Source: an uncultured Pseudomonadota bacterium (GTDB lineage Bacteria > Pseudomonadota > Gammaproteobacteria > Burkholderiales > SG8-39). From it: a DNA stretch of 64,000 nucleotides. The stretch covers positions 1 to 64,000 of the forward strand of contig CAILKO010000008.1 in NCBI GenBank assembly GCA_903834835.1. Direction: 5' to 3'. The translations under genes were made by a program, and so were the position numbers. Below, piece after piece: positions 1 through 64,000 of the stretch; the first letter of the stretch is position 1; every line of letters starts with the position of its first letter. The notes beneath the pieces are model-generated. The model made no database searches, was not told the DNA's origin, and saw only the letters and a program-made list of their open reading frames with translations.

Positions 1-143
1 ATCGTTCGATACGGGTGAGATGTCTGTAGGCCATTTGGGCAACTTTGACTGTGGTGGTTGAGGCGGCTCGGATGCTATGGCATCTCGCCCACCCCCTCCA
101 CGGTTCATCAAACGTTGCACTTAGAAGTTGAATTCACCCTGCT
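1..143. other. Left edge, no gene recognised
   Basis: No convincing coding sequence, RNA gene or terminator is visible in this short edge segment. It lies downstream of the minus-strand DUF2062 gene and could hold that gene's transcription end or the end of a gene outside the window. Confidence 0.5.
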
Positions 144-719
144 CTAATCCTCCCCGCCCGGTGCAAGTGAACTGATCAGGCGCCGTCGGGCACGCGCCCG
201 CCAGGCGCTTCGCACATGCAATCGCCATCCGAGATCGACCGCGAAGTAGCCGAGAACGGCGAGCGTGAGTCCCAGCGCAGGCAGGCCGGCGGCAAGCGGC
301 TTGCCGAGCGCGAGCATCCAGTCGAGCATCGCGACCGTGGAGTCGGCCGCGTGGCTCCAGTCGAACTCGAACGGCACGATGCTGCGGTCGCTGACCGGGT
401 GACCGAGGATCAGCCTGCCGTACTCGTAGGCGACCAGGTAGAGCGGCACGATGGTGAGCGGGTTGGTGTAAAGCGTCACCAGCAGTGCGACGGGGAGATT
501 GCGCCTCAGGGGCAGCGCGAGACCCAGCGCGCACAGCATCTGCAACGGGCCCGGCACCAGACCTGCGAACAGGCCGATGGCCACCGCCCCTGAGACCGAA
601 CGCCGGTTGAGATGCCAGAGATTCGGGTGCTGCAGACGCCTGCCGAATAGCGCGATGAGCCGGTGCGATCGGATGGCATCCGCATCGGGCATGTGCTTGC
701 GCAGGAATTTTCTCGGCAT
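144..719 (-). CDS. DUF2062 domain membrane protein
   Basis: A 191-residue protein of unknown function that matches the DUF2062 family by pattern: a basic N-terminus (about 1-40), then a glycine-rich hydrophobic segment (AIGLFAGLVPGPLQM, about residues 48-62), a second hydrophobic stretch containing TLYTNPLTIVPLYL, and a third near residue 145-160. The LYTNPLT motif is the hallmark I rely on. It is probably an inner-membrane protein. It is transcribed divergently from the CoA-transferase gene, sharing about 115 bases of upstream DNA. I see no strong ribosome binding site before the ATG at 719, so a slightly different start is possible. The family has no established biochemical role. Confidence 0.8.
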   Translation of the reverse strand: MPRKFLRKHMPDADAIRSHRLIALFGRRLQHPNLWHLNRRSVSGAVAIGLFAGLVPGPLQMLCALGLALPLRRNLPVALLVTLYTNPLTIVPLYLVAYEYGRLILGHPVSDRSIVPFEFDWSHAADSTVAMLDWMLALGKPLAAGLPALGLTLAVLGYFAVDLGWRLHVRSAWRARARRRLISSLAPGGED

Positions 720-834
720 GCTGGCAGGGTTTCGCTGGAATGATTGTATCGGTGTGGTCCGCGCATCCGCTCATGTTCGGTCACCACTCCTCTAATATTC
801 CGCCTTCAGAAACCATCGCTGGAAGAAAGCAACA

Positions 835-1962
835 ATGAGCCGTCCTCTGGAAGGTCTGCTGGTACTCGCGCTGGAGCAGGCGGTTGCCGCTCCGTATTGC
901 AGTTCGCGTCTGGCCGACGCGGGCGCGCGGGTGATCAAGGTCGAGCGCGCTGAGGGCGACTTCGCGCGCTACTACGACCGCGCGGTAGGCGAGATGTCGA
1001 GCTATTTCGTCTGGCTGAACCGTGGCAAGGAAAGCCTCGTGGCTGACCTGAAGAATCCGCGTGATCTCGCCCTGCTTCAGGCAATCGCGGCGCGCGCCGA
1101 TGTGTTCGTTCAGAACCTCGCCCCCGGCGCGGCCACGCGCGCGGGTCTCGGATCGGAGGTGCTGCGCGCCCTGCATCCGCGTCTGATTACCGTCGACATC
1201 ACCGGCTATGGCGAGACCGGCGAGTATGCGGACATGAAGGCCTACGACCTGCTGGTGCAGGCGGAGAGCGGGCTCGCCAGCATCACGGGTCATCCCGCCG
1301 GTCCTGGTCGGGTCGGCGTGTCGGTGTGCGACATCGCCTGCGGCATGGCAGCCCATGCTGGCGTGCTGGAAGCACTGATCGAGCGCGGCCTGACGGGCAG
1401 GGGCAAGGGGCTGAAGACCAGCCTGTTCGACGGCATGGCCGACTGGATGAACGTGCCGCTGCTGCAGTACGAGGGTACGGGGAAGGCCCCGGCACGGGTC
1501 GGTCTTGCGCACCCGACGATATGCCCCTATGGCGCGTTCGAGACGCGGGACGGCGCGCTGGTGCTGATCTCGATCCAGAACGAGCGCGAGTGGGCCGACT
1601 TCTGCGCGCACTTCATGCAGGATGCGGATCTGAGAACACGTTCCGGCTACGAGACGAATGTGGCGCGCGTGGCGAACCGCGCCGTTGTGGATGGCCATGT
1701 CGGGGAGGTTTTTGCGCGGTGTACACGCGACGAAGCCGCGGCCCGGTTACGGAAGGCCAACACCGCGTTCGGCTTTGCCAACGACGTTCCGGGATTCGCG
1801 CGCCATCCGGCGCTCAGGCGCGTGGAAGTCGGCACGCCCTTCGGTCCTGCGAGAATCGCTGCGCCGCCGGTGCTGGACGCCGAAGGCGGCCGCGCGCTCG
1901 GTCCGGTGCCGGCACTCGGCGCGCACAGCGCCGCGATACGTGAGGAGTTTCAGCCTGGCTGA
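835..1962 (+). CDS. CaiB/BaiF family (class III) CoA-transferase
   Basis: A 375-residue CoA-transferase of the formyl-CoA transferase/CaiB/BaiF type, which moves CoA between carboxylic acids through an aspartyl-CoA intermediate. Recognisable blocks are the N-terminal PLEGLLVLALEQAVAAPYCS, GARVIKVER, SLVADLKNP, and ITGYGETGEY. The likely nucleophile is Asp ~166 in VCDIACG, followed by the GRGKGLKTSLFDGM block. The upstream GGAAGAAAGC is a usable ribosome binding site. Its last 13 bases overlap the end of the convergent amidohydrolase gene. The neighbouring amidohydrolases and binding proteins suggest activation of an imported organic acid. The substrate cannot be read from sequence. Confidence 0.88.
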   Translation: MSRPLEGLLVLALEQAVAAPYCSSRLADAGARVIKVERAEGDFARYYDRAVGEMSSYFVWLNRGKESLVADLKNPRDLALLQAIAARADVFVQNLAPGAATRAGLGSEVLRALHPRLITVDITGYGETGEYADMKAYDLLVQAESGLASITGHPAGPGRVGVSVCDIACGMAAHAGVLEALIERGLTGRGKGLKTSLFDGMADWMNVPLLQYEGTGKAPARVGLAHPTICPYGAFETRDGALVLISIQNEREWADFCAHFMQDADLRTRSGYETNVARVANRAVVDGHVGEVFARCTRDEAAARLRKANTAFGFANDVPGFARHPALRRVEVGTPFGPARIAAPPVLDAEGGRALGPVPALGAHSAAIREEFQPG

Positions 1963-2867
1963 GCGGCTCGGCCGGCGCCGGGAGGCAGCCCGTAGAAGCG
2001 TGCTGGATTCTCCACGAGTATCTTCCTGAGCAATACGGGATCGGAGGTCGTCTCGTACAGCCAGTCGAGCAGCATGCCGTACTGCGGCAGCCTCCCGGTC
2101 TCGAAGATGCCTACGTGGGGCCAGTCGCTGCCCCAGACCATGCGTTCCGGCGCAGCCTCGATCAGCGCGCGGGCATAGGGGAGCGTGTCGGTCCACGGCG
2201 CGCTCCCGGCCGAGCGGCGGAACGGACCGAGGATTTTCACCATGCAGTCCGCATTGCGCGCGAGGTGCAGCACCGATTGAAAGCCCTCGCCGCCGAAGCC
2301 CTTCGCAATGTCAAACCAGCCCATGTGGTCGATGACGAAGGGTATCGTCAGTTTCAGGAGCTTCGGCATCAGCGCCGGGTACTCGTCGCCCTTCAGGCAG
2401 AGCTGAAGGTGCCAGCCGAGCTCCGCACAGCGTGCAGCGACTGCGTCGATATGCTCGGGCCCAACGCCGCCGCCCGCGACTGTCTGGATGCGCGTGCCGA
2501 CAACGCCGGCCGCCTTGAGCTCGGCGAGGTCGCTGTCCGGGGTATCAGCATCGATGACCGCGACGCCGCGCAGGCGATCGGGTCGCGCGCGCAAGGCCTC
2601 GAGCACGAGCCGGTTATCCGTCCCGTGCACGCTCACCTGCACGAGCAAACCGTAACGCAATCCGGCGCAGTCCAGCATGCGGATAAAATCGTCCACGCCC
2701 ACCGGGGGCGGATCGTAGTGCCGGTTCGCCACCATCGGATAATGCTCGGGCAGGCCGATCATGTGTACGTGGGTATCCCATCCGCCCGCGGGCGGCGTGA
2801 AGCGCACCGGTGCGGAGGCGGGCAGGGGGGCAAGGCAGGCAGGGGCGGGGCTGTTTTCCTGGGTCAT
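1950..2867 (-). CDS. Amidohydrolase family 2 (PDC hydrolase-like TIM barrel)
   Basis: A 305-residue metal-dependent hydrolase of the amidohydrolase-2 family, similar in layout to 2-pyrone-4,6-dicarboxylate hydrolases. It has the N-terminal metal motif DTHVHM (HxH), the strand FVIDHMG, and the C-terminal catalytic aspartate in VWGSDWPHVG. The ORF track starts 31 codons earlier, but that would run into the divergent neighbour. I chose the ATG at 2867 because AGGCGAACC precedes it and the protein starts MTQENSPAP just before the conserved region. It is divergent from the second amidohydrolase (start 2917), so the promoters must lie in about 50 bases. The role is inferred to be ring-cleavage or lactone hydrolysis. 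Confidence 0.8.
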   Translation of the reverse strand: MTQENSPAPACLAPLPASAPVRFTPPAGGWDTHVHMIGLPEHYPMVANRHYDPPPVGVDDFIRMLDCAGLRYGLLVQVSVHGTDNRLVLEALRARPDRLRGVAVIDADTPDSDLAELKAAGVVGTRIQTVAGGGVGPEHIDAVAARCAELGWHLQLCLKGDEYPALMPKLLKLTIPFVIDHMGWFDIAKGFGGEGFQSVLHLARNADCMVKILGPFRRSAGSAPWTDTLPYARALIEAAPERMVWGSDWPHVGIFETGRLPQYGMLLDWLYETTSDPVLLRKILVENPARFYGLPPGAGRAAQPG

Positions 2868-2916
2868 ATGCGGTTCGCCTGAGTGTCGTAAGGTCCCATA
2901 GTCGAGGAGAGAGAGT

Positions 2917-4107
2917 ATGAGGCAAGGCTTCCGCGTCGTCGACGCCGATACGCACGTCAACCCGTCTACCGATGTCCTGCTCCGCTATGCCGACGGCGAG
3001 CTGAAACAGCATCTTGGCGAGCTGCAGGCCTACATTCAGCAGATCGACACCAAGCCGGGACGGGGCGACGACGAGAGCAAGAAAAGCTACGGCTCGATCG
3101 TGGTCAAGCCTGTCCGGCTGCAGCGCGTTGCGGGCCGCAAGCCGAGCGCGACCGTCGACATCAAGGGGCCGGTCGGCTTCCTCTCCACCACGACCGAAAT
3201 GGTCACAACGCGCAAGGTGCAGTCCGGCGTCGGCGAGGACAACGCAAGGGGGCGGCTGGAAGACATGGACATTGAGGGGCGGGACGTGGATTTCGTGATC
3301 CCGGGCCCCTGGGCGTACGCTGCGCCGACCCTGCCGCTGCATCTCACGCGCGCGCTGTTCGATGCCTATCACCGGTACATGGCGGATTTCTGCTCGGCGG
3401 ATACGAGTCGCCTGAAGAGCATGATCGTGGTGCCGGCGAACGATCCCGAGCACGGTGCGAAGGTGATCCGCGCGCTCGCCAACGCGCCCTGGGTGTCGGC
3501 CGTCTGGCCGTCCATGCCTGAGGGTCTGCCGGTAGACGATCCGGAACTCGATCCGATCTGGGCCGCAGCGAACGAGGCGAATCTGCCCATCATGTACCAC
3601 GCATTCACCGTCGAGCCGCCGTACTTTCCCGGCTATCGCGACCTCTGGGATAACGCGGCCGTCGGGCGCTGCGCCGGGCAGACCTGGGGCGGGCAGCGCT
3701 TTCTCTCCTACATGCTGATCAGCGGGGTGATGGATCGCTACCCGAATCTTCGCGTGGCGACTCTGGAATCCGGCCACGGATGGCTTCCGCACTGGCTGAC
3801 GCGCCTGACGCGGCAGATCGCCTATGTAAAGGGGTCAGTGCCGCCGGAGCTCAAACACACGCCGCTCGAGTTTGCGCAGATGGGACGGGTGTTCTGCTCG
3901 ATCGATGTTTCAGAGGGCGTCGAGATGACCAAGTCGGTGATCGACCTGCTCGGCGACCAGGTACTGATGTTCGCTTCCGATTATCCGCATCCCGAGACAA
4001 CTTTTCCGAAGCACGTCGATTCGGTCGTCGCATGGCGCGAGCGCCTTGGAGACGAAGCGCTGCGCAAGATGCTCTGGGACAACGCCGCGCGCTTCTTCCG
4101 TCTCTAG
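2917..4107 (+). CDS. Amidohydrolase family 2 (ACMSD-like)
   Basis: A 396-residue amidohydrolase-2 protein, longer than its divergent neighbour and only distantly like it. Visible features are the N-terminal VDADTHVNP, LPIMYHAFTVEP, ESGHGWLPHW and the metal/catalytic aspartate in LMFASDYPHPE. These are typical of decarboxylase/hydrolase members related to ACMSD. The N-terminal metal motif reads DTHVN rather than HxH, as in a subset of this family. The start has a good ribosome binding site (GAGGAGAGAGT). It stands with the CoA-transferase and Bug proteins, which suggests a shared pathway for a carboxylated or cyclic substrate. The reaction is not known. Confidence 0.8.
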   Translation: MRQGFRVVDADTHVNPSTDVLLRYADGELKQHLGELQAYIQQIDTKPGRGDDESKKSYGSIVVKPVRLQRVAGRKPSATVDIKGPVGFLSTTTEMVTTRKVQSGVGEDNARGRLEDMDIEGRDVDFVIPGPWAYAAPTLPLHLTRALFDAYHRYMADFCSADTSRLKSMIVVPANDPEHGAKVIRALANAPWVSAVWPSMPEGLPVDDPELDPIWAAANEANLPIMYHAFTVEPPYFPGYRDLWDNAAVGRCAGQTWGGQRFLSYMLISGVMDRYPNLRVATLESGHGWLPHWLTRLTRQIAYVKGSVPPELKHTPLEFAQMGRVFCSIDVSEGVEMTKSVIDLLGDQVLMFASDYPHPETTFPKHVDSVVAWRERLGDEALRKMLWDNAARFFRL

Positions 4108-4150
4108 ACTCCGGTCGGGTGCGGGCCGGCAAGTGAATCGGCCCGGAGTC
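4107..4150. terminator. Hairpin between convergent genes
   Basis: GACTCCGG and CCGGAGTC form inverted arms around a GC-rich interior that can itself pair (GGGCC/GGCCC). The structure lies directly after the amidohydrolase stop and before the convergent Bug gene's end, where a bidirectional terminator would sit. There is no T-tract, so the call is tentative. Confidence 0.4.
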
Positions 4151-4184
4151 GCTGACCCCGGGCTGCGCATCCGTCCCCTGGAAC

Positions 4185-5162
4185 TTATTCGGCCTTGATG
4201 TTTGCGGCCTTCGCTAGCTGCGCGTAGCGCTTCACATCGTTGCGGATGATGTCAGCGAACTGCTCCGGACTGATGGGGTTCATGTCGAAGGACTGCGCTT
4301 TGCCCTGCTTGATGACGTCCGGCTGGGACATGGCGCGGTTGATCGCCGAGTTCAGTTTGTCGACGATCGCCTTGGCGGTGCCGGCACGTGCGACGATGCC
4401 GTATTCCACGCCATAGTTGAATCCGGGCAGACCGGCGGCGTCGGCGACCGAGCGCACGCCCATTGCATCGTCCCCGAGGAGGAGGGTCGACAGGCCGAGC
4501 GCACGCAGCTTTCCTGCCTTCACGTTCGGAACGATCGACTGCCAGCCCGAGACGGCGTAGTCGATGTCGCCGCGCAGCACGGCCGCAACCGCCTCCGCGC
4601 TCGCGCGGTACGGCACGGCGACCACGTTGATGCCTGCTCCGGTGGCAAGCGCAGCCCCAGTCAGGTGCATAATGCCTGCCACGCCGGTCGCGCCGTAACG
4701 CAGCTTACCCGGGTTGGCCTTGGCGGTGGCAATCAGTTCTTTCAGGTCCTTGATCGGCGAGGACGCGTTCACATAGACCGCAAGGTTAGAGGTATAGACC
4801 CGGCTGATCGCCGCGAAATCACGCACCGCGTCATAGGGCGCGTCGCCGCGCGCGGCGGGATAGATGGCCCACTGGCTGGAATCCGGCGCAAACAGCGTGT
4901 AGCCGTCCGGTGCCGAGTTGACCAGGTCCATGACAGCCGGAACGCCACCGCCACCGCCCTTGTTCTCGATTACTACAGGTTGGCCGATCGACTCACTGAT
5001 ATAGGGCGACATCGCCCGGGTGATCAGGTCGGGGCCGGATGCAGACGGGTAGGGAATGATGATGCGCACCGGCTTGGACGGATAGGCCTGAGCCATGGCA
5101 GCTGCCGGCACGAGCGCGCCACTCAAGGCGAGCAGAGCGAATTTGAACGACGAGTGGATCAT
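4185..5162 (-). CDS. Bug/TctC-type periplasmic binding protein (tandem copy 1)
   Basis: A 325-residue tripartite tricarboxylate transporter substrate-binding protein of the Bug family. It has a signal peptide ending AAAMAQA, then YPSKPVRIIIPYP, the ligand-loop region SASGPDLITRAM, IGQPVVIENKGGGGGVPAVMD and the middle RYGATGVAG. The family captures carboxylates or amides in the periplasm. The canonical PPGG of the first ligand loop is replaced by PSASG. AGGAGAAGGGAATC precedes the ATG. It is the last of three tandem copies on the minus strand that share a GGGGVPA motif, so the set arose by duplication. No permease gene is adjacent. Confidence 0.92.
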   Translation of the reverse strand: MIHSSFKFALLALSGALVPAAAMAQAYPSKPVRIIIPYPSASGPDLITRAMSPYISESIGQPVVIENKGGGGGVPAVMDLVNSAPDGYTLFAPDSSQWAIYPAARGDAPYDAVRDFAAISRVYTSNLAVYVNASSPIKDLKELIATAKANPGKLRYGATGVAGIMHLTGAALATGAGINVVAVPYRASAEAVAAVLRGDIDYAVSGWQSIVPNVKAGKLRALGLSTLLLGDDAMGVRSVADAAGLPGFNYGVEYGIVARAGTAKAIVDKLNSAINRAMSQPDVIKQGKAQSFDMNPISPEQFADIIRNDVKRYAQLAKAANIKAE

Positions 5163-5225
5163 GATTCCCTTCTCCTGTGCATCGGCGGAACCCAGTCCCG
5201 CGCTTGATGGAAGTCGTGACTGAGA

Positions 5226-6206
5226 CTACTGGAGTTTGATATTCGCGACCTTGGCGACGGCACGGAATCGCTCCAGATCGCCACGGATCCGCGCGCCGAA
5301 CTCCTCGGGGGTCGAGGCGTTGACGTCGTACTCGAGCTTCTTGAGGGCCTCCAGGTACGGGGCGTCGCGCTGTGCATCAGCGACCGCGCGCGCAAGCTTG
5401 TCGATGATGGGCTTCGGTGTCGCCGCATTCGCCACCAGTCCGATTTCAGCTGAGAAGTTGAAATCCTTCAGGCTTGTGGATTCCGCGACCGACGGAGACT
5501 CCGGAACATACCTGTCGCGCCGGCTGGCCGCGTTCGCCAGGATGCGAAGGCGCCCAGCCTGCGACAGCGAGCGCAGCGAACTCAGGCCCGCAACTGCATA
5601 GTCCAGGTCGCCGCCGAGTACCGCGGCGACGGACTCGGCGCTCGCGCGATAGGGAACGGCGAGCGTATCGATGCCGGCGGAAACGCGAAACGCCTCGCCA
5701 ACGAAACGCATGATGCCGTCGACGCCCGTCACCCCGAATTTCAGCGCGCCGGGCTTCTCCTTTGCGCGTGCTATCAGATCTGCCATGGATTTCAGCGGCG
5801 AGCTTGCCGACACGAAGAAGAACAGACCGTTTTTGTACATGAGGCTGATCGGCGCAAAGTCCCGTAGGGGGTCGTAGGGCAGGTCACTTCGCAAGGCGGG
5901 GAAAGCAGCCCAGTGCCCGTTGTCGGACATGAACATGGTGTGGCCGTCGGCTGGCGCATTTTTCATGTCGAGGATCGCGGGGACCCCGCCGCCACCCTGC
6001 TTGTTTTCAACCAGTACGTTCTGACCGAGTACCTTGCTCATGCCGCTCGCGAGGCCGCGTGTAACGAGATCGGGACCGGTGGCACCCGGATAGGGAACGA
6101 TGATGCGCAGCGGGCGGTTCGGGAACTCCTGCGCAAGGGCGGCGAAAGACAGGACGCTCGCCGCGGCGAGCAAGGTCAATCTGCGGGCGGTACGATGCAA
6201 GACCAC
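5226..6206 (-). CDS. Bug/TctC-type periplasmic binding protein (tandem copy 2)
   Basis: A 326-residue Bug family binding protein with a signal peptide (VLSFAALAQ), EFPNRPLRIIVPYP, GATGPDLVTRGL and LVENKQGGGGVPAILD. The start is GTG at 6206, decided by the strong GGAGGAATT just ahead of it. It is clearly closer to copies 1 and 3 than to the other Bug proteins in this window, sharing GGGGVPA and the phrase LQ..LRILA-type middle region. The first ligand loop reads PGATG, intermediate between copy 1 (PSASG) and copy 3 (PPGGG). A periplasmic carboxylate receptor role is established for the family; the ligand is unknown. Confidence 0.92.
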   Translation of the reverse strand: MVLHRTARRLTLLAAASVLSFAALAQEFPNRPLRIIVPYPGATGPDLVTRGLASGMSKVLGQNVLVENKQGGGGVPAILDMKNAPADGHTMFMSDNGHWAAFPALRSDLPYDPLRDFAPISLMYKNGLFFFVSASSPLKSMADLIARAKEKPGALKFGVTGVDGIMRFVGEAFRVSAGIDTLAVPYRASAESVAAVLGGDLDYAVAGLSSLRSLSQAGRLRILANAASRRDRYVPESPSVAESTSLKDFNFSAEIGLVANAATPKPIIDKLARAVADAQRDAPYLEALKKLEYDVNASTPEEFGARIRGDLERFRAVAKVANIKLQ

Positions 6207-6244
6207 AATTCCTCCGATTACGGTTTGTGCCTGTAGGTGCAGCG

Positions 6245-6273
6245 GGAGTAGATCGCCTTGTGCGATCTACTCC
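6245..6273 (-). other. Intercistronic perfect hairpin overlapping a stop codon
   Basis: GGAGTAGATCGC and GCGATCTACTCC are exact inverted repeats (12 bp) with a 5-base loop. The stem covers the TAG stop codon of Bug copy 3 and lies before Bug copy 2. No T-run follows on the minus strand, so I favour an RNA-stability or processing hairpin over a simple terminator. Confidence 0.7.
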
Positions 6274-7247
6274 GCCTTGATGTTCGCGCTCTTCACGACG
6301 CGTCGAAAGTGTTCGAGGTCGCTGCGGATCTGGGCGGCGAACTCCTCGGGCGTATTCGATGCGACGTCATACTCGAGCTTCTTGAGTGCATCCAGATAGG
6401 CCGGCTCCTTCTGCCCGTCGGCCAGACTCTTCGCCAGTCGGGCGATCACCGGCCTGGGCGTTCCCCCGCGCGCAACCAGGCCGACTTCAGCGACGAAGTT
6501 GAATTCCTTGATGCCGGTCGACTCGACCACCGTCGGGACATCGGGCACGACACGGTCGCGTTTCGAGGCCGCCGTCGCGAGGATGCGCAGACGGCCCGCC
6601 TGCGCAAGCGAACGAATGGACTGCAGGCCGGCCACTGCGTAGTCGAGATCTCCGCTGATCACCGCGGTCGCCGCCGCCGCGCTATTGCGGAATGGAACTG
6701 CGATCGTCGTTACGTTGGTAGAAAGACGAAACGCCTCTCCGACGATGTGCATGATTCCCCCGATGCCGGACATGCCATATCGCAGAGAGCCCGGCTTTTC
6801 CCTGGCGCGGGAGACCAGATCGTTCAAGGTTCGGAACGGCGAGTTTCCGCCGACAAAGATGAACAGGTTGTTGGAGTAGACGAGGCCGATGGCCGCGAAA
6901 TCCTTCAGCACGTCGTAGGGCAGGTCGTCGCGCACGGCAGGAAAGACAGCCCATTGGCTTGAATCGGGCAGGAACAGCGTGTGGCCGTCCGGCAGAGAAT
7001 TCTTGAGATCCATCACAGCCGGGACGCCGCCACCGCCTGCCTTGTTTTCCACGACGACTGGCTGGCCGAGGTTCTTGCTCATGCCGACGGCCAGGCCGCG
7101 GGCCACGATGTCCGGTCCGCCACCTGGTGGATAGGGCACGACGATACGTAGCGGACGGCTGGGAAACTCCTGCGCGCACGCACAGAACGCGAGCGCCAGC
7201 CCCGCAATTCCCGCCGCGAGGCGGACCGACGACTTCAAGTACGACAT
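6267..7247 (-). CDS. Bug/TctC-type periplasmic binding protein (tandem copy 3)
   Basis: A 326-residue Bug family binding protein with signal peptide (LALAFCACAQ), EFPSRPLRIVVPYPPGGGPDIVARGL and VVENKAGGGGVPAVMD. It keeps the canonical PPGGG ligand loop and may be the least changed of the tandem trio. CCGGAGGAAAGC precedes the ATG at 7247. It follows the alpha/beta hydrolase gene on the same strand with a GC-rich hairpin in between, and precedes copies 2 and 1, so the four probably form one transcription unit with graded expression. The ligand is unknown. Confidence 0.93.
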   Translation of the reverse strand: MSYLKSSVRLAAGIAGLALAFCACAQEFPSRPLRIVVPYPPGGGPDIVARGLAVGMSKNLGQPVVVENKAGGGGVPAVMDLKNSLPDGHTLFLPDSSQWAVFPAVRDDLPYDVLKDFAAIGLVYSNNLFIFVGGNSPFRTLNDLVSRAREKPGSLRYGMSGIGGIMHIVGEAFRLSTNVTTIAVPFRNSAAAATAVISGDLDYAVAGLQSIRSLAQAGRLRILATAASKRDRVVPDVPTVVESTGIKEFNFVAEVGLVARGGTPRPVIARLAKSLADGQKEPAYLDALKKLEYDVASNTPEEFAAQIRSDLEHFRRVVKSANIKAE

Positions 7248-7280
7248 GCTTTCCTCCGGAAATCCTTGCTTGTGATTCGC

Positions 7281-7305
7281 TGGCCCGGGGCCTGGCCCCG
7301 GGCCA
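7281..7305 (-). other. Intercistronic GC-rich perfect hairpin
   Basis: TGGCCCGGGGCC and GGCCCCGGGCCA are exact inverted repeats separated by one base. The site lies between the hydrolase stop and the start of Bug copy 3, both on the minus strand. There is no T-tract. It could end transcription partially or protect the hydrolase mRNA. Confidence 0.65.
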
Positions 7306-7313
7306 AAGGCCGA

Positions 7314-8141
7314 TCAGTTAGAAAAGAAATTGTCCACGAGCTGCACGAAGCCGTCCTTCTTCTCGATCTGCGTCCAGTGACCGCACTCGCCGAAGACGTG
7401 CAGATCGGAATGCGGAATGAGCGAGTGCAGGCGCAGGCTTGCGGAGAGCGGCACGATGCGATCGTCGCGCCCATGGATCACGAGCACGCGGTGCTTGAGC
7501 GCGCGCAGTTTCTCGTCAGGAGTTGCGAGCGCCGCGATATGGCGCTGCCGGTTCGGGCCGGGAAACAGGCGCGAATAACTTTCCTGGTAGCCCGGCCGGA
7601 TGCTGGCTTCGTAGCGCGACTTGACGAGATCATCCGTCACGATGGATGTGTCAAATGCGAATGTCATGATCGCATTGCGCATGTTCTCGATCGAGGGCTG
7701 GTAGCCCCAGACCGCATCCAGCTCGGGGGTCATGTCGAAATGCGTGCCCGAAGCGCCCATCAGCGCGAGTCGGTCGAGCCGGTCCGGGTGACGTGCGGCG
7801 GTCGCGAGGGTCAGGCCGCCGCCGAAGGAGTTGCCTACTACGTGCGCTTTCTTTACGCCGACGGCATCCATGAAGCCGATCAGGTGGGCTACCCAATGCT
7901 CCATGTCATAGACCTGGTCCGCCTTGCGCTCGGTGTAGCCGAAGCCCGAGATATCCGGCGCGAGCACGCGGTAGCGCTTGGAAAGTGCCGGGATCACGAG
8001 GCGCCAGTTGGCATAGGCGGTGACGCCCGGGCCGGAGCCGTGGATCAGGATAAGAGGCTGGCCGTCGCCCGCCTCCAGGTAGTTGGTCTTCAGTCCGGCC
8101 GCAACGACCGATTTCCCGATCTCGGGATCCGCTTGTGCCAT
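7314..8141 (-). CDS. Alpha/beta hydrolase, meta-cleavage-product hydrolase type
   Basis: A 275-residue alpha/beta-fold hydrolase. The oxyanion motif HGSGPGVTAY, nucleophile elbow GNSFGGG (Ser ~114), the acid in HGRDDRIVP and catalytic His in GECGHWTQ are all present. HGSGPG followed by a conserved alanine and tryptophan is characteristic of C-C bond hydrolases (MhpC/BphD group) that act on ring meta-cleavage products. The start has GCGAGGAGAGACCC upstream. It is the first gene of the minus-strand unit with the three Bug proteins, suggesting breakdown of an imported aromatic or related acid. No ring-cleavage dioxygenase is present in the window. Confidence 0.85.
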   Translation of the reverse strand: MAQADPEIGKSVVAAGLKTNYLEAGDGQPLILIHGSGPGVTAYANWRLVIPALSKRYRVLAPDISGFGYTERKADQVYDMEHWVAHLIGFMDAVGVKKAHVVGNSFGGGLTLATAARHPDRLDRLALMGASGTHFDMTPELDAVWGYQPSIENMRNAIMTFAFDTSIVTDDLVKSRYEASIRPGYQESYSRLFPGPNRQRHIAALATPDEKLRALKHRVLVIHGRDDRIVPLSASLRLHSLIPHSDLHVFGECGHWTQIEKKDGFVQLVDNFFSN

Positions 8142-8252
8142 GGGTCTCTCCTCGCAAGAAATGAACGAACTCGAACAAACTGGATGGAATATCGCGGGCG
8201 AAGCTTACCAGCCCGGAGGTCATCCTACCCGCCTCTGCAGCGTTGATATCCC

Positions 8253-10628
8253 ATGGTAGCCGTCGCACTCTCATTTCTTGCGGGCGTGCTGCTTCTGCAG
8301 CAGCAGGCGCAGCTCCCACCCGCGCATATTCTCGGCCTGTTGCCCGTCTCGTTCGCGGCCTGTGGGGGGCTGCTTCTCCTTCGGCCAGCCGCGTCGAGCC
8401 TGCGGGCCACGGTGATGGCGGGCCTGCTCGCGGCCACCTGCGGCACGGGGTTTCTATGGGCTGCCTGGCACGCGCATCTGCGCATGGCGGAGGTCCTGCC
8501 CGCAGAGGCGGAGGGACGCGATATCGAGGTCATCGGCGTCGTCGCAGGTCTGCCGGTGCGGACGGAGCGCGGACTGCGTTTCGAGTTCGAGCCGGAGTCT
8601 GCTGCGATCCGGCTGCCCCCGCTGATCAGGCTCGCCTGGTATCGCAGCCAGGCGGCACAGGCGAGCGACGAGGACGGTGCAGCGCAATTTGCGGACGATC
8701 GCGTCAGGCCCGGCGATCGCTGGCGCCTCACGGTCAGGCTGCGCAGACCGCACGGCAATCTGAATCCGCACGGTTTCGACTACGAGGCGTGGCTCCTCGA
8801 GCGGGGTATCGGTGCGACCGGCTATGTGCGTGCGCGCAGCGATCCGGCACTGCTGGGCCAGCGCGACGGCCTGTCCGACCGCGTAGGGCGGTTGCGCGCG
8901 TCGGTGCGCGAGCGATTCTCGGCGGCGCTCGGTGCGACGCCGGCGGCCGGGATTCTTGCAGCGCTCGCCGTCGGCGATCAGGCCGTGATCGGCGCGGAGG
9001 ACTGGAGACTCTTCGCAACGACCGGGGTCACGCATCTCATGAGCATATCCGGACTGCATGTCACACTGGTATCGGGGTTGCTCGCCTGGCTCGCGGGGTG
9101 GCTGTGGCGGAGGTTCCCTGCGCTCTGCCTGCGGATCCCCGCCCGAAGGATGGCGGCACTAGGGGGCATTGCCGGCGCGTTCGGATATACCGTGGTCGCC
9201 GGATACGGCGTTCCCGCGCAGAGGACCTGCTACATGGTGACTGCGGTCGCGCTCGCACTCTGGTCCGGTCGGCATGTTTCCTCTGCGGGTATGTTGTCGC
9301 TGGCGCTCATCGTCGTGCTGCTGGCAGACCCCTGGGCGGGCCTCGCACCCGGATTCTGGCTCTCGTTCGTGGCGGTCGCGCTGATCTTCTATGCGGCCGC
9401 ACCCGCCCGCGGCGAACACCTGCACGCAGTGCGGCAATGGCTCCGGATCCAGTGGGCGATCACCGTCGGTCTCGCTCCGGCCGTGCTGCTCTGGTTCGGC
9501 CAGGTGTCGATCGTGGGGCCGCTCGCGAACGCGGTCGCGATTCCTCTCGTCTCGGCAGTCATCACGCCGCTTGCGCTGATTGCGGCGGCCATACCCATCG
9601 ATCTGCTGCTTGTTCCCGCAGCACGGCTTACCGAATGGCTGCTCATGTTTCTGGAGTGGTGTGCTTCGCTTCCGCTCGCAGCCTGGCAGGGCGCCGCGCC
9701 TCAGGCCTGGACGCTGGTGCCCGCCGGGCTGGGCGCGGTCTGGCTGCTCGCGCCACGCGGGGTGCCGTGGCGCTGGGTCGGGGCGCTGTTGTTCGTTCCG
9801 GTGTTTGCGCATGCGCCTCCGGTACCCGCTTCCGGCGAGGTCTGGATCACGACGCTGGATGTCGGGCAGGGGCTCTCGATTCTCGTGCGCACGAGGGAGC
9901 ATGCACTGCTCTACGACGCGGGGCCGGCCTATGGTCATGAATCGGACAGCGGAGAACGCATCATCGTCCCCGCCCTGCGAGCGATGGGGATACGACGCCT
10001 CGACGCGCTTGTCATCACGCATAGCGATACCGATCATCTGGGCGGTGCGCGGAGCGTATTGGGAAACATTGACGTCGACCGGTTCCTTTCGTCGCTGCCC
10101 GAGCGGCACGAACTGCGCACACAGGTGCCGTTCCCGGAACGCTGTATCGCGGGCACGAATTGGTCCTGGGACGGCGTGGGCTTCGAATTGCTGGGACCTG
10201 CGGCGGGGGAATACGGGCATACCCGCAACAACGACCTGAGTTGTGTCCTGAGAGTCTCGACGGCCGGCGGTGCGATGCTCATGACCGGTGATATAGAGCG
10301 GGCGGCCGAGGCGGCCCTGCGCTCGCGCCAGGGCCGTGATCTGCATTCGGAGGTGCTGCTCATGCCGCACCACGGCAGCAGAACTTCGTCTACTGAGGAT
10401 TTCATTTCCGATGTCGCGCCGCGGATTGCGATCGCATCGGCGGGATACAGGAACCGCTTCGGGCATCCCTCGCCGGAGATCCTGAAACGTTACGAAGAGG
10501 CAGGCATCCGCGTACTCCGGACCGATCTGGACGGGGCGGTGCGCGTGGATCTCGGCGAATCAGGGTACCGGGTGTCCACCGTGCGCGGGGCGGATCCGCG
10601 CTACTGGCGCTCGGGGCGGCGCATATAA
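8253..10628 (+). CDS. comEC: DNA internalization channel ComEC/Rec2
   Basis: A 791-residue polytopic protein with the complete ComEC architecture: an N-terminal membrane and OB-like DUF4131 region, the Competence membrane domain (about 220-490, including GVTHLMSISGLHVTLVSG), and a C-terminal metallo-beta-lactamase-like domain with the metal motif THSDTDHLGG near residue 588. ComEC forms the inner-membrane pore for single-stranded DNA during natural transformation. It is transcribed alone, divergent from the hydrolase. No other competence genes are nearby, so competence depends on genes elsewhere. No strong ribosome binding site precedes the ATG, so the exact start is less sure. Confidence 0.92.
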   Translation: MVAVALSFLAGVLLLQQQAQLPPAHILGLLPVSFAACGGLLLLRPAASSLRATVMAGLLAATCGTGFLWAAWHAHLRMAEVLPAEAEGRDIEVIGVVAGLPVRTERGLRFEFEPESAAIRLPPLIRLAWYRSQAAQASDEDGAAQFADDRVRPGDRWRLTVRLRRPHGNLNPHGFDYEAWLLERGIGATGYVRARSDPALLGQRDGLSDRVGRLRASVRERFSAALGATPAAGILAALAVGDQAVIGAEDWRLFATTGVTHLMSISGLHVTLVSGLLAWLAGWLWRRFPALCLRIPARRMAALGGIAGAFGYTVVAGYGVPAQRTCYMVTAVALALWSGRHVSSAGMLSLALIVVLLADPWAGLAPGFWLSFVAVALIFYAAAPARGEHLHAVRQWLRIQWAITVGLAPAVLLWFGQVSIVGPLANAVAIPLVSAVITPLALIAAAIPIDLLLVPAARLTEWLLMFLEWCASLPLAAWQGAAPQAWTLVPAGLGAVWLLAPRGVPWRWVGALLFVPVFAHAPPVPASGEVWITTLDVGQGLSILVRTREHALLYDAGPAYGHESDSGERIIVPALRAMGIRRLDALVITHSDTDHLGGARSVLGNIDVDRFLSSLPERHELRTQVPFPERCIAGTNWSWDGVGFELLGPAAGEYGHTRNNDLSCVLRVSTAGGAMLMTGDIERAAEAALRSRQGRDLHSEVLLMPHHGSRTSSTEDFISDVAPRIAIASAGYRNRFGHPSPEILKRYEEAGIRVLRTDLDGAVRVDLGESGYRVSTVRGADPRYWRSGRRI

Positions 10629-10629
10629 T
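10624..10629 (+). promoter_or_regulatory. TATAAT -10 box at the comEC stop
   Basis: A perfect TATAAT overlaps the TAA stop of comEC and lies about 75 bases before the dodecin start. It is well placed to give the dodecin gene its own promoter. No clear -35 hexamer is seen. Confidence 0.45.
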
Positions 10630-10705
10630 CGTTCGAGCATTCCGGTGCAGGCTGCGGCGCAGCGGCGCCGGAGGACACCGGCGAAACGCAAACAGGAGAA
10701 ATGCG

Positions 10706-10951
10706 ATGGCGAAGAAGGCCCCGAGCAGTTCCAGGAAGCGCGCCGAGGGCGCGGTCTACAAGGTGGTGGACGTGATCGGCACGAGCCCGAACTCCTGGGA
10801 GGAGGCAGCCCGCAACGCGATCGAGATGGCGGCGCAATCGCTGCGCGACCTGCGCATCGCTGAGGTCGCGAAGATGGACGTCAAGGTGGAAGACGGGCGT
10901 ATCACCGCCTTCCGGACGCGCTTGTCGCTGTCCTTCAAGTACGACGCCTAG
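10706..10951 (+). CDS. Dodecin family flavin-binding protein
   Basis: An 81-residue protein of the dodecin family, small proteins that assemble into hollow dodecamers and store or sequester flavins or flavin-like compounds. VYKVVDVIGTSPNSWEEAARNAIEMAA and the C-terminal ITAFRTRLSLSFKYD are the typical strand-helix-strand pattern. The N-terminus carries a short basic extension (AKKAPSSSRKR). AACAGGAGAAATGCG precedes the ATG at 10706. The stop is only five bases before the next hydrolase gene, so the two are probably cotranscribed. Confidence 0.92.
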   Translation: MAKKAPSSSRKRAEGAVYKVVDVIGTSPNSWEEAARNAIEMAAQSLRDLRIAEVAKMDVKVEDGRITAFRTRLSLSFKYDA

Positions 10952-10956
10952 CTGCC

Positions 10957-11823
10957 ATGCCGATCGAGGCACGCCGACGCAGCGTTCAGTGCGTGTCCCC
11001 CGCCGGGCTCCACCGGATGGCCTACCTGGAATGGGGCGATCCGCGCAACCCGGATGTGCTTGTCTGTGTGCACGGACTGACACGCACCGGGCGTGACTTC
11101 GACAGTCTGGCGCGCGTGATGGCGGAGCATTACCGCGTGGTATGCCCGGATATCGTCGGCAGAGGCGAATCCGACTGGCTGACAAATCCGGCCTACTACG
11201 TTACGCCGCAGTACATCGCTGATATCGTCGCGTTGATTGCACGCTTGGACGTTGCCGAAGTGCACTGGGTTGGCACCTCCATGGGGGCGCTGATCGGCAT
11301 GGCGCTCGCGTCGCTGAAGGGCAGTCCTGTCAGCCGCATGGTTCTGAATGATGCAGGCCCGGTGCTCGCCAGGGACGCGCTGGTCCGGATCGCAAGCTAT
11401 GTCGGGACGAGCACCAGTTTCACGAACATCGACGAGGCGGAGACCTATATCCGCACCGTCTCCGCGCCCTTCGGGCCGCATAGCGATGCGCAGTGGCGTT
11501 TTCTCACCGAGACGGTGACGCGCGCCAATCCCGATGGCAGCCTGCGCCTGCACTACGATCCCAGTATCTCTCAGATGCTGCGCGCGAGTGTGTCTGCGCA
11601 GGATATCGACCTGTGGTCATACTACGACGCGGTAACCTGCCCGACGCTGGTTCTGCGCGGCGCCCAGTCGGACCTGCTGTCGAGGGAGACCATGCAGGCC
11701 ATGGCAACGCGCGGCCCCAGGGCGCAGCACGTCGAATTCCACGGTGTGGGCCATGCGCCCACGCTGATGAATCCGGACCAGATCACTCCGGTCAGGGATT
11801 TCCTGCTGGCGGACTTGCGCTAG
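10957..11823 (+). CDS. Alpha/beta hydrolase
   Basis: A 288-residue alpha/beta-fold hydrolase. It has the oxyanion strand VCVHGLTRTGRDF, nucleophile elbow VGTSMGALIG and C-terminal catalytic histidine in HGVGHAPTLMN, with an acid likely in the LVLRGAQSDLLS strand. The start ATG is five bases after the dodecin stop, which suggests one operon. The group includes lactonases, esterases and epoxide-hydrolase-like enzymes; the sequence does not settle which. Confidence 0.85.
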   Translation: MPIEARRRSVQCVSPAGLHRMAYLEWGDPRNPDVLVCVHGLTRTGRDFDSLARVMAEHYRVVCPDIVGRGESDWLTNPAYYVTPQYIADIVALIARLDVAEVHWVGTSMGALIGMALASLKGSPVSRMVLNDAGPVLARDALVRIASYVGTSTSFTNIDEAETYIRTVSAPFGPHSDAQWRFLTETVTRANPDGSLRLHYDPSISQMLRASVSAQDIDLWSYYDAVTCPTLVLRGAQSDLLSRETMQAMATRGPRAQHVEFHGVGHAPTLMNPDQITPVRDFLLADLR

Positions 11824-11844
11824 AACCCTGCTGCGGTCCAGGAC

Positions 11845-12141
11845 TCAGGCCAGCTTCTTCCCGTCGAAGAACGCCTTGCGCCAGCGGGTTACAGTGATCT
11901 TCTGGAACAGGCCCGCCTTGTTGAACGGGTCGTTGGCGATGAGATCCTCGGCGACTCTCCTGTCATCCGTGTCGACGATGATCAGACTCCCGTGTCCGCC
12001 ACTGCCGTCGTCATTCAGCATTGCGCCCGCGGCGAGGAGCAGATGGATATTCGCTTCAAGGTACTTGACGTGCTCCGGCCTCGTGGAGAGCCGCAGTTCG
12101 GAACTGTCTGGCTTGTCCAGCGTCTGTATCGCGTAGGGCAT
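11845..12141 (-). CDS. YciI-like family protein
   Basis: A 98-residue YciI/YCII-related ferredoxin-like domain protein. The C-terminal pattern AEDLIANDPFNKAGLFQKITVTRWRKAF is the typical YciI signature, including the DPF(N) segment. Members often act as small dehydrochlorinase-like or accessory enzymes in aromatic catabolism, but most are uncharacterised. CCCGGAGTTCAC precedes the start. It is the final gene of the minus-strand unit Bug - dehydrogenase - VanB-type reductase - YciI, with 26 bases to the reductase. Confidence 0.85.
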   Translation of the reverse strand: MPYAIQTLDKPDSSELRLSTRPEHVKYLEANIHLLLAAGAMLNDDGSGGHGSLIIVDTDDRRVAEDLIANDPFNKAGLFQKITVTRWRKAFFDGKKLA

Positions 12142-12167
12142 GTGAACTCCGGGTGTCTGCGGAAGGA

Positions 12168-13136
12168 TCAGAGGTCGAGCACGAGCCGCTCGGACTTGGA
12201 GCCCGAGCAGCAGACCGTCATCTTTTCGTTGGATGCCTGTTCATCCTTCGTAAGGAATACGTCGCGGTGGTCAGGGACCCCGGAAATGACGCGGGTGACG
12301 CATTCGCCGCAGGTTCCCTCCATGCAGGAGTAGGGCACGTCCACGCCAAGATCGAGCAGGCTGTCGAGGATCGTACTGCCTTCCTTGATGAATATCTCCT
12401 TGCCCGAGCGCTGCAGGACGACCGTGAATCCGCCGCTGCTTGCCGGCGCATCCTTGGCCGTGAAGTATTCGACGTGGATTTCCTCAGCGGGGCGCGATGC
12501 AGCAGCCTGCTCGAAGGCGTTCAGCATGGGGATCGGCCCGCAGCAGTAGATGTGGGTCCCGGCAGGTGTCCTGGCAAGGACGGCGGCGATGTCGAGCATC
12601 TTGCCGCCAGGTTCACCGTCGAAATTGAACTGGAGTTTCGGATTGACGGTGTCCCTGACCGCGCTCAGCGTTTCGAGGAACGCCGTGAGTTCGCGCGTGC
12701 GGGTGCAGTAGATCATCTCCCAGGGACGGCCGAGTTGCTGCAGGCGCTGTGCCATGCACCAGAGCGGGGTGATGCCGATCCCGCCGCCGATCAACAGCGT
12801 GCTGGCGGCATCCTCTTTGAGCGGGAAATTATTGCGCGGCGCGCTGATCGGCAGCACGTCGCCGACGCGCAGCGATTCGTGCATGAATTTCGAGCCCCCA
12901 CGGCTCTTTGCATCCTTAGCCACCGTTACGACATAGCGATTGCGGTCGGTCTGGGGGTTGCTGAGCGAGTAGCTCCGGACCATGCCGTTGGGCAGATGCA
13001 GATCGATATGCGCGCCCGCAGTGAACTCGGGAAGCCCTGTGGCGCCGGGCAGGGGGCGGAACTCGTAGGAATTGATATCCCGCGCTTCCCGGGTGATAGA
13101 CCGCAGTTCGGCGCGAATCAGTTCGGAATCGGACAT
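12168..13136 (-). CDS. PDR/VanB family flavin and 2Fe-2S oxidoreductase
   Basis: A 322-residue phthalate dioxygenase reductase/VanB-type electron-transfer protein. In order: a flavin-binding barrel (RSYSLSN near residue 75), an NAD-binding domain (LLIGGGIGITPLWCMAQRL), and a C-terminal plant-type ferredoxin with CMEGTCGEC and a last cysteine in MTVCCSG. It passes electrons from NAD(P)H through flavin to the cluster and on to a Rieske oxygenase or demethylase. I chose MSDSELIRA at 13136, since the upstream extension runs through a hairpin. No oxygenase subunit is in the window, so its partner is unidentified. Confidence 0.9.
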   Translation of the reverse strand: MSDSELIRAELRSITREARDINSYEFRPLPGATGLPEFTAGAHIDLHLPNGMVRSYSLSNPQTDRNRYVVTVAKDAKSRGGSKFMHESLRVGDVLPISAPRNNFPLKEDAASTLLIGGGIGITPLWCMAQRLQQLGRPWEMIYCTRTRELTAFLETLSAVRDTVNPKLQFNFDGEPGGKMLDIAAVLARTPAGTHIYCCGPIPMLNAFEQAAASRPAEEIHVEYFTAKDAPASSGGFTVVLQRSGKEIFIKEGSTILDSLLDLGVDVPYSCMEGTCGECVTRVISGVPDHRDVFLTKDEQASNEKMTVCCSGSKSERLVLDL

Positions 13137-13196
13137 GGCTTTTCGTGGATGTGGCGGCGCGCGACCGCGCGGGACGGTAAGCCCGGATTTTACCCG

Positions 13197-13231
13197 CGCC
13201 GGAGGTGGAGCCCGGGGCTCCACCTCCGGCG
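13197..13231 (-). other. Intercistronic 16-bp perfect hairpin
   Basis: CGCCGGAGGTGGAGCC and GGCTCCACCTCCGGCG are exact inverted repeats with a 3-base loop, located between the dehydrogenase stop and the reductase start on the minus strand. No T-tract follows. It is one of the strongest stems in the window and may separate expression of the two halves of the operon. Confidence 0.75.
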
Positions 13232-13236
13232 GTGGT

Positions 13237-14115
13237 TCAACGCTTGCGCCGCAGGCGTTTTTCGCGTCGCTCGGTCACCAGCGTCGGATAGATTTCCATC
13301 GCGATGCCGGTCATGGGCATGGACGTCGCCGACGCCTTCGCGGCAATCAGCGCATCCACGATGTCCTTGCGCATATGGGTGTGGATCACTGCGTCCGGCC
13401 CCTGACTGTGGAAGTCCACGAGCCAATCCATATGGCCCCAGTGCTGGACCGCCCAGCTATTGCCGGTGCTCACCTTGGCGAGGGCGATGATCTTGTCCTC
13501 CGCCACGCCATACGCGTCGGCGAGTTGCATCGCTTCGAGCGTCGCGACATAACCCACGTGGAGCAGCAGCCCGTTCACCAGCTTTGCGACCTGGCCCGTG
13601 CCCACGGGGCCGATCAGGAAAATATTCGTTCCCATCGAATTCAGCACCGGGCGGCAGCGGTCCAGCAGCGCCTTGGGCCCACCTACCAGGAACGACAGCG
13701 TGGCAGCCTTGGCAGCCGGGCTCGCGCCACTCATCGGCGCGTCCAGCCACTCGAGCTTCGCAGCATGCGCTCGTGCCGCAAAATGCTCGGCGGCGGCAGG
13801 CGGCATGGTGCTATGCGCGATTACGACACTGCCCGGTTTGGCATTGGCGAATATTCCTTCGGGACCGGAAACGAGCCGTTCCATCTGCGTTTCGTTAACG
13901 ACCGCCACGCAGATGTATTCGCACTCACGCGCGAGCTCGGCCAGCGATCCGGCTGCTTTCGCGCCTTGCCGCACAGCCGCTCGCATGACCGGTTTGCGCA
14001 GATCGAAGACGGTCAGGTCGAAACCCGCACGTGCGATGTTGACCGCCATCGGGAGGCCTATGTCGCCCAGGCCGATGAATCCGATCCGGGAGCGCTTGGA
14101 CGCTTTTTTTGCCAT
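13237..14115 (-). CDS. 3-hydroxyisobutyrate dehydrogenase-like NAD(P)-dependent oxidoreductase
   Basis: A 292-residue beta-hydroxyacid dehydrogenase. It has the nucleotide-binding RIGFIGLGDIGLPMAVNI, the substrate block WLDAPMSGASPAA, and the catalytic lysine region GTGQVAKLVNGLL. The family oxidises beta-hydroxyacids (3-hydroxyisobutyrate, tartronate semialdehyde and relatives). The ORF-track extension upstream is not protein-like; I chose the ATG at 14115 because GAGGTACGGAAC precedes it. The C-terminus is very basic (RREKRLRRKR). It lies 26 bases after the Bug gene in the same operon, implying use of the imported acid. Confidence 0.88.
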   Translation of the reverse strand: MAKKASKRSRIGFIGLGDIGLPMAVNIARAGFDLTVFDLRKPVMRAAVRQGAKAAGSLAELARECEYICVAVVNETQMERLVSGPEGIFANAKPGSVVIAHSTMPPAAAEHFAARAHAAKLEWLDAPMSGASPAAKAATLSFLVGGPKALLDRCRPVLNSMGTNIFLIGPVGTGQVAKLVNGLLLHVGYVATLEAMQLADAYGVAEDKIIALAKVSTGNSWAVQHWGHMDWLVDFHSQGPDAVIHTHMRKDIVDALIAAKASATSMPMTGIAMEIYPTLVTERREKRLRRKR

Positions 14116-14141
14116 GTTCCGTACCTCGTTTTCGGGACCGT

Positions 14142-15128
14142 TTACTGCGGCTGGATGTTCGCCTTGCGGCCGACGCTCAGATAGATATCTTCTTCCGCGG
14201 CGATCTGTTTGGCCGCCTGATCCGGGCCTGTTCCGATGATTCGGAAATAGGCCTTCTCGTAGCTCGCGCGGGTCTCGGCGTGGTTCAGCGCGCCCAGTGC
14301 CGCCTTGCTGATGCGGTCGATGATCGGCTTGGGTGTGGCGGACGGGACGTGAATCGAATACCACGCTGTGATGAGGTCGGGATAGCCGGCGTCCAACGAG
14401 CTCGGGACGCTCGGTGCCGAGGCAACCCTGTGAGCGCCGCTAACGACGAGCGGACGAAGCTTGCCAGCCTTGATGTCCCCGAGCGTCACCGCCTCCGTTC
14501 CCACGGACAACTGAATCTGATTCGCCAGGTTGGCCGCCTGCGCCGCCGCAGGGCCATCCTTGTAAATGATCTGGACGAGCTTCACACCAAAGCGAGCCTG
14601 CATGGCCTCGAACATCAGCGTTGGCCACGACTGCGTACCTGAGGTGCCGTAGTTGAGCTGCCCCGGGTTCGCCTTGGCGTAGGAAATGAGTTCCTGGAAG
14701 GTCTTGAACGGCGTTTGTGCGTTCGTGATGATGAATGCCGGCGAGTCCACCAGCATCGCGGCGGGAACGAGGTCCTTTACCGGATCGAAACGCAGGTCCT
14801 TCACGAACAGTTTGAAGGTGAGCAGGTTCGGCAGTCCCATCAGGATCGTGTAGCCGTCCGCAGGAACGTTCTTCGCGACGTATTCCGAGCCGACCAAGGC
14901 GCCTGCGCCAGGCCGATTCTCGATGACGATAGGCTGGCCGAGCGTCTTGGTCATTTCGGGAATCGACAGCCGCGCAACGATGTCGAAAACCGTTCCCGGT
15001 CCGAACGGCACGACCCACCGGATCGGCTTGTTCGGGAACTCCTGTGCCGAAAGCGGCAACGCGAAAGCGGAAATCAGTGCACCCACCAAGGGTGCCAAAT
15101 AACGTGACTTGCTTTGCAGACGATCCAT
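14142..15128 (-). CDS. Bug/TctC-type periplasmic binding protein
   Basis: A 328-residue Bug family receptor with signal peptide (LISAFALPLSAQ), EFPNKPIRWVVPFGPGTVFDIVARL, and GQPIVIENRPGAGALVG. The first loop reads GPGTVFD, distinct from the tandem trio. Two in-frame ATGs occur: AGGGAGGAG-ATGAGC-ATG. The second (15128) has the better spacing from the ribosome binding site and I prefer it to 15134. It heads the four-gene minus-strand unit with the dehydrogenase, reductase and YciI protein, which strongly suggests a dedicated uptake and oxidation pathway. The ligand is unknown. Confidence 0.9.
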   Translation of the reverse strand: MDRLQSKSRYLAPLVGALISAFALPLSAQEFPNKPIRWVVPFGPGTVFDIVARLSIPEMTKTLGQPIVIENRPGAGALVGSEYVAKNVPADGYTILMGLPNLLTFKLFVKDLRFDPVKDLVPAAMLVDSPAFIITNAQTPFKTFQELISYAKANPGQLNYGTSGTQSWPTLMFEAMQARFGVKLVQIIYKDGPAAAQAANLANQIQLSVGTEAVTLGDIKAGKLRPLVVSGAHRVASAPSVPSSLDAGYPDLITAWYSIHVPSATPKPIIDRISKAALGALNHAETRASYEKAYFRIIGTGPDQAAKQIAAEEDIYLSVGRKANIQPQ

Positions 15129-15374
15129 GCTCATCTCCTCCCTGGCTCCTAAGTTTTGCCGTTTGTTACTGCGGTTAGATTTCGAAATCCTGGAATGCGG
15201 CATGTTGACTCCCTCGATTGTCGTCTGTGCGTGGTGAAGCGGGTTCCGCTACCTCGATTCGGTGCCCGGCCAAGTCTGAATACGGGCAATCACACGGGCA
15301 ATCGGAGACAGCTTGGATTGTAACCTGCGCGTCGTGTGCAGATCGCCGGGCGGGGTGCTGGCGGACCGTAGACC

Positions 15375-15380
15375 TATAAT
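15375..15380 (+). promoter_or_regulatory. TATAAT -10 box immediately before ribB
   Basis: A perfect TATAAT ends only seven bases before the ribB ATG, and no Shine-Dalgarno sequence lies between. Transcription from this box would start at or next to the ATG and give a leaderless mRNA. A -35 hexamer is not obvious. Confidence 0.5.
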
Positions 15381-15387
15381 TGCGACC

Positions 15388-16521
15388 ATGAACCGCGAAT
15401 CCGTCGTCCCCGCTCTCATCACTCCCATCGAAGGCATTGTCGCCGAGCTTGCGCGCGGGCGCATGGTGGTCCTTATCGACGAAGAGGATCGCGAGAACGA
15501 GGGTGACCTCGTTCTCGCAGCCGAGCATGTGACCCCCGAGGCCATCAATTTCATGGCCACGCATGCGCGCGGGCTTATCTGCCTGACGCTCACCGGCGAG
15601 CGGGCTGCGCAGCTAGGACTCACGCCGATGTCTCCGCATAACGGATCGCAGACAGGGACCAATTTCACGATTTCCATCGATGCCGCCGAGGGTATCGGCG
15701 CCGGGGTTTCCGCCGCCGATCGCGCACGTACGGTTCAGGCGGCCTGCGCACCTGGAGCGGGTCCCGCCGATCTCGTGCAACCGGGGCATGTTTTTCCCAT
15801 CGTCGCAAGGCCGGGTGGCGTGCTGGTGCGCGCGGGCCACACGGAGGCGGGGTGCGACCTCACGCGACTTGCGGGCCTGTTTCCCGCCGCCGTGATCTGC
15901 GAGATCATGAACGATGACGGCACCATGGCGCGGCTGCCGCAACTGCTCGAATTTTGCGCGCTGCACAATCTGATGATCGGAACGATCGCCGATCTGATCC
16001 GGTACCGGAGCGCGACCGAATCGCTCATTCGGCGCACCGGAGAGCGGCCGATCCAGACCGCGATTGCGGAGTTCAGGCTGATCGCCTTTCGCGATGAAAC
16101 CGCGGGCGCATCGCATCTCGCGCTGGTGCACGGGGAGATCGACCGGGAGCGTCCGGTCCTCGTGCGCGTGCACGAGCCCGTCTCGGTGCTTGACCTGCTC
16201 GAGACTGAATCGACGCACCACGCCTGGAGCGTAACGCGTGCGATGCAGGAAATTGTCCGCGAGGGGGCCGGCGTGGTGTTGTTGCTCAACTGCGAGGCGG
16301 AGGGCGGGATGCTGAACTCATGGCTCGGTTCCATCGACGCGAAGCCGGTACCAGCTGCGGGGAGTGGCAGGGAGATCCGGATGCACGGCGTTGCCGCACA
16401 GATCCTTCGGGACGTCGGGGTGGGCGCGCTGCGCGTGCTCGGCCGACCGCGCAGGCTTCCGAGCATTGCGGGGTTCGGTCTGCGCGTGACCGGCTACGTC
16501 GATCACATGGGTGGGGCATGA
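15388..16521 (+). CDS. ribB: 3,4-dihydroxy-2-butanone 4-phosphate synthase with degenerate GTP cyclohydrolase II-like domain
   Basis: A 377-residue RibBA-like protein. The N-terminal RibB domain is intact: [27 protein letters not shown], the FTISIDA segment and [26 protein letters not shown]. It makes dihydroxybutanone phosphate from ribulose 5-phosphate for riboflavin synthesis. The C-terminal part (about 215-377) has GCH II length but lacks the zinc-binding CxxGDxxxSxxCxC motif and the EGRGIGL block, so it should not hydrolyse GTP; a separate ribA is expected elsewhere. I start at MNRESVV (15388). It overlaps ribH by four bases. Confidence 0.9.
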
Positions 16522-16943
16522 AACGCATCGGCATCGTCGCCAGTCGCTTTAACGAGGAAATCTGCGCGCGTCTTCTGGAGGGCGCCCGCGAGGAAGCGGT
16601 GCGTCTCGGGGCGACCGAGGTCACGGTCCACCGAGTGCCGGGTGCGCTTGAAATTCCGCTCGTGCTGCAATGGATGGCGCAGAGCGGGCGGTTTGACGCA
16701 CTGGTTGCGCTGGGCGTCGTGGTGCGCGGTGAGACCTATCATTTCGAGATCGTATCGAATGAGTCGGCGCGCGGAGTCATGGAGGTTGCATTGCAGTTCG
16801 GTATCCCGGTTGCGAATGGCATCCTTACGACGAACACGGACGAACAGGCGCATGCGCGGCTGGACAAGGGTGCGGAAGCGGTCCGGGTGGCGCTGGAGCT
16901 TGCGGCCTTGCGCGCCGAGACGTTGCGCGGTGCAGGACAGTGA
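16518..16943 (+). CDS. ribH: 6,7-dimethyl-8-ribityllumazine synthase
   Basis: A 141-residue lumazine synthase, the penultimate riboflavin enzyme, condensing the RibB product with 5-amino-6-ribitylaminouracil. [43 protein letters not shown] and the catalytic-histidine-containing segment are present, followed by [17 protein letters not shown]. Length is at the short end of the family. The ATG overlaps the ribB stop as ATGA, so the two are translationally coupled. nusB follows eight bases later, the common ribH-nusB order. Confidence 0.94.
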
Positions 16944-16950
16944 GCGCGCG

Positions 16951-17394
16951 ATGACGAAGAATCGCCGCCGTCAGGCGAGGGAACTGGCGCTGCAGGCCCT
17001 CTACGGCTGGCAGTTGTCGGGATCGGCGCTGCCTGACGCGACCGAGCAGATGAGCCAGCTGGACGGCTGGGAGTTCGCGGACCAGGGAATGGCGCGCGAA
17101 CTGCTCGCCGGAGTGATCAAGCGTTCGGGGGATCTCGAGTCGCTCATCGCGCCCTGCCTTGCGGGCCGCAGCTTTGCCGAGTTGTCCCCTGTCGAGCGCG
17201 GGATTCTTTACGTCGGCACCCTGGAGTTGGCGGCGCGCCCCGAGACACCGTTCAAGGTTGTGATCAACGAAGCGATCGAGCTTGGCAAGATATATGGCGG
17301 CACCGACGGGCATCGTTTCGTGAACGGTGTCCTCCAGAAGCTTGCCGCGCAGCTCAGGCCCGAGGAGTTTGCGCGGGCGCGCCAAGCGGTCTAG
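16951..17394 (+). CDS. nusB: Transcription antitermination factor NusB
   Basis: A 147-residue NusB. It binds boxA RNA with NusE (ribosomal protein S10) in rRNA antitermination complexes. The basic N-terminus KNRRRQARELALQALYGWQLS, the middle LAGRSFAELSPVERGILYVGTLEL and C-terminal PFKVVINEAIELGKIYGGTDGHRFVNGVL are standard NusB blocks. The start is ATG at 16951. It lies in a tight string from ribB to pncC with 8-50 base gaps, likely one operon. Confidence 0.95.
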   Translation: MTKNRRRQARELALQALYGWQLSGSALPDATEQMSQLDGWEFADQGMARELLAGVIKRSGDLESLIAPCLAGRSFAELSPVERGILYVGTLELAARPETPFKVVINEAIELGKIYGGTDGHRFVNGVLQKLAAQLRPEEFARARQAV

Positions 17395-17413
17395 GCCGCG
17401 CAGGCGCGCTGTC

Positions 17414-18409
17414 ATGGAATCTGCTAACGACGGCGCGGCAAGGCTGTCCGAATTCGGCCTGATCAACCGATATTTCGCTAAACACGTTTCTCGCGCCAGG
17501 CTGGGGATCGGCGACGACGCGGCACTGATCGATCTGCCGTCAGACGCGTTGCTTGCCGTCACGACGGATACGCTGAACGAAGGCGTACATTTCCTTCATG
17601 GCGCCGATCCGGCGAAGCTCGGCCATAAGGCGCTAGCGGTGAATCTGTCTGATCTTGCCGCAATGGGCGCAGTCCCGCGTTACGCACTTCTTGCACTTTC
17701 CATGCCGGTGGCCGATCCGGCCTGGCTTGAGGCGTTTTCGGCGGGGTTCTTCGCGCTCGCAAACCGCCACAACGTGGAACTGATAGGCGGCGATACGACG
17801 CGCGGCGCGCTGTCAGTGACTATCACTGCCATGGGCGAAGTGGATAGTCGCGCGCTGCGGCGCGACGGCGCCCGGCCGGGCGATGACATCTGGGTCTCTG
17901 GCACGCTGGGCGGCGCGGCGCTGGGACTGGCCTGTCTGCAAGGCAGCGTAGAAGTCGAGCCCGCGGATCGCTCTGCAATGATCGCCCTGCTGGAGACCCC
18001 GACGCCGCGGGTGGAGCTGGGCATCGCATTGCGCGGCATCGCCAGTGCGGCGATCGACATATCGGACGGTCTGACGGGAGATCTCGTCCACATACTCGAC
18101 CGTTCGGGGGTCGCAGCCGCGCTCGACTGGACTCGCGTTCCGCAGCCAGCCGCTCTGTCGCGCCTCGGCGATGAATCCCGCGCGAGGCAGATGGCGCTCG
18201 CCGGCGGAGACGACTACGAATTGCTGTTCACCGCGGCGCCCGAGCGCGCCAGCGAGATCCTTTCGTTAGGGAGGAGCATCGGAGTGCCGCTTGCGCGCAT
18301 CGGCGAAATCAGGGGTCGGGAAGATACGGCTCGAATGCTCGAAATTCGGGGTCTGACACCGGCAGAATCCGGGATCCTCCAGAGTCACGACCACTTCCGG
18401 CCATACTGA
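17414..18409 (+). CDS. thiL: Thiamine-monophosphate kinase
   Basis: A 331-residue ThiL of the PurM/HypE fold, which phosphorylates thiamine monophosphate to the active diphosphate. RLGIGDDAALI, TTDTLNEGVHF, GHKALAVNLSDLAAMGA, LIGGDTTRG, AAIDISDGLTGDL and AGGDDYELLFTA are in family order. I start at MESAND (17414), 19 bases after nusB. The order nusB-thiL-pgpA is widespread in proteobacteria and supports the assignment. No TPP riboswitch is seen here. Confidence 0.95.
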   Translation: MESANDGAARLSEFGLINRYFAKHVSRARLGIGDDAALIDLPSDALLAVTTDTLNEGVHFLHGADPAKLGHKALAVNLSDLAAMGAVPRYALLALSMPVADPAWLEAFSAGFFALANRHNVELIGGDTTRGALSVTITAMGEVDSRALRRDGARPGDDIWVSGTLGGAALGLACLQGSVEVEPADRSAMIALLETPTPRVELGIALRGIASAAIDISDGLTGDLVHILDRSGVAAALDWTRVPQPAALSRLGDESRARQMALAGGDDYELLFTAAPERASEILSLGRSIGVPLARIGEIRGREDTARMLEIRGLTPAESGILQSHDHFRPY

Positions 18410-18420
18410 ATCCAGCACCG

Positions 18421-18906
18421 ATGATCTTCAAACCGACCGCCGCCTTTGTTTTCGCTCATCCCGCGAGAGTTCTTGCGTTCGGCTTCGGGGCCGGGCTCGC
18501 GCCCTTCGCGCCGGGTACGTTTGGCACGCTCGCTGCCTATCCGCTCTGGTGGGCTCTTTCGCTGGTGCTTCCGCAGTGGGCGATCCTCGCGCTGCTGTTG
18601 CCTCTTTTTGGCCTGGGCGTGTGGGCCTGTGGAATCACAGGCCGGCACCTCGGTATCTCGGACCACGGGTCGATGGTGTGGGACGAGGTTGTCGCTTTCA
18701 TTTTGATCCTCGCCCTGATTCCCCAGTCAATCGCGTGGCAGATCGCTGCATTTTTCGTATTCCGCTTCTTTGACGTAGTCAAACCGCCGCCGATCCGCCA
18801 GATCGAGATTCGGGTGAAGGGCGGTTTCGGCGTAATGATCGACGACATCCTCGCAGCGGGGTACACGCTGCTTTGCCTTGCGCTCGCGCAGCGCTTTTTC
18901 GACTGA
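18421..18906 (+). CDS. pgpA: Phosphatidylglycerophosphatase A
   Basis: A 161-residue inner-membrane PgpA that dephosphorylates phosphatidylglycerophosphate to phosphatidylglycerol. The family signatures GFGAGLAPFAPGTFGTLAAY and MVWDEVVAF are present, with the FFDVVKPPPIRQIE loop near the C-terminus and four hydrophobic segments. The start is 11 bases after thiL. The next gene begins seven bases after the stop. Confidence 0.94.
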   Translation: MIFKPTAAFVFAHPARVLAFGFGAGLAPFAPGTFGTLAAYPLWWALSLVLPQWAILALLLPLFGLGVWACGITGRHLGISDHGSMVWDEVVAFILILALIPQSIAWQIAAFFVFRFFDVVKPPPIRQIEIRVKGGFGVMIDDILAAGYTLLCLALAQRFFD

Positions 18907-18913
18907 TCGGCGG

Positions 18914-19417
18914 ATGAGCGGCTCCGACCTGAACGAACTTGCTGCGATGGCGGGCGCACAGCTGGTCCGGTGCGGCCTGAGGCTCGCAACCGCGGAATCC
19001 TGCACGGGCGGCATGGTCGCGCAGGCAATTACATCAGTAGCAGGGTCATCCGACTGGTTCGACCGTGGTTTCGTCACCTACTCGAATGCCTCGAAGCGCG
19101 AGTTGCTCGGCGTAAGTGCCGCGACAATCGAGCAGCGCGGCGCAGTGGACGAGGAAACGGCGCGGGAGATGGCGATGGGCGCGCTCAGGGCAAGCCATGC
19201 GGGAATTGCGCTTGCGATCACCGGCGTGGCGGGGCCGGGCGGAGGTACGCCGCAGAAACCGGTCGGGACGGTGTGCATTGCCTGGGCGGACCGGGGAGGG
19301 ATGGTGCGCAGCGAAATGCGACGCTTCGACGGCGACCGAGAGCAGGTGCGTCTCCAGTCGGCGCATCGCGCGCTGGGCGGCCTTGTCAGCCTGCTTGCGG
19401 ACAGGCGCGGTGCCTGA
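18914..19417 (+). CDS. pncC: CinA C-terminal domain nicotinamide-nucleotide amidohydrolase
   Basis: A 167-residue stand-alone CinA C-terminal (PncC) protein that deamidates nicotinamide mononucleotide in NAD salvage. ATAESCTGGMVAQAI carries the catalytic serine, VTYSNASKRELLGV and ITGVAGPGGGTPQKPVGTV follow. I start at MSGSDL (18914). It is the last gene of the ribB-pncC string; the next gene starts 42 bases later on the same strand. Confidence 0.92.
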   Translation: MSGSDLNELAAMAGAQLVRCGLRLATAESCTGGMVAQAITSVAGSSDWFDRGFVTYSNASKRELLGVSAATIEQRGAVDEETAREMAMGALRASHAGIALAITGVAGPGGGTPQKPVGTVCIAWADRGGMVRSEMRRFDGDREQVRLQSAHRALGGLVSLLADRRGA

Positions 19418-19459
19418 GGATCATCCTATCGTTTCCCCGGGTGCACGGTTGGAGCTGTC

Positions 19460-20842
19460 ATGAGCGAGACTAGACCGGCCGCCGTGGCGGGCAGCTTTTA
19501 TCCTGGAGATGGCGCCACCCTCGCGCGTGATATTCAGGGCTACCTGGGCGAGGTCCAGCGCTTCGATCCGCCGCTGGGATTTCCCAAGGTGTTGATCGTT
19601 CCGCATGCCGGTTACGTTTACTCGGGTCCCGTTGCGGCTGTGGCCTACGATGCGATCGCACCAGCCCGAGGGATCGTCCGCAGGGTGGTGCTGCTCGGAC
19701 CCGCGCATCGCGTCGCATTCCGTGGCATGGCACTACCCGCGGCGAATGTATTCGCCACGCCGCTGGGCACCGTCCGGGTCGATCGGGAGGCGGCCGGCGC
19801 GCTGACAGGGCTGCCGCAGGTCGTGCGCGGGGACGCGCCTCATGCCGATGAGCATGCGCTGGAAGTGCAGTTGCCCTTTCTCCAGTCGGTGCTCGGCGAA
19901 TTTTCACTGGTTCCGCTCGTCGTCGGGCAAGCGTCGCCCGGGGAAGTTGCGCAGGTTCTGGAAGCGCTGTGGGGCGGTCCGGAAACGCTGATCGTCATCT
20001 CCACGGACCTTTCCCACTTTCACCCGTACGACGAAGCGCGGGGGATCGATCAGGCGACGATCGCGAGGATCGTCGCCCGCAGCCCGGACATCCGGCACGA
20101 GGAAGCCTGCGGCGCAACGCCACTCAACGGACTGCTCGCGCTGCTTCGCGCTCGGGGACTGGCCGTTACTCGCATGGCCGATTGCAACTCCGGTGACACT
20201 GCAGGTGGCCGGGGCAGGGTGGTCGGCTACGCCGCCTTTGCGGTGTACGAGCAAACCGGGACGGGCGTGAGTGCCAGTGAGGAACAGGCTGGGCCAGTGT
20301 TGCTGTCGATTGCCCGTCACGCGATCGAGTCTCGGCTCGACATGGGTGCGCGCATGCCGCCGGAGCCAGACGCCGCGTGGCTGAAAGTCTGTGCAGCAAG
20401 CTTCATCACGCTTACCCGGGACGGCGCACTGCGCGGCTGTATCGGTTCCCTCGAGCCGCACCGGGCGCTCGGGCGCGACGTGACGGAAAACGCGGTTGCC
20501 GCCGCGTTCCGTGATCCGCGGTTTGCGCCGGTCACGCCGGCGGACTGGCCGGGGATCCGTGTGGAGGTGTCGCTCCTGTCACGCCCGAAGCCCGTCCAAT
20601 TCGCGGACGAGGCCGAGTTGCTCGCCGTAATCACGCCGGACATAGACGGCTTGATCATCGCCCACGAGGGCCGACGCGCGACATTTCTTCTCCAGGTGTG
20701 GGAGAGCATTCCAGATCCCCGACAGTTTCTGAGGGAGCTCAGGCGCAAGGCGGGCATCGCGGCGGACACGCCGGTCGTGCGCTGCACGCTCAGCCGCTAC
20801 CGCGTAACGAAATGGAAGGAACCGCAGGAGCGCGTCGCTTGA
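19460..20842 (+). CDS. AmmeMemoRadiSam system protein B-A fusion (MEMO + AMMECR1)
   Basis: A 460-residue fusion of two proteins that are separate genes in many genomes. Residues about 5-260 are a MEMO domain, with LIVPHAGYVYSG, LLGPAHRVAF, DEHALEVQLPF, ISTDLSHFHPYDEA and CGATPLNGL, matching the His/His/Cys metal site of the dioxygenase-like fold. Residues about 280-455 are an AMMECR1 domain with the signature LRGCIGSLEPHRALG and the FRDPRFAPVT segment. The biochemical function of this system is not established. The following radical SAM gene begins within the stop codon region, so the pair is translationally coupled. Confidence 0.93.
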   Translation: MSETRPAAVAGSFYPGDGATLARDIQGYLGEVQRFDPPLGFPKVLIVPHAGYVYSGPVAAVAYDAIAPARGIVRRVVLLGPAHRVAFRGMALPAANVFATPLGTVRVDREAAGALTGLPQVVRGDAPHADEHALEVQLPFLQSVLGEFSLVPLVVGQASPGEVAQVLEALWGGPETLIVISTDLSHFHPYDEARGIDQATIARIVARSPDIRHEEACGATPLNGLLALLRARGLAVTRMADCNSGDTAGGRGRVVGYAAFAVYEQTGTGVSASEEQAGPVLLSIARHAIESRLDMGARMPPEPDAAWLKVCAASFITLTRDGALRGCIGSLEPHRALGRDVTENAVAAAFRDPRFAPVTPADWPGIRVEVSLLSRPKPVQFADEAELLAVITPDIDGLIIAHEGRRATFLLQVWESIPDPRQFLRELRRKAGIAADTPVVRCTLSRYRVTKWKEPQERVA

Positions 20843-21927
20843 CACCGGAATCAACCTATCCGGGACGCTGGTGGCATGCGTTGCCGGACGGCCGACTCCA
20901 GTGCGATCTTTGTCCGCGCGATTGCCGGTTGCATGATGGACAGCGCGGGCTTTGCTTCGTGCGCCGGCGGGAGGGCGAAGCAATGCTTCTCACGACCTAC
21001 GGACGCTCCTCCGGCTTCTGTGTCGATCCGATCGAGAAGAAGCCGCTAAATCAGTTCTATCCGGGAAGCAGCGTGCTCTCGTTTGGCACAGCAGGCTGCA
21101 ATCTGTCCTGCAAGTTCTGCCAGAACTGGGATATTTCCAGATCGCGCGACATGGACCGCCTCATGGACGAAGCCTCGCCTGCAAAAGTTGCAGATGCGGC
21201 CGTGACACTGGGCTGCAAGTCTGTTGCCTTTACCTACAACGATCCTGTGATCTTCGCCGAATACGCAATGGACATCGCGGACGCGTGCCGGGCGCGCGGC
21301 GTGCAGTCGGTCGCGGTGACGGCTGGTTACATGCACGCGGAGCCGAGGCGCGAATTCTTCGCCAAAATGGATGCGGCGAACGTCGATCTGAAGGCCTTTA
21401 CCGAGGAGTTCTACTACAAGGAGTGCGGCGGCCGGCTTTCGTCGGTGCTGGAGACCCTGGAATATCTCGTGAAGGAAACAGGGGTCTGGATCGAGGTCAC
21501 GACGCTGCTGATTCCGGGCAAGAACGATTCGATCGAGGAGATCGATGCCGAATGCGCCTGGATCGCGCGGCATCTCGGGCGCAACGTGCCGCTGCACTTT
21601 ACGGCGTTTCATCCCGACTGGAAGATGGCGGATATTGAGGCCACGCCGCCGGCGACGCTGGCGCGCGCGCGGCGCATCGCCCAGAAGCACGGCCTCAACT
21701 ATGTGTATACGGGCAACGTGCACGACGCGGAGGGCGGCACGACTTACTGTCCGCACTGCGGAAAGGAAGTGATTGTGCGCGACTGGTATCAGATACGAAC
21801 CTACAGTCTCGACGATGGGGGAGCCTGTTCATTCTGCCGGCATCCGCTGGACGGGCGCTATCAGAAGTTCGAAAAACCCTTCGGCCCGCGCAGAATTCCG
21901 GTCCGCCTCGCGCAGGTGTCGCGCTAG
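20839..21927 (+). CDS. AmmeMemoRadiSam system radical SAM enzyme
   Basis: A radical SAM enzyme of the AmmeMemoRadiSam system (362 residues from a TTG start). It has an N-terminal cysteine cluster (CDLCPRDCRLHDGQRGLC), the SAM-cluster motif CNLSCKFC, the SAM-binding FTYNDPVIFAEY, and a C-terminal CPHCG plus CSFC pair that looks like a zinc-ribbon. I prefer the TTG at 20839, which overlaps the upstream TGA as TTGA and has CAGGAG about 10 bases ahead; an ATG at 20812 inside the upstream gene is the alternative. Resembles PFL-activating enzymes in fold, but the substrate is unknown. Confidence 0.92.
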   Translation: MTPESTYPGRWWHALPDGRLQCDLCPRDCRLHDGQRGLCFVRRREGEAMLLTTYGRSSGFCVDPIEKKPLNQFYPGSSVLSFGTAGCNLSCKFCQNWDISRSRDMDRLMDEASPAKVADAAVTLGCKSVAFTYNDPVIFAEYAMDIADACRARGVQSVAVTAGYMHAEPRREFFAKMDAANVDLKAFTEEFYYKECGGRLSSVLETLEYLVKETGVWIEVTTLLIPGKNDSIEEIDAECAWIARHLGRNVPLHFTAFHPDWKMADIEATPPATLARARRIAQKHGLNYVYTGNVHDAEGGTTYCPHCGKEVIVRDWYQIRTYSLDDGGACSFCRHPLDGRYQKFEKPFGPRRIPVRLAQVSR

Positions 21928-21954
21928 GCAGTCCGAGGGCGAATGCTGCTCATG

Positions 21955-21976
21955 ATAGTAACATTTATGTTACTAT
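21955..21976. promoter_or_regulatory. Palindromic operator-like site, GTAAC-N6-GTTAC (site 1)
   Basis: ATAGTAACAT and ATGTTACTAT are perfect 10-bp arms with TT between. The site lies in an AT-rich 60-base gap just before the DNA glycosylase gene, and its right half includes TACTATAT, which could double as a -10 region. The same GTAAC-N6-GTTAC core recurs at 50472 and 55601. A TetR- or MarR-type repressor operator would look like this; the binding protein is unknown. Confidence 0.65.
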
Positions 21977-22004
21977 ATCAATACGAAACATGCCCGGAGG
22001 TCGC

Positions 22005-22517
22005 TTGAGCGCGCTAGTAGTGCGGAGCTTTGTGCCAGTCTCGGACGCGCGGGCAGAAGTACTGATTCTCGGGAGCATGCCGGGGCGCGCATCGCTTGAT
22101 GCCGGAAGGTATTACGCGCATCCGCGGAATGTTTTCTGGCGCATCCTGGCCGAACTGCTCGGGTTCGACGCGGATGATGCGTACGAGGAGCGAATCCGGG
22201 CGCTTATGTCTGCTCGAATCGCGCTCTGGGATGTGTTGCAGTCCTGCGTCAGAAAAGGAAGCCTGGACACGCGCATCGAGCCCGATACCGAGATCGCGAA
22301 CGACTTCGGGACGTTCTTTCGCGAGCATCGCAGGATCAGACGCGTGTACTTCAACGGCGCGAAGGCTGAATCCTCGTTCGTGCGCCACGTGCGGGACGAC
22401 CGGTATTTCGCATCGGTCAGCTTCGCGCGCCTGCCGTCGACCAGCCCGGCACACGCGGCGATGTCCTTCGAAAGCAAGCTTCGGGCATGGCGTGAGCTGC
22501 TGTCGCAAAACAGCTGA
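22005..22517 (+). CDS. DNA-deoxyinosine (hypoxanthine) glycosylase, UDG superfamily family 6-like
   Basis: A protein of about 170 residues of the uracil-DNA-glycosylase superfamily, closest by eye to the hypoxanthine-DNA glycosylase group. VLILGSMPGRASLDAGRYYAHPRNVFW is split over motif 1 and the conserved YYAHPRNxFW block, and LPSTSPAHA is the DNA-binding C-terminal motif. The enzyme removes deaminated bases. The ORF begins with ATG at 21990 but without a ribosome binding site; GGAGGT lies just before the TTG at 22005, which I favour (spacing is short, so both remain possible). A palindrome sits upstream. Confidence 0.85.
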   Translation: MSALVVRSFVPVSDARAEVLILGSMPGRASLDAGRYYAHPRNVFWRILAELLGFDADDAYEERIRALMSARIALWDVLQSCVRKGSLDTRIEPDTEIANDFGTFFREHRRIRRVYFNGAKAESSFVRHVRDDRYFASVSFARLPSTSPAHAAMSFESKLRAWRELLSQNS

Positions 22518-22621
22518 AGCCCCACGCTGGCGCCGTCAAAGCGCTGATCGCACGCGTGAATGCAAGCGATGCCGGCGCAGGATGTTGCCATGCCTGCGCC
22601 GGTCGACAGGATGTTGAGCGT

Positions 22622-23578
22622 CTATTGCGGAGCGTAGTTCGCGATGCGGGCAGCCTCGGTATAGAACTTGACTTCCGCTTCGTGCGCGCGCAGCTGCTCT
22701 TCCGGAGTGGAGGCAATAACTGCGTAGCCGGCCTTGCGCAGCTGCTCGACGATCTCGGGCAGTTGTGCACTTGCCACCACAGCGCGGCTCACGCGCTGGA
22801 TCTGATCCTGCGGCGTGCCCCGCGGTGCCCAGTAGCCCATGTTTGCTGCCGCACTCTCCATGCTCTGCAAGCCCACTTCCCGGGCCAGCGGGACATCCGG
22901 GAACAGATCGCTGCGTTTCGGCGCTCCGTACAACAAGGCGCGTGCGCGGCCCGTCTGCACATACTCGCCCAGCCCCACCCAAACGTTGATGAGCAGGTCA
23001 GCCTGTCCCGAGAGTACGTCTGTGACGGCCGGCGCCGCGCCCTTGTACTGAATCGGCGTGAAGGTGATTCCGGTCGCATTCTTGATCATGTGCATGATGA
23101 GTTCAGTGTTGGGCGCCTGCACCGCGAGATTCAGTTTTCCCGGCGGATTCGCTTTCGCGTGGGCGATCAGGTCCTGAAACGTGCGTACGGGAAGCTTGCT
23201 GCTGGAGAAGAGCAGGAGCGGTGAATTGGCAAGATTGGAAACCGGTAACAGTTCCTTGGCCGCGTCGACGAACGTCGTCTTGTTGAACACGCTGGAAATG
23301 TTGGCTCCATATCCGAAGAGAAAGTTCGTGCCGTCTGGATCCGCAGCAACCACCGCTTTCGCCCCCACCACGCCGCCCGCGCCGGTACGATTCTCGATGA
23401 TGATCTGCTGGCCCAGGCGCTTCGTCATTTCCGCCTGCAGCACCCGCGCCGCAACGTCAGTACCGCCACCGGCCGCGTAGGGCACGACGATGCGGATCGG
23501 TTTACCCGAGGACTGCGCCCAGATATGGCCTGCGGCAATGAGCAGCGCACTGCCGATGAGCAATTTTCGAAGAATCAT
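22622..23578 (-). CDS. Bug/TctC-type periplasmic binding protein
   Basis: A 318-residue Bug receptor. Signal peptide LLIAAGHIWAQ, then GKPIRIVVPYAAGGGTDVAARVL and GQQIIIENRTGAGGVVGAKAV, the most canonical Bug signature in this window. GGAGGAGGGGAAA precedes the ATG at 23578, which I prefer to the ORF-track start five codons upstream. It is divergent from the next Bug gene (23833) and not adjacent to a permease or enzyme gene, so its pathway cannot be inferred. Confidence 0.92.
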   Translation of the reverse strand: MILRKLLIGSALLIAAGHIWAQSSGKPIRIVVPYAAGGGTDVAARVLQAEMTKRLGQQIIIENRTGAGGVVGAKAVVAADPDGTNFLFGYGANISSVFNKTTFVDAAKELLPVSNLANSPLLLFSSSKLPVRTFQDLIAHAKANPPGKLNLAVQAPNTELIMHMIKNATGITFTPIQYKGAAPAVTDVLSGQADLLINVWVGLGEYVQTGRARALLYGAPKRSDLFPDVPLAREVGLQSMESAAANMGYWAPRGTPQDQIQRVSRAVVASAQLPEIVEQLRKAGYAVIASTPEEQLRAHEAEVKFYTEAARIANYAPQ

Positions 23579-23832
23579 TTTCCCCTCCTCCAATGGTTGT
23601 TGAACCCTTAAGCTCGCCAGGCAACAGGGACACCCTGCCCCCCTTTGCGCAGGATATCAGGATGGTCGACGCTCCGAAACGGGATGCGGCGGCCGTGGCT
23701 GGCCTGGATCGCAAGGCAGGGCGCGTTTCTCCGGTGCGGAGAAATGCAGGGCGAGGGGAGCTCACCGAGGTAGCCCATCCCGTACGGCAGCGCGCAATGG
23801 ACAACATGTCGTTTATGGCGGAGGAGATGACG

Positions 23833-24837
23833 ATGAAGGTTCTGAACCGAACTGCTCGCCTGGTCCGCACTGCGGCCGTCGTAGTGCTGGGCGCGGGCGC
23901 CTGGCTGATCGCACCGGGCGCCGGGGCGCAGTCCTATCCGAACAAGCCGATCCGCGTCATCGTGCCGTTCCCGGCGGGTGGTAACGCCGATGTGGTGGTG
24001 CGGCTGGTGACGACGCAGATGAGCCAGAAGCTCGGCCAGACGATGGTGGTGGACAACAAGCCCGGCGCAAGCACGATCATCGGCACAGAGATGCTGGCCA
24101 AGGCTGCGGCGGACGGCTATACGCTCGGCATGATCACGGATTCGCTGGCGATCAACCCGATGCTCTTTTCCAAGCTGCCCTATGACTCGGAGAAGGACTT
24201 TGAAATGATCTCGCAGCTTGTGGCTGTGCCGCTCGTGTTGCTCGCGCATCCCTCATTGAACGTGAAAACGGTGCCGGAGCTGGTGGCGTTGGCCAAGGCC
24301 AGACAGGGCGGGCTCAACTACGCATCGATCGGCGACGGTTCGGCGCACCACATTCTGATGGAGTGGTTCAACGCGCTGGCAGGCATACGCATGTCCCACA
24401 TCCCTTACAAGGGTGTGGCGCCGGCGCTGAACGACCTCGTCGGCGGGCAAGTGGACCTGATGTTCTCGGGCACCGCGACGCTGGAGCAGTACACCAGGAC
24501 CGGCAAGCTGGTCGCACTCGGCGTGACCAGTTCCAGGCGCGAGGCATCCTTTCCCGACATGCCGACCATCGCTGAACAGAACCTGCCGCGCTTTGAAGTT
24601 ACCAACCTGGGGTTCGCGCTCGGGGCGCCTGCCACAACGCCGCGCGAAATCATCGTTCGGTTGAATCAGGAGATAGCTGCTGCGCTTGCTGTCCCCGCGC
24701 TGCGCGGCCGGCTGGAGAGCCTCGGCACGGTGGCTACGCCTTCGTCGCTCGCCGACGCGCGTACCATCATCGCTCGGGCGATCAGCCAGTGGGCGCGCAT
24801 CATCAAGGAGTCGGGTGTCAAGCTGAATCCGGCTTGA
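23833..24837 (+). CDS. Bug/TctC-type periplasmic binding protein
   Basis: A 334-residue Bug receptor with a twin-arginine-free signal peptide (ending LIAPGAGAQ), SYPNKPIRVIVPFPAGGNADVVVRLV and GQTMVVDNKPGASTIIGTEM. The ORF runs further upstream, but GAGGAG-ATGACG-ATG favours the second ATG (23833), the same arrangement as for the Bug gene at 15128. It converges on a beta-hydroxyacid dehydrogenase gene. Divergently paired with another Bug gene at 22622. Ligand unknown. Confidence 0.91.
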   Translation: MKVLNRTARLVRTAAVVVLGAGAWLIAPGAGAQSYPNKPIRVIVPFPAGGNADVVVRLVTTQMSQKLGQTMVVDNKPGASTIIGTEMLAKAAADGYTLGMITDSLAINPMLFSKLPYDSEKDFEMISQLVAVPLVLLAHPSLNVKTVPELVALAKARQGGLNYASIGDGSAHHILMEWFNALAGIRMSHIPYKGVAPALNDLVGGQVDLMFSGTATLEQYTRTGKLVALGVTSSRREASFPDMPTIAEQNLPRFEVTNLGFALGAPATTPREIIVRLNQEIAAALAVPALRGRLESLGTVATPSSLADARTIIARAISQWARIIKESGVKLNPA

Positions 24838-24897
24838 GCCTATGCAGAGGCCAGTACAGCGGACGCCTGCTGAGCTGTCCGGCATTTGACCGAACCT

Positions 24898-25773
24898 TCA
24901 GTCTCGCGCGACCAGGTCCATCAGGCTGCTCGTGTCCCAGCGCTTGCCGCCGCGCGCCTGTACCTGAGCGTAGAACTGGTCGATCAAGGCGGTGAGCGGC
25001 AATCGGGCGCCGTTCCGGTTCGCTTCACCAAGGCAGATGGCAAGGTCCTTCCTCATCCAGTCCACGGCAAAGCCGAAGCCATCGAATTTCACCTGATCCA
25101 TCGCCTGCCAGCGGTTTTCCATCTGCCAGGACTGCGCGGCACCTTTGGAGATCACGGAAACGACCTTCTCGAGATCCAGTCCCGCCCGCTTGCCGAAGTT
25201 GAGTCCTTCGGCGAGACCCTGGACCACGCCAGCGATGACGATCTGATTCACCATCTTGGTGAGCTGCCCCGCGCCCGGTCCGCCGATGAGCGCGCACATC
25301 TTGGCGTAGACATCAAGCACAGCCTTCGACCTGTCGAAATCCGCCTGCTCGCCACCACACATGATGCCGAGCTGGGCGTTTTGCGCGCCTGCCTGCCCAC
25401 CCGAGACCGGCGCATCGACAAACCCGATTTCCCGCTCGAGGCAGAGCATGTGCAGCTCCCGTGCCAGGTCCGCAGAGGCGGTTGTATGGTCGATCAGGAC
25501 GGATCCCGGCGACATGCCTGTCAGGGCTCCTTCGGCACCGAGGACGACCGCCCTGACGTCGTCATCGTTGCCGACGCAGGTCATGACGAAGTCCGCGCCC
25601 TCGGCCGCAGCGCGAGGGGTCTGGGCGCTACGCCCGCCATACTCGGCAAGCCAGCTGGCAGCCCTGGCCGAACTGCGGTTATAGACAGTGACCTGGTGGC
25701 CCCCTTTTCTAAGCAGGTGGCCGGCCATCGGATAGCCCATCACGCCCAGGCCGATGAAGGCGCATTTCGCCAT
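24898..25773 (-). CDS. 3-hydroxyisobutyrate dehydrogenase-like NAD(P)-dependent oxidoreductase
   Basis: A 291-residue beta-hydroxyacid dehydrogenase with KCAFIGLGVMGYPMAGHLL, FVDAPVSGGQAGAQNA, and the catalytic lysine in GAGQLTKMVNQI. The C-terminal KDLAICLGEANRNGARLPLT is typical of tartronate-semialdehyde/3-hydroxyisobutyrate reductases. CTTGGGAGACA lies before the ATG at 25773; the ORF-track start is 36 codons upstream and unlikely. Only about 40% of its residues look shared with the other family member at 13237 by eye, so they are not recent duplicates. It is transcribed away from recA. Confidence 0.9.
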   Translation of the reverse strand: MAKCAFIGLGVMGYPMAGHLLRKGGHQVTVYNRSSARAASWLAEYGGRSAQTPRAAAEGADFVMTCVGNDDDVRAVVLGAEGALTGMSPGSVLIDHTTASADLARELHMLCLEREIGFVDAPVSGGQAGAQNAQLGIMCGGEQADFDRSKAVLDVYAKMCALIGGPGAGQLTKMVNQIVIAGVVQGLAEGLNFGKRAGLDLEKVVSVISKGAAQSWQMENRWQAMDQVKFDGFGFAVDWMRKDLAICLGEANRNGARLPLTALIDQFYAQVQARGGKRWDTSSLMDLVARD

Positions 25774-25880
25774 TTCATTGTCTCCCAAGGGTTTTTTCAT
25801 TGGTTCCTGCTGATGGTACACCGTGGCATCCGTGCCTCGTGCCGGGGCTTGCGAGCCGCCGGAGTCAACCGGTACAATCA

Positions 25881-25896
25881 CTGAACGTTTATACAG
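25881..25896 (+). promoter_or_regulatory. LexA (SOS) box of recA
   Basis: CTGAACGTTTATACAG fits CTG-N10-CAG, with ACAG perfect and CTGA in place of CTGT on the left. It lies 85 bases before recA and next to a TACAAT -10-like element at 25873, the expected position for SOS repression of recA. Confidence 0.8.
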
Positions 25897-25980
25897 TATC
25901 CGGTGTCGGCCCGGGCCTGTGCAACCAAGCGCGCCTGCCGTAGATGTCGACCGCCAATAAGAAAGTAAAGGAAGAACACC

Positions 25981-27060
25981 ATGGACGAGAACAAGAGCAA
26001 GGCGTTGGCTGCGGCACTCGCACAGATCGAAAAACAGTACGGCAAGGGCTCCATCATGCGGATGGATTCCGAAGCCGCCAAGGACGTGCAGGTGGTGTCG
26101 ACGGGGTCGCTGGGTCTGGATCTGGCGCTCGGGGTCGGCGGTCTGCCGCGTGGTCGCGTAGTCGAAATATACGGTCCGGAATCCTCGGGCAAAACCACGC
26201 TGACCCTGCAGGTGATCGCCGAAATGCAGAAGATGGGTGGTACGGCAGCATTCATCGACGCGGAAAACGCGCTTGACGTCGGTTACGCGGGGAAACTCGG
26301 CGTCAAGACGGACGATCTACTGATTTCCCAGCCCGACACCGGCGAACAGGCACTCGAGATTGCCGACATGCTGGTCCGTTCCGGAGCAGTCGATGTGATC
26401 GTCATCGATTCCGTCGCTGCGCTTACGCCAAAGGCGGAAATAGAGGGTGAAATGGGCGAGCCCCAGATGGGCCTGCAAGCACGCCTGATGAGTCAGGCAT
26501 TGCGCAAGCTCACCGGCAACATCAAGCGCACCAATACGCTCGTCATCTTCATCAATCAGATCCGGATGAAGATCGGCGTCATGTTCGGCAATCCGGAGAC
26601 TACGACGGGCGGCAACGCGCTGAAGTTCTACGCTTCGGTCCGGATGGATATCCGTCGCATCGGTTCGATCAAAAAGGGCGACGAAGTGATCGGGTCCGAG
26701 ACGCGCGTTAAGGTGGTGAAGAACAAGGTGGCACCGCCGTTCCGGCAGGCCGAGTTCGACATTCTCTACGGAGACGGCATCTCGCTCGAGGGCGAACTGC
26801 TTGAACTGGGTGCGATTCATGGCGTACTCGAGAAGTCTGGCGCCTGGTACACCTACAAGGGCGACAGGCTGGGGCAGGGCAAGGACAACGCGCGCGAGTA
26901 TCTGAAGGAGAACGTGGAGATCGCACGCGAGATCGAGATGAAGATCCGGGAGAAGGCGGGCGTTGCCATGCCCTTGCCTGTCTCGCATGCGGCGAACGAG
27001 GAAGTGGCGGCGGCAGAAGGTCCCGAAGAGCCGGTGCGCGCAACCCGCAAGCGTGGATGA
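25981..27060 (+). CDS. recA: Recombinase RecA
   Basis: A 359-residue RecA. It polymerises on single-stranded DNA, drives strand exchange and triggers LexA self-cleavage. The Walker A motif [10 protein letters not shown] (about residues 66-75), [19 protein letters not shown], the MAW-region [16 protein letters not shown] and the L2 loop [20 protein letters not shown] are all intact. GAAGAACACC precedes the ATG and an SOS box lies upstream. recX follows, with a hairpin in the gap. Confidence 0.98.
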
Positions 27061-27067
27061 TGTTCTG

Positions 27068-27092
27068 ACGGGGCTCCGTGCGGGAGCCCCGT
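27068..27092 (+). terminator. Hairpin between recA and recX
   Basis: ACGGGGCTCC and GGAGCCCCGT form a 10-bp perfect stem with a 5-base loop. No T-tract follows, so it probably reduces rather than blocks read-through, keeping RecX low relative to RecA, as described for other bacteria. Confidence 0.65.
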
Positions 27093-27098
27093 AGCCCT

Positions 27099-27563
27099 AT
27101 GAAGGAAGGTCCGGACAGCCGGCTTGAATTGAAGGCACGCGCGCTTGGCCTGCTCGCCAGGCGCGAGCACAGCCGCGTAGAACTGGCGCGCAAGCTCGCC
27201 GGGCGGGCGGAATCGGCGGAGAACCTTACAGCGCTCCTGGATGAGCTCGAGGCCCGCGGCCAGCTCTCGGATGGGCGTTATGCAGAGCAGCGGACGAACA
27301 CGCTCGCCCGCAGGTATGGTTCGGGCCGAATCCGGCAGGAGCTTCGCGCCAAGGGCGTGGATGAGGCCCTCGCATCGGCCGCCATCCGAGAGGCGCAGGC
27401 TGATGATCTGGAACGCGCCCGGCGAATTCTTGCCCGGAAATACCGCGAACCTGCAGTCGATCGCGAAGAACATGCGCGCAGGGCGCGTTTCCTGCAGGGC
27501 AGAGGGTTCTCGTTCGACGTCATCAAGCAGGCACTCAAGGTCGATCCGGAGGAAGGTCACTAG
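27099..27563 (+). CDS. recX: Regulatory protein RecX
   Basis: A 154-residue RecX from the ATG at 27099 (a GTG at 27078 would lie inside the upstream hairpin). RecX is a helical-repeat protein that caps and inhibits RecA filaments. LELKARALGLLARREHSRVELARKL, LLDELEARGQLSDGRYAEQ and GSGRIRQELRAKGVDEALA are the repeating three-helix modules. Position right after recA confirms the call. Confidence 0.94.
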   Translation: MKEGPDSRLELKARALGLLARREHSRVELARKLAGRAESAENLTALLDELEARGQLSDGRYAEQRTNTLARRYGSGRIRQELRAKGVDEALASAAIREAQADDLERARRILARKYREPAVDREEHARRARFLQGRGFSFDVIKQALKVDPEEGH

Positions 27564-27625
27564 CTTCAGATCGATCCGCGCGGGATTCCGGCGCCGGTGA
27601 GCGCGGCCGCCGGTGACCCATCCTT

Positions 27626-27631
27626 TACAAT
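27626..27631 (+). promoter_or_regulatory. TACAAT -10-like box directly before alaS
   Basis: TACAAT ends six bases before the alaS ATG and no ribosome binding site is present in between. If used, the transcript would be leaderless. No -35 is evident. Confidence 0.35.
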
Positions 27632-27637
27632 GACGCG

Positions 27638-30256
27638 ATGAAAAGCGCCGAAATCCGATCCAGTTTCCTGGAGTACTTCCACTCCAAGGGGCACGCCGTG
27701 GTCCAGTCGAGTGCCCTGGTTCCGGGGAACGACCCTACGCTCCTCTTCACAAACTCCGGAATGGTTCAGTTCAAGGACGCATTCCTCGGGCAGGAGAAGC
27801 GATCCTACAGCCGCGCCACCACGTCGCAACGCTGCGTACGCGCAGGCGGCAAGCACAATGACCTCGAGAATGTCGGCTACACCGCCCGGCACCACACGTT
27901 CTTCGAGATGCTCGGCAATTTCTCATTCGGAGATTATTTCAAGCGCGACGCGATCCGCTTCGCATGGGAACTGCTCACTGACGTTTTCAAGCTCCCTGCC
28001 GAGCGGCTCTGGATCACGGTATACGAGACGGATGACGAGGCCTATGACATCTGGACTCGCGAGATCGGCATTCCGCCCGGGCGCTGCGTCCGGATAGGCG
28101 ATAAACCGGGTGGCCAGAAACACCAGTCCGACAATTTCTGGCAGATGGCCGACACCGGGCCCTGCGGACCCTGCAGCGAGATTTTTTTCGATCACGGTGC
28201 TGGCATCGCGGGCGGTCCTCCCGGATCGCCGGATGCAGACGGCGACCGGTATATCGAGATATGGAATCTCGTGTTCATGCAGTTCAACCGAGACGAACAG
28301 GGCGTGTTGCACCCGTTGCCCAAGCCCTCGGTTGATACCGGGATGGGCCTTGAGAGGGTTGCCGCCGTGCTTCAAGGCGTGCACTCGAACTATGAAATCG
28401 ATCTCTTCCAGGACCTCATCCGCGCGGCGGCGAGGGAGACCGGACAGGATTCGGTCGGCAACCCATCGCTGAACGTGATTGCCGACCACATAAGAGCCTG
28501 CGCGTTCCTCATCACTGACGATGTCATCCCCGGGAACGAGGGGCGGGGCTACGTCCTGCGCCGCATCATCCGACGCGCAATCCGGCACGGTTACAAGCTC
28601 GGCCAAAAGCAGCCATTTTTCTACCGCATCGTCGAGGACCTCGACAGGGTCATGGGCGATGCCTACCCCGAGCTCCGGAACGCGAAGGTCCGGGTTGCAG
28701 AAATTCTGCGCCAGGAGGAGGAGCGCTTTGCCGAGACACTCGAGAACGGCATGTCCTTGCTCGAGACTGCGCTCGCCTCGGGAGACAGACTACTCGACGG
28801 TGAAACCGCCTTCAAGCTCTACGACACCTACGGTTTTCCGGTGGACCTTACGGCAGATATCTGCCGCGAGCGCGACATGCAGCTGGATCTGGCCGGTTTC
28901 GAGGCCGCGATGCAACAACAGCGCGAGCGCGCCAGGGCGGCGAGCAGGTTCTCGATGGCTGCGTCGCTCGACTATTCGGGCGGCAGAACCGATTTTCGCG
29001 GCTACGAGACGCTGGAGAGTCCGGCGCGGGTGGTTGCGCTCTATCGCGAAGGTGTGCGTGTGGATGAGCTAGGCAACGGCGAAATGGGTACCGTGGTGCT
29101 TGACCGCACGCCCTTCTACGCAGAATCCGGGGGCCAGGTCGGCGACTCCGGAGACCTGGTTGCGGCGAACGGCACGTTTGCCGTCGAGGACACGCAGAAG
29201 ATTCAGCCCGAGGTGTTCGGACACCATGGCCGGTTGAAAACGGGCTCCATCCGCGTGGGCGATGAACTCGCTGGTCGTGTCGATGTGGCGCGCCGACAGC
29301 GAATCATGCGGAATCACTCTGTCACGCACCTGATGCACAAGGCTTTGCGCGAAGTGCTGGGCCCGCACGTGCACCAGAAGGGGTCGCTGGTCGACCCGGA
29401 CAAGACGCGATTCGACTTCGCTCACGACAAGCCGGTTTCCGATGCCGAGATCGCGCGCGTCGAGTCGATCGTGAACCAGGAGATCATGCTGAATGCAGCG
29501 ACCCGTGCCCAGGTCATGCCGATCGAGGAGGCGAAGAAGGCTGGGGCCACAATGCTGTTCGGCGAAAAATACGGCGACGAGGTCCGCGTTCTCGACATAG
29601 GCAGCTCTCGAGAATTCTGTGGGGGAACGCATGTCGCGCGTACCGGCGATATCGGTGTTTTCAAAATCGGTTCGGAGGGCGGGGTTGCCGCAGGCATCCG
29701 CCGCATCGAAGCGACCACGGGCGAGAGCGCGCTCGCACTGGTCAATGGCATGCTGAACGAACTTCAGGGTGTTGCGCGGCAGTTGAAGGTTCAGCCTGCT
29801 GTCGGCGCGGTTGAGCGCGCGGTTCTTGTATTGTTGGAAGAAAAGCGTGCTGCAGAAAAGGAGCTGGCGCGCCTGAAATCGAAGCTCGCCGCTTCGCAGG
29901 GTGAAGATCTGGCGGACCAGGCGGTGGATATCAAGGGCGCGCGCGTTCTGGCGGCGTCTCTTGACGGTGCAGACGCGAAGGTTCTGCGCGAGACGCTGGA
30001 CAGCCTCAAGGCACGCCTTGGTTCCGGTGCCATCGTGCTTGGCTCGGTGGTCGACAGCAAGGTCGTGCTGGTCGCAGGTGTCACGGCGGATTTGATGGCG
30101 AAGGTGAAAGCAGGCGAGTTGGTCAATTTTGTGGCACGCCAGGTGGGTGGCAAAGGTGGCGGCAGGCCAGATATGGCGCAGGCCGGTGGCACGGATCCCG
30201 CGAATCTGGCGGTAGCGCTGAAGTCAGTGGCGGATTGGGTCGGCGAGCGGCTCTGA
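27638..30256 (+). CDS. alaS: Alanine-tRNA ligase
   Basis: An 872-residue alanyl-tRNA synthetase of full length. The catalytic domain has [21 protein letters not shown] and [10 protein letters not shown]; the editing domain has [11 protein letters not shown] (metal-binding HxxxH) and [11 protein letters not shown]; the C-terminal DHHA1-like C-Ala domain ends with [15 protein letters not shown]. It charges tRNA-Ala and hydrolyses mischarged Ser/Gly-tRNA. A GATAAG-like start signal is absent; see the TACAAT box at 27626. It follows recX by 74 bases, a common recA-recX-alaS order. Confidence 0.98.
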
Positions 30257-30344
30257 CATCCGGTCGAACGCACGGATGCCACAGGCGGCAGGGGGAGGTC
30301 CCTTGCGTTGGCGGGAGGACCTATGTTTGAATTCAATCCCAACT

Positions 30345-30437
30345 ATGAAGCAAGCCGGTCCGATGATGACGATGCACGGCAAGTTCTGGCTGCACTTTTA
30401 CTTCAGCTATCCGCTGCAGGCGGAGGGCCCGGGCTAG
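30345..30437 (+). CDS. Aromatic-rich leader peptide of DAHP synthase (attenuator)
   Basis: A short frame MKQAGPMMTMHGKFWLHFYF followed by SYPLQAEGPG and TAG. Six of nine residues in FWLHFYFSY are aromatic (Phe, Trp, Tyr), the composition expected of a ribosome-sensing leader for aromatic amino acids. Starts at 30345, 30363, 30366 or 30372 are all possible; none has a strong ribosome binding site. A better site (GGGAGGACCT) serves a different frame beginning MFEF at 30323, which weakens the case a little. A rho-independent terminator follows and then the DAHP synthase gene. Confidence 0.65.
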   Translation: MKQAGPMMTMHGKFWLHFYFSYPLQAEGPG

Positions 30438-30459
30438 ATTCAACCGTGCGAACCCAGAG

Positions 30460-30496
30460 AACCGCCAGAGCGTCCGCAGCCTGGCGGTTTTTTTTT
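30460..30496 (+). terminator. Attenuator terminator upstream of DAHP synthase
   Basis: AACCGCCAG and CTGGCGGTT form a 9-bp stem with a 12-base loop followed by nine T's, a classical intrinsic terminator, ending 16 bases before the DAHP synthase ATG. Upstream, GGCGG (30419-30423) just after the aromatic codons can pair with CCGCC in the left arm, with GGG/CCC next to it, which would act as antiterminator when a ribosome stalls on the Phe/Tyr codons. Confidence 0.82.
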
Positions 30497-30512
30497 GACT
30501 ACAGGCGATCTC

Positions 30513-31631
30513 ATGACAACGCTGACTGACAGCTATATGCCGATGGTACCGGGAGATAAGACTTCCCTGACCGATGACGAGCGAATCGAGAATGTCGTGC
30601 CCATTCCGCCACCTGAGCACCTGATCCGGTTTTTCCCGATTCAGGGCACTCCGGCGGAAACGCTGATTGCAGAGACGCGTCGGCGCCTGCGCGCCATCCT
30701 GCATGGTCATTCGGACCGTCTGCTTGTTCTGATCGGACCCTGCTCGATCCATGATCCCGAGGCGGCCCTCGCCTATGCGGAACGCCTTGCAAAAGAACGG
30801 CTGAGATTTCAGGACGACCTGGAAATCGTGATGCGTGTCTATTTCGAGAAACCGCGGACAACGGTGGGCTGGAAGGGCCTGATCAATGATCCCTATCTCA
30901 ACGGAAGTTTTCGGATCAACGAAGGCCTCAGAATAGCGCGCGACCTGCTGGTGCGAATCAATCGAGCAGGAATGCCGGCCGGATCGGAATTTCTCGACGT
31001 GATATCGCCGCAGTACATCGGCGACCTGCTCAGCTGGGGGGCGATCGGCGCGCGGACCACGGAATCTCAGGTTCACCGCGAACTCGCCTCAGGCCTGTCA
31101 GCGCCGGTCGGGTTCAAGAACGGAACCGACGGAAACGTCAAGGTGGCGGTTGATGCCGTGCTCGCTGCGCGCCAGAAGCATCATTTCCTTTCCGTGCACA
31201 AGAGCGGTCAGGTATCCACGGTTGAAACGCGCGGCAATGATGATTGCCACATCATACTCCGGGGCGGAAAGACGCCGAATCACGATGCTGAAGGGGTGCG
31301 GAAGGCGGCGGAGGAACTCGCGAAGGCGGGTCTGGAGCAGCACCTCATGATCGACTGCTCGCACGCCAATTCGCGCAAGGACTACCTCAAACAGACGGAT
31401 GTCAGCCGCGAGATTGCGGCCCAGCTCGTTTCAGGGGAGGACAGGATCGTCGGCGTCATGGTGGAATCCAATCTGGTCGCGGGACGGCAGGACCTGGACT
31501 CCGGAAAACCGCTCGTTTTCGGGCAAAGCGTCACCGATCCATGTCTCGGATGGGACGATTCGGTTCAGCTTCTGGAAATACTTGCCGAGGCAACAAGGCA
31601 GCGGCGAAAGTGCCGGGGCGCCAGAGCTTGA
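30513..31631 (+). CDS. 3-deoxy-7-phosphoheptulonate synthase, class I (AroF/G/H type)
   Basis: A 372-residue DAHP synthase that condenses PEP and erythrose 4-phosphate, the first step of aromatic amino acid synthesis. LIGPCSIHDPEAALAYAERL, FEKPRTTVGWKGLINDP, GARTTESQVHRELASGL, GFKNGTDG and MIDCSHANSRKD are diagnostic of the AroFGH class. I start at the ATG 30513; the ORF-track start (TTG, 30495) lies in the terminator T-run. Regulation by Phe/Tyr attenuation is inferred from the leader. Which of aroF, aroG or aroH it matches best cannot be told by eye. Confidence 0.95.
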   Translation: MTTLTDSYMPMVPGDKTSLTDDERIENVVPIPPPEHLIRFFPIQGTPAETLIAETRRRLRAILHGHSDRLLVLIGPCSIHDPEAALAYAERLAKERLRFQDDLEIVMRVYFEKPRTTVGWKGLINDPYLNGSFRINEGLRIARDLLVRINRAGMPAGSEFLDVISPQYIGDLLSWGAIGARTTESQVHRELASGLSAPVGFKNGTDGNVKVAVDAVLAARQKHHFLSVHKSGQVSTVETRGNDDCHIILRGGKTPNHDAEGVRKAAEELAKAGLEQHLMIDCSHANSRKDYLKQTDVSREIAAQLVSGEDRIVGVMVESNLVAGRQDLDSGKPLVFGQSVTDPCLGWDDSVQLLEILAEATRQRRKCRGARA

Positions 31632-31700
31632 CGGCGAGGGTGGCAGCCTGCATGGAAGACTGCTCCCGGAGTGCATGGAGTTCCATCGCAATCAGGTGCC

Positions 31701-33269
31701 GTGTCTGAGTCGACGCTGAGCCCGCAGGATGGGGCGTTCACGGATGCGCTTCGCGCCCGGCGTTGGCTTGTGGTCGCGATGGCGACCACGCTGGTTTTCC
31801 GCATCTGGCTGTCTGTCGTGTTTCCGTTTACGCCGGACGAGGCGTACTTTGCGCTCTGGGGCCGGTATCCGGATCTTGGGTACTACGATCACCCCCCCAT
31901 GGTCGGTTGGTGGCTCGCGGCGATCGGGGCGCTTTCAGAATCCGTGTGGGCTCTGCGTATCGCGGCCACGTTCCTGCCGGCGGCCTGCGCATTGCTGCTC
32001 CGTGCCGCGATCCGTCGTTGGCGGCCCGGCGAACCAGTGCTCGCCGACTGGGCAGCCATCTGCCTGCTGCTGTTGCCGTCGAGTGTCTGGAACGTCCTGA
32101 TCACGACGGACACACCACTCGCCTTCTTCACCCTGCTGTCTATTTTGATGCTTGCCGACTCGACGCAGGATGCGCGGATGCTGCCACGCGCGGCAGGCGC
32201 GCTGCTGGCAGGCGTGTTCCTCGGCTTGGCGTTCACGTCCAAGTATTTTGCCGTCCTGCTTGGAGTCGCATTCCTTGTCTGGGCCGGAATGGGCTGGCAC
32301 GACCGGCGCTGGCGCACCCTCGCGCTCGTCATAGCGGGTGCTGCGCCATTCATCGCGCTGAACCTGTACTGGAACTATCAGGCGTGCTGGTGCAACGTGA
32401 TGTTCAATTTGTTCAACCGGCACGAAAAGGCGCATTGGTCAGTACTGACGCCCGGCCTGTATGCGCTGACTCTCGCTTACTTGCTCGGGCCGCTGCTGTA
32501 CTTTGCATGGCGCGCGCGATCGCGCATGGCATTGCGCAGGGGTTCGTCCGCGAGCGCAGTCGTGCTTGCATCGTGGGTCATCCCCCTCGTCCTGTTCGGA
32601 ATGCTGTCGCTGTATGTGCGCATCGGCTTGCACTGGCTATTTCTCTTTCTGCCGGCGGTTGTGCTGTGGCTCGCCCTGGAGGGCGGCGCCATTGCGCTTG
32701 TTCGGAGTGCGCGAGTCCTCGCTGGACTCGCAGTTCTCCATGTGGTGATTGCCGTGATCGCCGCATTCTTGCCTCTCAAATACTTCAGCGCGCGTGGACT
32801 TTATCCGTCGCTCGTATTCCTGACCGAGACGCGCACATTGATCGAGACCGTTCGTCTGGACGCGCCCGGCTATGAGCTGGCATCGAGTGCGTATGCCCCG
32901 GCCGCCGTGCTCGGATATCACGCGGGCGTCAATGTGCCGGTATTCGGGATGGGCTCGTCGCATGCCAGGCAGGATGACTTCTCGACGGACTGGCGGACGT
33001 ATGCGGGGAAGAACATCGTCATTCTTCAGCGCAATGACCCATCCCCGGACGACTACGAACCGTATTTCAAAGAGGTTGAGATGCGGGAGATTTCGCTGGG
33101 CGGTGTACGGTTCCACGAGGTCCTCGGACGCGAGTTCAACTATGAACGCTACCGGGACGCGGTGCTTAACCAGATTCGCAGGCGCTACTATCGTATTCCC
33201 GGTTGGCTTCCGGTCGGCCACTGCATTTTCTGCGAACGATATTTCCCTGGCGGAGCATGCAGGGAGTGA
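31701..33269 (+). CDS. Glycosyltransferase family 39 / ArnT-like membrane transferase
   Basis: A polytopic protein of about 522 residues of the GT-C superfamily (PMT/ArnT group), which moves a sugar from a polyprenyl-phosphate donor onto lipid, glycan or protein on the periplasmic face. The first-loop acidic motif is FTPDEAYFALWGRYPDLGYYDHPP, and GLAFTSKYFAVLLGV follows; about ten membrane segments precede a soluble C-terminal domain. Start is GTG at 31701 (after CAGGTGCC) or GTG at 31671; neither is decisive. The next gene, a UbiA-type phosphoribosyltransferase-like protein, starts five bases after the stop. Confidence 0.85.
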   Translation: MSESTLSPQDGAFTDALRARRWLVVAMATTLVFRIWLSVVFPFTPDEAYFALWGRYPDLGYYDHPPMVGWWLAAIGALSESVWALRIAATFLPAACALLLRAAIRRWRPGEPVLADWAAICLLLLPSSVWNVLITTDTPLAFFTLLSILMLADSTQDARMLPRAAGALLAGVFLGLAFTSKYFAVLLGVAFLVWAGMGWHDRRWRTLALVIAGAAPFIALNLYWNYQACWCNVMFNLFNRHEKAHWSVLTPGLYALTLAYLLGPLLYFAWRARSRMALRRGSSASAVVLASWVIPLVLFGMLSLYVRIGLHWLFLFLPAVVLWLALEGGAIALVRSARVLAGLAVLHVVIAVIAAFLPLKYFSARGLYPSLVFLTETRTLIETVRLDAPGYELASSAYAPAAVLGYHAGVNVPVFGMGSSHARQDDFSTDWRTYAGKNIVILQRNDPSPDDYEPYFKEVEMREISLGGVRFHEVLGREFNYERYRDAVLNQIRRRYYRIPGWLPVGHCIFCERYFPGGACRE

Positions 33270-33273
33270 TCGG

Positions 33274-34158
33274 GTGATCGTACTGGACATCGCGCGCCTT
33301 GCGAGACCCCAGCAGTGGGTCAAGAATTCCTTCGTGCTCGTAGGGCTGATATTCGGGCATGGCTGGAATGACCCGGTACTCGTTCATGCGGCGCTGCTCG
33401 CAACCGCGGCTTTCTGTCTGGCATCAAGCGCTGTCTACGCTTTCAACGATGCGATCGACGTCGAGAACGACCGTCGACACCCGAGGAAGCGCTTGCGGCC
33501 CGTAGCGGCAGGGCGTGTCGGTCCGGGCGCCGCGCATGTTGTTGCAGGCCTCCTCGCCGCAACAGGACTGATCGTTGCGGAGCTCGCTGGCCGTCCAGTG
33601 CTCTGGACTGTTGCGGCCTACCTGTGTCTCAACCTCGCATACACGAAGGCCCTCAAGCTGGTGCCGATCGTCGACGTATTCTGCATCGCAGCCGGATTCA
33701 TGCTGCGTCTGCTCGCGGGTACATCGGCAATAGGTATCGAGGCCTCCAGCTGGCTGCTTGCCTGCGGGTTTTTCCTGACGCTTTTCCTCGGATTCGCCAA
33801 GCGCAAGGCGGAGCTCGATCTTCTCGATGCAGGGGCCGCCGACCATCGGGCTGCACTTTCACGTTACCCGCCGGGATTTCTCGATGCCGCGGTCATGATT
33901 TCCTCGGTCTGCATGGTGGTTGCGTACGGATCCTACTCGGTGTCGGAAGCGACGGCTCTGATGCATGGTACCAATCACATGGTGTGGACTCTGCCGTGGG
34001 TGCTGCTCGGCACGTTTCGCTATCTGCTCAGACTGAAGGCAGGGCTCGCCGGAGCCGACCCTTCGGTGGACCTGTACCGGGACCCGGTGCTCGCAGTCTG
34101 CGCGACAGGGTGGACTCTGACGACATGGCTGCTGATCGGTCCCGCATTCATACAGTAG
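33274..34158 (+). CDS. UbiA family protein, decaprenyl-phosphate phosphoribosyltransferase-like
   Basis: A 294-residue UbiA-superfamily membrane enzyme from a GTG start (GGGAG seven bases upstream). LARPQQWVKNSFVL, NDAIDVENDRRHPRKRLRPVAAG and VPIVDVFCIAAGFMLRLLAG are the pattern of polyprenyl-phosphate phosphoribosyltransferases, which join PRPP to a polyprenyl phosphate, rather than of ubiquinone or heme prenyltransferases. In actinobacteria the product becomes the lipid-linked arabinose donor. Here the adjacent GT-C gene could be its user. That link is inference from position. Confidence 0.85.
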   Translation: MIVLDIARLARPQQWVKNSFVLVGLIFGHGWNDPVLVHAALLATAAFCLASSAVYAFNDAIDVENDRRHPRKRLRPVAAGRVGPGAAHVVAGLLAATGLIVAELAGRPVLWTVAAYLCLNLAYTKALKLVPIVDVFCIAAGFMLRLLAGTSAIGIEASSWLLACGFFLTLFLGFAKRKAELDLLDAGAADHRAALSRYPPGFLDAAVMISSVCMVVAYGSYSVSEATALMHGTNHMVWTLPWVLLGTFRYLLRLKAGLAGADPSVDLYRDPVLAVCATGWTLTTWLLIGPAFIQ

Positions 34159-34192
34159 TGATTCGCTGGCGGCCTCTGCAGGATTCGGCATA

Positions 34193-34792
34193 ATGGGCTG
34201 GACAGAACGGAAACCCATGGCCGATCATTACGCTCACCTGCACCACCTTGAGTTTCTCGGAGATGCCGCGCGGTTCTCGGCGCAGATACATGCGCTGATC
34301 CCGAAGTGCACGCTGCTCGAGAATTTCTCGCACGCCGAGGTCCGGACGCTCGCGCATTTCATGGTGGTCTACCGGGCCGATGGGTCCGCGGAAATTCTCC
34401 GGGAGGGCGATGGCGGAGATTTCATGCTCATGATCCTCGAGGGCCGGGTCGAAGTCCGCAAGCGTGACCGATGGAATACGCCGCAGCTCATTGCGACGGT
34501 GGATCCCGGCAAGACGCTCGGTGAGATGTCCATGATCGATGGCGAACCACGCTTCGCGACCTGCACGGCGCTCGATACCGTGGTGTTCGCGGTGCTCGAT
34601 CGCGAAAGCCTCGCACGAATCATCGTGGAGCAGCCGATGCTCGGCGCGAAAATACTCATGGAGCTCGTTCTGATGCTCTCGCAGCGGTTGCGCTCGACAA
34701 GTTCGCGCCTGCTCGGGTTGCTCGGTGGGGACGCGGGCATGGGAGATTTGCCTGCCGAGGAGCGAGGCGGCGCGGTAACGGACGCGTTGTAG
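34193..34792 (+). CDS. Stand-alone cyclic nucleotide-binding domain protein
   Basis: A 199-residue protein with a single cNMP-binding domain (about 45-165) and no DNA-binding helix-turn-helix. ILREGDGGDFMLMILEGRVEV and the phosphate-binding cassette TLGEMSMIDGEPRFATCTA are clear; the usual Arg-Ser of cAMP-type cassettes is Arg-Phe. The C-terminus is a helix followed by a glycine/acidic tail. It may sense a cyclic nucleotide and act on a neighbour, or be a degenerate sensor. Start is 34193 or the in-frame ATG at 34217. The VTT/FAD fusion gene follows nine bases after the stop. Confidence 0.85.
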   Translation: MGWTERKPMADHYAHLHHLEFLGDAARFSAQIHALIPKCTLLENFSHAEVRTLAHFMVVYRADGSAEILREGDGGDFMLMILEGRVEVRKRDRWNTPQLIATVDPGKTLGEMSMIDGEPRFATCTALDTVVFAVLDRESLARIIVEQPMLGAKILMELVLMLSQRLRSTSSRLLGLLGGDAGMGDLPAEERGGAVTDAL

Positions 34793-34801
34793 AACCACGC
34801 G

Positions 34802-36958
34802 ATGCGCCGGATGCCAGTCAGGCTCTCCGCGGTTGCATTGATCGCACTCCTTGTAACCGCATTCTTCTGGCTCGATGGTCCCTCGCAACTGAGTTTCGAG
34901 GCGCTCAAAATGCGCCGGTCCGAGTTGGTGGGCCTCTATCAGCGTCATCCCGCCGGAATGGTGGCCGTGTTCAGCGCGGTGTACGTGCTGATTACCGGTT
35001 TCTCTCTCCCCGGAGCTGCGCTCCTGACCCTTGCGGCGGGTGCGATCTTCGGCCTTTTGGCAGGCGTCGTCGTGGTGTCGCTCGCGTCTACCGTCGGCGC
35101 GACGATCGCCTTCCTGAGCAGCCGGTTCATATTGAGAGACTGGGTACGCAAACGGTATGGCGCCCAGGTCTCGCGGATGGATCGTGGCGTCGAGCGCGAC
35201 GGGGCGCTCTACCTGCTTGGCCTGCGTCTGATACCGGCCGTGCCCTTCTTTCTGCTCAACCTCGTGATGGGCATGACGGCGATGCGTCCCCGGACATTTG
35301 TGTGGGCAAGTCAGCTCGGCATGCTGCCGGCCACGTTGGTCTTCGTGAACGCAGGCACGCAGATCGCAACGCTCGCCTCGCCTGCAGACGTGCTATCTCC
35401 TTCGGTCTTGTGCTCTCTCGCATTGCTCGGGCTATTCCCGATTGCTGCGGCGAGAATGTTGGAATGGCTGCGGCGGGTTCGGCTCTATCGCCGGTGGCCC
35501 CGGCCGGCTCGCTTCGATCGCAACTTGGTAGTAATTGGAGGCGGATCCGCAGGCCTCGTCAGCGCCTATGTCGCGGCGGGCTCGGGCGCCGCGGTGACCC
35601 TTGTGGAACGGGAGCGGATGGGAGGTGATTGCCTCAATACGGGGTGCGTGCCGTCCAAGGCGCTGGTCGCGACCACGCGGGTGATTGCGCAGATCCGCAA
35701 TGCGAAGGCATATGGCCTCGCAGTTGCAGACGTCACATTCGAATTTTCCGAGATTATGGCGAGGGTGCGCCATGTCATCGAACGGATCAGGCCTCATGAC
35801 TCGGTCGAACGTTACTCGGCTCTTGGTGTGGAGTGTCTGGCTGGTGAGGCGCGGCTCGTCTCTCCATGGGAGGTGGAGGTTCGCGCAGAAGACGGGAGCG
35901 TCCGACGTATCAGCACGAGGGCGGTCATTATTGCGACAGGTGCGCGCCCCTCAGTACCGGATATTCCGGGGCTCGCCGAGCTGGGATTTCTTACATCGGA
36001 CACTATATGGGATTTGCGCGTGTTGCCGCGCCGCCTGCTGGTTCTCGGTGGAGGCCCCATAGGCTGCGAACTCGCGCAGGCATTCGCGAGACTCGGCTCC
36101 GAGGTAACGATTGTCGAGCGCGGCCCGCAGCTACTGCCCAGGGAAGACGTGGACGTCGCCCGGGAAATTGAACGCCGATTCGATAACGAGGGTATCCGGG
36201 TGCATCTCGGGCATGTCGCGGCCCGTTGCGCGATATCGGACGGTGAAAAAAAATTGATCGCGTTGCGTGACGGGAGCGAAATCACGTTTTCGTACGATGC
36301 CCTGCTATGTGCGGTCGGCCGTACTCCGAGAGTCAGTGGTTTCGGGTTGGAGGAACTGGGCATAGATCTGACCGGCTCGGGTGCGGTCGCGACGAATGAA
36401 TTCCTGCAGACGAGGTATCCAAACATCCTCGCTTGCGGGGACGTTGCAGGCCCCTATCAGTTTACGCACTCAGCATCGCATCAGGCCTGGTGCGCGGCCA
36501 TGAATGCCCTGTTCGGCGGACTACGCCGGATGCGAGCGGATTATTCCGTCATGCCCTGGGCGACATTTGTCGAACCCGAGGTCGCGCGTGTCGGGCTGAA
36601 TGAGCGAGAAGCGGCGGAGCGTGGCTTGGCGTGCGACGTAACGCGCTACGATCTGAGTGAACTGGACCGTGCGATCGTGGACGAGACCGCGCACGGTTTT
36701 GTAAAGGTTCTTACGGAACCCGGACGAGGGACTGTGCTCGGCGCCACTGTGGTCGGCGAACGCGCAGGAGAATTGATCGGCGAGTATGCCGCGGCGATGC
36801 GACACGGGACCGGTCTGTCAGGGATACTGCGCACGATTCATGTCTACCCGACCTACGCAGAGGCCGCGAAGCTTTTAGCGGGACGCTGGCGCGCGGCACG
36901 CGTTCCAGGCTGGCTGCTGCGATGGGTCGGCAAGTACCATGGCTGGCGCCGTGGATGA
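34802..36958 (+). CDS. VTT-domain membrane protein fused to FAD-dependent pyridine nucleotide-disulfide oxidoreductase
   Basis: A 718-residue fusion. Residues about 1-225 are a TVP38/TMEM64 (VTT) membrane domain: FSLPGAALLTLAAGAIFGLLAG, the basic cytoplasmic loop, and GLRLIPAVPFFLLNLVMG. Residues about 240-700 are a mercuric-reductase/lipoamide-dehydrogenase-type flavoenzyme: NLVVIGGGSAGLVSAYVAAG, the redox pair CLNTGC with GGDCLNTGCVPSKAL, NAD-site GGGPIGCELAQAFARLG and LACGDVAGPYQFTH. The C-terminal catalytic HxHPT is changed to HVYPT. Such fusions occur in proteobacteria but have no proven substrate. It overlaps the next gene by 20 bases. Confidence 0.92.
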   Translation: MRRMPVRLSAVALIALLVTAFFWLDGPSQLSFEALKMRRSELVGLYQRHPAGMVAVFSAVYVLITGFSLPGAALLTLAAGAIFGLLAGVVVVSLASTVGATIAFLSSRFILRDWVRKRYGAQVSRMDRGVERDGALYLLGLRLIPAVPFFLLNLVMGMTAMRPRTFVWASQLGMLPATLVFVNAGTQIATLASPADVLSPSVLCSLALLGLFPIAAARMLEWLRRVRLYRRWPRPARFDRNLVVIGGGSAGLVSAYVAAGSGAAVTLVERERMGGDCLNTGCVPSKALVATTRVIAQIRNAKAYGLAVADVTFEFSEIMARVRHVIERIRPHDSVERYSALGVECLAGEARLVSPWEVEVRAEDGSVRRISTRAVIIATGARPSVPDIPGLAELGFLTSDTIWDLRVLPRRLLVLGGGPIGCELAQAFARLGSEVTIVERGPQLLPREDVDVAREIERRFDNEGIRVHLGHVAARCAISDGEKKLIALRDGSEITFSYDALLCAVGRTPRVSGFGLEELGIDLTGSGAVATNEFLQTRYPNILACGDVAGPYQFTHSASHQAWCAAMNALFGGLRRMRADYSVMPWATFVEPEVARVGLNEREAAERGLACDVTRYDLSELDRAIVDETAHGFVKVLTEPGRGTVLGATVVGERAGELIGEYAAAMRHGTGLSGILRTIHVYPTYAEAAKLLAGRWRAARVPGWLLRWVGKYHGWRRG

Positions 36959-37640
36959 CCGGGACGCCGCGTGGAGGATGTCGATCGTCATCCCCGCGCT
37001 AAATGAAGCCGAAGGGATTGCCGAGACCCTGCGCGCGCTGCAGGCCATGCGATCCGACGGCCATGAAATAATTCTGGTCGATGGGGGAAGTCAGGACGCG
37101 ACGGTTGCTCTGGCGGCCTCGCAGGTAGATCGGCTTGTATGCAGCGCGCCGGGGCGTGCGACTCAGATGAACGCGGGCGCTGCGGTCGCATCGGGCGCTG
37201 CGCTCCTGTTCCTGCACGCGGACACGAGGCTCCCTGAGGATGCATGCACTCTTGTCAGTGATGCGCTCGCGAGGGCGGCCTGGGGCAGATTCGACGTCCA
37301 GATTCTAGGCAAGCATCGCATGCTCGGGTGCATCGCCTGGTTAATGAACCTGCGCTCGCGGCTGACGGGAATTGCAACTGGAGATCAGGCGATATTCGTG
37401 CGCCGAGACACTTTTCGCGCGCTGGGCGGGTTTTCCGCAATTCCGCTGATGGAAGACATCGAAATTTGTACGCGGCTGCGGCGCATTACACGGCCGGCGT
37501 GCCTTGTCGCAAAGGTTTCGACTTCCGGGCGAAGATGGGAATCTCACGGAGTCTGGCGCACCATGTTCCTGATGTGGGGTCTCAGACTTGCGTACGCACT
37601 CGGAATACCACCGCGGGTGCTCGCCCGGCGCTACGGATGA
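36939..37640 (+). CDS. TIGR04283-like family 2 glycosyltransferase
   Basis: A 233-residue GT-A glycosyltransferase: SIVIPALNEAEGIAETLRAL, EIILVDGGSQDATV, LLFLHADTRLP and the LMEDIEICTRLRR acceptor/base region. This matches the small GT2 group named after arsenosugar loci (TIGR04283). No arsM, arsS or ars genes are present here, so an arsenosugar role is not supported. The start is ATG at 36939 overlapping the fusion gene, or ATG at 36978. Its stop overlaps the next gene's ATG, so the two are coupled. Confidence 0.85.
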   Translation: MAGAVDDRDAAWRMSIVIPALNEAEGIAETLRALQAMRSDGHEIILVDGGSQDATVALAASQVDRLVCSAPGRATQMNAGAAVASGAALLFLHADTRLPEDACTLVSDALARAAWGRFDVQILGKHRMLGCIAWLMNLRSRLTGIATGDQAIFVRRDTFRALGGFSAIPLMEDIEICTRLRRITRPACLVAKVSTSGRRWESHGVWRTMFLMWGLRLAYALGIPPRVLARRYG

Positions 37641-38296
37641 GCCGCCCTGGCGAAACGATACTGGTGTTTTCGCGGATCCCGCATCCCGGACAGACCAAGA
37701 CGCGACTGATTCCGAAGCTCGGTGCATGGCGTGCTGCAAAACTGCATGAGCGCCTGCTCGTGCGGACACTCGCAATCGCAAGGATGTCCGGAGCAAGGGT
37801 CGAACTGCATTGGGCGGGTCGAGGCCGGGGTCATCTTCAGAAAATGAAGAAGCTCCTTGCTGGGCATGGCGTGCGAGTCGTTCCGCAACTTGGTGATGAT
37901 CTTGGACTGCGGATGCTGCATGCGATTCGCCTCGGTCTGCGCCGGGGAGGGCGGGTCATACTCGTGGGGAGCGACATACCCGCGCTCAGCCGCCGGGATT
38001 TTGGGGCGGCGCTCGGCGCATTGCGTGCGGGGTACCATTGCGCAATATCGCCGACCGAAGATGGGGGCTATGCCTTGCTCGCGCTGCGGCGAGTCGTTCC
38101 GGAACTGTTTCACGGGTTCCGCTGGAGCCAGCCCGATGTCTATGCGTGCACTTCAACCGTGCTGGACAGCCTTCAGTTGCGTTGGAAGGCGTTATCCGTT
38201 CTTTGGGACGTCGACACGCCGACGGATGCAAGGCGGGCCCTGGATGTCAGATCGCGCCGCTTTTTCTCAGTAGTTCGGCGATCTGCTGCGCGATGA
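37637..38296 (+). CDS. TIGR04282-like DUF2064 glycosyltransferase/nucleotidyltransferase
   Basis: A 219-residue DUF2064 protein of the nucleotide-diphospho-sugar transferase fold: ILVFSRIPHPGQTKTRLIPKLG, ILVGSDIPALSRRDFG and SPTEDGGYALLALR. It forms a pair with the GT2 gene (ATGA overlap), the arrangement in which TIGR04283 and TIGR04282 usually occur. Its product may be the donor or partner for the GT2 enzyme. The 3' end overlaps the convergent esterase gene by 50 bases. Confidence 0.84.
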   Translation: MSRPGETILVFSRIPHPGQTKTRLIPKLGAWRAAKLHERLLVRTLAIARMSGARVELHWAGRGRGHLQKMKKLLAGHGVRVVPQLGDDLGLRMLHAIRLGLRRGGRVILVGSDIPALSRRDFGAALGALRAGYHCAISPTEDGGYALLALRRVVPELFHGFRWSQPDVYACTSTVLDSLQLRWKALSVLWDVDTPTDARRALDVRSRRFFSVVRRSAAR

Positions 38297-38870
38297 TGCG
38301 GTAGCCACGCGCATTGGGGTGCACAAGGTCGGATTTCAGCGCGCGATCCTTTAATACAGATTCCAGCGTGGCGCCGTCATAGGGAATCCTGAATTCGGCC
38401 GCAATTTCGGAATAGAACCGGGGGGGTGAAATCCCGAATCCAGGTTCCGGCGTACCGATCAATACCACCTGAATTCCGCGGTCGCGAGCAAGCCGGATCA
38501 TCTTACGGACATTCGAGGCCACCCCGTCTTTCCCGAGTCTGCGGAGGAAATCGTTGCCACCCGTGCACAACAAAAGCAGCGCAGGAGTGTGCTCCTCCAG
38601 TGTGGCGGGGAGCCGGCCAAGGGCCTCTTCGCTGGTTTCGCCTGGAACGCCAGCCCGCACGACGCTTAGACCGGTCAACGCGGCCAGTTGGGCCGGATAG
38701 CTTTCTTCTTCGCTGGCGCCTGTCCCGTAGGTGAGGCTGTCGCCGAACGCGAGAATTTTCGCTCCGGCGGGCATGTGATCAAGCCGCGGGCTCTTGCTGC
38801 AGCCGGAAATGCCTGCCGAGACTGCGGCAAGAAAAACGACCAGGAAGGCACGTCGCACGCGCAGAGCCAC
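38247..38870 (-). CDS. SGNH/GDSL-type lipoprotein esterase (TesA-like)
   Basis: A 207-residue lipid-anchored esterase/lysophospholipase from the GTG at 38870, which has AAAGGGAT upstream; the ORF-track start is further upstream. The N-terminus is a lipoprotein signal with lipobox ISGC. The four SGNH blocks are FGDSLTYG (Ser), GVPGETSEEA (Gly), CTGGNDFLR (Asn) and DLVHPNARGY (Asp/His). It hydrolyses ester or thioester bonds in the cell envelope. It overlaps the convergent DUF2064 gene by 50 bases. Confidence 0.88.
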   Translation of the reverse strand: MALRVRRAFLVVFLAAVSAGISGCSKSPRLDHMPAGAKILAFGDSLTYGTGASEEESYPAQLAALTGLSVVRAGVPGETSEEALGRLPATLEEHTPALLLLCTGGNDFLRRLGKDGVASNVRKMIRLARDRGIQVVLIGTPEPGFGISPPRFYSEIAAEFRIPYDGATLESVLKDRALKSDLVHPNARGYRIIAQQIAELLRKSGAI

Positions 38871-39010
38871 ACCATCCCTTTCACTCACGCCAGCGCTGTA
38901 AAAACTAGCCGCCTGACACACTTGTAAGCCATGCTACACTTCGCTCGCCGGGGGGCAAGGCAGGGATGACAATTGCCAGACCCCTGTCTTTACAGAGGAG
39001 GGCGCAAGCC

Positions 39011-39466
39011 ATGCAAATCAAGAGTCCTATGGATTTCTGGTCGGGACTGATCTTCGTCATTTCCGGCCTGTTTATCGGTATCTACGGTTATCAGAACTAT
39101 CAGATGGGGTCTGCATTGCGCATGGGGCCCGCCTATTTCCCGGTCTGGCTGGGAGGGCTTACAGCCGCGCTCGGGGCGATCGTCTTTTTCCGGTCATTCA
39201 TCCTCAAAGGCGCGAAGGTCGGGAAGTTTCACCTTCGCCCGATGTTCTTCATCATCGGAGCCTGCGTGCTCTATGGCTACATCCTGAAGCCGGTTGGCCT
39301 CGTTCTGGCAACGGTGATCCTGACTGCCGTAAGCGCATTCGGCGGCCATGAGTTCAAGGCCAAGGAAGTTGCCATCCTCAGCGTCGTGATGGTGATTTTC
39401 TCGGTTGTCATTTTCGTCTGGGGCCTGAAGCTGCCGTTCCCGCTCTGGCCGGCGTTTGTTCAATAA
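39011..39466 (+). CDS. tctB: Tripartite tricarboxylate transporter small permease TctB
   Basis: A 151-residue TctB with four membrane segments, starting at MQIKSPMDFWSG (39011) after GAGGAGGGCGCAAGCC. LIFVISGLFIGIYGYQNYQMGS and AYFPVWLGGLTAALGAIV are typical. It pairs with TctA to import carboxylates at the expense of an ion gradient. The usual tctC binding-protein gene is absent next door, so one of the six Bug proteins in this window, or another elsewhere, must serve it. tctA follows 18 bases later. Confidence 0.92.
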   Translation: MQIKSPMDFWSGLIFVISGLFIGIYGYQNYQMGSALRMGPAYFPVWLGGLTAALGAIVFFRSFILKGAKVGKFHLRPMFFIIGACVLYGYILKPVGLVLATVILTAVSAFGGHEFKAKEVAILSVVMVIFSVVIFVWGLKLPFPLWPAFVQ

Positions 39467-39484
39467 GGGCGAGGAACCGAGATC

Positions 39485-40990
39485 ATGGAAATTTTCGCAA
39501 ACCTGTGGCTTGGCCTTCAGGTCGCCGTCAGCCCGCTCAATCTGATGTATTGCCTTATCGGTGTTCTGCTCGGTACGCTCGTCGGCGTCCTCCCAGGCAT
39601 CGGCCCTACGGCAACGATCGCGATGCTGTTGCCGATCACCTTCAACCTCAATCCGACGGCCGCGCTAATCATGCTCTCGGGCATCTATTACGGCGCCAGC
39701 TACGGCGGATCGACGACCGCCATTCTGGTCAACATCCCCGGGGAGATTTCGTCGGTTGTGACGACACTGGATGGCTACCAGATGGCAAGGCAGGGGCGGG
39801 CCGGCCCCGCGCTGGCGATATCTGCCATTGGATCCTTCATAGGCGGTTGCGTGGCGACACTGTTGATCGCATGGGCGGCCCCACCGCTCGCGGAAATTGC
39901 GCTCAAGTTCGGCCCCGCCGAGTACTTTTCGCTGATGGTATTCGGCCTGATCGGCGCGACGATTCTTGCGCACGGTTCGGTGATCAAGGCAATCGCGATG
40001 GTGCTGATGGGCCTGCTGTTCGGGATCGTCGGCACGGACGTCAACTCGGGTGTCCTCCGGTACACCTTCGGTGTGCCGGAACTATCAGACGGCATCGGTC
40101 TCGTACCGCTCTTCATGGGCATGTACGGGATATCCGAGATCATCAAGAATCTTGAAGACAAGGGCGAACGGGAAGTCTTCACAAAGGATGTGAAAAACCT
40201 GTTCCCGCGCTGGGCGGACTTCAAGGCTTCGATTGGCGCGATTCTGCGCGGTACTGCCATCGGATCCGCGCTGGGTCTTCTGCCGGGGGGGGGAGGGCTG
40301 ATTGCGTCCTTCACGTCCTATATGGTCGAGAAAAAGATGTCAAAGCATCCGGAGCAGTTCGGCAAGGGTGCAATTGCCGGTGTTGCAGGTCCGGAAACGG
40401 CCAACAATGCCGCAGCCCAGACGTCGTTTATTCCCATGCTCACCCTTGGCATACCCAGCAACATCGTGATGGCCCTGATGATCGGCGCCATGATGATCCA
40501 GGGGATCGCGCCGGGTCCGCAGGTCATGACGTCCAAGCCAGATCTTTTCTGGGGTCTGATCGTTTCGATGTGGGTCGGAAACCTGTTGCTGGTCGTGCTG
40601 AACCTGCCCCTGATCGGCATCTGGGTCAAGCTGCTCCAGATTCCTTATCGGCTGCTGTTCCCGGGCATACTGGTTTTCATGAGCATCGGCGTGTTCAGCC
40701 TTTCGAACAACGCTTTCGACATGCTCGTTCTCGGCATCTACGGGCTGTTCGGCATCGTCTGCATGAAGCTCCAGATGGAGATGGCGCCGCTTGCGCTCGG
40801 GGTCGTGCTTGGGCCCTTGATGGAGGAAAATCTGCGCCGGGCGATGTTGCTCTCGCGCGGAGATGCGACCGTGTTCTTTACGCGGCCGATATCCTCCGGC
40901 TTCATGATCGCGTCCATCGTTCTTCTTATCGTCCTGTCGCTGCCCTTCATCCGCAAGAAGCGCGAGCAGGTATTCGTCGAAGAAGAATAA
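39485..40990 (+). CDS. tctA: Tripartite tricarboxylate transporter large permease TctA
   Basis: A 501-residue TctA, about 11-12 membrane segments. LLGTLVGVLPGIGPTATIAMLLPITFNL is the conserved first motif, with GIYYGASYGGSTTAILVNIPGE and GPETANNAAAQTSFIPMLTLGIPSN as the second set, both characteristic of the family. It is the transport pore of the Bug/TctAB system. A TTTTTT-tailed terminator follows the gene. Confidence 0.96.
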   Translation: MEIFANLWLGLQVAVSPLNLMYCLIGVLLGTLVGVLPGIGPTATIAMLLPITFNLNPTAALIMLSGIYYGASYGGSTTAILVNIPGEISSVVTTLDGYQMARQGRAGPALAISAIGSFIGGCVATLLIAWAAPPLAEIALKFGPAEYFSLMVFGLIGATILAHGSVIKAIAMVLMGLLFGIVGTDVNSGVLRYTFGVPELSDGIGLVPLFMGMYGISEIIKNLEDKGEREVFTKDVKNLFPRWADFKASIGAILRGTAIGSALGLLPGGGGLIASFTSYMVEKKMSKHPEQFGKGAIAGVAGPETANNAAAQTSFIPMLTLGIPSNIVMALMIGAMMIQGIAPGPQVMTSKPDLFWGLIVSMWVGNLLLVVLNLPLIGIWVKLLQIPYRLLFPGILVFMSIGVFSLSNNAFDMLVLGIYGLFGIVCMKLQMEMAPLALGVVLGPLMEENLRRAMLLSRGDATVFFTRPISSGFMIASIVLLIVLSLPFIRKKREQVFVEEE

Positions 40991-41000
40991 GGTCAGCGGC

Positions 41001-41019
41001 CGCGGGTTCAAGACCCGCG
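41001..41019 (+). other. Hairpin after tctA
   Basis: CGCGGGT and ACCCGCG form a 7-bp stem with loop TCAAG, ten bases after the tctA stop. It precedes the main terminator and may form a tandem stop with it. Confidence 0.45.
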
Positions 41020-41027
41020 AAAGTGGA

Positions 41028-41056
41028 AAGGGGCGCCGCTTGGTGCCCCTTTTTTT
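41028..41056 (+). terminator. Intrinsic terminator of tctBA
   Basis: AAGGGGCGCC and GGTGCCCCTT (one G-T pair) form a stem with a 4-base loop, followed by a run of seven T's. This is a clear rho-independent terminator for the plus strand. Confidence 0.88.
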
Positions 41057-41074
41057 GGATCGATCGAGGCAGGG

Positions 41075-41836
41075 TCAGTGCAACTGGATCTGGCCGGTGA
41101 CTCTGACAGTCACGCGCGAGTTGCCGGCTTCCGCGGAAACGCCGGGATTGGTCGCTGCCCTTTGAGCGAGCGCGAAAGCGACCGGACGTGGTGGCGGCGT
41201 GCCGCCCGAGGCTTCGATGTCCAGTTTGCGGATACGGTAACCCTTGGCCTGCAGCGATGAACTGACTAGTGCCGAGCGACGCTGGAAGGCGGCGAGGGCC
41301 TCGGCGATCAACTCGTCCTCTGCGGTGCGGCGGGCAGCGGCCGTCAGACCAAACGAGAGGCCGCGGATGGTCAGCACGGCCTGAAGACGCGTAAGCAGTT
41401 CAATGGCAGCGGATATGTCGACGCTTTCAAGCGTGAGGTCCTGACGTGCACGCCAGCCGTTAATGCGGGAGTCCGGACCGTAGATCGGGTAAATCTGGTA
41501 CGTCCCGGAACGGGCCGCCACTGCGGGCGCTCCCTTGGCGAGTGCGAGGGCCGCATTCATCCTTCGGTTCACCGTAGCGGCAAGGGTCGCCGGATCCGGT
41601 CCCTCGGCTTCGGCCGCGAAAACCGCTGAGATCTGATCGTTGGTCACGTCGCGCTCGGATTCCGCCTGAAGCGCGACGACGTTCGTGTCCTGGGAGCCTA
41701 CCGTCGTCAATGGGTCCTGAGCAAACGCCAAGCGGCTGTCGAATGCTGCGGCACTCAAGAGCACGGCGGGCAATGCGCATCGACGCAACACCGCCCAGCC
41801 GGCGCCAGGCCGGCGAAGGAGTTGGGTCCTGTGCAC
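41075..41836 (-). CDS. SIMPL (DUF541) domain periplasmic protein
   Basis: About 253 residues from a GTG at 41836, or 272 from an ATG at 41893 that would overlap the adenosyltransferase gene. A signal peptide (ending AAFDSRLAFAQ) precedes a SIMPL/DUF541 domain: VVALQAESERDVTNDQISAVFAAEAEG, YQIYPIYGPDSRINGWRARQDLTLE and LDIEASGG are the pattern. The family is periplasmic or outer-membrane with poorly known functions in redox stress and signalling. AGGA at -8 before the GTG supports the shorter start. It is last in the xseA-adenosyltransferase-SIMPL unit. Confidence 0.86.
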   Translation of the reverse strand: MHRTQLLRRPGAGWAVLRRCALPAVLLSAAAFDSRLAFAQDPLTTVGSQDTNVVALQAESERDVTNDQISAVFAAEAEGPDPATLAATVNRRMNAALALAKGAPAVAARSGTYQIYPIYGPDSRINGWRARQDLTLESVDISAAIELLTRLQAVLTIRGLSFGLTAAARRTAEDELIAEALAAFQRRSALVSSSLQAKGYRIRKLDIEASGGTPPPRPVAFALAQRAATNPGVSAEAGNSRVTVRVTGQIQLH

Positions 41837-41846
41837 GAGAGACGTC

Positions 41847-42398
41847 CTACTTCCTACGCTCGTGCCGCCACTGGACGTCGCTTCGACCGCCATGCCGATT
41901 GAGAATTCGTCCGAGCACGAAAAGCAGGTCGGAAAGCCGATTCAGATATTGACGGCCATGGCTTCCAACCTTCTCGGTACGGCCGAGGTCGACGAGGCTG
42001 CGTTCTGCGCGTCTGCAGATTGCACGGGCAAGGTGAGCCGCCGCGGCAGCGCGGGTGCCCCCGGGCAGGATGAACTCCTTTAACGATGGCAGCGTCGCGT
42101 TCCAGCTTTCGACGTGTGCTTCCAGCGCAAGGAGTTGCTGTTCGGAGACCATGGAGTGGCCGGGGATGCTCGTTTCACCGCCTAGATCGAAGAGGTCGTG
42201 CTGAATATGCTCGAGTGCCGCCCGCCCCTCTGCAGGGATGTCCTCCGCGAGTATCAGGCCAATTGCGCTGTTCAGTTCGTCAATGTCACCCAGCGCGCGC
42301 ACGCGCGCGCTGTCCTTGGTGGTGCGCGACCCGTCGCCCAGACCGGTCTCTCCGCCGTCACCGGTGCGCGTCGTGATCTTCGATAGCCTGTGTCCCAT
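41847..42398 (-). CDS. Cob(I)yrinic acid a,c-diamide adenosyltransferase (PduO type)
   Basis: A 183-residue PduO/ATR-type adenosyltransferase that makes adenosylcobalamin from cob(I)alamin and ATP. TRTGDGGETGLGDGSRTTKDS binds ATP, ALGDIDELNSAIG follows, and GGTRAAAAAHLARAICRRAER is the conserved C-terminal helix. It lies nine bases from xseA in the same minus-strand unit. Adenosylcobalamin users are not in this window. Confidence 0.94.
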   Translation of the reverse strand: MGHRLSKITTRTGDGGETGLGDGSRTTKDSARVRALGDIDELNSAIGLILAEDIPAEGRAALEHIQHDLFDLGGETSIPGHSMVSEQQLLALEAHVESWNATLPSLKEFILPGGTRAAAAAHLARAICRRAERSLVDLGRTEKVGSHGRQYLNRLSDLLFVLGRILNRHGGRSDVQWRHERRK

Positions 42399-42407
42399 CG
42401 TTCCGGA

Positions 42408-43691
42408 TTATAGGCCGGCCCGGGACGGACCTGCGACGCTGTCGATCTGACCGTCTGCAAGGATCGTGGTCAGGCGCTCACCTTCCGCTATGGCTCCTGC
42501 ACGGGTAACGACGGAACCCGATTCGCCTAGCGTGATGCTGTATCCGCGCGCGAGCACTGCCCGCGGATCCAGTCCTGTGAGACCAGTCTGCGCCCGAACG
42601 ACGCGGCCGCCGACGTTTCGTATCAATCGATCGGTCCCTGAAGAAAGCCGCAGCGAGGCGCGTGACAGGCGGTATGCGAGCAAGTCAAGCGGACGGGAAG
42701 CCGACGCGGCGAGACGGGCGTACAGCTGTCCGAGCATGCTGGCCGATTGTCGCAGTCGCTCCGCAGGATGAATCAGACGACGAGAAAAACTATCGACTGA
42801 TTGCATTGCATAGTCCAGGCGGCGCCCCATTTCGCGCGCGAGACTCCACGCGAGTCTGCTCAGGCGCGCGCGGACCTCAGTCGCGTCCGGGACTGACAGC
42901 TCCGCTGCGGCTGTCGGCGTGGGTGCACGCAGATCGGCTGCGAAATCCGCAATCGTGAAATCGGTTTCGTGCCCGACACCGACGATCACCGGAATTCTCG
43001 AGGCGCGTATCGCACGCGCCACCTCGGCCTCGTTGAACTGCCAAAGATCCTCGATCGAGCCGCCGCCACGCACCAGCAGCAACACGTCGCACTCGTTACG
43101 GCGGCTTGCATTCGCCAGCGCGTCTGCGATCCGCTTTGCCGCGCCTTCGCCCTGCACGGGCGTCGGGTAAACGATGACGCGGACGGCCGGGTTGCGCCGC
43201 CGCAGACTCGTCAGGACATCGTGCAGCGCAGCGCCTGTGGGAGAAGTGAGCACCCCGACCGAGGCCGGGTGTTCGGGCAGGGGCCGCTTGAGGGTCGCGT
43301 CGAACATGCCTTCTCGCGCGAGGCTGTCCTTGAGGCGCAGGAAGCGCTCGTATAAGGGACCAAGTCCCGCGCGACGGACGGCCTCCACCTGCAGTTGGAA
43401 GCGTCCGCGCGGCTCGTAGAGCGTCGGCAGGGCGCGTACCTCAACGCGAACCCCATTTTTCAACTCGGAACCGGCTGCGGCAGCTCGGCTGCGATACAGG
43501 ATGCAGTCGACCTGTGCCTGCTCATCCTTCAGGGTGAAATAGCAGTGCCCGGAGGTCGCGCGGCTGAAGTTGGATATTTCACCGCTGACCCAGGATAGTG
43601 GCAGGCGGTTCTCGAGGACCAGGCGGGCCTCTCGGAGCAGCGCGGAGACTGTCAACACTGCTTGCCAGCGGCCTGCGGAAAGTTCATCCAT
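42408..43691 (-). CDS. xseA: Exodeoxyribonuclease VII large subunit
   Basis: A 427-residue XseA. The N-terminal OB fold has SALLREARLVLENRLPLSWVSGEISNFSRATSGHCYFTLKD; the catalytic region has GVLTSPTGAALHDVLTSLRRRNP and the nuclease motif LLVRGGGSIEDLWQFNEAEVARAI; a coiled C-terminus ends LARGYSITLGESGSVV. The enzyme degrades single-stranded DNA with XseB. I start at MDELSAG (43691). The gene faces a long AT-rich upstream region with DnaA boxes. Confidence 0.95.
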   Translation of the reverse strand: MDELSAGRWQAVLTVSALLREARLVLENRLPLSWVSGEISNFSRATSGHCYFTLKDEQAQVDCILYRSRAAAAGSELKNGVRVEVRALPTLYEPRGRFQLQVEAVRRAGLGPLYERFLRLKDSLAREGMFDATLKRPLPEHPASVGVLTSPTGAALHDVLTSLRRRNPAVRVIVYPTPVQGEGAAKRIADALANASRRNECDVLLLVRGGGSIEDLWQFNEAEVARAIRASRIPVIVGVGHETDFTIADFAADLRAPTPTAAAELSVPDATEVRARLSRLAWSLAREMGRRLDYAMQSVDSFSRRLIHPAERLRQSASMLGQLYARLAASASRPLDLLAYRLSRASLRLSSGTDRLIRNVGGRVVRAQTGLTGLDPRAVLARGYSITLGESGSVVTRAGAIAEGERLTTILADGQIDSVAGPSRAGL

Positions 43692-43711
43692 ATCGGGCCC
43701 GCAATTTACAC

Positions 43712-43720
43712 TAATCCACA
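43712..43720 (+). promoter_or_regulatory. DnaA-box-like 9-mer
   Basis: TAATCCACA differs from the consensus TTATCCACA at one base. It is 20 bases upstream of the xseA start. Confidence 0.4.
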
Positions 43721-43877
43721 ACGATGCATGGTTTCCTGCAGCGCACGGTCTGGAGCGCGTGCGGATCCTGATTCTTTGACGTAATCATCTGTTCTACTTC
43801 GATAAATTACTGGTCAATTTTTGATCGGTACCGAATTACGATACGCGCCACGACTCATCGGACGTGCTGTTCAACGA

Positions 43878-43886
43878 AAATCCACA
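43878..43886 (+). promoter_or_regulatory. DnaA-box-like 9-mer
   Basis: AAATCCACA differs from the consensus at two bases and lies four bases before the perfect box. Confidence 0.35.
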
Positions 43887-43889
43887 AAC

Positions 43890-43912
43890 TTATCCACAAC
43901 TTTTGTGGATAA
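43890..43912. promoter_or_regulatory. Pair of perfect inverted DnaA boxes
   Basis: TTATCCACAA and TTGTGGATAA form a perfect 10-bp inverted repeat with CTT between. Each half contains the consensus DnaA box (TTATCCACA and its complement). Strong DnaA binding is expected. Confidence 0.75.
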
Positions 43913-44104
43913 CGCTGCTGGCGTCGCGTGACGCGCTGCGAAACGCATCAAAAAGAATACGCTGTAGCTATCTAGTGCAATTGCCGAAAGCGAAAGGAAA
44001 ACTTGCTGTGCGGCGGCGCATTGGATAAATTTCGCGCACACTAAACCACGCGGAACCGGTGCCCAGCGACGGTCCATCGCAGCACGGTTCCAGATAGAAG
44101 CGAG

Positions 44105-44740
44105 ATGTTTGCAATCATACAAGCGGCCGGCTGGCCGATCTGGCCACTTCTGCTCACCTCGGTAATCGCGGTCGCTTTGATCATCGAACGCGCCGTCACC
44201 TTGCGTGAATCCAAGGTTACGCCGAGCGGTCTCCTGGATCAGGCGGTGTCAGCCTATACATCGAACGGCCTGGACGAATCGATGCTCTCAAGGCTGGCGG
44301 CAGGCTCGCCGCTGGGGATCGTTTTGGCTGCGGGGCTGCGTAACCACAAAAGCTCGCGTTATGTCATGAAGGAGGCGATCGAGGAGGCTGGTCGCGCCGT
44401 TGCGCACGATCTCGAGTGCTTCCTGACTACCCTGGGTACGATCGCTACCGCGTCCCCGCTCCTCGGTCTGTTCGGAACGGTCGTCGGAATGATCGAGATC
44501 TTCGGGTCCCAGTCGCCTGGTGGAACGAATCCGCAGCAGCTTGCGCACGGAATTTCGATCGCCCTCTACAACACCGCTTTCGGGATTGCAATCTCTATAC
44601 CGTCGCTGATCTTCTACAGGCACTACAAGAACAAGGTGGACGGCTTTGTGGTCCAGATGGAGCAGGCTGCCGCCCGTCTCGTCGACACCGTGCATGGCGA
44701 GCGTGTCGAATTCCAGAATTCGCCGCGAGGCCAGGGCTAG
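44105..44740 (+). CDS. exbB: MotA/TolQ/ExbB family proton channel
   Basis: A 211-residue proton-channel subunit with three membrane helices. Conserved blocks are WPIWPLLLTSVIAVALIIERAVTLRE, the cytoplasmic helix AGRAVAHDLECFLTTLGTIATASPLLGLFGTVVGMIEIF, and the pore helix IALYNTAFGIAISIPSLIFYRHY. It works with ExbD and TonB to energise outer-membrane transport. Overlap/gap with exbD is two bases. The exbB symbol is by genomic context; TolQ is possible, but no tolR-tolA-tolB follows. Confidence 0.9.
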   Translation: MFAIIQAAGWPIWPLLLTSVIAVALIIERAVTLRESKVTPSGLLDQAVSAYTSNGLDESMLSRLAAGSPLGIVLAAGLRNHKSSRYVMKEAIEEAGRAVAHDLECFLTTLGTIATASPLLGLFGTVVGMIEIFGSQSPGGTNPQQLAHGISIALYNTAFGIAISIPSLIFYRHYKNKVDGFVVQMEQAAARLVDTVHGERVEFQNSPRGQG

Positions 44741-44741
44741 C

Positions 44742-45158
44742 GTGAACTTCCAGCGCGGCAAAGTGAAGGAGGCACCTGAGATCAATCTCGTGCCCCTGAT
44801 AGACGTCATGATGGTGATCCTCATCTTCCTGATGATCAGCACTACCTACTCCAAATACACGGAACTGCAGATCAACCTGCCGACTGCGGACGCGGACAAG
44901 CAACTGGAGCGCGCGAATGAGTTGAGCGTGTTGGTGAACGCACAGGGGCAGTACGTCGTGAACCGCGCACCGACGGACGCATCGAGCGTCGAGAACCTTG
45001 CCGCGAGCCTGCGCCAGGCCGCGGCCTCGATGAAGGATCCGATTGTCGTAATCAGCGCGGACGCAACCGCAACCCATCAGTCGGTCGTCAAGGTGATGGA
45101 GGCAGCGCGCATGGCGGGGCTGAGTCAGATTACGTTCACGACCCAGGCCGCACACTGA
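44742..45158 (+). CDS. exbD: ExbD/TolR family biopolymer transport protein
   Basis: A 138-residue ExbD from a GTG at 44742, two bases after exbB, with AGGGCTAGC upstream. A short cytoplasmic N-terminus, the membrane helix INLVPLIDVMMVILIFLMIST with the essential aspartate, then a periplasmic domain ending ATHQSVVKVMEAARMAGLSQITFTTQ. It transmits proton flux to TonB. The order exbB-exbD-lpxK is common in betaproteobacteria. Confidence 0.93.
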   Translation: MNFQRGKVKEAPEINLVPLIDVMMVILIFLMISTTYSKYTELQINLPTADADKQLERANELSVLVNAQGQYVVNRAPTDASSVENLAASLRQAAASMKDPIVVISADATATHQSVVKVMEAARMAGLSQITFTTQAAH

Positions 45159-45176
45159 CGGTGCACCGGCTCCCGG

Positions 45177-46298
45177 TTGCCGTGTTCACGCGGCCTCGCG
45201 CAGTACGGTAAACCCGGCACCGGGACCCAGATCATTACGCCGCGTCACTGGTACCAGCGTACGATCGCGAGCCGCGTTCTTCTCCCGATCGCTTTTCTGT
45301 TCGGACTGGTTGTCCGGGCGCGTCGGCTCGCGTATCGCATGGGTCTACTCCCGAGCGCGTCCGCGGGCATTCCGGTTGTGATCATCGGAAATCTCGTCGT
45401 GGGGGGAAGCGGCAAGACGCCTCTCGCCCTGCATGTTTCCGAGTGTCTCAGGAGCGCTGGATGGTCGCCGGCGATACTGCTGCGCGGTTACGGTGGGAGT
45501 GCGTCGCGTCCCCTGGCTGTTACGCATGCCAGCGATCCTGCCGTTGCAGGAGACGAGGCCGTTTTGCTGGCCGGGCGCAGCCGCTCACCGGTGTGGGTGG
45601 GAGCAGACCGCGTCCAGGCTGTGCGCGCGCTGCGTGCGGCACATCCGGACGTTGACGTGCTGGTGATGGATGACGGTCTGCAACACTACAGACTGCGTCG
45701 TGACCTGGAGATCGTCGTCGTGGATGGACGCGAATTCGGCAATGGCTGGATGTTCCCGGCAGGGCCGCTGCGTGAGCCTGTTTCGCGTCTCAACAGCGTC
45801 GACGCGGTTGTTTCGCATGGGTCACGGATGGACGGTTACGCAATGCGGCTCGATTGCCATGAGGCGGTCCGTCTCGGCAATGCGCTTGAGCGACGTTCGC
45901 TTGCGGGTTTTTCAGGGCATCCCGTGCACGCCGTTGCGGGAATCGGCGATCCGGAGCGCTTTTTCGGCCAACTGCGCGCCGGCGGGATGCTGGTCAAGCC
46001 GCATCCGTTCCCTGACCATCACCCGTTCTCGCAGCAGGATATCGATTTCGGCGACGGCGTGCCGCTGCTGATGACGGAAAAGGACGCTGTAAAATTGCGG
46101 GCCTATGCTTCGCCGGAGCGCGACTGGTGGGTGGTTCCGGTGACGGCGGACGTTGACCCGGCATTCGACGCGTGGCTGCTCGCGACATTAAGGGACATGC
46201 GCGACAGGCTGCCGCTTGGTGCATTGACCGGTTCTGATGTGACGAGCATCGGGCGCGCCGCCTCTGAGCCGGAACAGGAACACGGACGGAAACGATGA
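45177..46298 (+). CDS. lpxK: Tetraacyldisaccharide 4'-kinase
   Basis: An LpxK of up to 373 residues that phosphorylates the lipid A precursor at the 4' position. It has an N-terminal membrane segment ([16 protein letters not shown]), the P-loop [23 protein letters not shown], and [22 protein letters not shown] with [11 protein letters not shown] near the end. The start is uncertain: between the upstream stop and the conserved part only a TTG at 45177 is available, with no ribosome binding site; a rare ATT/ATC start near 45231 would give typical length. The ATGA overlap links it to the Trm112-like gene. Confidence 0.93.
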
Positions 46299-46489
46299 GA
46301 TCAGGCGTCGACCCCAAGCTGCTCGAAATACTCGTCTGTCCGCTATGCAAGGGGCCGCTCGTGTACCGCAAGGATGTCGGCGAATTGATCTGCAAGCCGG
46401 ACCGCCTCGGTTATCCGGTCAAGGACGGTATTCCGATCATGCTCGAGGAGGATGCGCGCAAACTCTCGCCCGAAGAAGAAGTCGCCTGA
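46295..46489 (+). CDS. Trm112 family small zinc protein
   Basis: A 64-residue Trm112/YcaR-like protein. [42 protein letters not shown] has the CPLC zinc half-site and is a typical member. It is nearly always found between lpxK and kdsB, as here. Its ATG overlaps the lpxK stop. Function in bacteria is not proven; eukaryotic relatives activate methyltransferases. Confidence 0.92.
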
Positions 46490-46514
46490 AATTCTGTTGA
46501 GGACGATCCCACAC

Positions 46515-47312
46515 GTGCCGGGGCAACTCGACTTCGAAGTAGTGATTCCGGCGAGATTCGCCTCCAGCCGCTTTCCCGGCAAACCGCTTGCCGATCTGGG
46601 GGGGGTGCCGATGGTGGTGCATGCATGTCATCGGGCACATGAAAGTGGCGCGCGCAGCGTGCATGTGGCGACCGATGACGCGCGCATCGCGGAGGCTGTT
46701 CGGGCGCACGGCCATCGGGTCGTAATGACGCGCGACGATCATCCTTCGGGTACGGATCGCATTGCGGAGGCCGCGGCTGTGCTCGGCTTTCCGGACCACG
46801 CGATCATCGTCAACGTGCAGGGTGACGAGCCGATGATTCCGCCCGCACTCATCGCTCAGGTCGCAGCCGCACTGGCGGAGAACGAGGCGGCGAGCATGTC
46901 GACGGCCTGCCATCCGATCGCCGATATTGACACGATGTTCAATCCGAACGTCGTAAAGGTGGTGCTGAACGCTGCGCGAGAGGCGCTTTACTTCAGCAGA
47001 GCGCCAATTCCATGGGCGAGGGATGCATGGGCACTCACGCCGAGGCAGATGCATGGGGCGGTCGCTGGATTGCGGCACATAGGGATCTATGGCTATCGCG
47101 CCTCCTTTCTGCGGCGCTATGCCGAGCTAGCGCCGGCGGCTGTGGAGCAGGCCGAGTCGCTTGAGCAATTGCGCGTTCTCTGGCACGGGTTCCGCATCGC
47201 CGTGACCACCTGGGACCACGAATCTCCACCGGGTGTCGACACCCCCCAGGACCTCGAAGCAGTGCGTACAATGCTCCACGGATCCGCGGCCAGGCCTCAC
47301 GGCGCCGCCTGA
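46515..47312 (+). CDS. kdsB: 3-deoxy-manno-octulosonate cytidylyltransferase
   Basis: A 265-residue CMP-KDO synthetase, which activates KDO for lipopolysaccharide core. [67 protein letters not shown] and the [11 protein letters not shown] segment are in place. I start at GTG 46515 (GAGGAC 11 bases upstream); TTG at 46497 is an alternative. It precedes adk by 45 bases. Confidence 0.95.
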
Positions 47313-48011
<699 letters not shown>

Positions 48012-48117
48012 CCGGGGACATGTCCGTAGCGGGCGGCAGACGGCCGCGGGCCGCCTCGCACCATCGGGACTGCTTACCGGGATGCGGTCTGCGGTAACCG
48101 TTTCGAACGAGGAAAAA

Positions 48118-49389
48118 ATGGCAGGCGCAAAACTCAAGAATGCGCTCTACGCGCAATCCGGGGGCCCTTCGGCCGTCATCAATGCCACGGCCTGCGGAGT
48201 CATTGAAGCCGCGCGCAAGGCGGGTTCCCGCATCGGCAAGGTCTATGCGGCCCGCGATGGCATCGTCGGCGTGCTGACCGAAAACCTGATCGATACGGGG
48301 CGCGAGACGGACGCCGCGATCCGCGCGCTGCGGCACACGCCGGGCGCAGCCTTCGGCTCCTGCCGGTACAAGTTGAAAGGCGTGGAGCAGGACAGGGCGA
48401 AGTACGAACGCCTGGTAGAGGTGTTCCGGGCGCACGACATCGGCTGGTTCTTCTATAACGGCGGCAATGATTCGGCCGATACTGCCTGGAAGCTGTCGCA
48501 GATCAGCGCGCAGATGGACTATCCGCTGATTGCGATCGGCGTGCCGAAGACCATCGACAACGATCTCGTGATCACCGACACCTGTCCCGGATTCGGGTCG
48601 GCGGCCAAGTATGTCGCGACTTCCATACGCGAGGCGGCTTTCGACGTTGCAGGCATGGCAAGCACCTCGACCCGCGTATTCATACTCGAAGTGATGGGCC
48701 GGCATGCGGGCTGGCTGACAGCCGCTTGCGGTCTAGCTTCCGACAGGGCCGGAGCGCCGCCGCACATCCTGCTGTTTCCCGAACGCGTATTCGATGAAGC
48801 GGATTTTCTCGCGCGCGTAAAGCGAACGGTGGACACGGTGGGTTATTGCGTGATCGGGGCATCGGAAGGCATCAAGGATTCGGACGGTCGTTTCCTCGCC
48901 GAATCGGGCGCCAAGGATGCGTTCGGGCATTCCCAGTTGGGCGGCGTCGCACCGCTGCTTGCGGGGCTGATCAAGGACAAGCTTGGCCTGAAGCAGCACT
49001 GGGCGGTCGCCGATTACCTGCAGCGTTCGGCGCGGCACATCGTATCGAAGACCGATCTTGAGCAGGCCTACGCGGTCGGGCGCGAGGCTGTCCGGCTGGC
49101 GCTCAAGGGTCGGAACGCGGTGATGCCGGTCATTCGGCGCGAGTCCGGGCGGCCTTATCGTTGGTCGGTGGCCGAGGCGCGCCTCGAGGACATCGCCAAC
49201 AAGGAGCGCAAGATGCCCGAAAACTTCATCACCCCCGACGGGTATCACATCACGCCCGCGGCGCGCAGATATCTTGCGCCCTTGATCGCGGGCGAGGCAC
49301 CGCCACCGTACCGTGACGGTCTGCCCGACTACGTGCGCCTGAAGCGGATTCCGGTGCGTAAGCGCGTGAAGGCCGCCTTCGAGATCTGA
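48118..49389 (+). CDS. pfp: Diphosphate-fructose-6-phosphate 1-phosphotransferase
   Basis: A 423-residue PPi-dependent phosphofructokinase. The active-site motif GGNDSADT replaces the ATP-type GGDGS, and PKTIDND has lysine in place of the glycine of ATP enzymes; both mark PPi specificity. The reaction is reversible, so it serves glycolysis and gluconeogenesis. I start at MAGAKLKN (48118) after ACGAGGAAAAA. hppA, which makes or uses PPi, is close by with one intervening gene. Confidence 0.93.
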   Translation: MAGAKLKNALYAQSGGPSAVINATACGVIEAARKAGSRIGKVYAARDGIVGVLTENLIDTGRETDAAIRALRHTPGAAFGSCRYKLKGVEQDRAKYERLVEVFRAHDIGWFFYNGGNDSADTAWKLSQISAQMDYPLIAIGVPKTIDNDLVITDTCPGFGSAAKYVATSIREAAFDVAGMASTSTRVFILEVMGRHAGWLTAACGLASDRAGAPPHILLFPERVFDEADFLARVKRTVDTVGYCVIGASEGIKDSDGRFLAESGAKDAFGHSQLGGVAPLLAGLIKDKLGLKQHWAVADYLQRSARHIVSKTDLEQAYAVGREAVRLALKGRNAVMPVIRRESGRPYRWSVAEARLEDIANKERKMPENFITPDGYHITPAARRYLAPLIAGEAPPPYRDGLPDYVRLKRIPVRKRVKAAFEI

Positions 49390-49402
49390 AGGCGGTTCTG
49401 GG

Positions 49403-50380
49403 TTACTTGCGGTCGGGACGGCAGCGGTCGATGTCGGCGTCGCTCATTACAGGGCGTATGACGCAGCGCGCATTGAACGCTTCCTGCCGCCGCTTCTCCT
49501 CCGCAAGGCGCTCTTGTTCGGCAAGCTTGGCCGCTTCTTCGCGCGCGCGGCGTCTCTCCGCCGGGCTCTGAGCCGGTTTCGCTTCCTCTGCGGGCGTGGC
49601 GAGCGCAGTTTTCTCGGTTGATGCACGGCCCATGCTCTCTGCAGCCTTCGCGCTGGGTTGGGCACCTGGTTTGTCGCTCGTCCAGCTCCACTCGCCGACC
49701 TTCCAGGAACCGTCCTCGCGCGTGAAGTTCACCGCACCGTGCATTTCCTGCTTGCCGAATTCGCTGGTGCCGGTTGCGAGCAGGGTCGCTGTCTTGCCGT
49801 CTTCGGCAATGCTCTTGCGCGTCACCTTGTAGGTCGGCGGCATCATGCTGCCGATGAGGTTGACCGCAGCCGATGCTTGAGCCTTGGGGATCGCCTCCAG
49901 TTCGGCGCGCTTTGCCGCGGTCGCGTTCCGGCGCATCTCGACCATATCGCCTGCGAGCGTGGCCGCATGCAGGCGCGCATACACTTCTTCAGGGTCGCCC
50001 GCAGAGGGCGGACTCGTCGGCGCGTCCGTTGCAGTGCCCGTCGCTGCAGGTTGAGCGGCTGGTTGGGCGGCAGCGGTCGCAACAGGGCGGTCCGCTGCTG
50101 CCTGTCCGGTACCTGCTGACGGAACCGGCACCGGCCGCGCCGCAGGGCGTGCGACGGGCGCACTCGGCGGGGGTGGCGCAGGGGACAGAAGGTCCATATA
50201 CGTCACTGCGCCGGCGGCTGCAATCAGCACGAGGACGACGACGACAGCGATGATGCCGCGCCGGCCCGAAAGCAGCGCACCGATGCGTGATCCGCCTGCA
50301 GCAGCGGGTGCGGCGGGAGCTGGGCTCGCATCCTTCGGCTGGCCGGAAGCTGACTGGGATTTCTTCTTTAAGCCGAACAT
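49403..50380 (-). CDS. Hypothetical membrane-anchored protein
   Basis: A 325-residue protein not recognised by family. I start at MFGLKKKSQ (50380), with GGGAGAGGGTAC upstream. There is one membrane helix (GIIAVVVVLVLIAAAGAVTYM, about residues 40-60), then a long Pro/Ala-rich linker, a globular middle (about 130-240: YARLHAATLAGDMVEM and MHGAVNFTREDGSWKVGEWSW, resembling a small DUF4878-like lipid/ligand fold), an acidic/basic helical tail and a final segment with two cysteines (RCVIRPVMSDADIDRCRP). It ends 13 bases from the pfp end and is convergent with it; it is divergent from hppA. Confidence 0.75.
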   Translation of the reverse strand: MFGLKKKSQSASGQPKDASPAPAAPAAAGGSRIGALLSGRRGIIAVVVVLVLIAAAGAVTYMDLLSPAPPPPSAPVARPAARPVPVPSAGTGQAAADRPVATAAAQPAAQPAATGTATDAPTSPPSAGDPEEVYARLHAATLAGDMVEMRRNATAAKRAELEAIPKAQASAAVNLIGSMMPPTYKVTRKSIAEDGKTATLLATGTSEFGKQEMHGAVNFTREDGSWKVGEWSWTSDKPGAQPSAKAAESMGRASTEKTALATPAEEAKPAQSPAERRRAREEAAKLAEQERLAEEKRRQEAFNARCVIRPVMSDADIDRCRPDRK

Positions 50381-50429
50381 GTACCCTCTCCCATCAATGG
50401 CGCTTCTTGGGGCGCAAAAAATTACGACC

Positions 50430-50452
50430 GGTGCGCGAAGTTCGCGCGCACC
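50430..50452. other. Hairpin upstream of hppA
   Basis: GGTGCGCG and CGCGCACC are inverted with a 7-base loop in the divergent region. No T-tract follows; role unknown. Confidence 0.35.
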
Positions 50453-50471
50453 CGGCTGGACAGGCGGCACA

Positions 50472-50487
50472 GTAACAGAATTGTTAC
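50472..50487. promoter_or_regulatory. Palindromic operator-like site, GTAAC-N6-GTTAC (site 2)
   Basis: GTAACA and TGTTAC are inverted around GAAT in the divergent region between the anchored hypothetical protein and hppA. It shares the core and spacing with sites at 21955 and 55597, but the outer bases differ. Confidence 0.5.
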
Positions 50488-50647
50488 CACTCTTCACGGC
50501 CGCAGCGGCCTGTCCGTTCCGGCAAAGACAGGGCGTTCCGGCCGATTCTGATAAACTCCGCGCGCTTTCCAGAGGGGCGACCGGCCGCACCGGCAGGCTG
50601 CGGTCGTGGCTCCGTCTAATTCATACACGAGCAGGGAGAACGAAAAA

Positions 50648-52717
<2,070 letters not shown>

Positions 52718-52818
52718 TGAGGGCCGAGGATCCGGGCACCTTGCGCCACGCAGGGCCCTCCCGATCCCTCCGGTCGCTCCGGTGCGCGTTGACCGGAAGG
52801 CCGATGGATTGACGTTTC

Positions 52819-52847
52819 AAGGGCAGCTTCGGCTGCCCTTTTCTTTT
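52819..52847 (+). terminator. Intrinsic terminator of hppA
   Basis: AAGGGCAGC and GCTGCCCTT around a TTCG loop, followed by TTCTTTTT. A classical UUCG-capped rho-independent terminator ending 30 bases before the AEC transporter start. Confidence 0.9.
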
Positions 52848-52879
52848 TGCGTTTCTTTTCGTTTTACGGGGCTCCGGAA

Positions 52880-53812
52880 ATGGGCACGCTGCTCAATATC
52901 TCGCTTCCGTTCTTCGGGTTGATTGCGGCGGGCTATGCGGCGGGCCGCACGCGTGTGCTGCCGCCCGAAGCAGTGGGCGGGTTGAACGCCTTCGTATTCT
53001 GGTTCGCGCTACCGGCCTTCCTGTTCATGCGCATGTCTGCGGCGAACACTGCCGGCTTTGACCTGCGCTTCATCCTGGCTTATTCGGGCGGCGAATTGCT
53101 CTGTTTCGTCATCTGCTACGCGGCGGCGCGCGCCCTGTTCGGGCCGGATCCGGAACGCAATGCGCTGCGCGGTGCAGCCGCTGCATTCGGCAACATCGGC
53201 TACATGGGTCTGCCGATCATCGTCGCCGTGTTCGGCGAAGACATGGTGGTCCCGGCCGTCACCGTGATCCTGGTGGACAATTTTCTGATGTTCCTGCCGA
53301 TCATCCTGATCCAGTACGCAAGGCAGGAGGGAGGCGGTGGCGCAGGTCCGGTGCTGAGCATGGTGCTTGGCACTCTGCTGCGCAATCCGCTGCTCCTCGC
53401 CATGGCGGCAGGACTCGCCTGCGGGACGCTCGGCGTCCCGATTCCCGGCCCCCTCGCTTCTTTCGGCACGCTGCTCTCGGGGGCGGCGGCACCCTGCGCG
53501 CTGTTCGTACTGGGTGCCACCCTCGTCGGCCGGCCGCTCACCAGCGGCTTTTCGGAGGTGGCGATGATGAGCGCAGGCAAACTGCTGCTGCATCCGGCAC
53601 TGGTCTTTGGAATTGCGACGCTGCTCGCACTTGACCCCAGGCTTACGGCGGTTGCCGTGGTCGAGGCGAGCCTTCCGATCGCCGCGCATGTATTCATCAC
53701 GGCCCGAACCTACGAGGTCTATGCTGAACGGATTTCCTCCGCGATCCTGTTCTCCACCGTCTGCGCCGTGGTGAGCGTGTCGCTCGTCCTGTACTGGTTC
53801 GCCGCCGCATGA
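52880..53812 (+). CDS. AEC family transporter
   Basis: A 310-residue auxin-efflux-carrier family protein with about ten membrane helices. NISLPFFGLIAAGYAAGRTRVLP and AAAFGNIGYMGLPIIVAVFGED (crossover motif) are the family marks. Prokaryotic members move carboxylates such as malate or malonate. I start at MGTLLNISL (52880). It overlaps ggt by four bases (ATGA), so the two are coupled. Confidence 0.88.
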   Translation: MGTLLNISLPFFGLIAAGYAAGRTRVLPPEAVGGLNAFVFWFALPAFLFMRMSAANTAGFDLRFILAYSGGELLCFVICYAAARALFGPDPERNALRGAAAAFGNIGYMGLPIIVAVFGEDMVVPAVTVILVDNFLMFLPIILIQYARQEGGGGAGPVLSMVLGTLLRNPLLLAMAAGLACGTLGVPIPGPLASFGTLLSGAAAPCALFVLGATLVGRPLTSGFSEVAMMSAGKLLLHPALVFGIATLLALDPRLTAVAVVEASLPIAAHVFITARTYEVYAERISSAILFSTVCAVVSVSLVLYWFAAA

Positions 53813-55542
53813 GCGCCAGACGCATCATCACTCGCCTTGCCTGCGCGCTCGCGGCGTGTCTCGTTGCCATGCTCGCCGCGGCGCAGGACGCGCCCGAGGT
53901 CGCGTCCGGCTGGGAAGAGAAGCGCGCCGTCAGCGCGCAGCGCTACATGGTGATTGCGGCCCATCCGCTGGCGGCAAACGCCGGCATGGCGATGCTTGCG
54001 CGTGGCGGTACGGCAATCGACGCGGCGATCGCGGTACAGATGATGCTGAATCTTGTGGAGCCCCAGTCTTCCGGTATCGGCGGAGGCGGATTCCTGCTTC
54101 ACTGGGCAGCGAGGAAGCAGGCGGTGGCCGCCTACGACGGGCGCGAAGCTGCGCCCCTAGCGGCGCGGCCAGACCGGTTTCTGGACGCGTCCGGACGACC
54201 CCTGCCGTTTCGCGCGACGCGCGCGAGCGCATTGGCTGTAGGCGTCCCGGGTACGCTGCGCATGCTGGCCGCCGCGCACCGCGACCATGGACGCCTCCCC
54301 TGGGCAAGTTTGTTCGAGCCGGCGATCCGCGCCGCGGAGCGTGGTTTCCCGATGTCGCATCGGCTGCACGTGCTGCTCGCTGCAGACGAGCGACTGCGAC
54401 GCACGCCCGCGGCGCGCGCCCTCTATTACGACGCGGACGGCGGGGCCAGACCGGAAGGCAGTCTGATCGTGAACCGCGAACTCGCGGAGACCCTGCGCCT
54501 GATCGCTCGCCACGGGCCCGATGCCTTCTACTTCGGCGCGATCGCCGAAGATATCGTCGCCGCGGTACGCTCCCATGAGAGCGCGGGCGATCTGAGCGTG
54601 GTCGATCTGGCGCGCTATCGTGCAATCCGCCGGGAGGCGGTGTGCGCGCCGTACCGTGAGTATCGGGTATGCGGCATGCCGCCTCCGAGTTCGGGCGGCA
54701 TCGGGGTACTGCAGATCCTCGGCATCCTGGAGCGCAGCGCATTCGCGGCGGCAGGGCCGCACACGGTGGAGGCGCTGCACCTCCTTGCTGAGGCCGGGCG
54801 CCTCGCCTACGCGGACCGCGGCCAGTATGTCGCCGACCCGGATTTTGTTCCTCAACCTGTTGCCGGCCTGATCGACCCTGCCTATCTCGCAGGCCGTGCG
54901 AAGCTCCTGGGGGAGCGTTCGATGGGGCGTGCCGCACCGGGCCGGCCGGCCGGCGCGCCTGCCCTCGTCTCGGCACCGGAGAATCCGGTGCACGGCACCA
55001 CCCATGTGTCCGTCGTCGATGCGCGCGGCAATGCGGTGTCGATGACGACAAGCATCGAGGATGCCTTCGGCAGCCGTATCCAGGTGCGGGGCTTCCTGCT
55101 GAACAATCAACTCACGGACTTCTCTTTCCTGGCTGAAGTCGGCGGCATGCCGGTAGCGAATCGCGTCGAGCCGGGCAAGCGGCCGCGCAGTTCAATGTCG
55201 CCGACCCTGGTATTCGATCGTGACGGCCGGCTGAGGCTTGCGATCGGTTCGCCCGGCGGGCCGGCAATCATCAACTTTGTGGCACGCGCGATCGTCGCAA
55301 ACCTGGACTGGGGCTTCGACATACAGACTGCGATCGCCCTGCCGAACGTCGGGAGCAGAAACGGACCGACCGACATCGAGGCGGGGTCGCTATATGTTCT
55401 GCAGGCGGATGCGCTGCGCGCGCGCGGGCATGAGGTCCGGCTGCTGGACCAGACGAGCGGCCTGCACGGCATCGAGCGTAGTGTGCGCGGCTGGCGCGGC
55501 GGCGCGGACCCGAGGCGCGAGGGCGTGGTGCGGGGACGCTGA
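53809..55542 (+). CDS. ggt: Gamma-glutamyltransferase
   Basis: A 577-residue GGT precursor with a signal peptide (MSARRIITRLACALAACLVAMLAAAQ). AAHPLAANAGMAMLARGGTAIDAAIAVQMMLNLVEPQSSGIGGGGF is the large-subunit core, and HGTTHVSVVDARGNAVSMT contains the autocleavage threonine that becomes the N-terminus of the small subunit. RPRSSMSPT and GSPGGPAIIN bind substrate. It acts in the periplasm on glutathione and gamma-glutamyl compounds. It is coupled to the AEC transporter and converges on a sensor kinase. Confidence 0.94.
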   Translation: MSARRIITRLACALAACLVAMLAAAQDAPEVASGWEEKRAVSAQRYMVIAAHPLAANAGMAMLARGGTAIDAAIAVQMMLNLVEPQSSGIGGGGFLLHWAARKQAVAAYDGREAAPLAARPDRFLDASGRPLPFRATRASALAVGVPGTLRMLAAAHRDHGRLPWASLFEPAIRAAERGFPMSHRLHVLLAADERLRRTPAARALYYDADGGARPEGSLIVNRELAETLRLIARHGPDAFYFGAIAEDIVAAVRSHESAGDLSVVDLARYRAIRREAVCAPYREYRVCGMPPPSSGGIGVLQILGILERSAFAAAGPHTVEALHLLAEAGRLAYADRGQYVADPDFVPQPVAGLIDPAYLAGRAKLLGERSMGRAAPGRPAGAPALVSAPENPVHGTTHVSVVDARGNAVSMTTSIEDAFGSRIQVRGFLLNNQLTDFSFLAEVGGMPVANRVEPGKRPRSSMSPTLVFDRDGRLRLAIGSPGGPAIINFVARAIVANLDWGFDIQTAIALPNVGSRNGPTDIEAGSLYVLQADALRARGHEVRLLDQTSGLHGIERSVRGWRGGADPRREGVVRGR

Positions 55543-55596
55543 GCGCCGCGCCGCTTGCATCCTGCCGAGGTCGAGACAGTGGGGGGGCGGTGTGGA

Positions 55597-55620
55597 GATA
55601 GTAACGTAAACGTTACTATC
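55597..55620. promoter_or_regulatory. Palindromic site, GTAAC-N6-GTTAC (site 3)
   Basis: GATAGTAACGT and ACGTTACTATC are perfect 11-bp arms with AA between, the strongest of three such sites. It lies between the 3' ends of ggt and the sensor kinase, its last base inside the kinase stop codon. It has no T-tract on either side, so it is not a standard terminator. Confidence 0.7.
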
Positions 55621-56969
55621 TATCCCGAATGCGGCCTGCTTTCTTCCCGGTCGCCGGCCGGGAGCCCGGTGCGCGGCAGACGGATCGTCACCCGCAGACC
55701 GCCGGACGGGCTCCGATCGAGCCTCGCGCTGCCGCCATGGCGCACGGCGATGCGCCGCACGATGGCGAGTCCGAGTCCGCTGCCGCTGATTTCGCGCGCG
55801 ACACCGGGCCTCCGATAGAAACGTCCGAACACCCGCTCATGATCGGCCTCGGGAATGCCCGGCCCGGTGTCCTGGATCTCGATCACGGCATCCTCGTCCG
55901 AACGCAACAGCGAGGCATCCACACGGCCATGCTCGGGCGTGTACTTGAGCGCGTTGTCGATCAGATTTGACACCAGCGTACGCAGGCCCACGGGCTCTCC
56001 CTGAACCTCCAGCGCCTCGCTGCGCGTGATCCCGAGGTCGATATGCCGGCGCTCGGCGAGCGCCGAGTAGTCGCCGATCACCTCGCGCAGCAGGACTTCA
56101 AGATTCACTGCCTCGCGCGTATCCGGCGCTGCAGGGGCCTCGTTTCGGGCGAGCGTAAGCAGCTGTCCGACCAGACGCGTGGCGCGCTCGACGCCGGCCC
56201 GGAGTTCGCCCAGCGCGCGCTTGCGGTCGATTTCGGAGTCCGCGCGTTCCGCAAGCTGTGCCTGCAGCGCGAGCGCGGTGAGCGGCGTGCGCAGCTCGTG
56301 CGCGGCGTCGGCGATGAAGGCGCGCTGTGTCTCGAGCGCCTGGGAAAGTTGCTGCAGCAGCCCGTTCAGCGCGTGGGAAAGCGGGGTGAGTTCTTCGGGC
56401 AGGGCGTGCTCGGGGAGCGGTCGCAGCGATTCCGGTGTGCGACCGCGAACCTCGCGCGCGAGTTCTTCCAGCGGTCGGAGGCCGCGTCCGACCGTAAGCC
56501 AGATAACCACGCCGAGGAGGGGCAACAGCAGCAGAAACGGCCACAGGGTCCGCAGAGCGACGGCCGCCGCCAGCCGGTTGCGCACCGCCTGCGGCTGCCC
56601 GACCTGAATCACGTGGTCGCCCAGGCGCATCGCGAACACGCGCCACTGGCCGTCCTGGGTGCGCACGTTCGCGTAGCCGAGCGGCGCCTGCACCGGCATG
56701 CGCGAACGGGGATGTGAGAAGTAGATCTGCCCGCCCTGGACGCTCCAGATCTGGATCATGGTGTCGAGCCCGTCGGGCTCGACCTCCGGCGCCAGTACGC
56801 CGTTCGCGAAGGCGTGATCGCGCAGCGACAGCGCGGTCTGCTGCAGCTGGTAGTCGAACAGGGCGTTCGCCTCCTCGCGCGCCGCGAGGTAGGTGGACCA
56901 TGCGCCGAGCGCGACCGCGCCGGAAACCCCGCACAGCAGCCAGACCAGCAGGCGGGCGCGGATCGACAT
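55620..56969 (-). CDS. Two-component sensor histidine kinase (QseC/PmrB/TctE type)
   Basis: A 449-residue membrane sensor kinase. Two transmembrane helices (about 7-26 and 150-170) flank a periplasmic domain; then a HAMP-like linker, the H-box FIADAAHELRTPLTALA, the N-box LIDNALKYTPEHG, DTGPGIPEADHERVFGRFYR and GSGLGLAIV. It phosphorylates the response regulator encoded just upstream (start to stop five bases). The periplasmic domain (ALSLRDHAFAN, LDTMIQIWSVQGGQIYF) resembles the TctE/QseC group. Its 3' end carries the palindrome at 55597. Confidence 0.93.
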   Translation of the reverse strand: MSIRARLLVWLLCGVSGAVALGAWSTYLAAREEANALFDYQLQQTALSLRDHAFANGVLAPEVEPDGLDTMIQIWSVQGGQIYFSHPRSRMPVQAPLGYANVRTQDGQWRVFAMRLGDHVIQVGQPQAVRNRLAAAVALRTLWPFLLLLPLLGVVIWLTVGRGLRPLEELAREVRGRTPESLRPLPEHALPEELTPLSHALNGLLQQLSQALETQRAFIADAAHELRTPLTALALQAQLAERADSEIDRKRALGELRAGVERATRLVGQLLTLARNEAPAAPDTREAVNLEVLLREVIGDYSALAERRHIDLGITRSEALEVQGEPVGLRTLVSNLIDNALKYTPEHGRVDASLLRSDEDAVIEIQDTGPGIPEADHERVFGRFYRRPGVAREISGSGLGLAIVRRIAVRHGGSARLDRSPSGGLRVTIRLPRTGLPAGDREESRPHSG

Positions 56970-56974
56970 CCGGC

Positions 56975-57634
56975 TCAGGATCGAGCGAGCATGTAGCCCA
57001 CGCCGCGCACCGTGCGGATGAACTCCGGGCCGAGCTTCTTGCGCAGCGAATGGATGAATACCTCAACGGCGTTGGACTCGATCTCCTCGCCCCAGCCGTA
57101 GATCCTGCCCTCCAGTTGCGCGCGCGAAAGGATGGCGCCAGCGCGCGAGGCCAGCGCTTCCAGCACCGCGAATTCACGCGGTGAAAGCGACAGTGGCTGT
57201 TCGCGAAAGCTTGCTTCGCGGGTTGCCGTATTGAGGGTAAGCGGCCCGTGCCTGATCTCGGACTGGGCGCGGCCTTCACGGCGGCGCACCACGGCGCGCA
57301 CGCGCGCCGCGAGCTCGTCGAGTTCGAAGGGTTTGACGACGTAGTCGTCCGCGCCACTGTCCAGTCCCGCGATCCTGTCGGTCACGGCATCGCGCGCCGT
57401 CACCATCACCACCGGCACGTCGTTCTTTCTTGCGCGCAGGCCTTTCAGCACCTGCATGCCGTCCTTGTTGGGCAGCCCGAGATCGAGCAGGACGCAATCG
57501 TAGCGCTCGGCGGCGATCGCGGCATCCGCCGCGCGTCCGTCCATGACCCAGTCCAGGCTGAATCCGTCCTGACGCAGGCCGCGCGAGACTGCGTCGCCGA
57601 CCATGCGGTCGTCTTCCACCAGCAGCAGTCGCAT
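56975..57634 (-). CDS. OmpR-family response regulator (QseB/PmrA/TctD type)
   Basis: A 219-residue regulator: receiver with MRLLLVEDDRMVGDAVSRGL, phospho-acceptor Asp in VLLDLGLPNKDG (about residue 51), conserved Thr/Lys in VVMVTARDAV and VVKPFELDEL; winged-helix output with LSPREFAVLEALASRAG and NAVEVFIHSLRKKL. AAGGAGCTTTGCG precedes the ATG. It lies between degP (upstream) and its kinase. A PmrA-like direct repeat before degP is the natural target, suggesting autoregulation of the whole unit. Confidence 0.94.
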   Translation of the reverse strand: MRLLLVEDDRMVGDAVSRGLRQDGFSLDWVMDGRAADAAIAAERYDCVLLDLGLPNKDGMQVLKGLRARKNDVPVVMVTARDAVTDRIAGLDSGADDYVVKPFELDELAARVRAVVRRREGRAQSEIRHGPLTLNTATREASFREQPLSLSPREFAVLEALASRAGAILSRAQLEGRIYGWGEEIESNAVEVFIHSLRKKLGPEFIRTVRGVGYMLARS

Positions 57635-57656
57635 CGCAAAGCTCCTTGAAGTTTGA

Positions 57657-57685
57657 CCGCCAGGCCGCTAGAGGCGGCCTGGCGG
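57657..57685 (-). other. Intercistronic 12-bp hairpin between degP and regulator
   Basis: CCGCCAGGCCGC and GCGGCCTGGCGG are exact inverted repeats with a 5-base loop, between the degP stop and the regulator ribosome binding site. No T-tract follows on the minus strand. Confidence 0.65.
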
Positions 57686-57693
57686 GTGCCGGA

Positions 57694-59145
57694 TCAGCCG
57701 AGTTCCACAGGTACGTATATGCGGGCGTCTCCGCGCTGCACAAGGAGGGCAATCTGCGCCCCGGCCTTGGCGACCAGCGATTTCAGCTGCGCCGCGTCCC
57801 TGACCGGACTGCCGTTCACGGAAACGATCACGTCGCCCTCCTGGATGCCCGCCTTTTCCGCCGCGCCGGCCGATTGCTCCACCACCAGGCCGTTGGCAAG
57901 TTTCAGGGCCTTGCGTTCCTCGGCGGATAGCGGTCGCACTGCCACCCCCAGACGGCCCTGATTCTCGTCCGGCTCCGCGCGTGCGACCTTGTCGGATTTC
58001 AGTGAGCCGACCTTGACCGACAACTCGCGGCGCGCACCGCCTCGCCAGACTTCGACGCGCGCGGAGTCTCCCGGCCGGATCTCGGCGATCACGGGCGGCA
58101 ACTCGGAGGAGCGCTCGATCGCCTTGCCGTTCACGCGCAGGATCACGTCGCCCGGTTCAACACCCGCTTTCGCAGCAGGACCGCCGTCCTCGACGCTGGA
58201 AACCAGCGCGCCCGCCGGCCGGTCCAGCCCGAAGGACTTGGCGAGCGGTTGGGTGACCTCCTGGATCGCGACCCCGATCCGGCCGCGTTCCACGCGCCCG
58301 GTGGCGACGAGCTGGTCCTTGATCCGGGTGGCGACTTCCATCGGAATCGCGAAGGCGAGGCCCTGGTAGCCGCCGGTACGGGAGTAGATCTGGGAATTGA
58401 TGCCGATGACTTCGCCGCGCATGTTGATGAGCGGACCGCCCGAGTTGCCCGGATTCACCGCCGCGTCGGTCTGGATAAAGGGCACGTAGGTGCCGTCCGG
58501 CAGTGCGCGCGACGTGGCGCTCACGATGCCTGCGGTGACGGTGTTCTCGAACCCATAGGGCGATCCGATCGCGAGCACCCACTCGCCCACGCGCAGTGCT
58601 TTCGAGTCACCGAGTTTCACGGGCGTCAGATGCTCGGCCTGGATTTTCAGGGCAGCGATGTCGGTCTGCGGGTCGGTGCCGAGCACCTTGGCCTTGAACT
58701 CCCGCCGGTCCGCAAGCTTGACCAGCACTTCCGATGCGCCCTGCACGACATGCGCATTGGTGAGAATCACACCGTCTGCGCTCACGATGAAGCCCGAGCC
58801 CATGCCCTCGCGCGGGCCCTCCTGCTGCGGCCCCTGGAAGCGTCGCAGGAACTCGGAAAACGGGTCGGCCCCGCCGGGATCGGGTTGCGCGCTGCGTGCG
58901 GGCCTGAGCGCGCTTACCCGGATGTGCACGACCGTATTGCGATTGGCCTCGACGATGCTCGCGAAATCCGGGCCTGACTGTGCGCTTGCCACGAGTGGCG
59001 TGCGCGTCGCGGCCATGGCGGCTTCCGTCGGGGCGGGCCCGGCATGGGCGAGCAACTGGCTGCCGCCGATAGCGCCGAGCGTCATGAATCCGGCAGCGGT
59101 CAGCGCGGCCGCCGTCCTGCTGAGGATGAATTTCCTGGCGTCCAT
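57694..59145 (-). CDS. Do-family periplasmic serine protease (DegP/MucD)
   Basis: A 483-residue HtrA-type protease/chaperone. The ORF track extends 71 codons upstream, but MDARKFILSRTAAALTAAGF at 59145, preceded by AAGGAG, is a signal peptide and the likely start. Catalytic triad: His in ILTNAHVV, Asp in PQTDIAALKI, Ser in GNSGGPL. Two PDZ domains follow (about 270-360 and 390-480). It degrades misfolded periplasmic proteins. It heads an operon with the response regulator and kinase, and a PmrA-like box lies 50 bases before it. Confidence 0.93.
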   Translation of the reverse strand: MDARKFILSRTAAALTAAGFMTLGAIGGSQLLAHAGPAPTEAAMAATRTPLVASAQSGPDFASIVEANRNTVVHIRVSALRPARSAQPDPGGADPFSEFLRRFQGPQQEGPREGMGSGFIVSADGVILTNAHVVQGASEVLVKLADRREFKAKVLGTDPQTDIAALKIQAEHLTPVKLGDSKALRVGEWVLAIGSPYGFENTVTAGIVSATSRALPDGTYVPFIQTDAAVNPGNSGGPLINMRGEVIGINSQIYSRTGGYQGLAFAIPMEVATRIKDQLVATGRVERGRIGVAIQEVTQPLAKSFGLDRPAGALVSSVEDGGPAAKAGVEPGDVILRVNGKAIERSSELPPVIAEIRPGDSARVEVWRGGARRELSVKVGSLKSDKVARAEPDENQGRLGVAVRPLSAEERKALKLANGLVVEQSAGAAEKAGIQEGDVIVSVNGSPVRDAAQLKSLVAKAGAQIALLVQRGDARIYVPVELG

Positions 59146-59194
59146 TGAAGGCGCTCCTTGAGTGGGTGGATGGAGAGCATGCTGCGGTCCGATC

Positions 59195-59211
59195 CTTAAG
59201 GAGAACTTAAC
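59195..59211 (-). promoter_or_regulatory. PmrA/OmpR-type direct repeat upstream of degP
   Basis: On the minus strand, GTTAAG-TTCTC-CTTAAG matches the PmrA-box pattern yTTAAk-N5-yTTAAk. It is 50 bases before the degP ATG, overlapping where a -35 would be. The QseB/PmrA-type regulator encoded in the same unit is the natural binder. Confidence 0.6.
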
Positions 59212-59244
59212 CAGGCGGAGAACGTGAAGCGCCGCGGAACTGAA

Positions 59245-59269
59245 CGGGGCGCGGAGCGCACGCGCCCCG
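59245..59269 (-). terminator. Hairpin between crotonase gene and degP
   Basis: CGGGGCGCG and CGCGCCCCG pair with a 7-base loop after the crotonase stop (minus strand). No real T-tract is present, so termination is likely partial. Confidence 0.5.
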
Positions 59270-59296
59270 GGGCAATCGCCGCGGAGCCGCCGGATG

Positions 59297-60103
59297 CTAG
59301 CGCCCGGTGAATTTCGCCGGACGCTTCTCGAGAAAGGCCGCCACGCCTTCGCGCGCATCGTCGCTGCGCGCGACCCGGCGCACCTGCTCGCCTTCGAAAT
59401 CGAGACCCGCCCGCGTCACCTGCGGCCCGGCCGCATCGACGGCGGCACGAACCGCCGCGATGGCCACGGGACTATGGCCGCAGACCTCGGCGGCAAAGGC
59501 ACGTGCGCCATCGAGAGCGCTCGCGCCTTCCGGCGCGACGCGATTGACGAGGCCCATGGCAAGCGCGTCACCCGCGCTCACGGGCTTGCCGGTAAGCATC
59601 ATCTCCAGCGCGCGTGCGCGGCCGACGAGGGCGGTGAGGTACTGGGTGCCGGCATAGGCGGGAATCAGGCCGAGCTTGATCTCCGGAAGTGCAACGCGGA
59701 CATGCGACGCAGCGACGCGGAAGGTGCAACCCATGGCAAGTTCGAGACCGCCGCCGAAGGCCAGACCGTTCATTGCCGCGATGCTGATCACTTTCGAACC
59801 GGAAAGCCGGAACAGGAAGTTGCGCGCCATGTCGCTCGATGCAGCGCGCTCCTCGACCGGCATCGTCGGCCATTCCGCGAGATCGGTGCCGGCACAGAAT
59901 GCGCGCTCGCCCGTCCCGGTGAGGATGATGGCGCGCAGGCCGCGGGTCTCGGCGTCGGTCAGGCATTGATCGAGGCCGCGCTTGATCTCCTTCGTGATCG
60001 CGTTCAGCTTGTGCGGTCGGTTGATGCGGAAGATGACTCCATGCTCGAAGTTTTCGATCAGGAAATGCGGGGCGTCCGTTGCGGGCTGCTGGGGGGTGCT
60101 CAT
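59297..60103 (-). CDS. Enoyl-CoA hydratase/isomerase (crotonase) family protein
   Basis: A 268-residue crotonase. AFCAGTDLAEWP is the oxyanion segment, FGGGLELAMGC and LPEIKLGLIPAYAG contain the two glutamates that match the catalytic pair of enoyl-CoA hydratase, so hydration is plausible. The C-terminal KFTGR is usual. Divergent from a small NifU-like gene. Substrate unknown; likely a short or branched acyl-CoA. Confidence 0.88.
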   Translation of the reverse strand: MSTPQQPATDAPHFLIENFEHGVIFRINRPHKLNAITKEIKRGLDQCLTDAETRGLRAIILTGTGERAFCAGTDLAEWPTMPVEERAASSDMARNFLFRLSGSKVISIAAMNGLAFGGGLELAMGCTFRVAASHVRVALPEIKLGLIPAYAGTQYLTALVGRARALEMMLTGKPVSAGDALAMGLVNRVAPEGASALDGARAFAAEVCGHSPVAIAAVRAAVDAAGPQVTRAGLDFEGEQVRRVARSDDAREGVAAFLEKRPAKFTGR

Positions 60104-60179
60104 GGCGGGTCCTGGTAGCGAGTGTTTGTCCGCATGGTAGCGCAGCGACCGGGCGTTCTCCTGCCTTCCGCGGCAAAGC

Positions 60180-60185
60180 TAGAAT
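60180..60185 (+). promoter_or_regulatory. TAGAAT -10-like box before the small NifU-like gene
   Basis: TAGAAT lies 28 bases before the ATG, followed by an excellent AAGGAGATACCC. No clear -35. It may drive the small gene and the crotonase gene after it. Confidence 0.35.
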
Positions 60186-60212
60186 GCGCGCTCACCGACC
60201 AAGGAGATACCC

Positions 60213-60458
60213 ATGCTGGACAAAGCAAGCGTCGAAACGCATCTCGCGGGCTTCCGCGAGGGGCTGGTGGCCGATGGCTATGATCTGCTGGTCGACGATG
60301 TCGCTGCCGGGAAGGCGCGCCTGCGCATCACTGCCGGACCGGAGGCCTGCGCCGAGTGTCTGGTCCCCAAGGACCTCATGATCGACATGCTGAAGGCATC
60401 TCTGGAGGACCTGCCCGAGATCACACAGCTTGAGCTCGCCTACCCGAACGAGGTCTGA
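60213..60458 (+). CDS. Small protein with distant NifU C-terminal-like pattern
   Basis: An 81-residue protein: LAGFREGLVADGYDLLVDDVAAGKARLRITAGPEACAECLVPKDLMIDMLKASLEDLPEITQLEL. The strand-strand-CxxC-helix-strand order recalls the NifU C-terminal (Fe-S scaffold) domain, with CAEC in the usual place, but similarity is weak and the function is not certain. AAGGAGATACCC is a strong ribosome binding site. The stop is two bases before the crotonase start, so the pair is coupled. Confidence 0.6.
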   Translation: MLDKASVETHLAGFREGLVADGYDLLVDDVAAGKARLRITAGPEACAECLVPKDLMIDMLKASLEDLPEITQLELAYPNEV

Positions 60459-60460
60459 GC

Positions 60461-61255
60461 GTGTCGATGCGCTACGAGAACATCCTGATCGAACCGCTTT
60501 CCGAGCTCCACGGGGTGAGTGTGCTGACGCTCAACCGGCCCGGCCTGCTGAACGCCATGAATACCCGGATGTTCGAGGAAATCCTCGATTGCGCACGCCG
60601 GATTTCGCACGACGACTCGGTCCGCTGCATGATCCTGACCGGCGCGGGTCGCTCGTTCTGCGCGGGCGCGGACCTGAAGGAACGCCAGGGCATGGACGAT
60701 GCCACCTGGCGCCGCCAGCATCACACGATCGAGGAGGCGTTTCTCGCGCTGAAGGAGATACCGCAGGCGACCATTGCCGCTGTGGAAGGTCACGCCTATG
60801 CGGGCGGCATGGAACTCGCGTTGATGTGCGACTTCATCATTGCCTCCACCACGGCGCGATTCGCACTCGCCGAGGTGAAGCGCGGCATCATGCCGGGTGG
60901 TGGCGGCATCCAGAACCTGGTGCGCTCGGCAGGCATGCGGCGCGCCAAGCAGTATCTTTTCACCGGAGACCCGTTCGATGCCGCGCGTGCCGAGGCGCTC
61001 GGCGTGGTGAACGAGGTGACGCCCGAGGGCGGTGCACTGGCGCGTTGCGTCGAGATCGCGCGTGCCATTCTGGACGCGGCGCCGATGTCGGTGCGATATG
61101 CCAAGCTCGCCGCGAGCCGGGGCGGCGAAGTGGACTTTCACACCGGGTACGCGCTCGACATCGCAGCCTACAACGTGCTCGTGCAGAGCGAGGATCGCAA
61201 CGAAGGCATCAACGCCTTCAACGAGAAGCGCAAGCCGGTCTGGAAGAACCGTTAG
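60461..61255 (+). CDS. Enoyl-CoA hydratase/isomerase (crotonase) family protein
   Basis: A 264-residue crotonase from GTG at 60461, two bases after the small gene, with GAGG seven bases ahead; ATG at 60467 is an alternative. SFCAGADLKERQ forms the oxyanion hole, and AYAGGMELALMCD and LAEVKRGIMPGGGG carry both catalytic glutamates. By pattern it is closer to the methylglutaconyl-CoA hydratase type than the neighbour at 59297. It ends with a 4-base overlap with miaA. Confidence 0.88.
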   Translation: MSMRYENILIEPLSELHGVSVLTLNRPGLLNAMNTRMFEEILDCARRISHDDSVRCMILTGAGRSFCAGADLKERQGMDDATWRRQHHTIEEAFLALKEIPQATIAAVEGHAYAGGMELALMCDFIIASTTARFALAEVKRGIMPGGGGIQNLVRSAGMRRAKQYLFTGDPFDAARAEALGVVNEVTPEGGALARCVEIARAILDAAPMSVRYAKLAASRGGEVDFHTGYALDIAAYNVLVQSEDRNEGINAFNEKRKPVWKNR

Positions 61256-62193
61256 GACGGCCTTGCCAGAAAGGCCTCGATCGCCCCGGCGGCATGATCG
61301 AATGCCCGCGGATCGAAGGAATCGAGGACGAGGTCGCCGCCCAGCTTGCGCTGCCAGGTGAGCTGACGCTTGGCAAGCTGACGCGTTGCGGCAATGCCGG
61401 TCTCGCGCAGGTCCGCAGCGTCGATGTCACCGTCCAGGAACTGCCATGCCTGGCGATAGCCGACGGCGCGCATCGCGGGCAGCTCGGGCCTCAGGGGATG
61501 GCGCAGGCGCAGGCTGCGCAGCTCATCCACCAGTCCGTTTGCCAGGATGACATCGAAGCGTTCCGCAATCGCGCGGTGCAACCGGGCGCGGTTCTGCGGA
61601 AACAGCGATACCCAGAGCGCGTCGAGCGGCGCGGGGCGTCGCGCGCCGATGGAATCGGACATCGGCCTGCCGGTCACCCGGATGATTTCCAGCGCGCGCT
61701 GGATCCGCTGGGGATCGGTGGGCCGGATGCGCTCGGCGCTGGCCGGATCGAGCGCCGCGAGCCGCGCGTGCAAGGCGGCGAGGCCGAGCGTCGCCGCATC
61801 GCGTTCCAGTTCTTCGCGGATCGCTGGGTCCGCCGGCGGCAGCGCATCGAGACCCGAGCGGAGCGCCTGAAAATAGAGCATCGTGCCGCCGACGAGCACC
61901 GGCAGCCTGCCGCGCGAGCGGATCTCCGCCAGCACGCGCAGCGCATCGGCCGCGAACTGCGCTGCGGAATAGGCGTCGACCGGCTCGAGTATGTCGATCA
62001 GATGATGCCGCACGCGTTCCTGTTCGGCGGGTGCAGGCTTCGCCGTGCCGACATCCATGCCGCGGAACACCTGGGCCGAGTCGACGCTGACGATCTCGAT
62101 CTCGAAGCGCTCGGCGAGCGCCATCGCAAGGCGGGATTTACCGCTCGCAGTGGGGCCGTAGAGGCAGACAGCAGGTCCTACGTGTGCGGTCAT
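61252..62193 (-). CDS. miaA: tRNA dimethylallyltransferase
   Basis: A 313-residue MiaA that adds the prenyl group to A37 of tRNAs reading UNN codons. AVCLYGPTASGKSRLAMALAERFE is the P-loop, SVDSAQVFRGMDVGTAKP follows, and the PVLVGGTMLYFQALRSGL and RYRQ-type AVGYRQAWQFLDGD segments are clear. I start at MTAHVGP (62193), 13 bases after mutL. The mutL-miaA order is conserved in proteobacteria. Confidence 0.96.
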   Translation of the reverse strand: MTAHVGPAVCLYGPTASGKSRLAMALAERFEIEIVSVDSAQVFRGMDVGTAKPAPAEQERVRHHLIDILEPVDAYSAAQFAADALRVLAEIRSRGRLPVLVGGTMLYFQALRSGLDALPPADPAIREELERDAATLGLAALHARLAALDPASAERIRPTDPQRIQRALEIIRVTGRPMSDSIGARRPAPLDALWVSLFPQNRARLHRAIAERFDVILANGLVDELRSLRLRHPLRPELPAMRAVGYRQAWQFLDGDIDAADLRETGIAATRQLAKRQLTWQRKLGGDLVLDSFDPRAFDHAAGAIEAFLARPS

Positions 62194-62206
62194 GCGCGCT
62201 TGCGGC

Positions 62207-63997
62207 TCAGCGCCCGCGCATGAACAGGCGATCCAGGTCGGCAAGCGTGAGCTGGTACCAGGTCGGCCTGCCGTGGTTGCAGCTGCCTGAGCGCTCGGTT
62301 TCCTCCATCTCGCGCAGCAGTGCATTCATCTCGGGCGGACTGAGCGCGCGGTTGGCCCGCACCGCAGCGTGGCAGGCCATGCCTGCGAGCAGGGTATCGC
62401 GCCGGCTGGTAAGCACCTGCGCCGCACCGTATTCGCGCAGTTCCGCGAGCACCGAGCGGGCCAGCGCGACGATGTCACCGCCTGCCAGCAGCGCCGGCGC
62501 GCTGCGCACTGCGAGCTCCTGAGGACCTGCGGCGCTCATCTCCATGCCGAGCTTCGCGAGCGTTTCCCGATGCTCGTCCGCAATGGCGAGGTCCAGACTA
62601 TCGGCCCGAAACACCGCAGGCACGAGCAGCTGCTGACTCTGGACATCGTTCGATTCGATGCCCTCGCGCAGCTTCTCCATCATGATCCGCTCGTGCGCTG
62701 CATGCATGTCTACCAGAACCAGGCCCGCTTCGTTCTGCGCGAGGATGTAGACGCCGTGGAGCTGCGCGAGCGCATAGCCGAGCGGCGGCACGCCGCGCCC
62801 GGCCTGCGGCACGCCGGCGGGATTCTGTTCCGCGGCGGCGTGCTGCGGGGCTGCAAAGCCGCCGCGCAGCAAATTTGTGTAGCCGGCAAGCGGTTGTTCC
62901 ACGCCGAGCCTGTGCTGGAAGGCGGGCGCATGCGGCGCCGGAAATGCTGCGGGCCCGGCCGCCAGGGGCCGCAGGAAACCGGCGTCAGGCACCGGTGCGG
63001 GCGTGGCGCCCGCGCCGGGGGACAGCGCGCGTTTCACCGCGTGCATCACAAACTGGTGCACTGCGCGCGAATCGCGGAACCGGACTTCGGTCTTGGCGGG
63101 GTGGACGTTCACATCGACCAGCGCCGGGTCGAGTTCCAGGTGGAGCACGTAGGCCGGGTGACGCTCGCCGTGCAGCAGCTCGCTGTAGGCCTCCCTGACC
63201 GCATGGGTAAGCAGCCGGTCGCGCACATAGCGTCCGTTCACATAGAGGTACTGCATGTCGGCGCGCCCGCGCGCGAGCTGCGCGGCACCCGCCAGGCCGT
63301 GGACCCTGAGCGGGCCCGCAAAGGCATCGACGGCGTGCGCCGCCTCGACGAAGCCTCGTTCCAGCAGGGCGGCGGCGCGCTCGGCCGGCGTCTGGGCAGG
63401 CAGGTGCGCGTTGACGCGCCCGTTGTGCTTCAGCGTGAAGGCGACATCCGGACGCGCAAGCGCGATCCGCCGGAACACGGTGTCGCAATGGCCGAACTCC
63501 GTGCCCTCGGTGCGCAGGAACTTGCGCCGCGCGGGCGTGTTGAAGTACAGGTCGGCTACCGTGACCGTGGTGCCTGCTTCCCGGGCAGCCGGCCGTGCAT
63601 CGCCGACTGAATCGCCCTCGCCTTCGATGCTCCATGCGTGCGCGGCTACACGCGTGCGCGCAGTGAGTGCCACGCGTGCGACCGAGACGATCGAGGCCAG
63701 CGCTTCGCCGCGAAAGCCCATCGTGCCAACCGCTTCGAGATCCGCAAGGCCGCGGATCTTGCTCGTTGCGTGACGTGCAAGCGCAAGCCCGAGTTGCTCG
63801 TGCGCGATCCCCTCGCCGTCGTCCTCGACCTGCAGCAGCCGGGCGCCACCCTCCATCAGGGACACGCGTATCTCCGTGGCGTCGGCATCGAGGCTGTTCT
63901 CCAGCAACTCCTTCAGCACGGACGCGGGCCGATCGACCACTTCGCCCGCGGCGATCTGGCTGATCAGGAGTTCGGGCAGGAGCTGGATAACGGCCAT
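62207..63997 (-). CDS. mutL: DNA mismatch repair protein MutL
   Basis: A 596-residue MutL, complete at the window edge. The GHKL ATPase has QIAAGEVVDRPASVLKELLENSLDADA, the DDGEGI motif, and FRGEALASI; the central linker is Pro/Ala-rich; the C-terminal dimerisation domain has ALAQLHGVYILAQNEAGLVLVDMHAAHERI and the ACHAAVRAN segment. No DQHA-E-type endonuclease motif is obvious by eye, so nicking activity is not asserted. It starts at 63997; any upstream operon partner is outside the window. Confidence 0.97.
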   Translation of the reverse strand: MAVIQLLPELLISQIAAGEVVDRPASVLKELLENSLDADATEIRVSLMEGGARLLQVEDDGEGIAHEQLGLALARHATSKIRGLADLEAVGTMGFRGEALASIVSVARVALTARTRVAAHAWSIEGEGDSVGDARPAAREAGTTVTVADLYFNTPARRKFLRTEGTEFGHCDTVFRRIALARPDVAFTLKHNGRVNAHLPAQTPAERAAALLERGFVEAAHAVDAFAGPLRVHGLAGAAQLARGRADMQYLYVNGRYVRDRLLTHAVREAYSELLHGERHPAYVLHLELDPALVDVNVHPAKTEVRFRDSRAVHQFVMHAVKRALSPGAGATPAPVPDAGFLRPLAAGPAAFPAPHAPAFQHRLGVEQPLAGYTNLLRGGFAAPQHAAAEQNPAGVPQAGRGVPPLGYALAQLHGVYILAQNEAGLVLVDMHAAHERIMMEKLREGIESNDVQSQQLLVPAVFRADSLDLAIADEHRETLAKLGMEMSAAGPQELAVRSAPALLAGGDIVALARSVLAELREYGAAQVLTSRRDTLLAGMACHAAVRANRALSPPEMNALLREMEETERSGSCNHGRPTWYQLTLADLDRLFMRGR

Positions 63998-64000
63998 GGG

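Follow-up and report, generated by a model that had tools for sequence, protein, structure and literature searches.

The 64,000-nucleotide stretch of DNA analyzed here (the window) carries, between xseA and an exbB/tolQ-type gene, a cluster of three DnaA boxes that we regard with reasonable confidence as DARS-like (DARS, DnaA-reactivating sequence). Conservation strongly supports a functional role for the locus in DnaA binding, and the module that the three boxes form with Fis-like and IHF-like sites at set distances is probably the Burkholderiales counterpart of the DnaA-recharging sites of E. coli. Reactivation of DnaA by DARS is known from experiments in E. coli and from sequence in its relatives. 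Judged from the sequence, the core fits a DARS, and its location, its host group, and the order of its Fis and IHF sites differ from those of E. coli DARS1 and DARS2. A literature search, which is no proof of novelty, retrieved no xseA- or priA-linked DARS, no DARS in Burkholderia, and nothing that connects DnaA boxes to exbB, xseA, or priA.

The initial annotation had described an inverted pair of perfect DnaA boxes with CTT, two near-matches, and a stretch of about one-third GC between xseA and exbB, and all of these were recovered. The perfect 9-mers (TTATCCACAA-CTT-TTGTGGATAA) occupy 43890–43898 (plus strand) and 43904–43912 (minus strand). The near-matches are AAATCCACA at 43878–43886 (two mismatches) and TAATCCACA at 43712–43720 (one mismatch), all within ~200 bp, and the AT-rich stretch spans 71 bp (43772–43842) with 33.8% GC vs. 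63.9% across the window. The cluster lies between the divergent xseA, encoding the exodeoxyribonuclease VII large subunit (42408–43691, minus strand; TIGR00237, 432 bits; PF02601; PF13742), and a MotA/TolQ/ExbB-type proton channel gene (44105–44740, plus strand; PF01618, 100.7 bits). The probable ATG start of xseA is at 43691, with the frame open up to a TTG at 43721. The near box TAATCCACA (plus strand) is isolated at the 5′ end of this long frame, outside the conserved module, and no conserved counterpart of it was seen in the flanks of relatives.

The more informative parts, namely the exact spacing of a third box and a conserved flank, were overlooked in the initial annotation, which did not name a DARS-like class. 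The minus-strand sequence of the cluster is TTATCCACA-AAAGT-TGTGGATAA-GTT-TGTGGATTT, which corresponds to box I and an inverted box II separated by 5 bp, followed after 3 bp by box III. Box I (TTATCCACA; 43904–43912, minus strand) is inverted with respect to boxes II and III, and its place matches that of box I in DARS1 and DARS2. Box II is the perfect 9-mer on the plus strand (TTATCCACA; 43890–43898), and box III (AAATCCACA; 43878–43886, plus strand) deviates from the consensus at two positions, its TGTG half being kept at 97–99% in 104 loci. The 5-bp spacer is at 43899–43903 and the 3-bp spacer at 43887–43889, the latter equal to the spacing of the E. coli "double DnaA box" (PMC11317965).

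Single near-boxes were weakly above chance in the window (8 vs. 3.7 expected, with 6 of 100 shuffles reaching 8). The three-box layout was far above chance: none of 20 dinucleotide-shuffled versions of the window contained it, even with six mismatches allowed. When the 3.37-Mb host assembly (74 contigs, 88.9% complete) was searched with the 30-bp core pattern at up to three mismatches, this site was the only one retrieved (a second row of the search was the same palindrome on the opposite strand), and the reversed-pattern control gave 0. The layout is thus unique in the host genome, and the equally dense clusters elsewhere that the initial annotation had named as a ground for refutation were not encountered. 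Across 80 exbB-anchored loci, a scan of 13 × 9 spacing combinations identified the 5/3 spacing in 49 loci and any other in at most two. Perfect boxes in the same material numbered 78 in the 39 kb upstream of exbB vs. 5 in the remaining 456 kb.

Both E. coli DARS share this core. DARS1 (L121:308) reads TTATCCACT-ATTCC-TGTGGATAA-CCA-TGTGTATTA, and DARS2 (L124:836) reads TTATTCACC-TTTTC-TGTGGATAG-AGT-TGTGAAGAA. The cluster has the same three boxes with box I opposite to boxes II and III and with 5/3 bp spacing; in the literature, this spacing together with an oppositely directed box I is what DARS cores share (PMC5742627; PMC8682772). DARS1, in the bioD–uvrB intergenic region, agrees in box order, orientation, and spacing, with three mismatches to the consensus there and two here. 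It differs in gene context and, at 101 bp, is active without added proteins and needs no Fis; unlike the module in most relatives analyzed here, it has no IHF consensus near its core at one mismatch. DARS2, upstream of mutH, has the same core layout in a gene context that differs from xseA and priA. The exact DARS1 sequence was retrieved by the pattern in other genomes (e.g., G684).

In a comparison that covered selected DnaA-related regions of E. coli and not its whole genome, the 9-5-9-3-9 layout was absent at up to seven mismatches from the purH, polA, nrdA, nrdD, oriC/mioC, datA, dnaA, priA, and xseA–guaB regions. Since it is present at DARS1 and DARS2 and absent from the other tested loci, the layout separates DARS from the tested operators and origin sites. 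Several tested E. coli loci contain a tandem "double DnaA box", and the promoters of purH, polA, and nrdA share the tandem pair with a 3-bp gap (boxes II and III here; PMC11317965) but lack an inverted box I 5 bp away. No such layout was found upstream of xseA or priA in E. coli. Descent from the DnaA box of the E. coli xseA–guaB region was also considered and rejected, as the layout is absent there; in ChIP-seq, no binding was seen inside guaB (PMC11317965).

The distribution of the layout was examined in two sets of loci picked without regard to boxes, 58 by exbB and 28 by xseA. It was found upstream of xseA and on the xseA strand in 50 and 23 of them, respectively, and 0 times in shuffles. 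At the order level, the pattern (≤2 mismatches) occurred in 119 of 150 genomes, with 0 for the reversed control. It lay within 1.5 kb upstream of xseA in 51 of the 70 genomes for which both matches and xseA were listed, and all 54 matches near xseA were on the xseA strand (~0.07 expected by chance). The cluster is not tied to exbB, because the boxes are mostly absent where xseA is not beside exbB, and its assignment to exbB was rejected. In L096, L106, and L111, an extra stretch intervenes between the site and exbB, leaving the site with xseA. Synteny of xseA and exbB was kept and the layout lost in Accumulibacter-type and related loci (L072, L075, L076, L077, L084, and L093), several of which retain one perfect box.

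A second home was found beside priA, which adjoined the match in 25 of 59 genomes with a match elsewhere; all 26 of these copies were on the strand opposite to priA. Several more distant Gammaproteobacteria likewise carry the layout at priA. At the class level, 235 of 370 genomes contained the pattern at ≤1 mismatch (reversed controls, 0), and the pattern was rarer outside the class Gammaproteobacteria. Other gammaproteobacterial DARS-like cores, in L150, L151, L154, L155, L140, and L141, adjoin apparent xerC-like, proS-like, and rsmA-like genes, which were named from translations alone.

Beyond box III, the flank carries Fis-like and IHF-like sites at fixed offsets. Among the layout-bearing loci of the exbB-search and xseA-search sets (50 and 23, respectively), the IHF consensus WATCARNNNNTTR (≤1 mismatch) was located 82–88 bp beyond box III in 34 and 18 loci (control intervals, 0–1), peaking at 83–87, and the Fis consensus GnnYAnnnnnTRnnC (≤1 mismatch) 49–52 bp beyond it in 27 and 21 loci (control intervals, 0–3), with a sharp peak at 50–51. 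The sequences are from kin and are non-independent samples, and these counts show conservation and are not probabilities. No excess of IHF sites was seen beyond box I. The spacing recurred in other contexts and orientations, with IHF at 83–85 bp in the priA copies (24 counts over 30 flanks) and at 83–86 in mixed gammaproteobacterial contexts (22 counts over 37 loci). The window copy has a Fis-like site (GATCAAAAATTGACC; 43826–43812, minus strand) that matches the consensus exactly at offset 51 and an IHF-like site (GAACAGATGATTA; 43794–43782, minus strand) that is degenerate, with two mismatches at the expected offset of 83, where close relatives have AAACAGnnnnTTR. Both sites are enclosed by the AT-rich stretch. 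Two loci (L131 and L133) have the Fis-like site at 40 and the IHF site at 74, that is, ~10–11 bp shorter and with IHF at the offset seen in E. coli DARS2, and they may represent an intermediate spacing class. In xseA-linked loci, two further blocks are conserved between the core and the Fis-like site, CTAA (~16–19) and AAGGnnTTTTT (~33–43), at offsets 15–45 past box III (~43832–43862 in the window); they are possibly promoter or low-affinity DnaA sites.

The distance from the core to IHF was constant (interquartile range 83–85 bp) and that from the core to xseA variable (interquartile range 154–222 bp, SD 50); therefore, the unit comprises the core, the Fis-like site, and the IHF site and is not a promoter feature. 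This pattern favors a putative DnaA/Fis/IHF module over a simple operator. The operator reading, in which DnaA with IHF and Fis would tune transcription of xseA, and perhaps exbB, with the cell cycle, is the main rival, and we rate it as unlikely. It agrees with the position of the site in a divergent promoter region, always on the xseA strand, and with the second copy adjoining priA; several DNA-metabolism genes are under DnaA in E. coli, where DARS1 is upstream of the DnaA-repressed uvrB (PMC11317965). However, the distance from the core, measured to the start of xseA rather than to its promoter, ranged from 81 to 695 bp, and the element was ~3.3 and ~3.9 kb from xseA in G532 and G015, respectively. 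Relative to the adjoining gene, the element is oriented one way at xseA and the other way at priA, none of the examined E. coli DnaA operators has an inverted box I at 5-bp spacing, and a simple scan gave no sigma-70-like promoter. As the recurrent neighbors xseA and priA are DNA-metabolism genes, there is room for transcriptional control, and the element may combine a DARS role with regulation of xseA or exbB.

The DARS-like reading is further consistent with the gene content of the host. On the priA side (L113:7925-7945; G000:C25, upstream of priA), boxes II and III are kept and box I is eroded; an IHF site there matches the consensus exactly at offset 83, and a Fis-like site lies at offset 51. 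The module core is thus complete at one place in the host genome and partial at a second. The partner proteins are encoded as well. The host DnaA (contig C35) keeps the equivalents of E. coli D269, R285, L290, and R334, and the position of R227 is H. An Hda-type protein with the Hda lid is encoded beside purM (under the NCBIfam cut-off, over the Pfam cut-off), IHF alpha and beta are over their cut-offs, and a 79-aa Fis-family protein, under the equivalog cut-off, is encoded between dusB and purH (purM, dusB, and purH were named from translations alone).

DARS-like nucleotide exchange on DnaA is the likeliest function, and binding of DnaA, Fis, and IHF and release of ADP at the module are predicted from its sequence. 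ADP-DnaA remaining after Hda-dependent hydrolysis would bind boxes I–III, with the protomers on the inverted boxes I and II meeting head to head. Fis and IHF, at set places past box III, would bend the DNA; ADP would be released and the apo-DnaA reloaded with ATP. The level of ATP-DnaA would thereby rise before initiation, and the initiation capacity would be raised.

Several findings count against a DARS. Box III has two mismatches in the window, as does the IHF site, which has a set offset on the box III side in most relatives and is exact at the host priA copy. The order of the flanking sites is also unlike that of E. coli DARS2, whose footprinted IBS1-2 lies on the box III side at offsets 58–86 by sequence scan, with IHF sites at 58 and 74; the site at 74 has the orientation of the IHF site here and is about one helical turn nearer the core. 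The essential Fis sites of DARS2 lie past IHF, whereas the Fis-like peak here lies between the core and IHF, so the element was not filed as DARS2. Conservation of the DARS2 flank is mentioned in one review. The position of DARS matters in E. coli. In single-contig relatives (genome lengths rounded), the xseA element and dnaA were separated by 0.08 to 0.46 of the chromosome, and a fixed replichore position was not supported.

On a broader view, which we consider evenly balanced, an old DnaA–Fis–IHF module would be spread across the GTDB class Gammaproteobacteria, which includes the betaproteobacteria, frequently as two copies on one chromosome, with usual homes upstream of xseA and priA, and E. 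coli DARS1 and DARS2 would be relocated or derived copies. If the DARS-like assignment is correct, such a module is present at predictable places (xseA and priA) in Burkholderiales and many other Gammaproteobacteria, and the sameness of the ATP/ADP-DnaA cycle far from E. coli becomes directly testable. It also raises the question of why DARS-like sites settle beside repair and restart genes (uvrB, mutH, xseA, and priA).

A site for DnaA titration or datA-like ATP hydrolysis is improbable. The combination of clustered high-affinity boxes and an IHF site resembles datA, which also needs IHF, but the essential boxes of datA all point in one direction (PMC5742627), boxes I and II here are inverted at constant spacing, and the three-box layout was not found at datA; three boxes are also few for titration. 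A chance cluster, which is at odds with the shuffles and refuted by conservation, has a negligible probability, as does an RNA or terminator element built on the inverted repeat, for which the palindrome could form a hairpin; neither would account for a third box and a distant IHF site that stay constant. No Rfam match and no terminator-like site in a scan were found, and both candidates were rejected.

The initial annotation had observed that such sequence occurs in origins and in DnaA-regulated or titration loci. Conservation upholds the general part of this interpretation, a functional DnaA-binding locus, and the origin part is contradicted. A replication origin, to which DnaA boxes adjoining an AT-rich stretch would be suited, is extremely unlikely at this site. 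The earlier remark that no dnaA–dnaN genes are near was correct, as these genes are on another contig (at ~C35:435 kb), where the interval between the two carries DnaA boxes and an AT-rich stretch. The GC-skew check proposed in that annotation gave no sign change near the cluster, the skew being positive almost throughout the window, and dnaA is far from the element in single-contig relatives. The sign change was found at the dnaA–dnaN genes of C35, where the skew shifts from ~−0.03 to ~+0.1. In this intergenic region (L112:6924-7153; G000:C35), which is the probable oriC, an AT-rich stretch is followed by several DnaA boxes.
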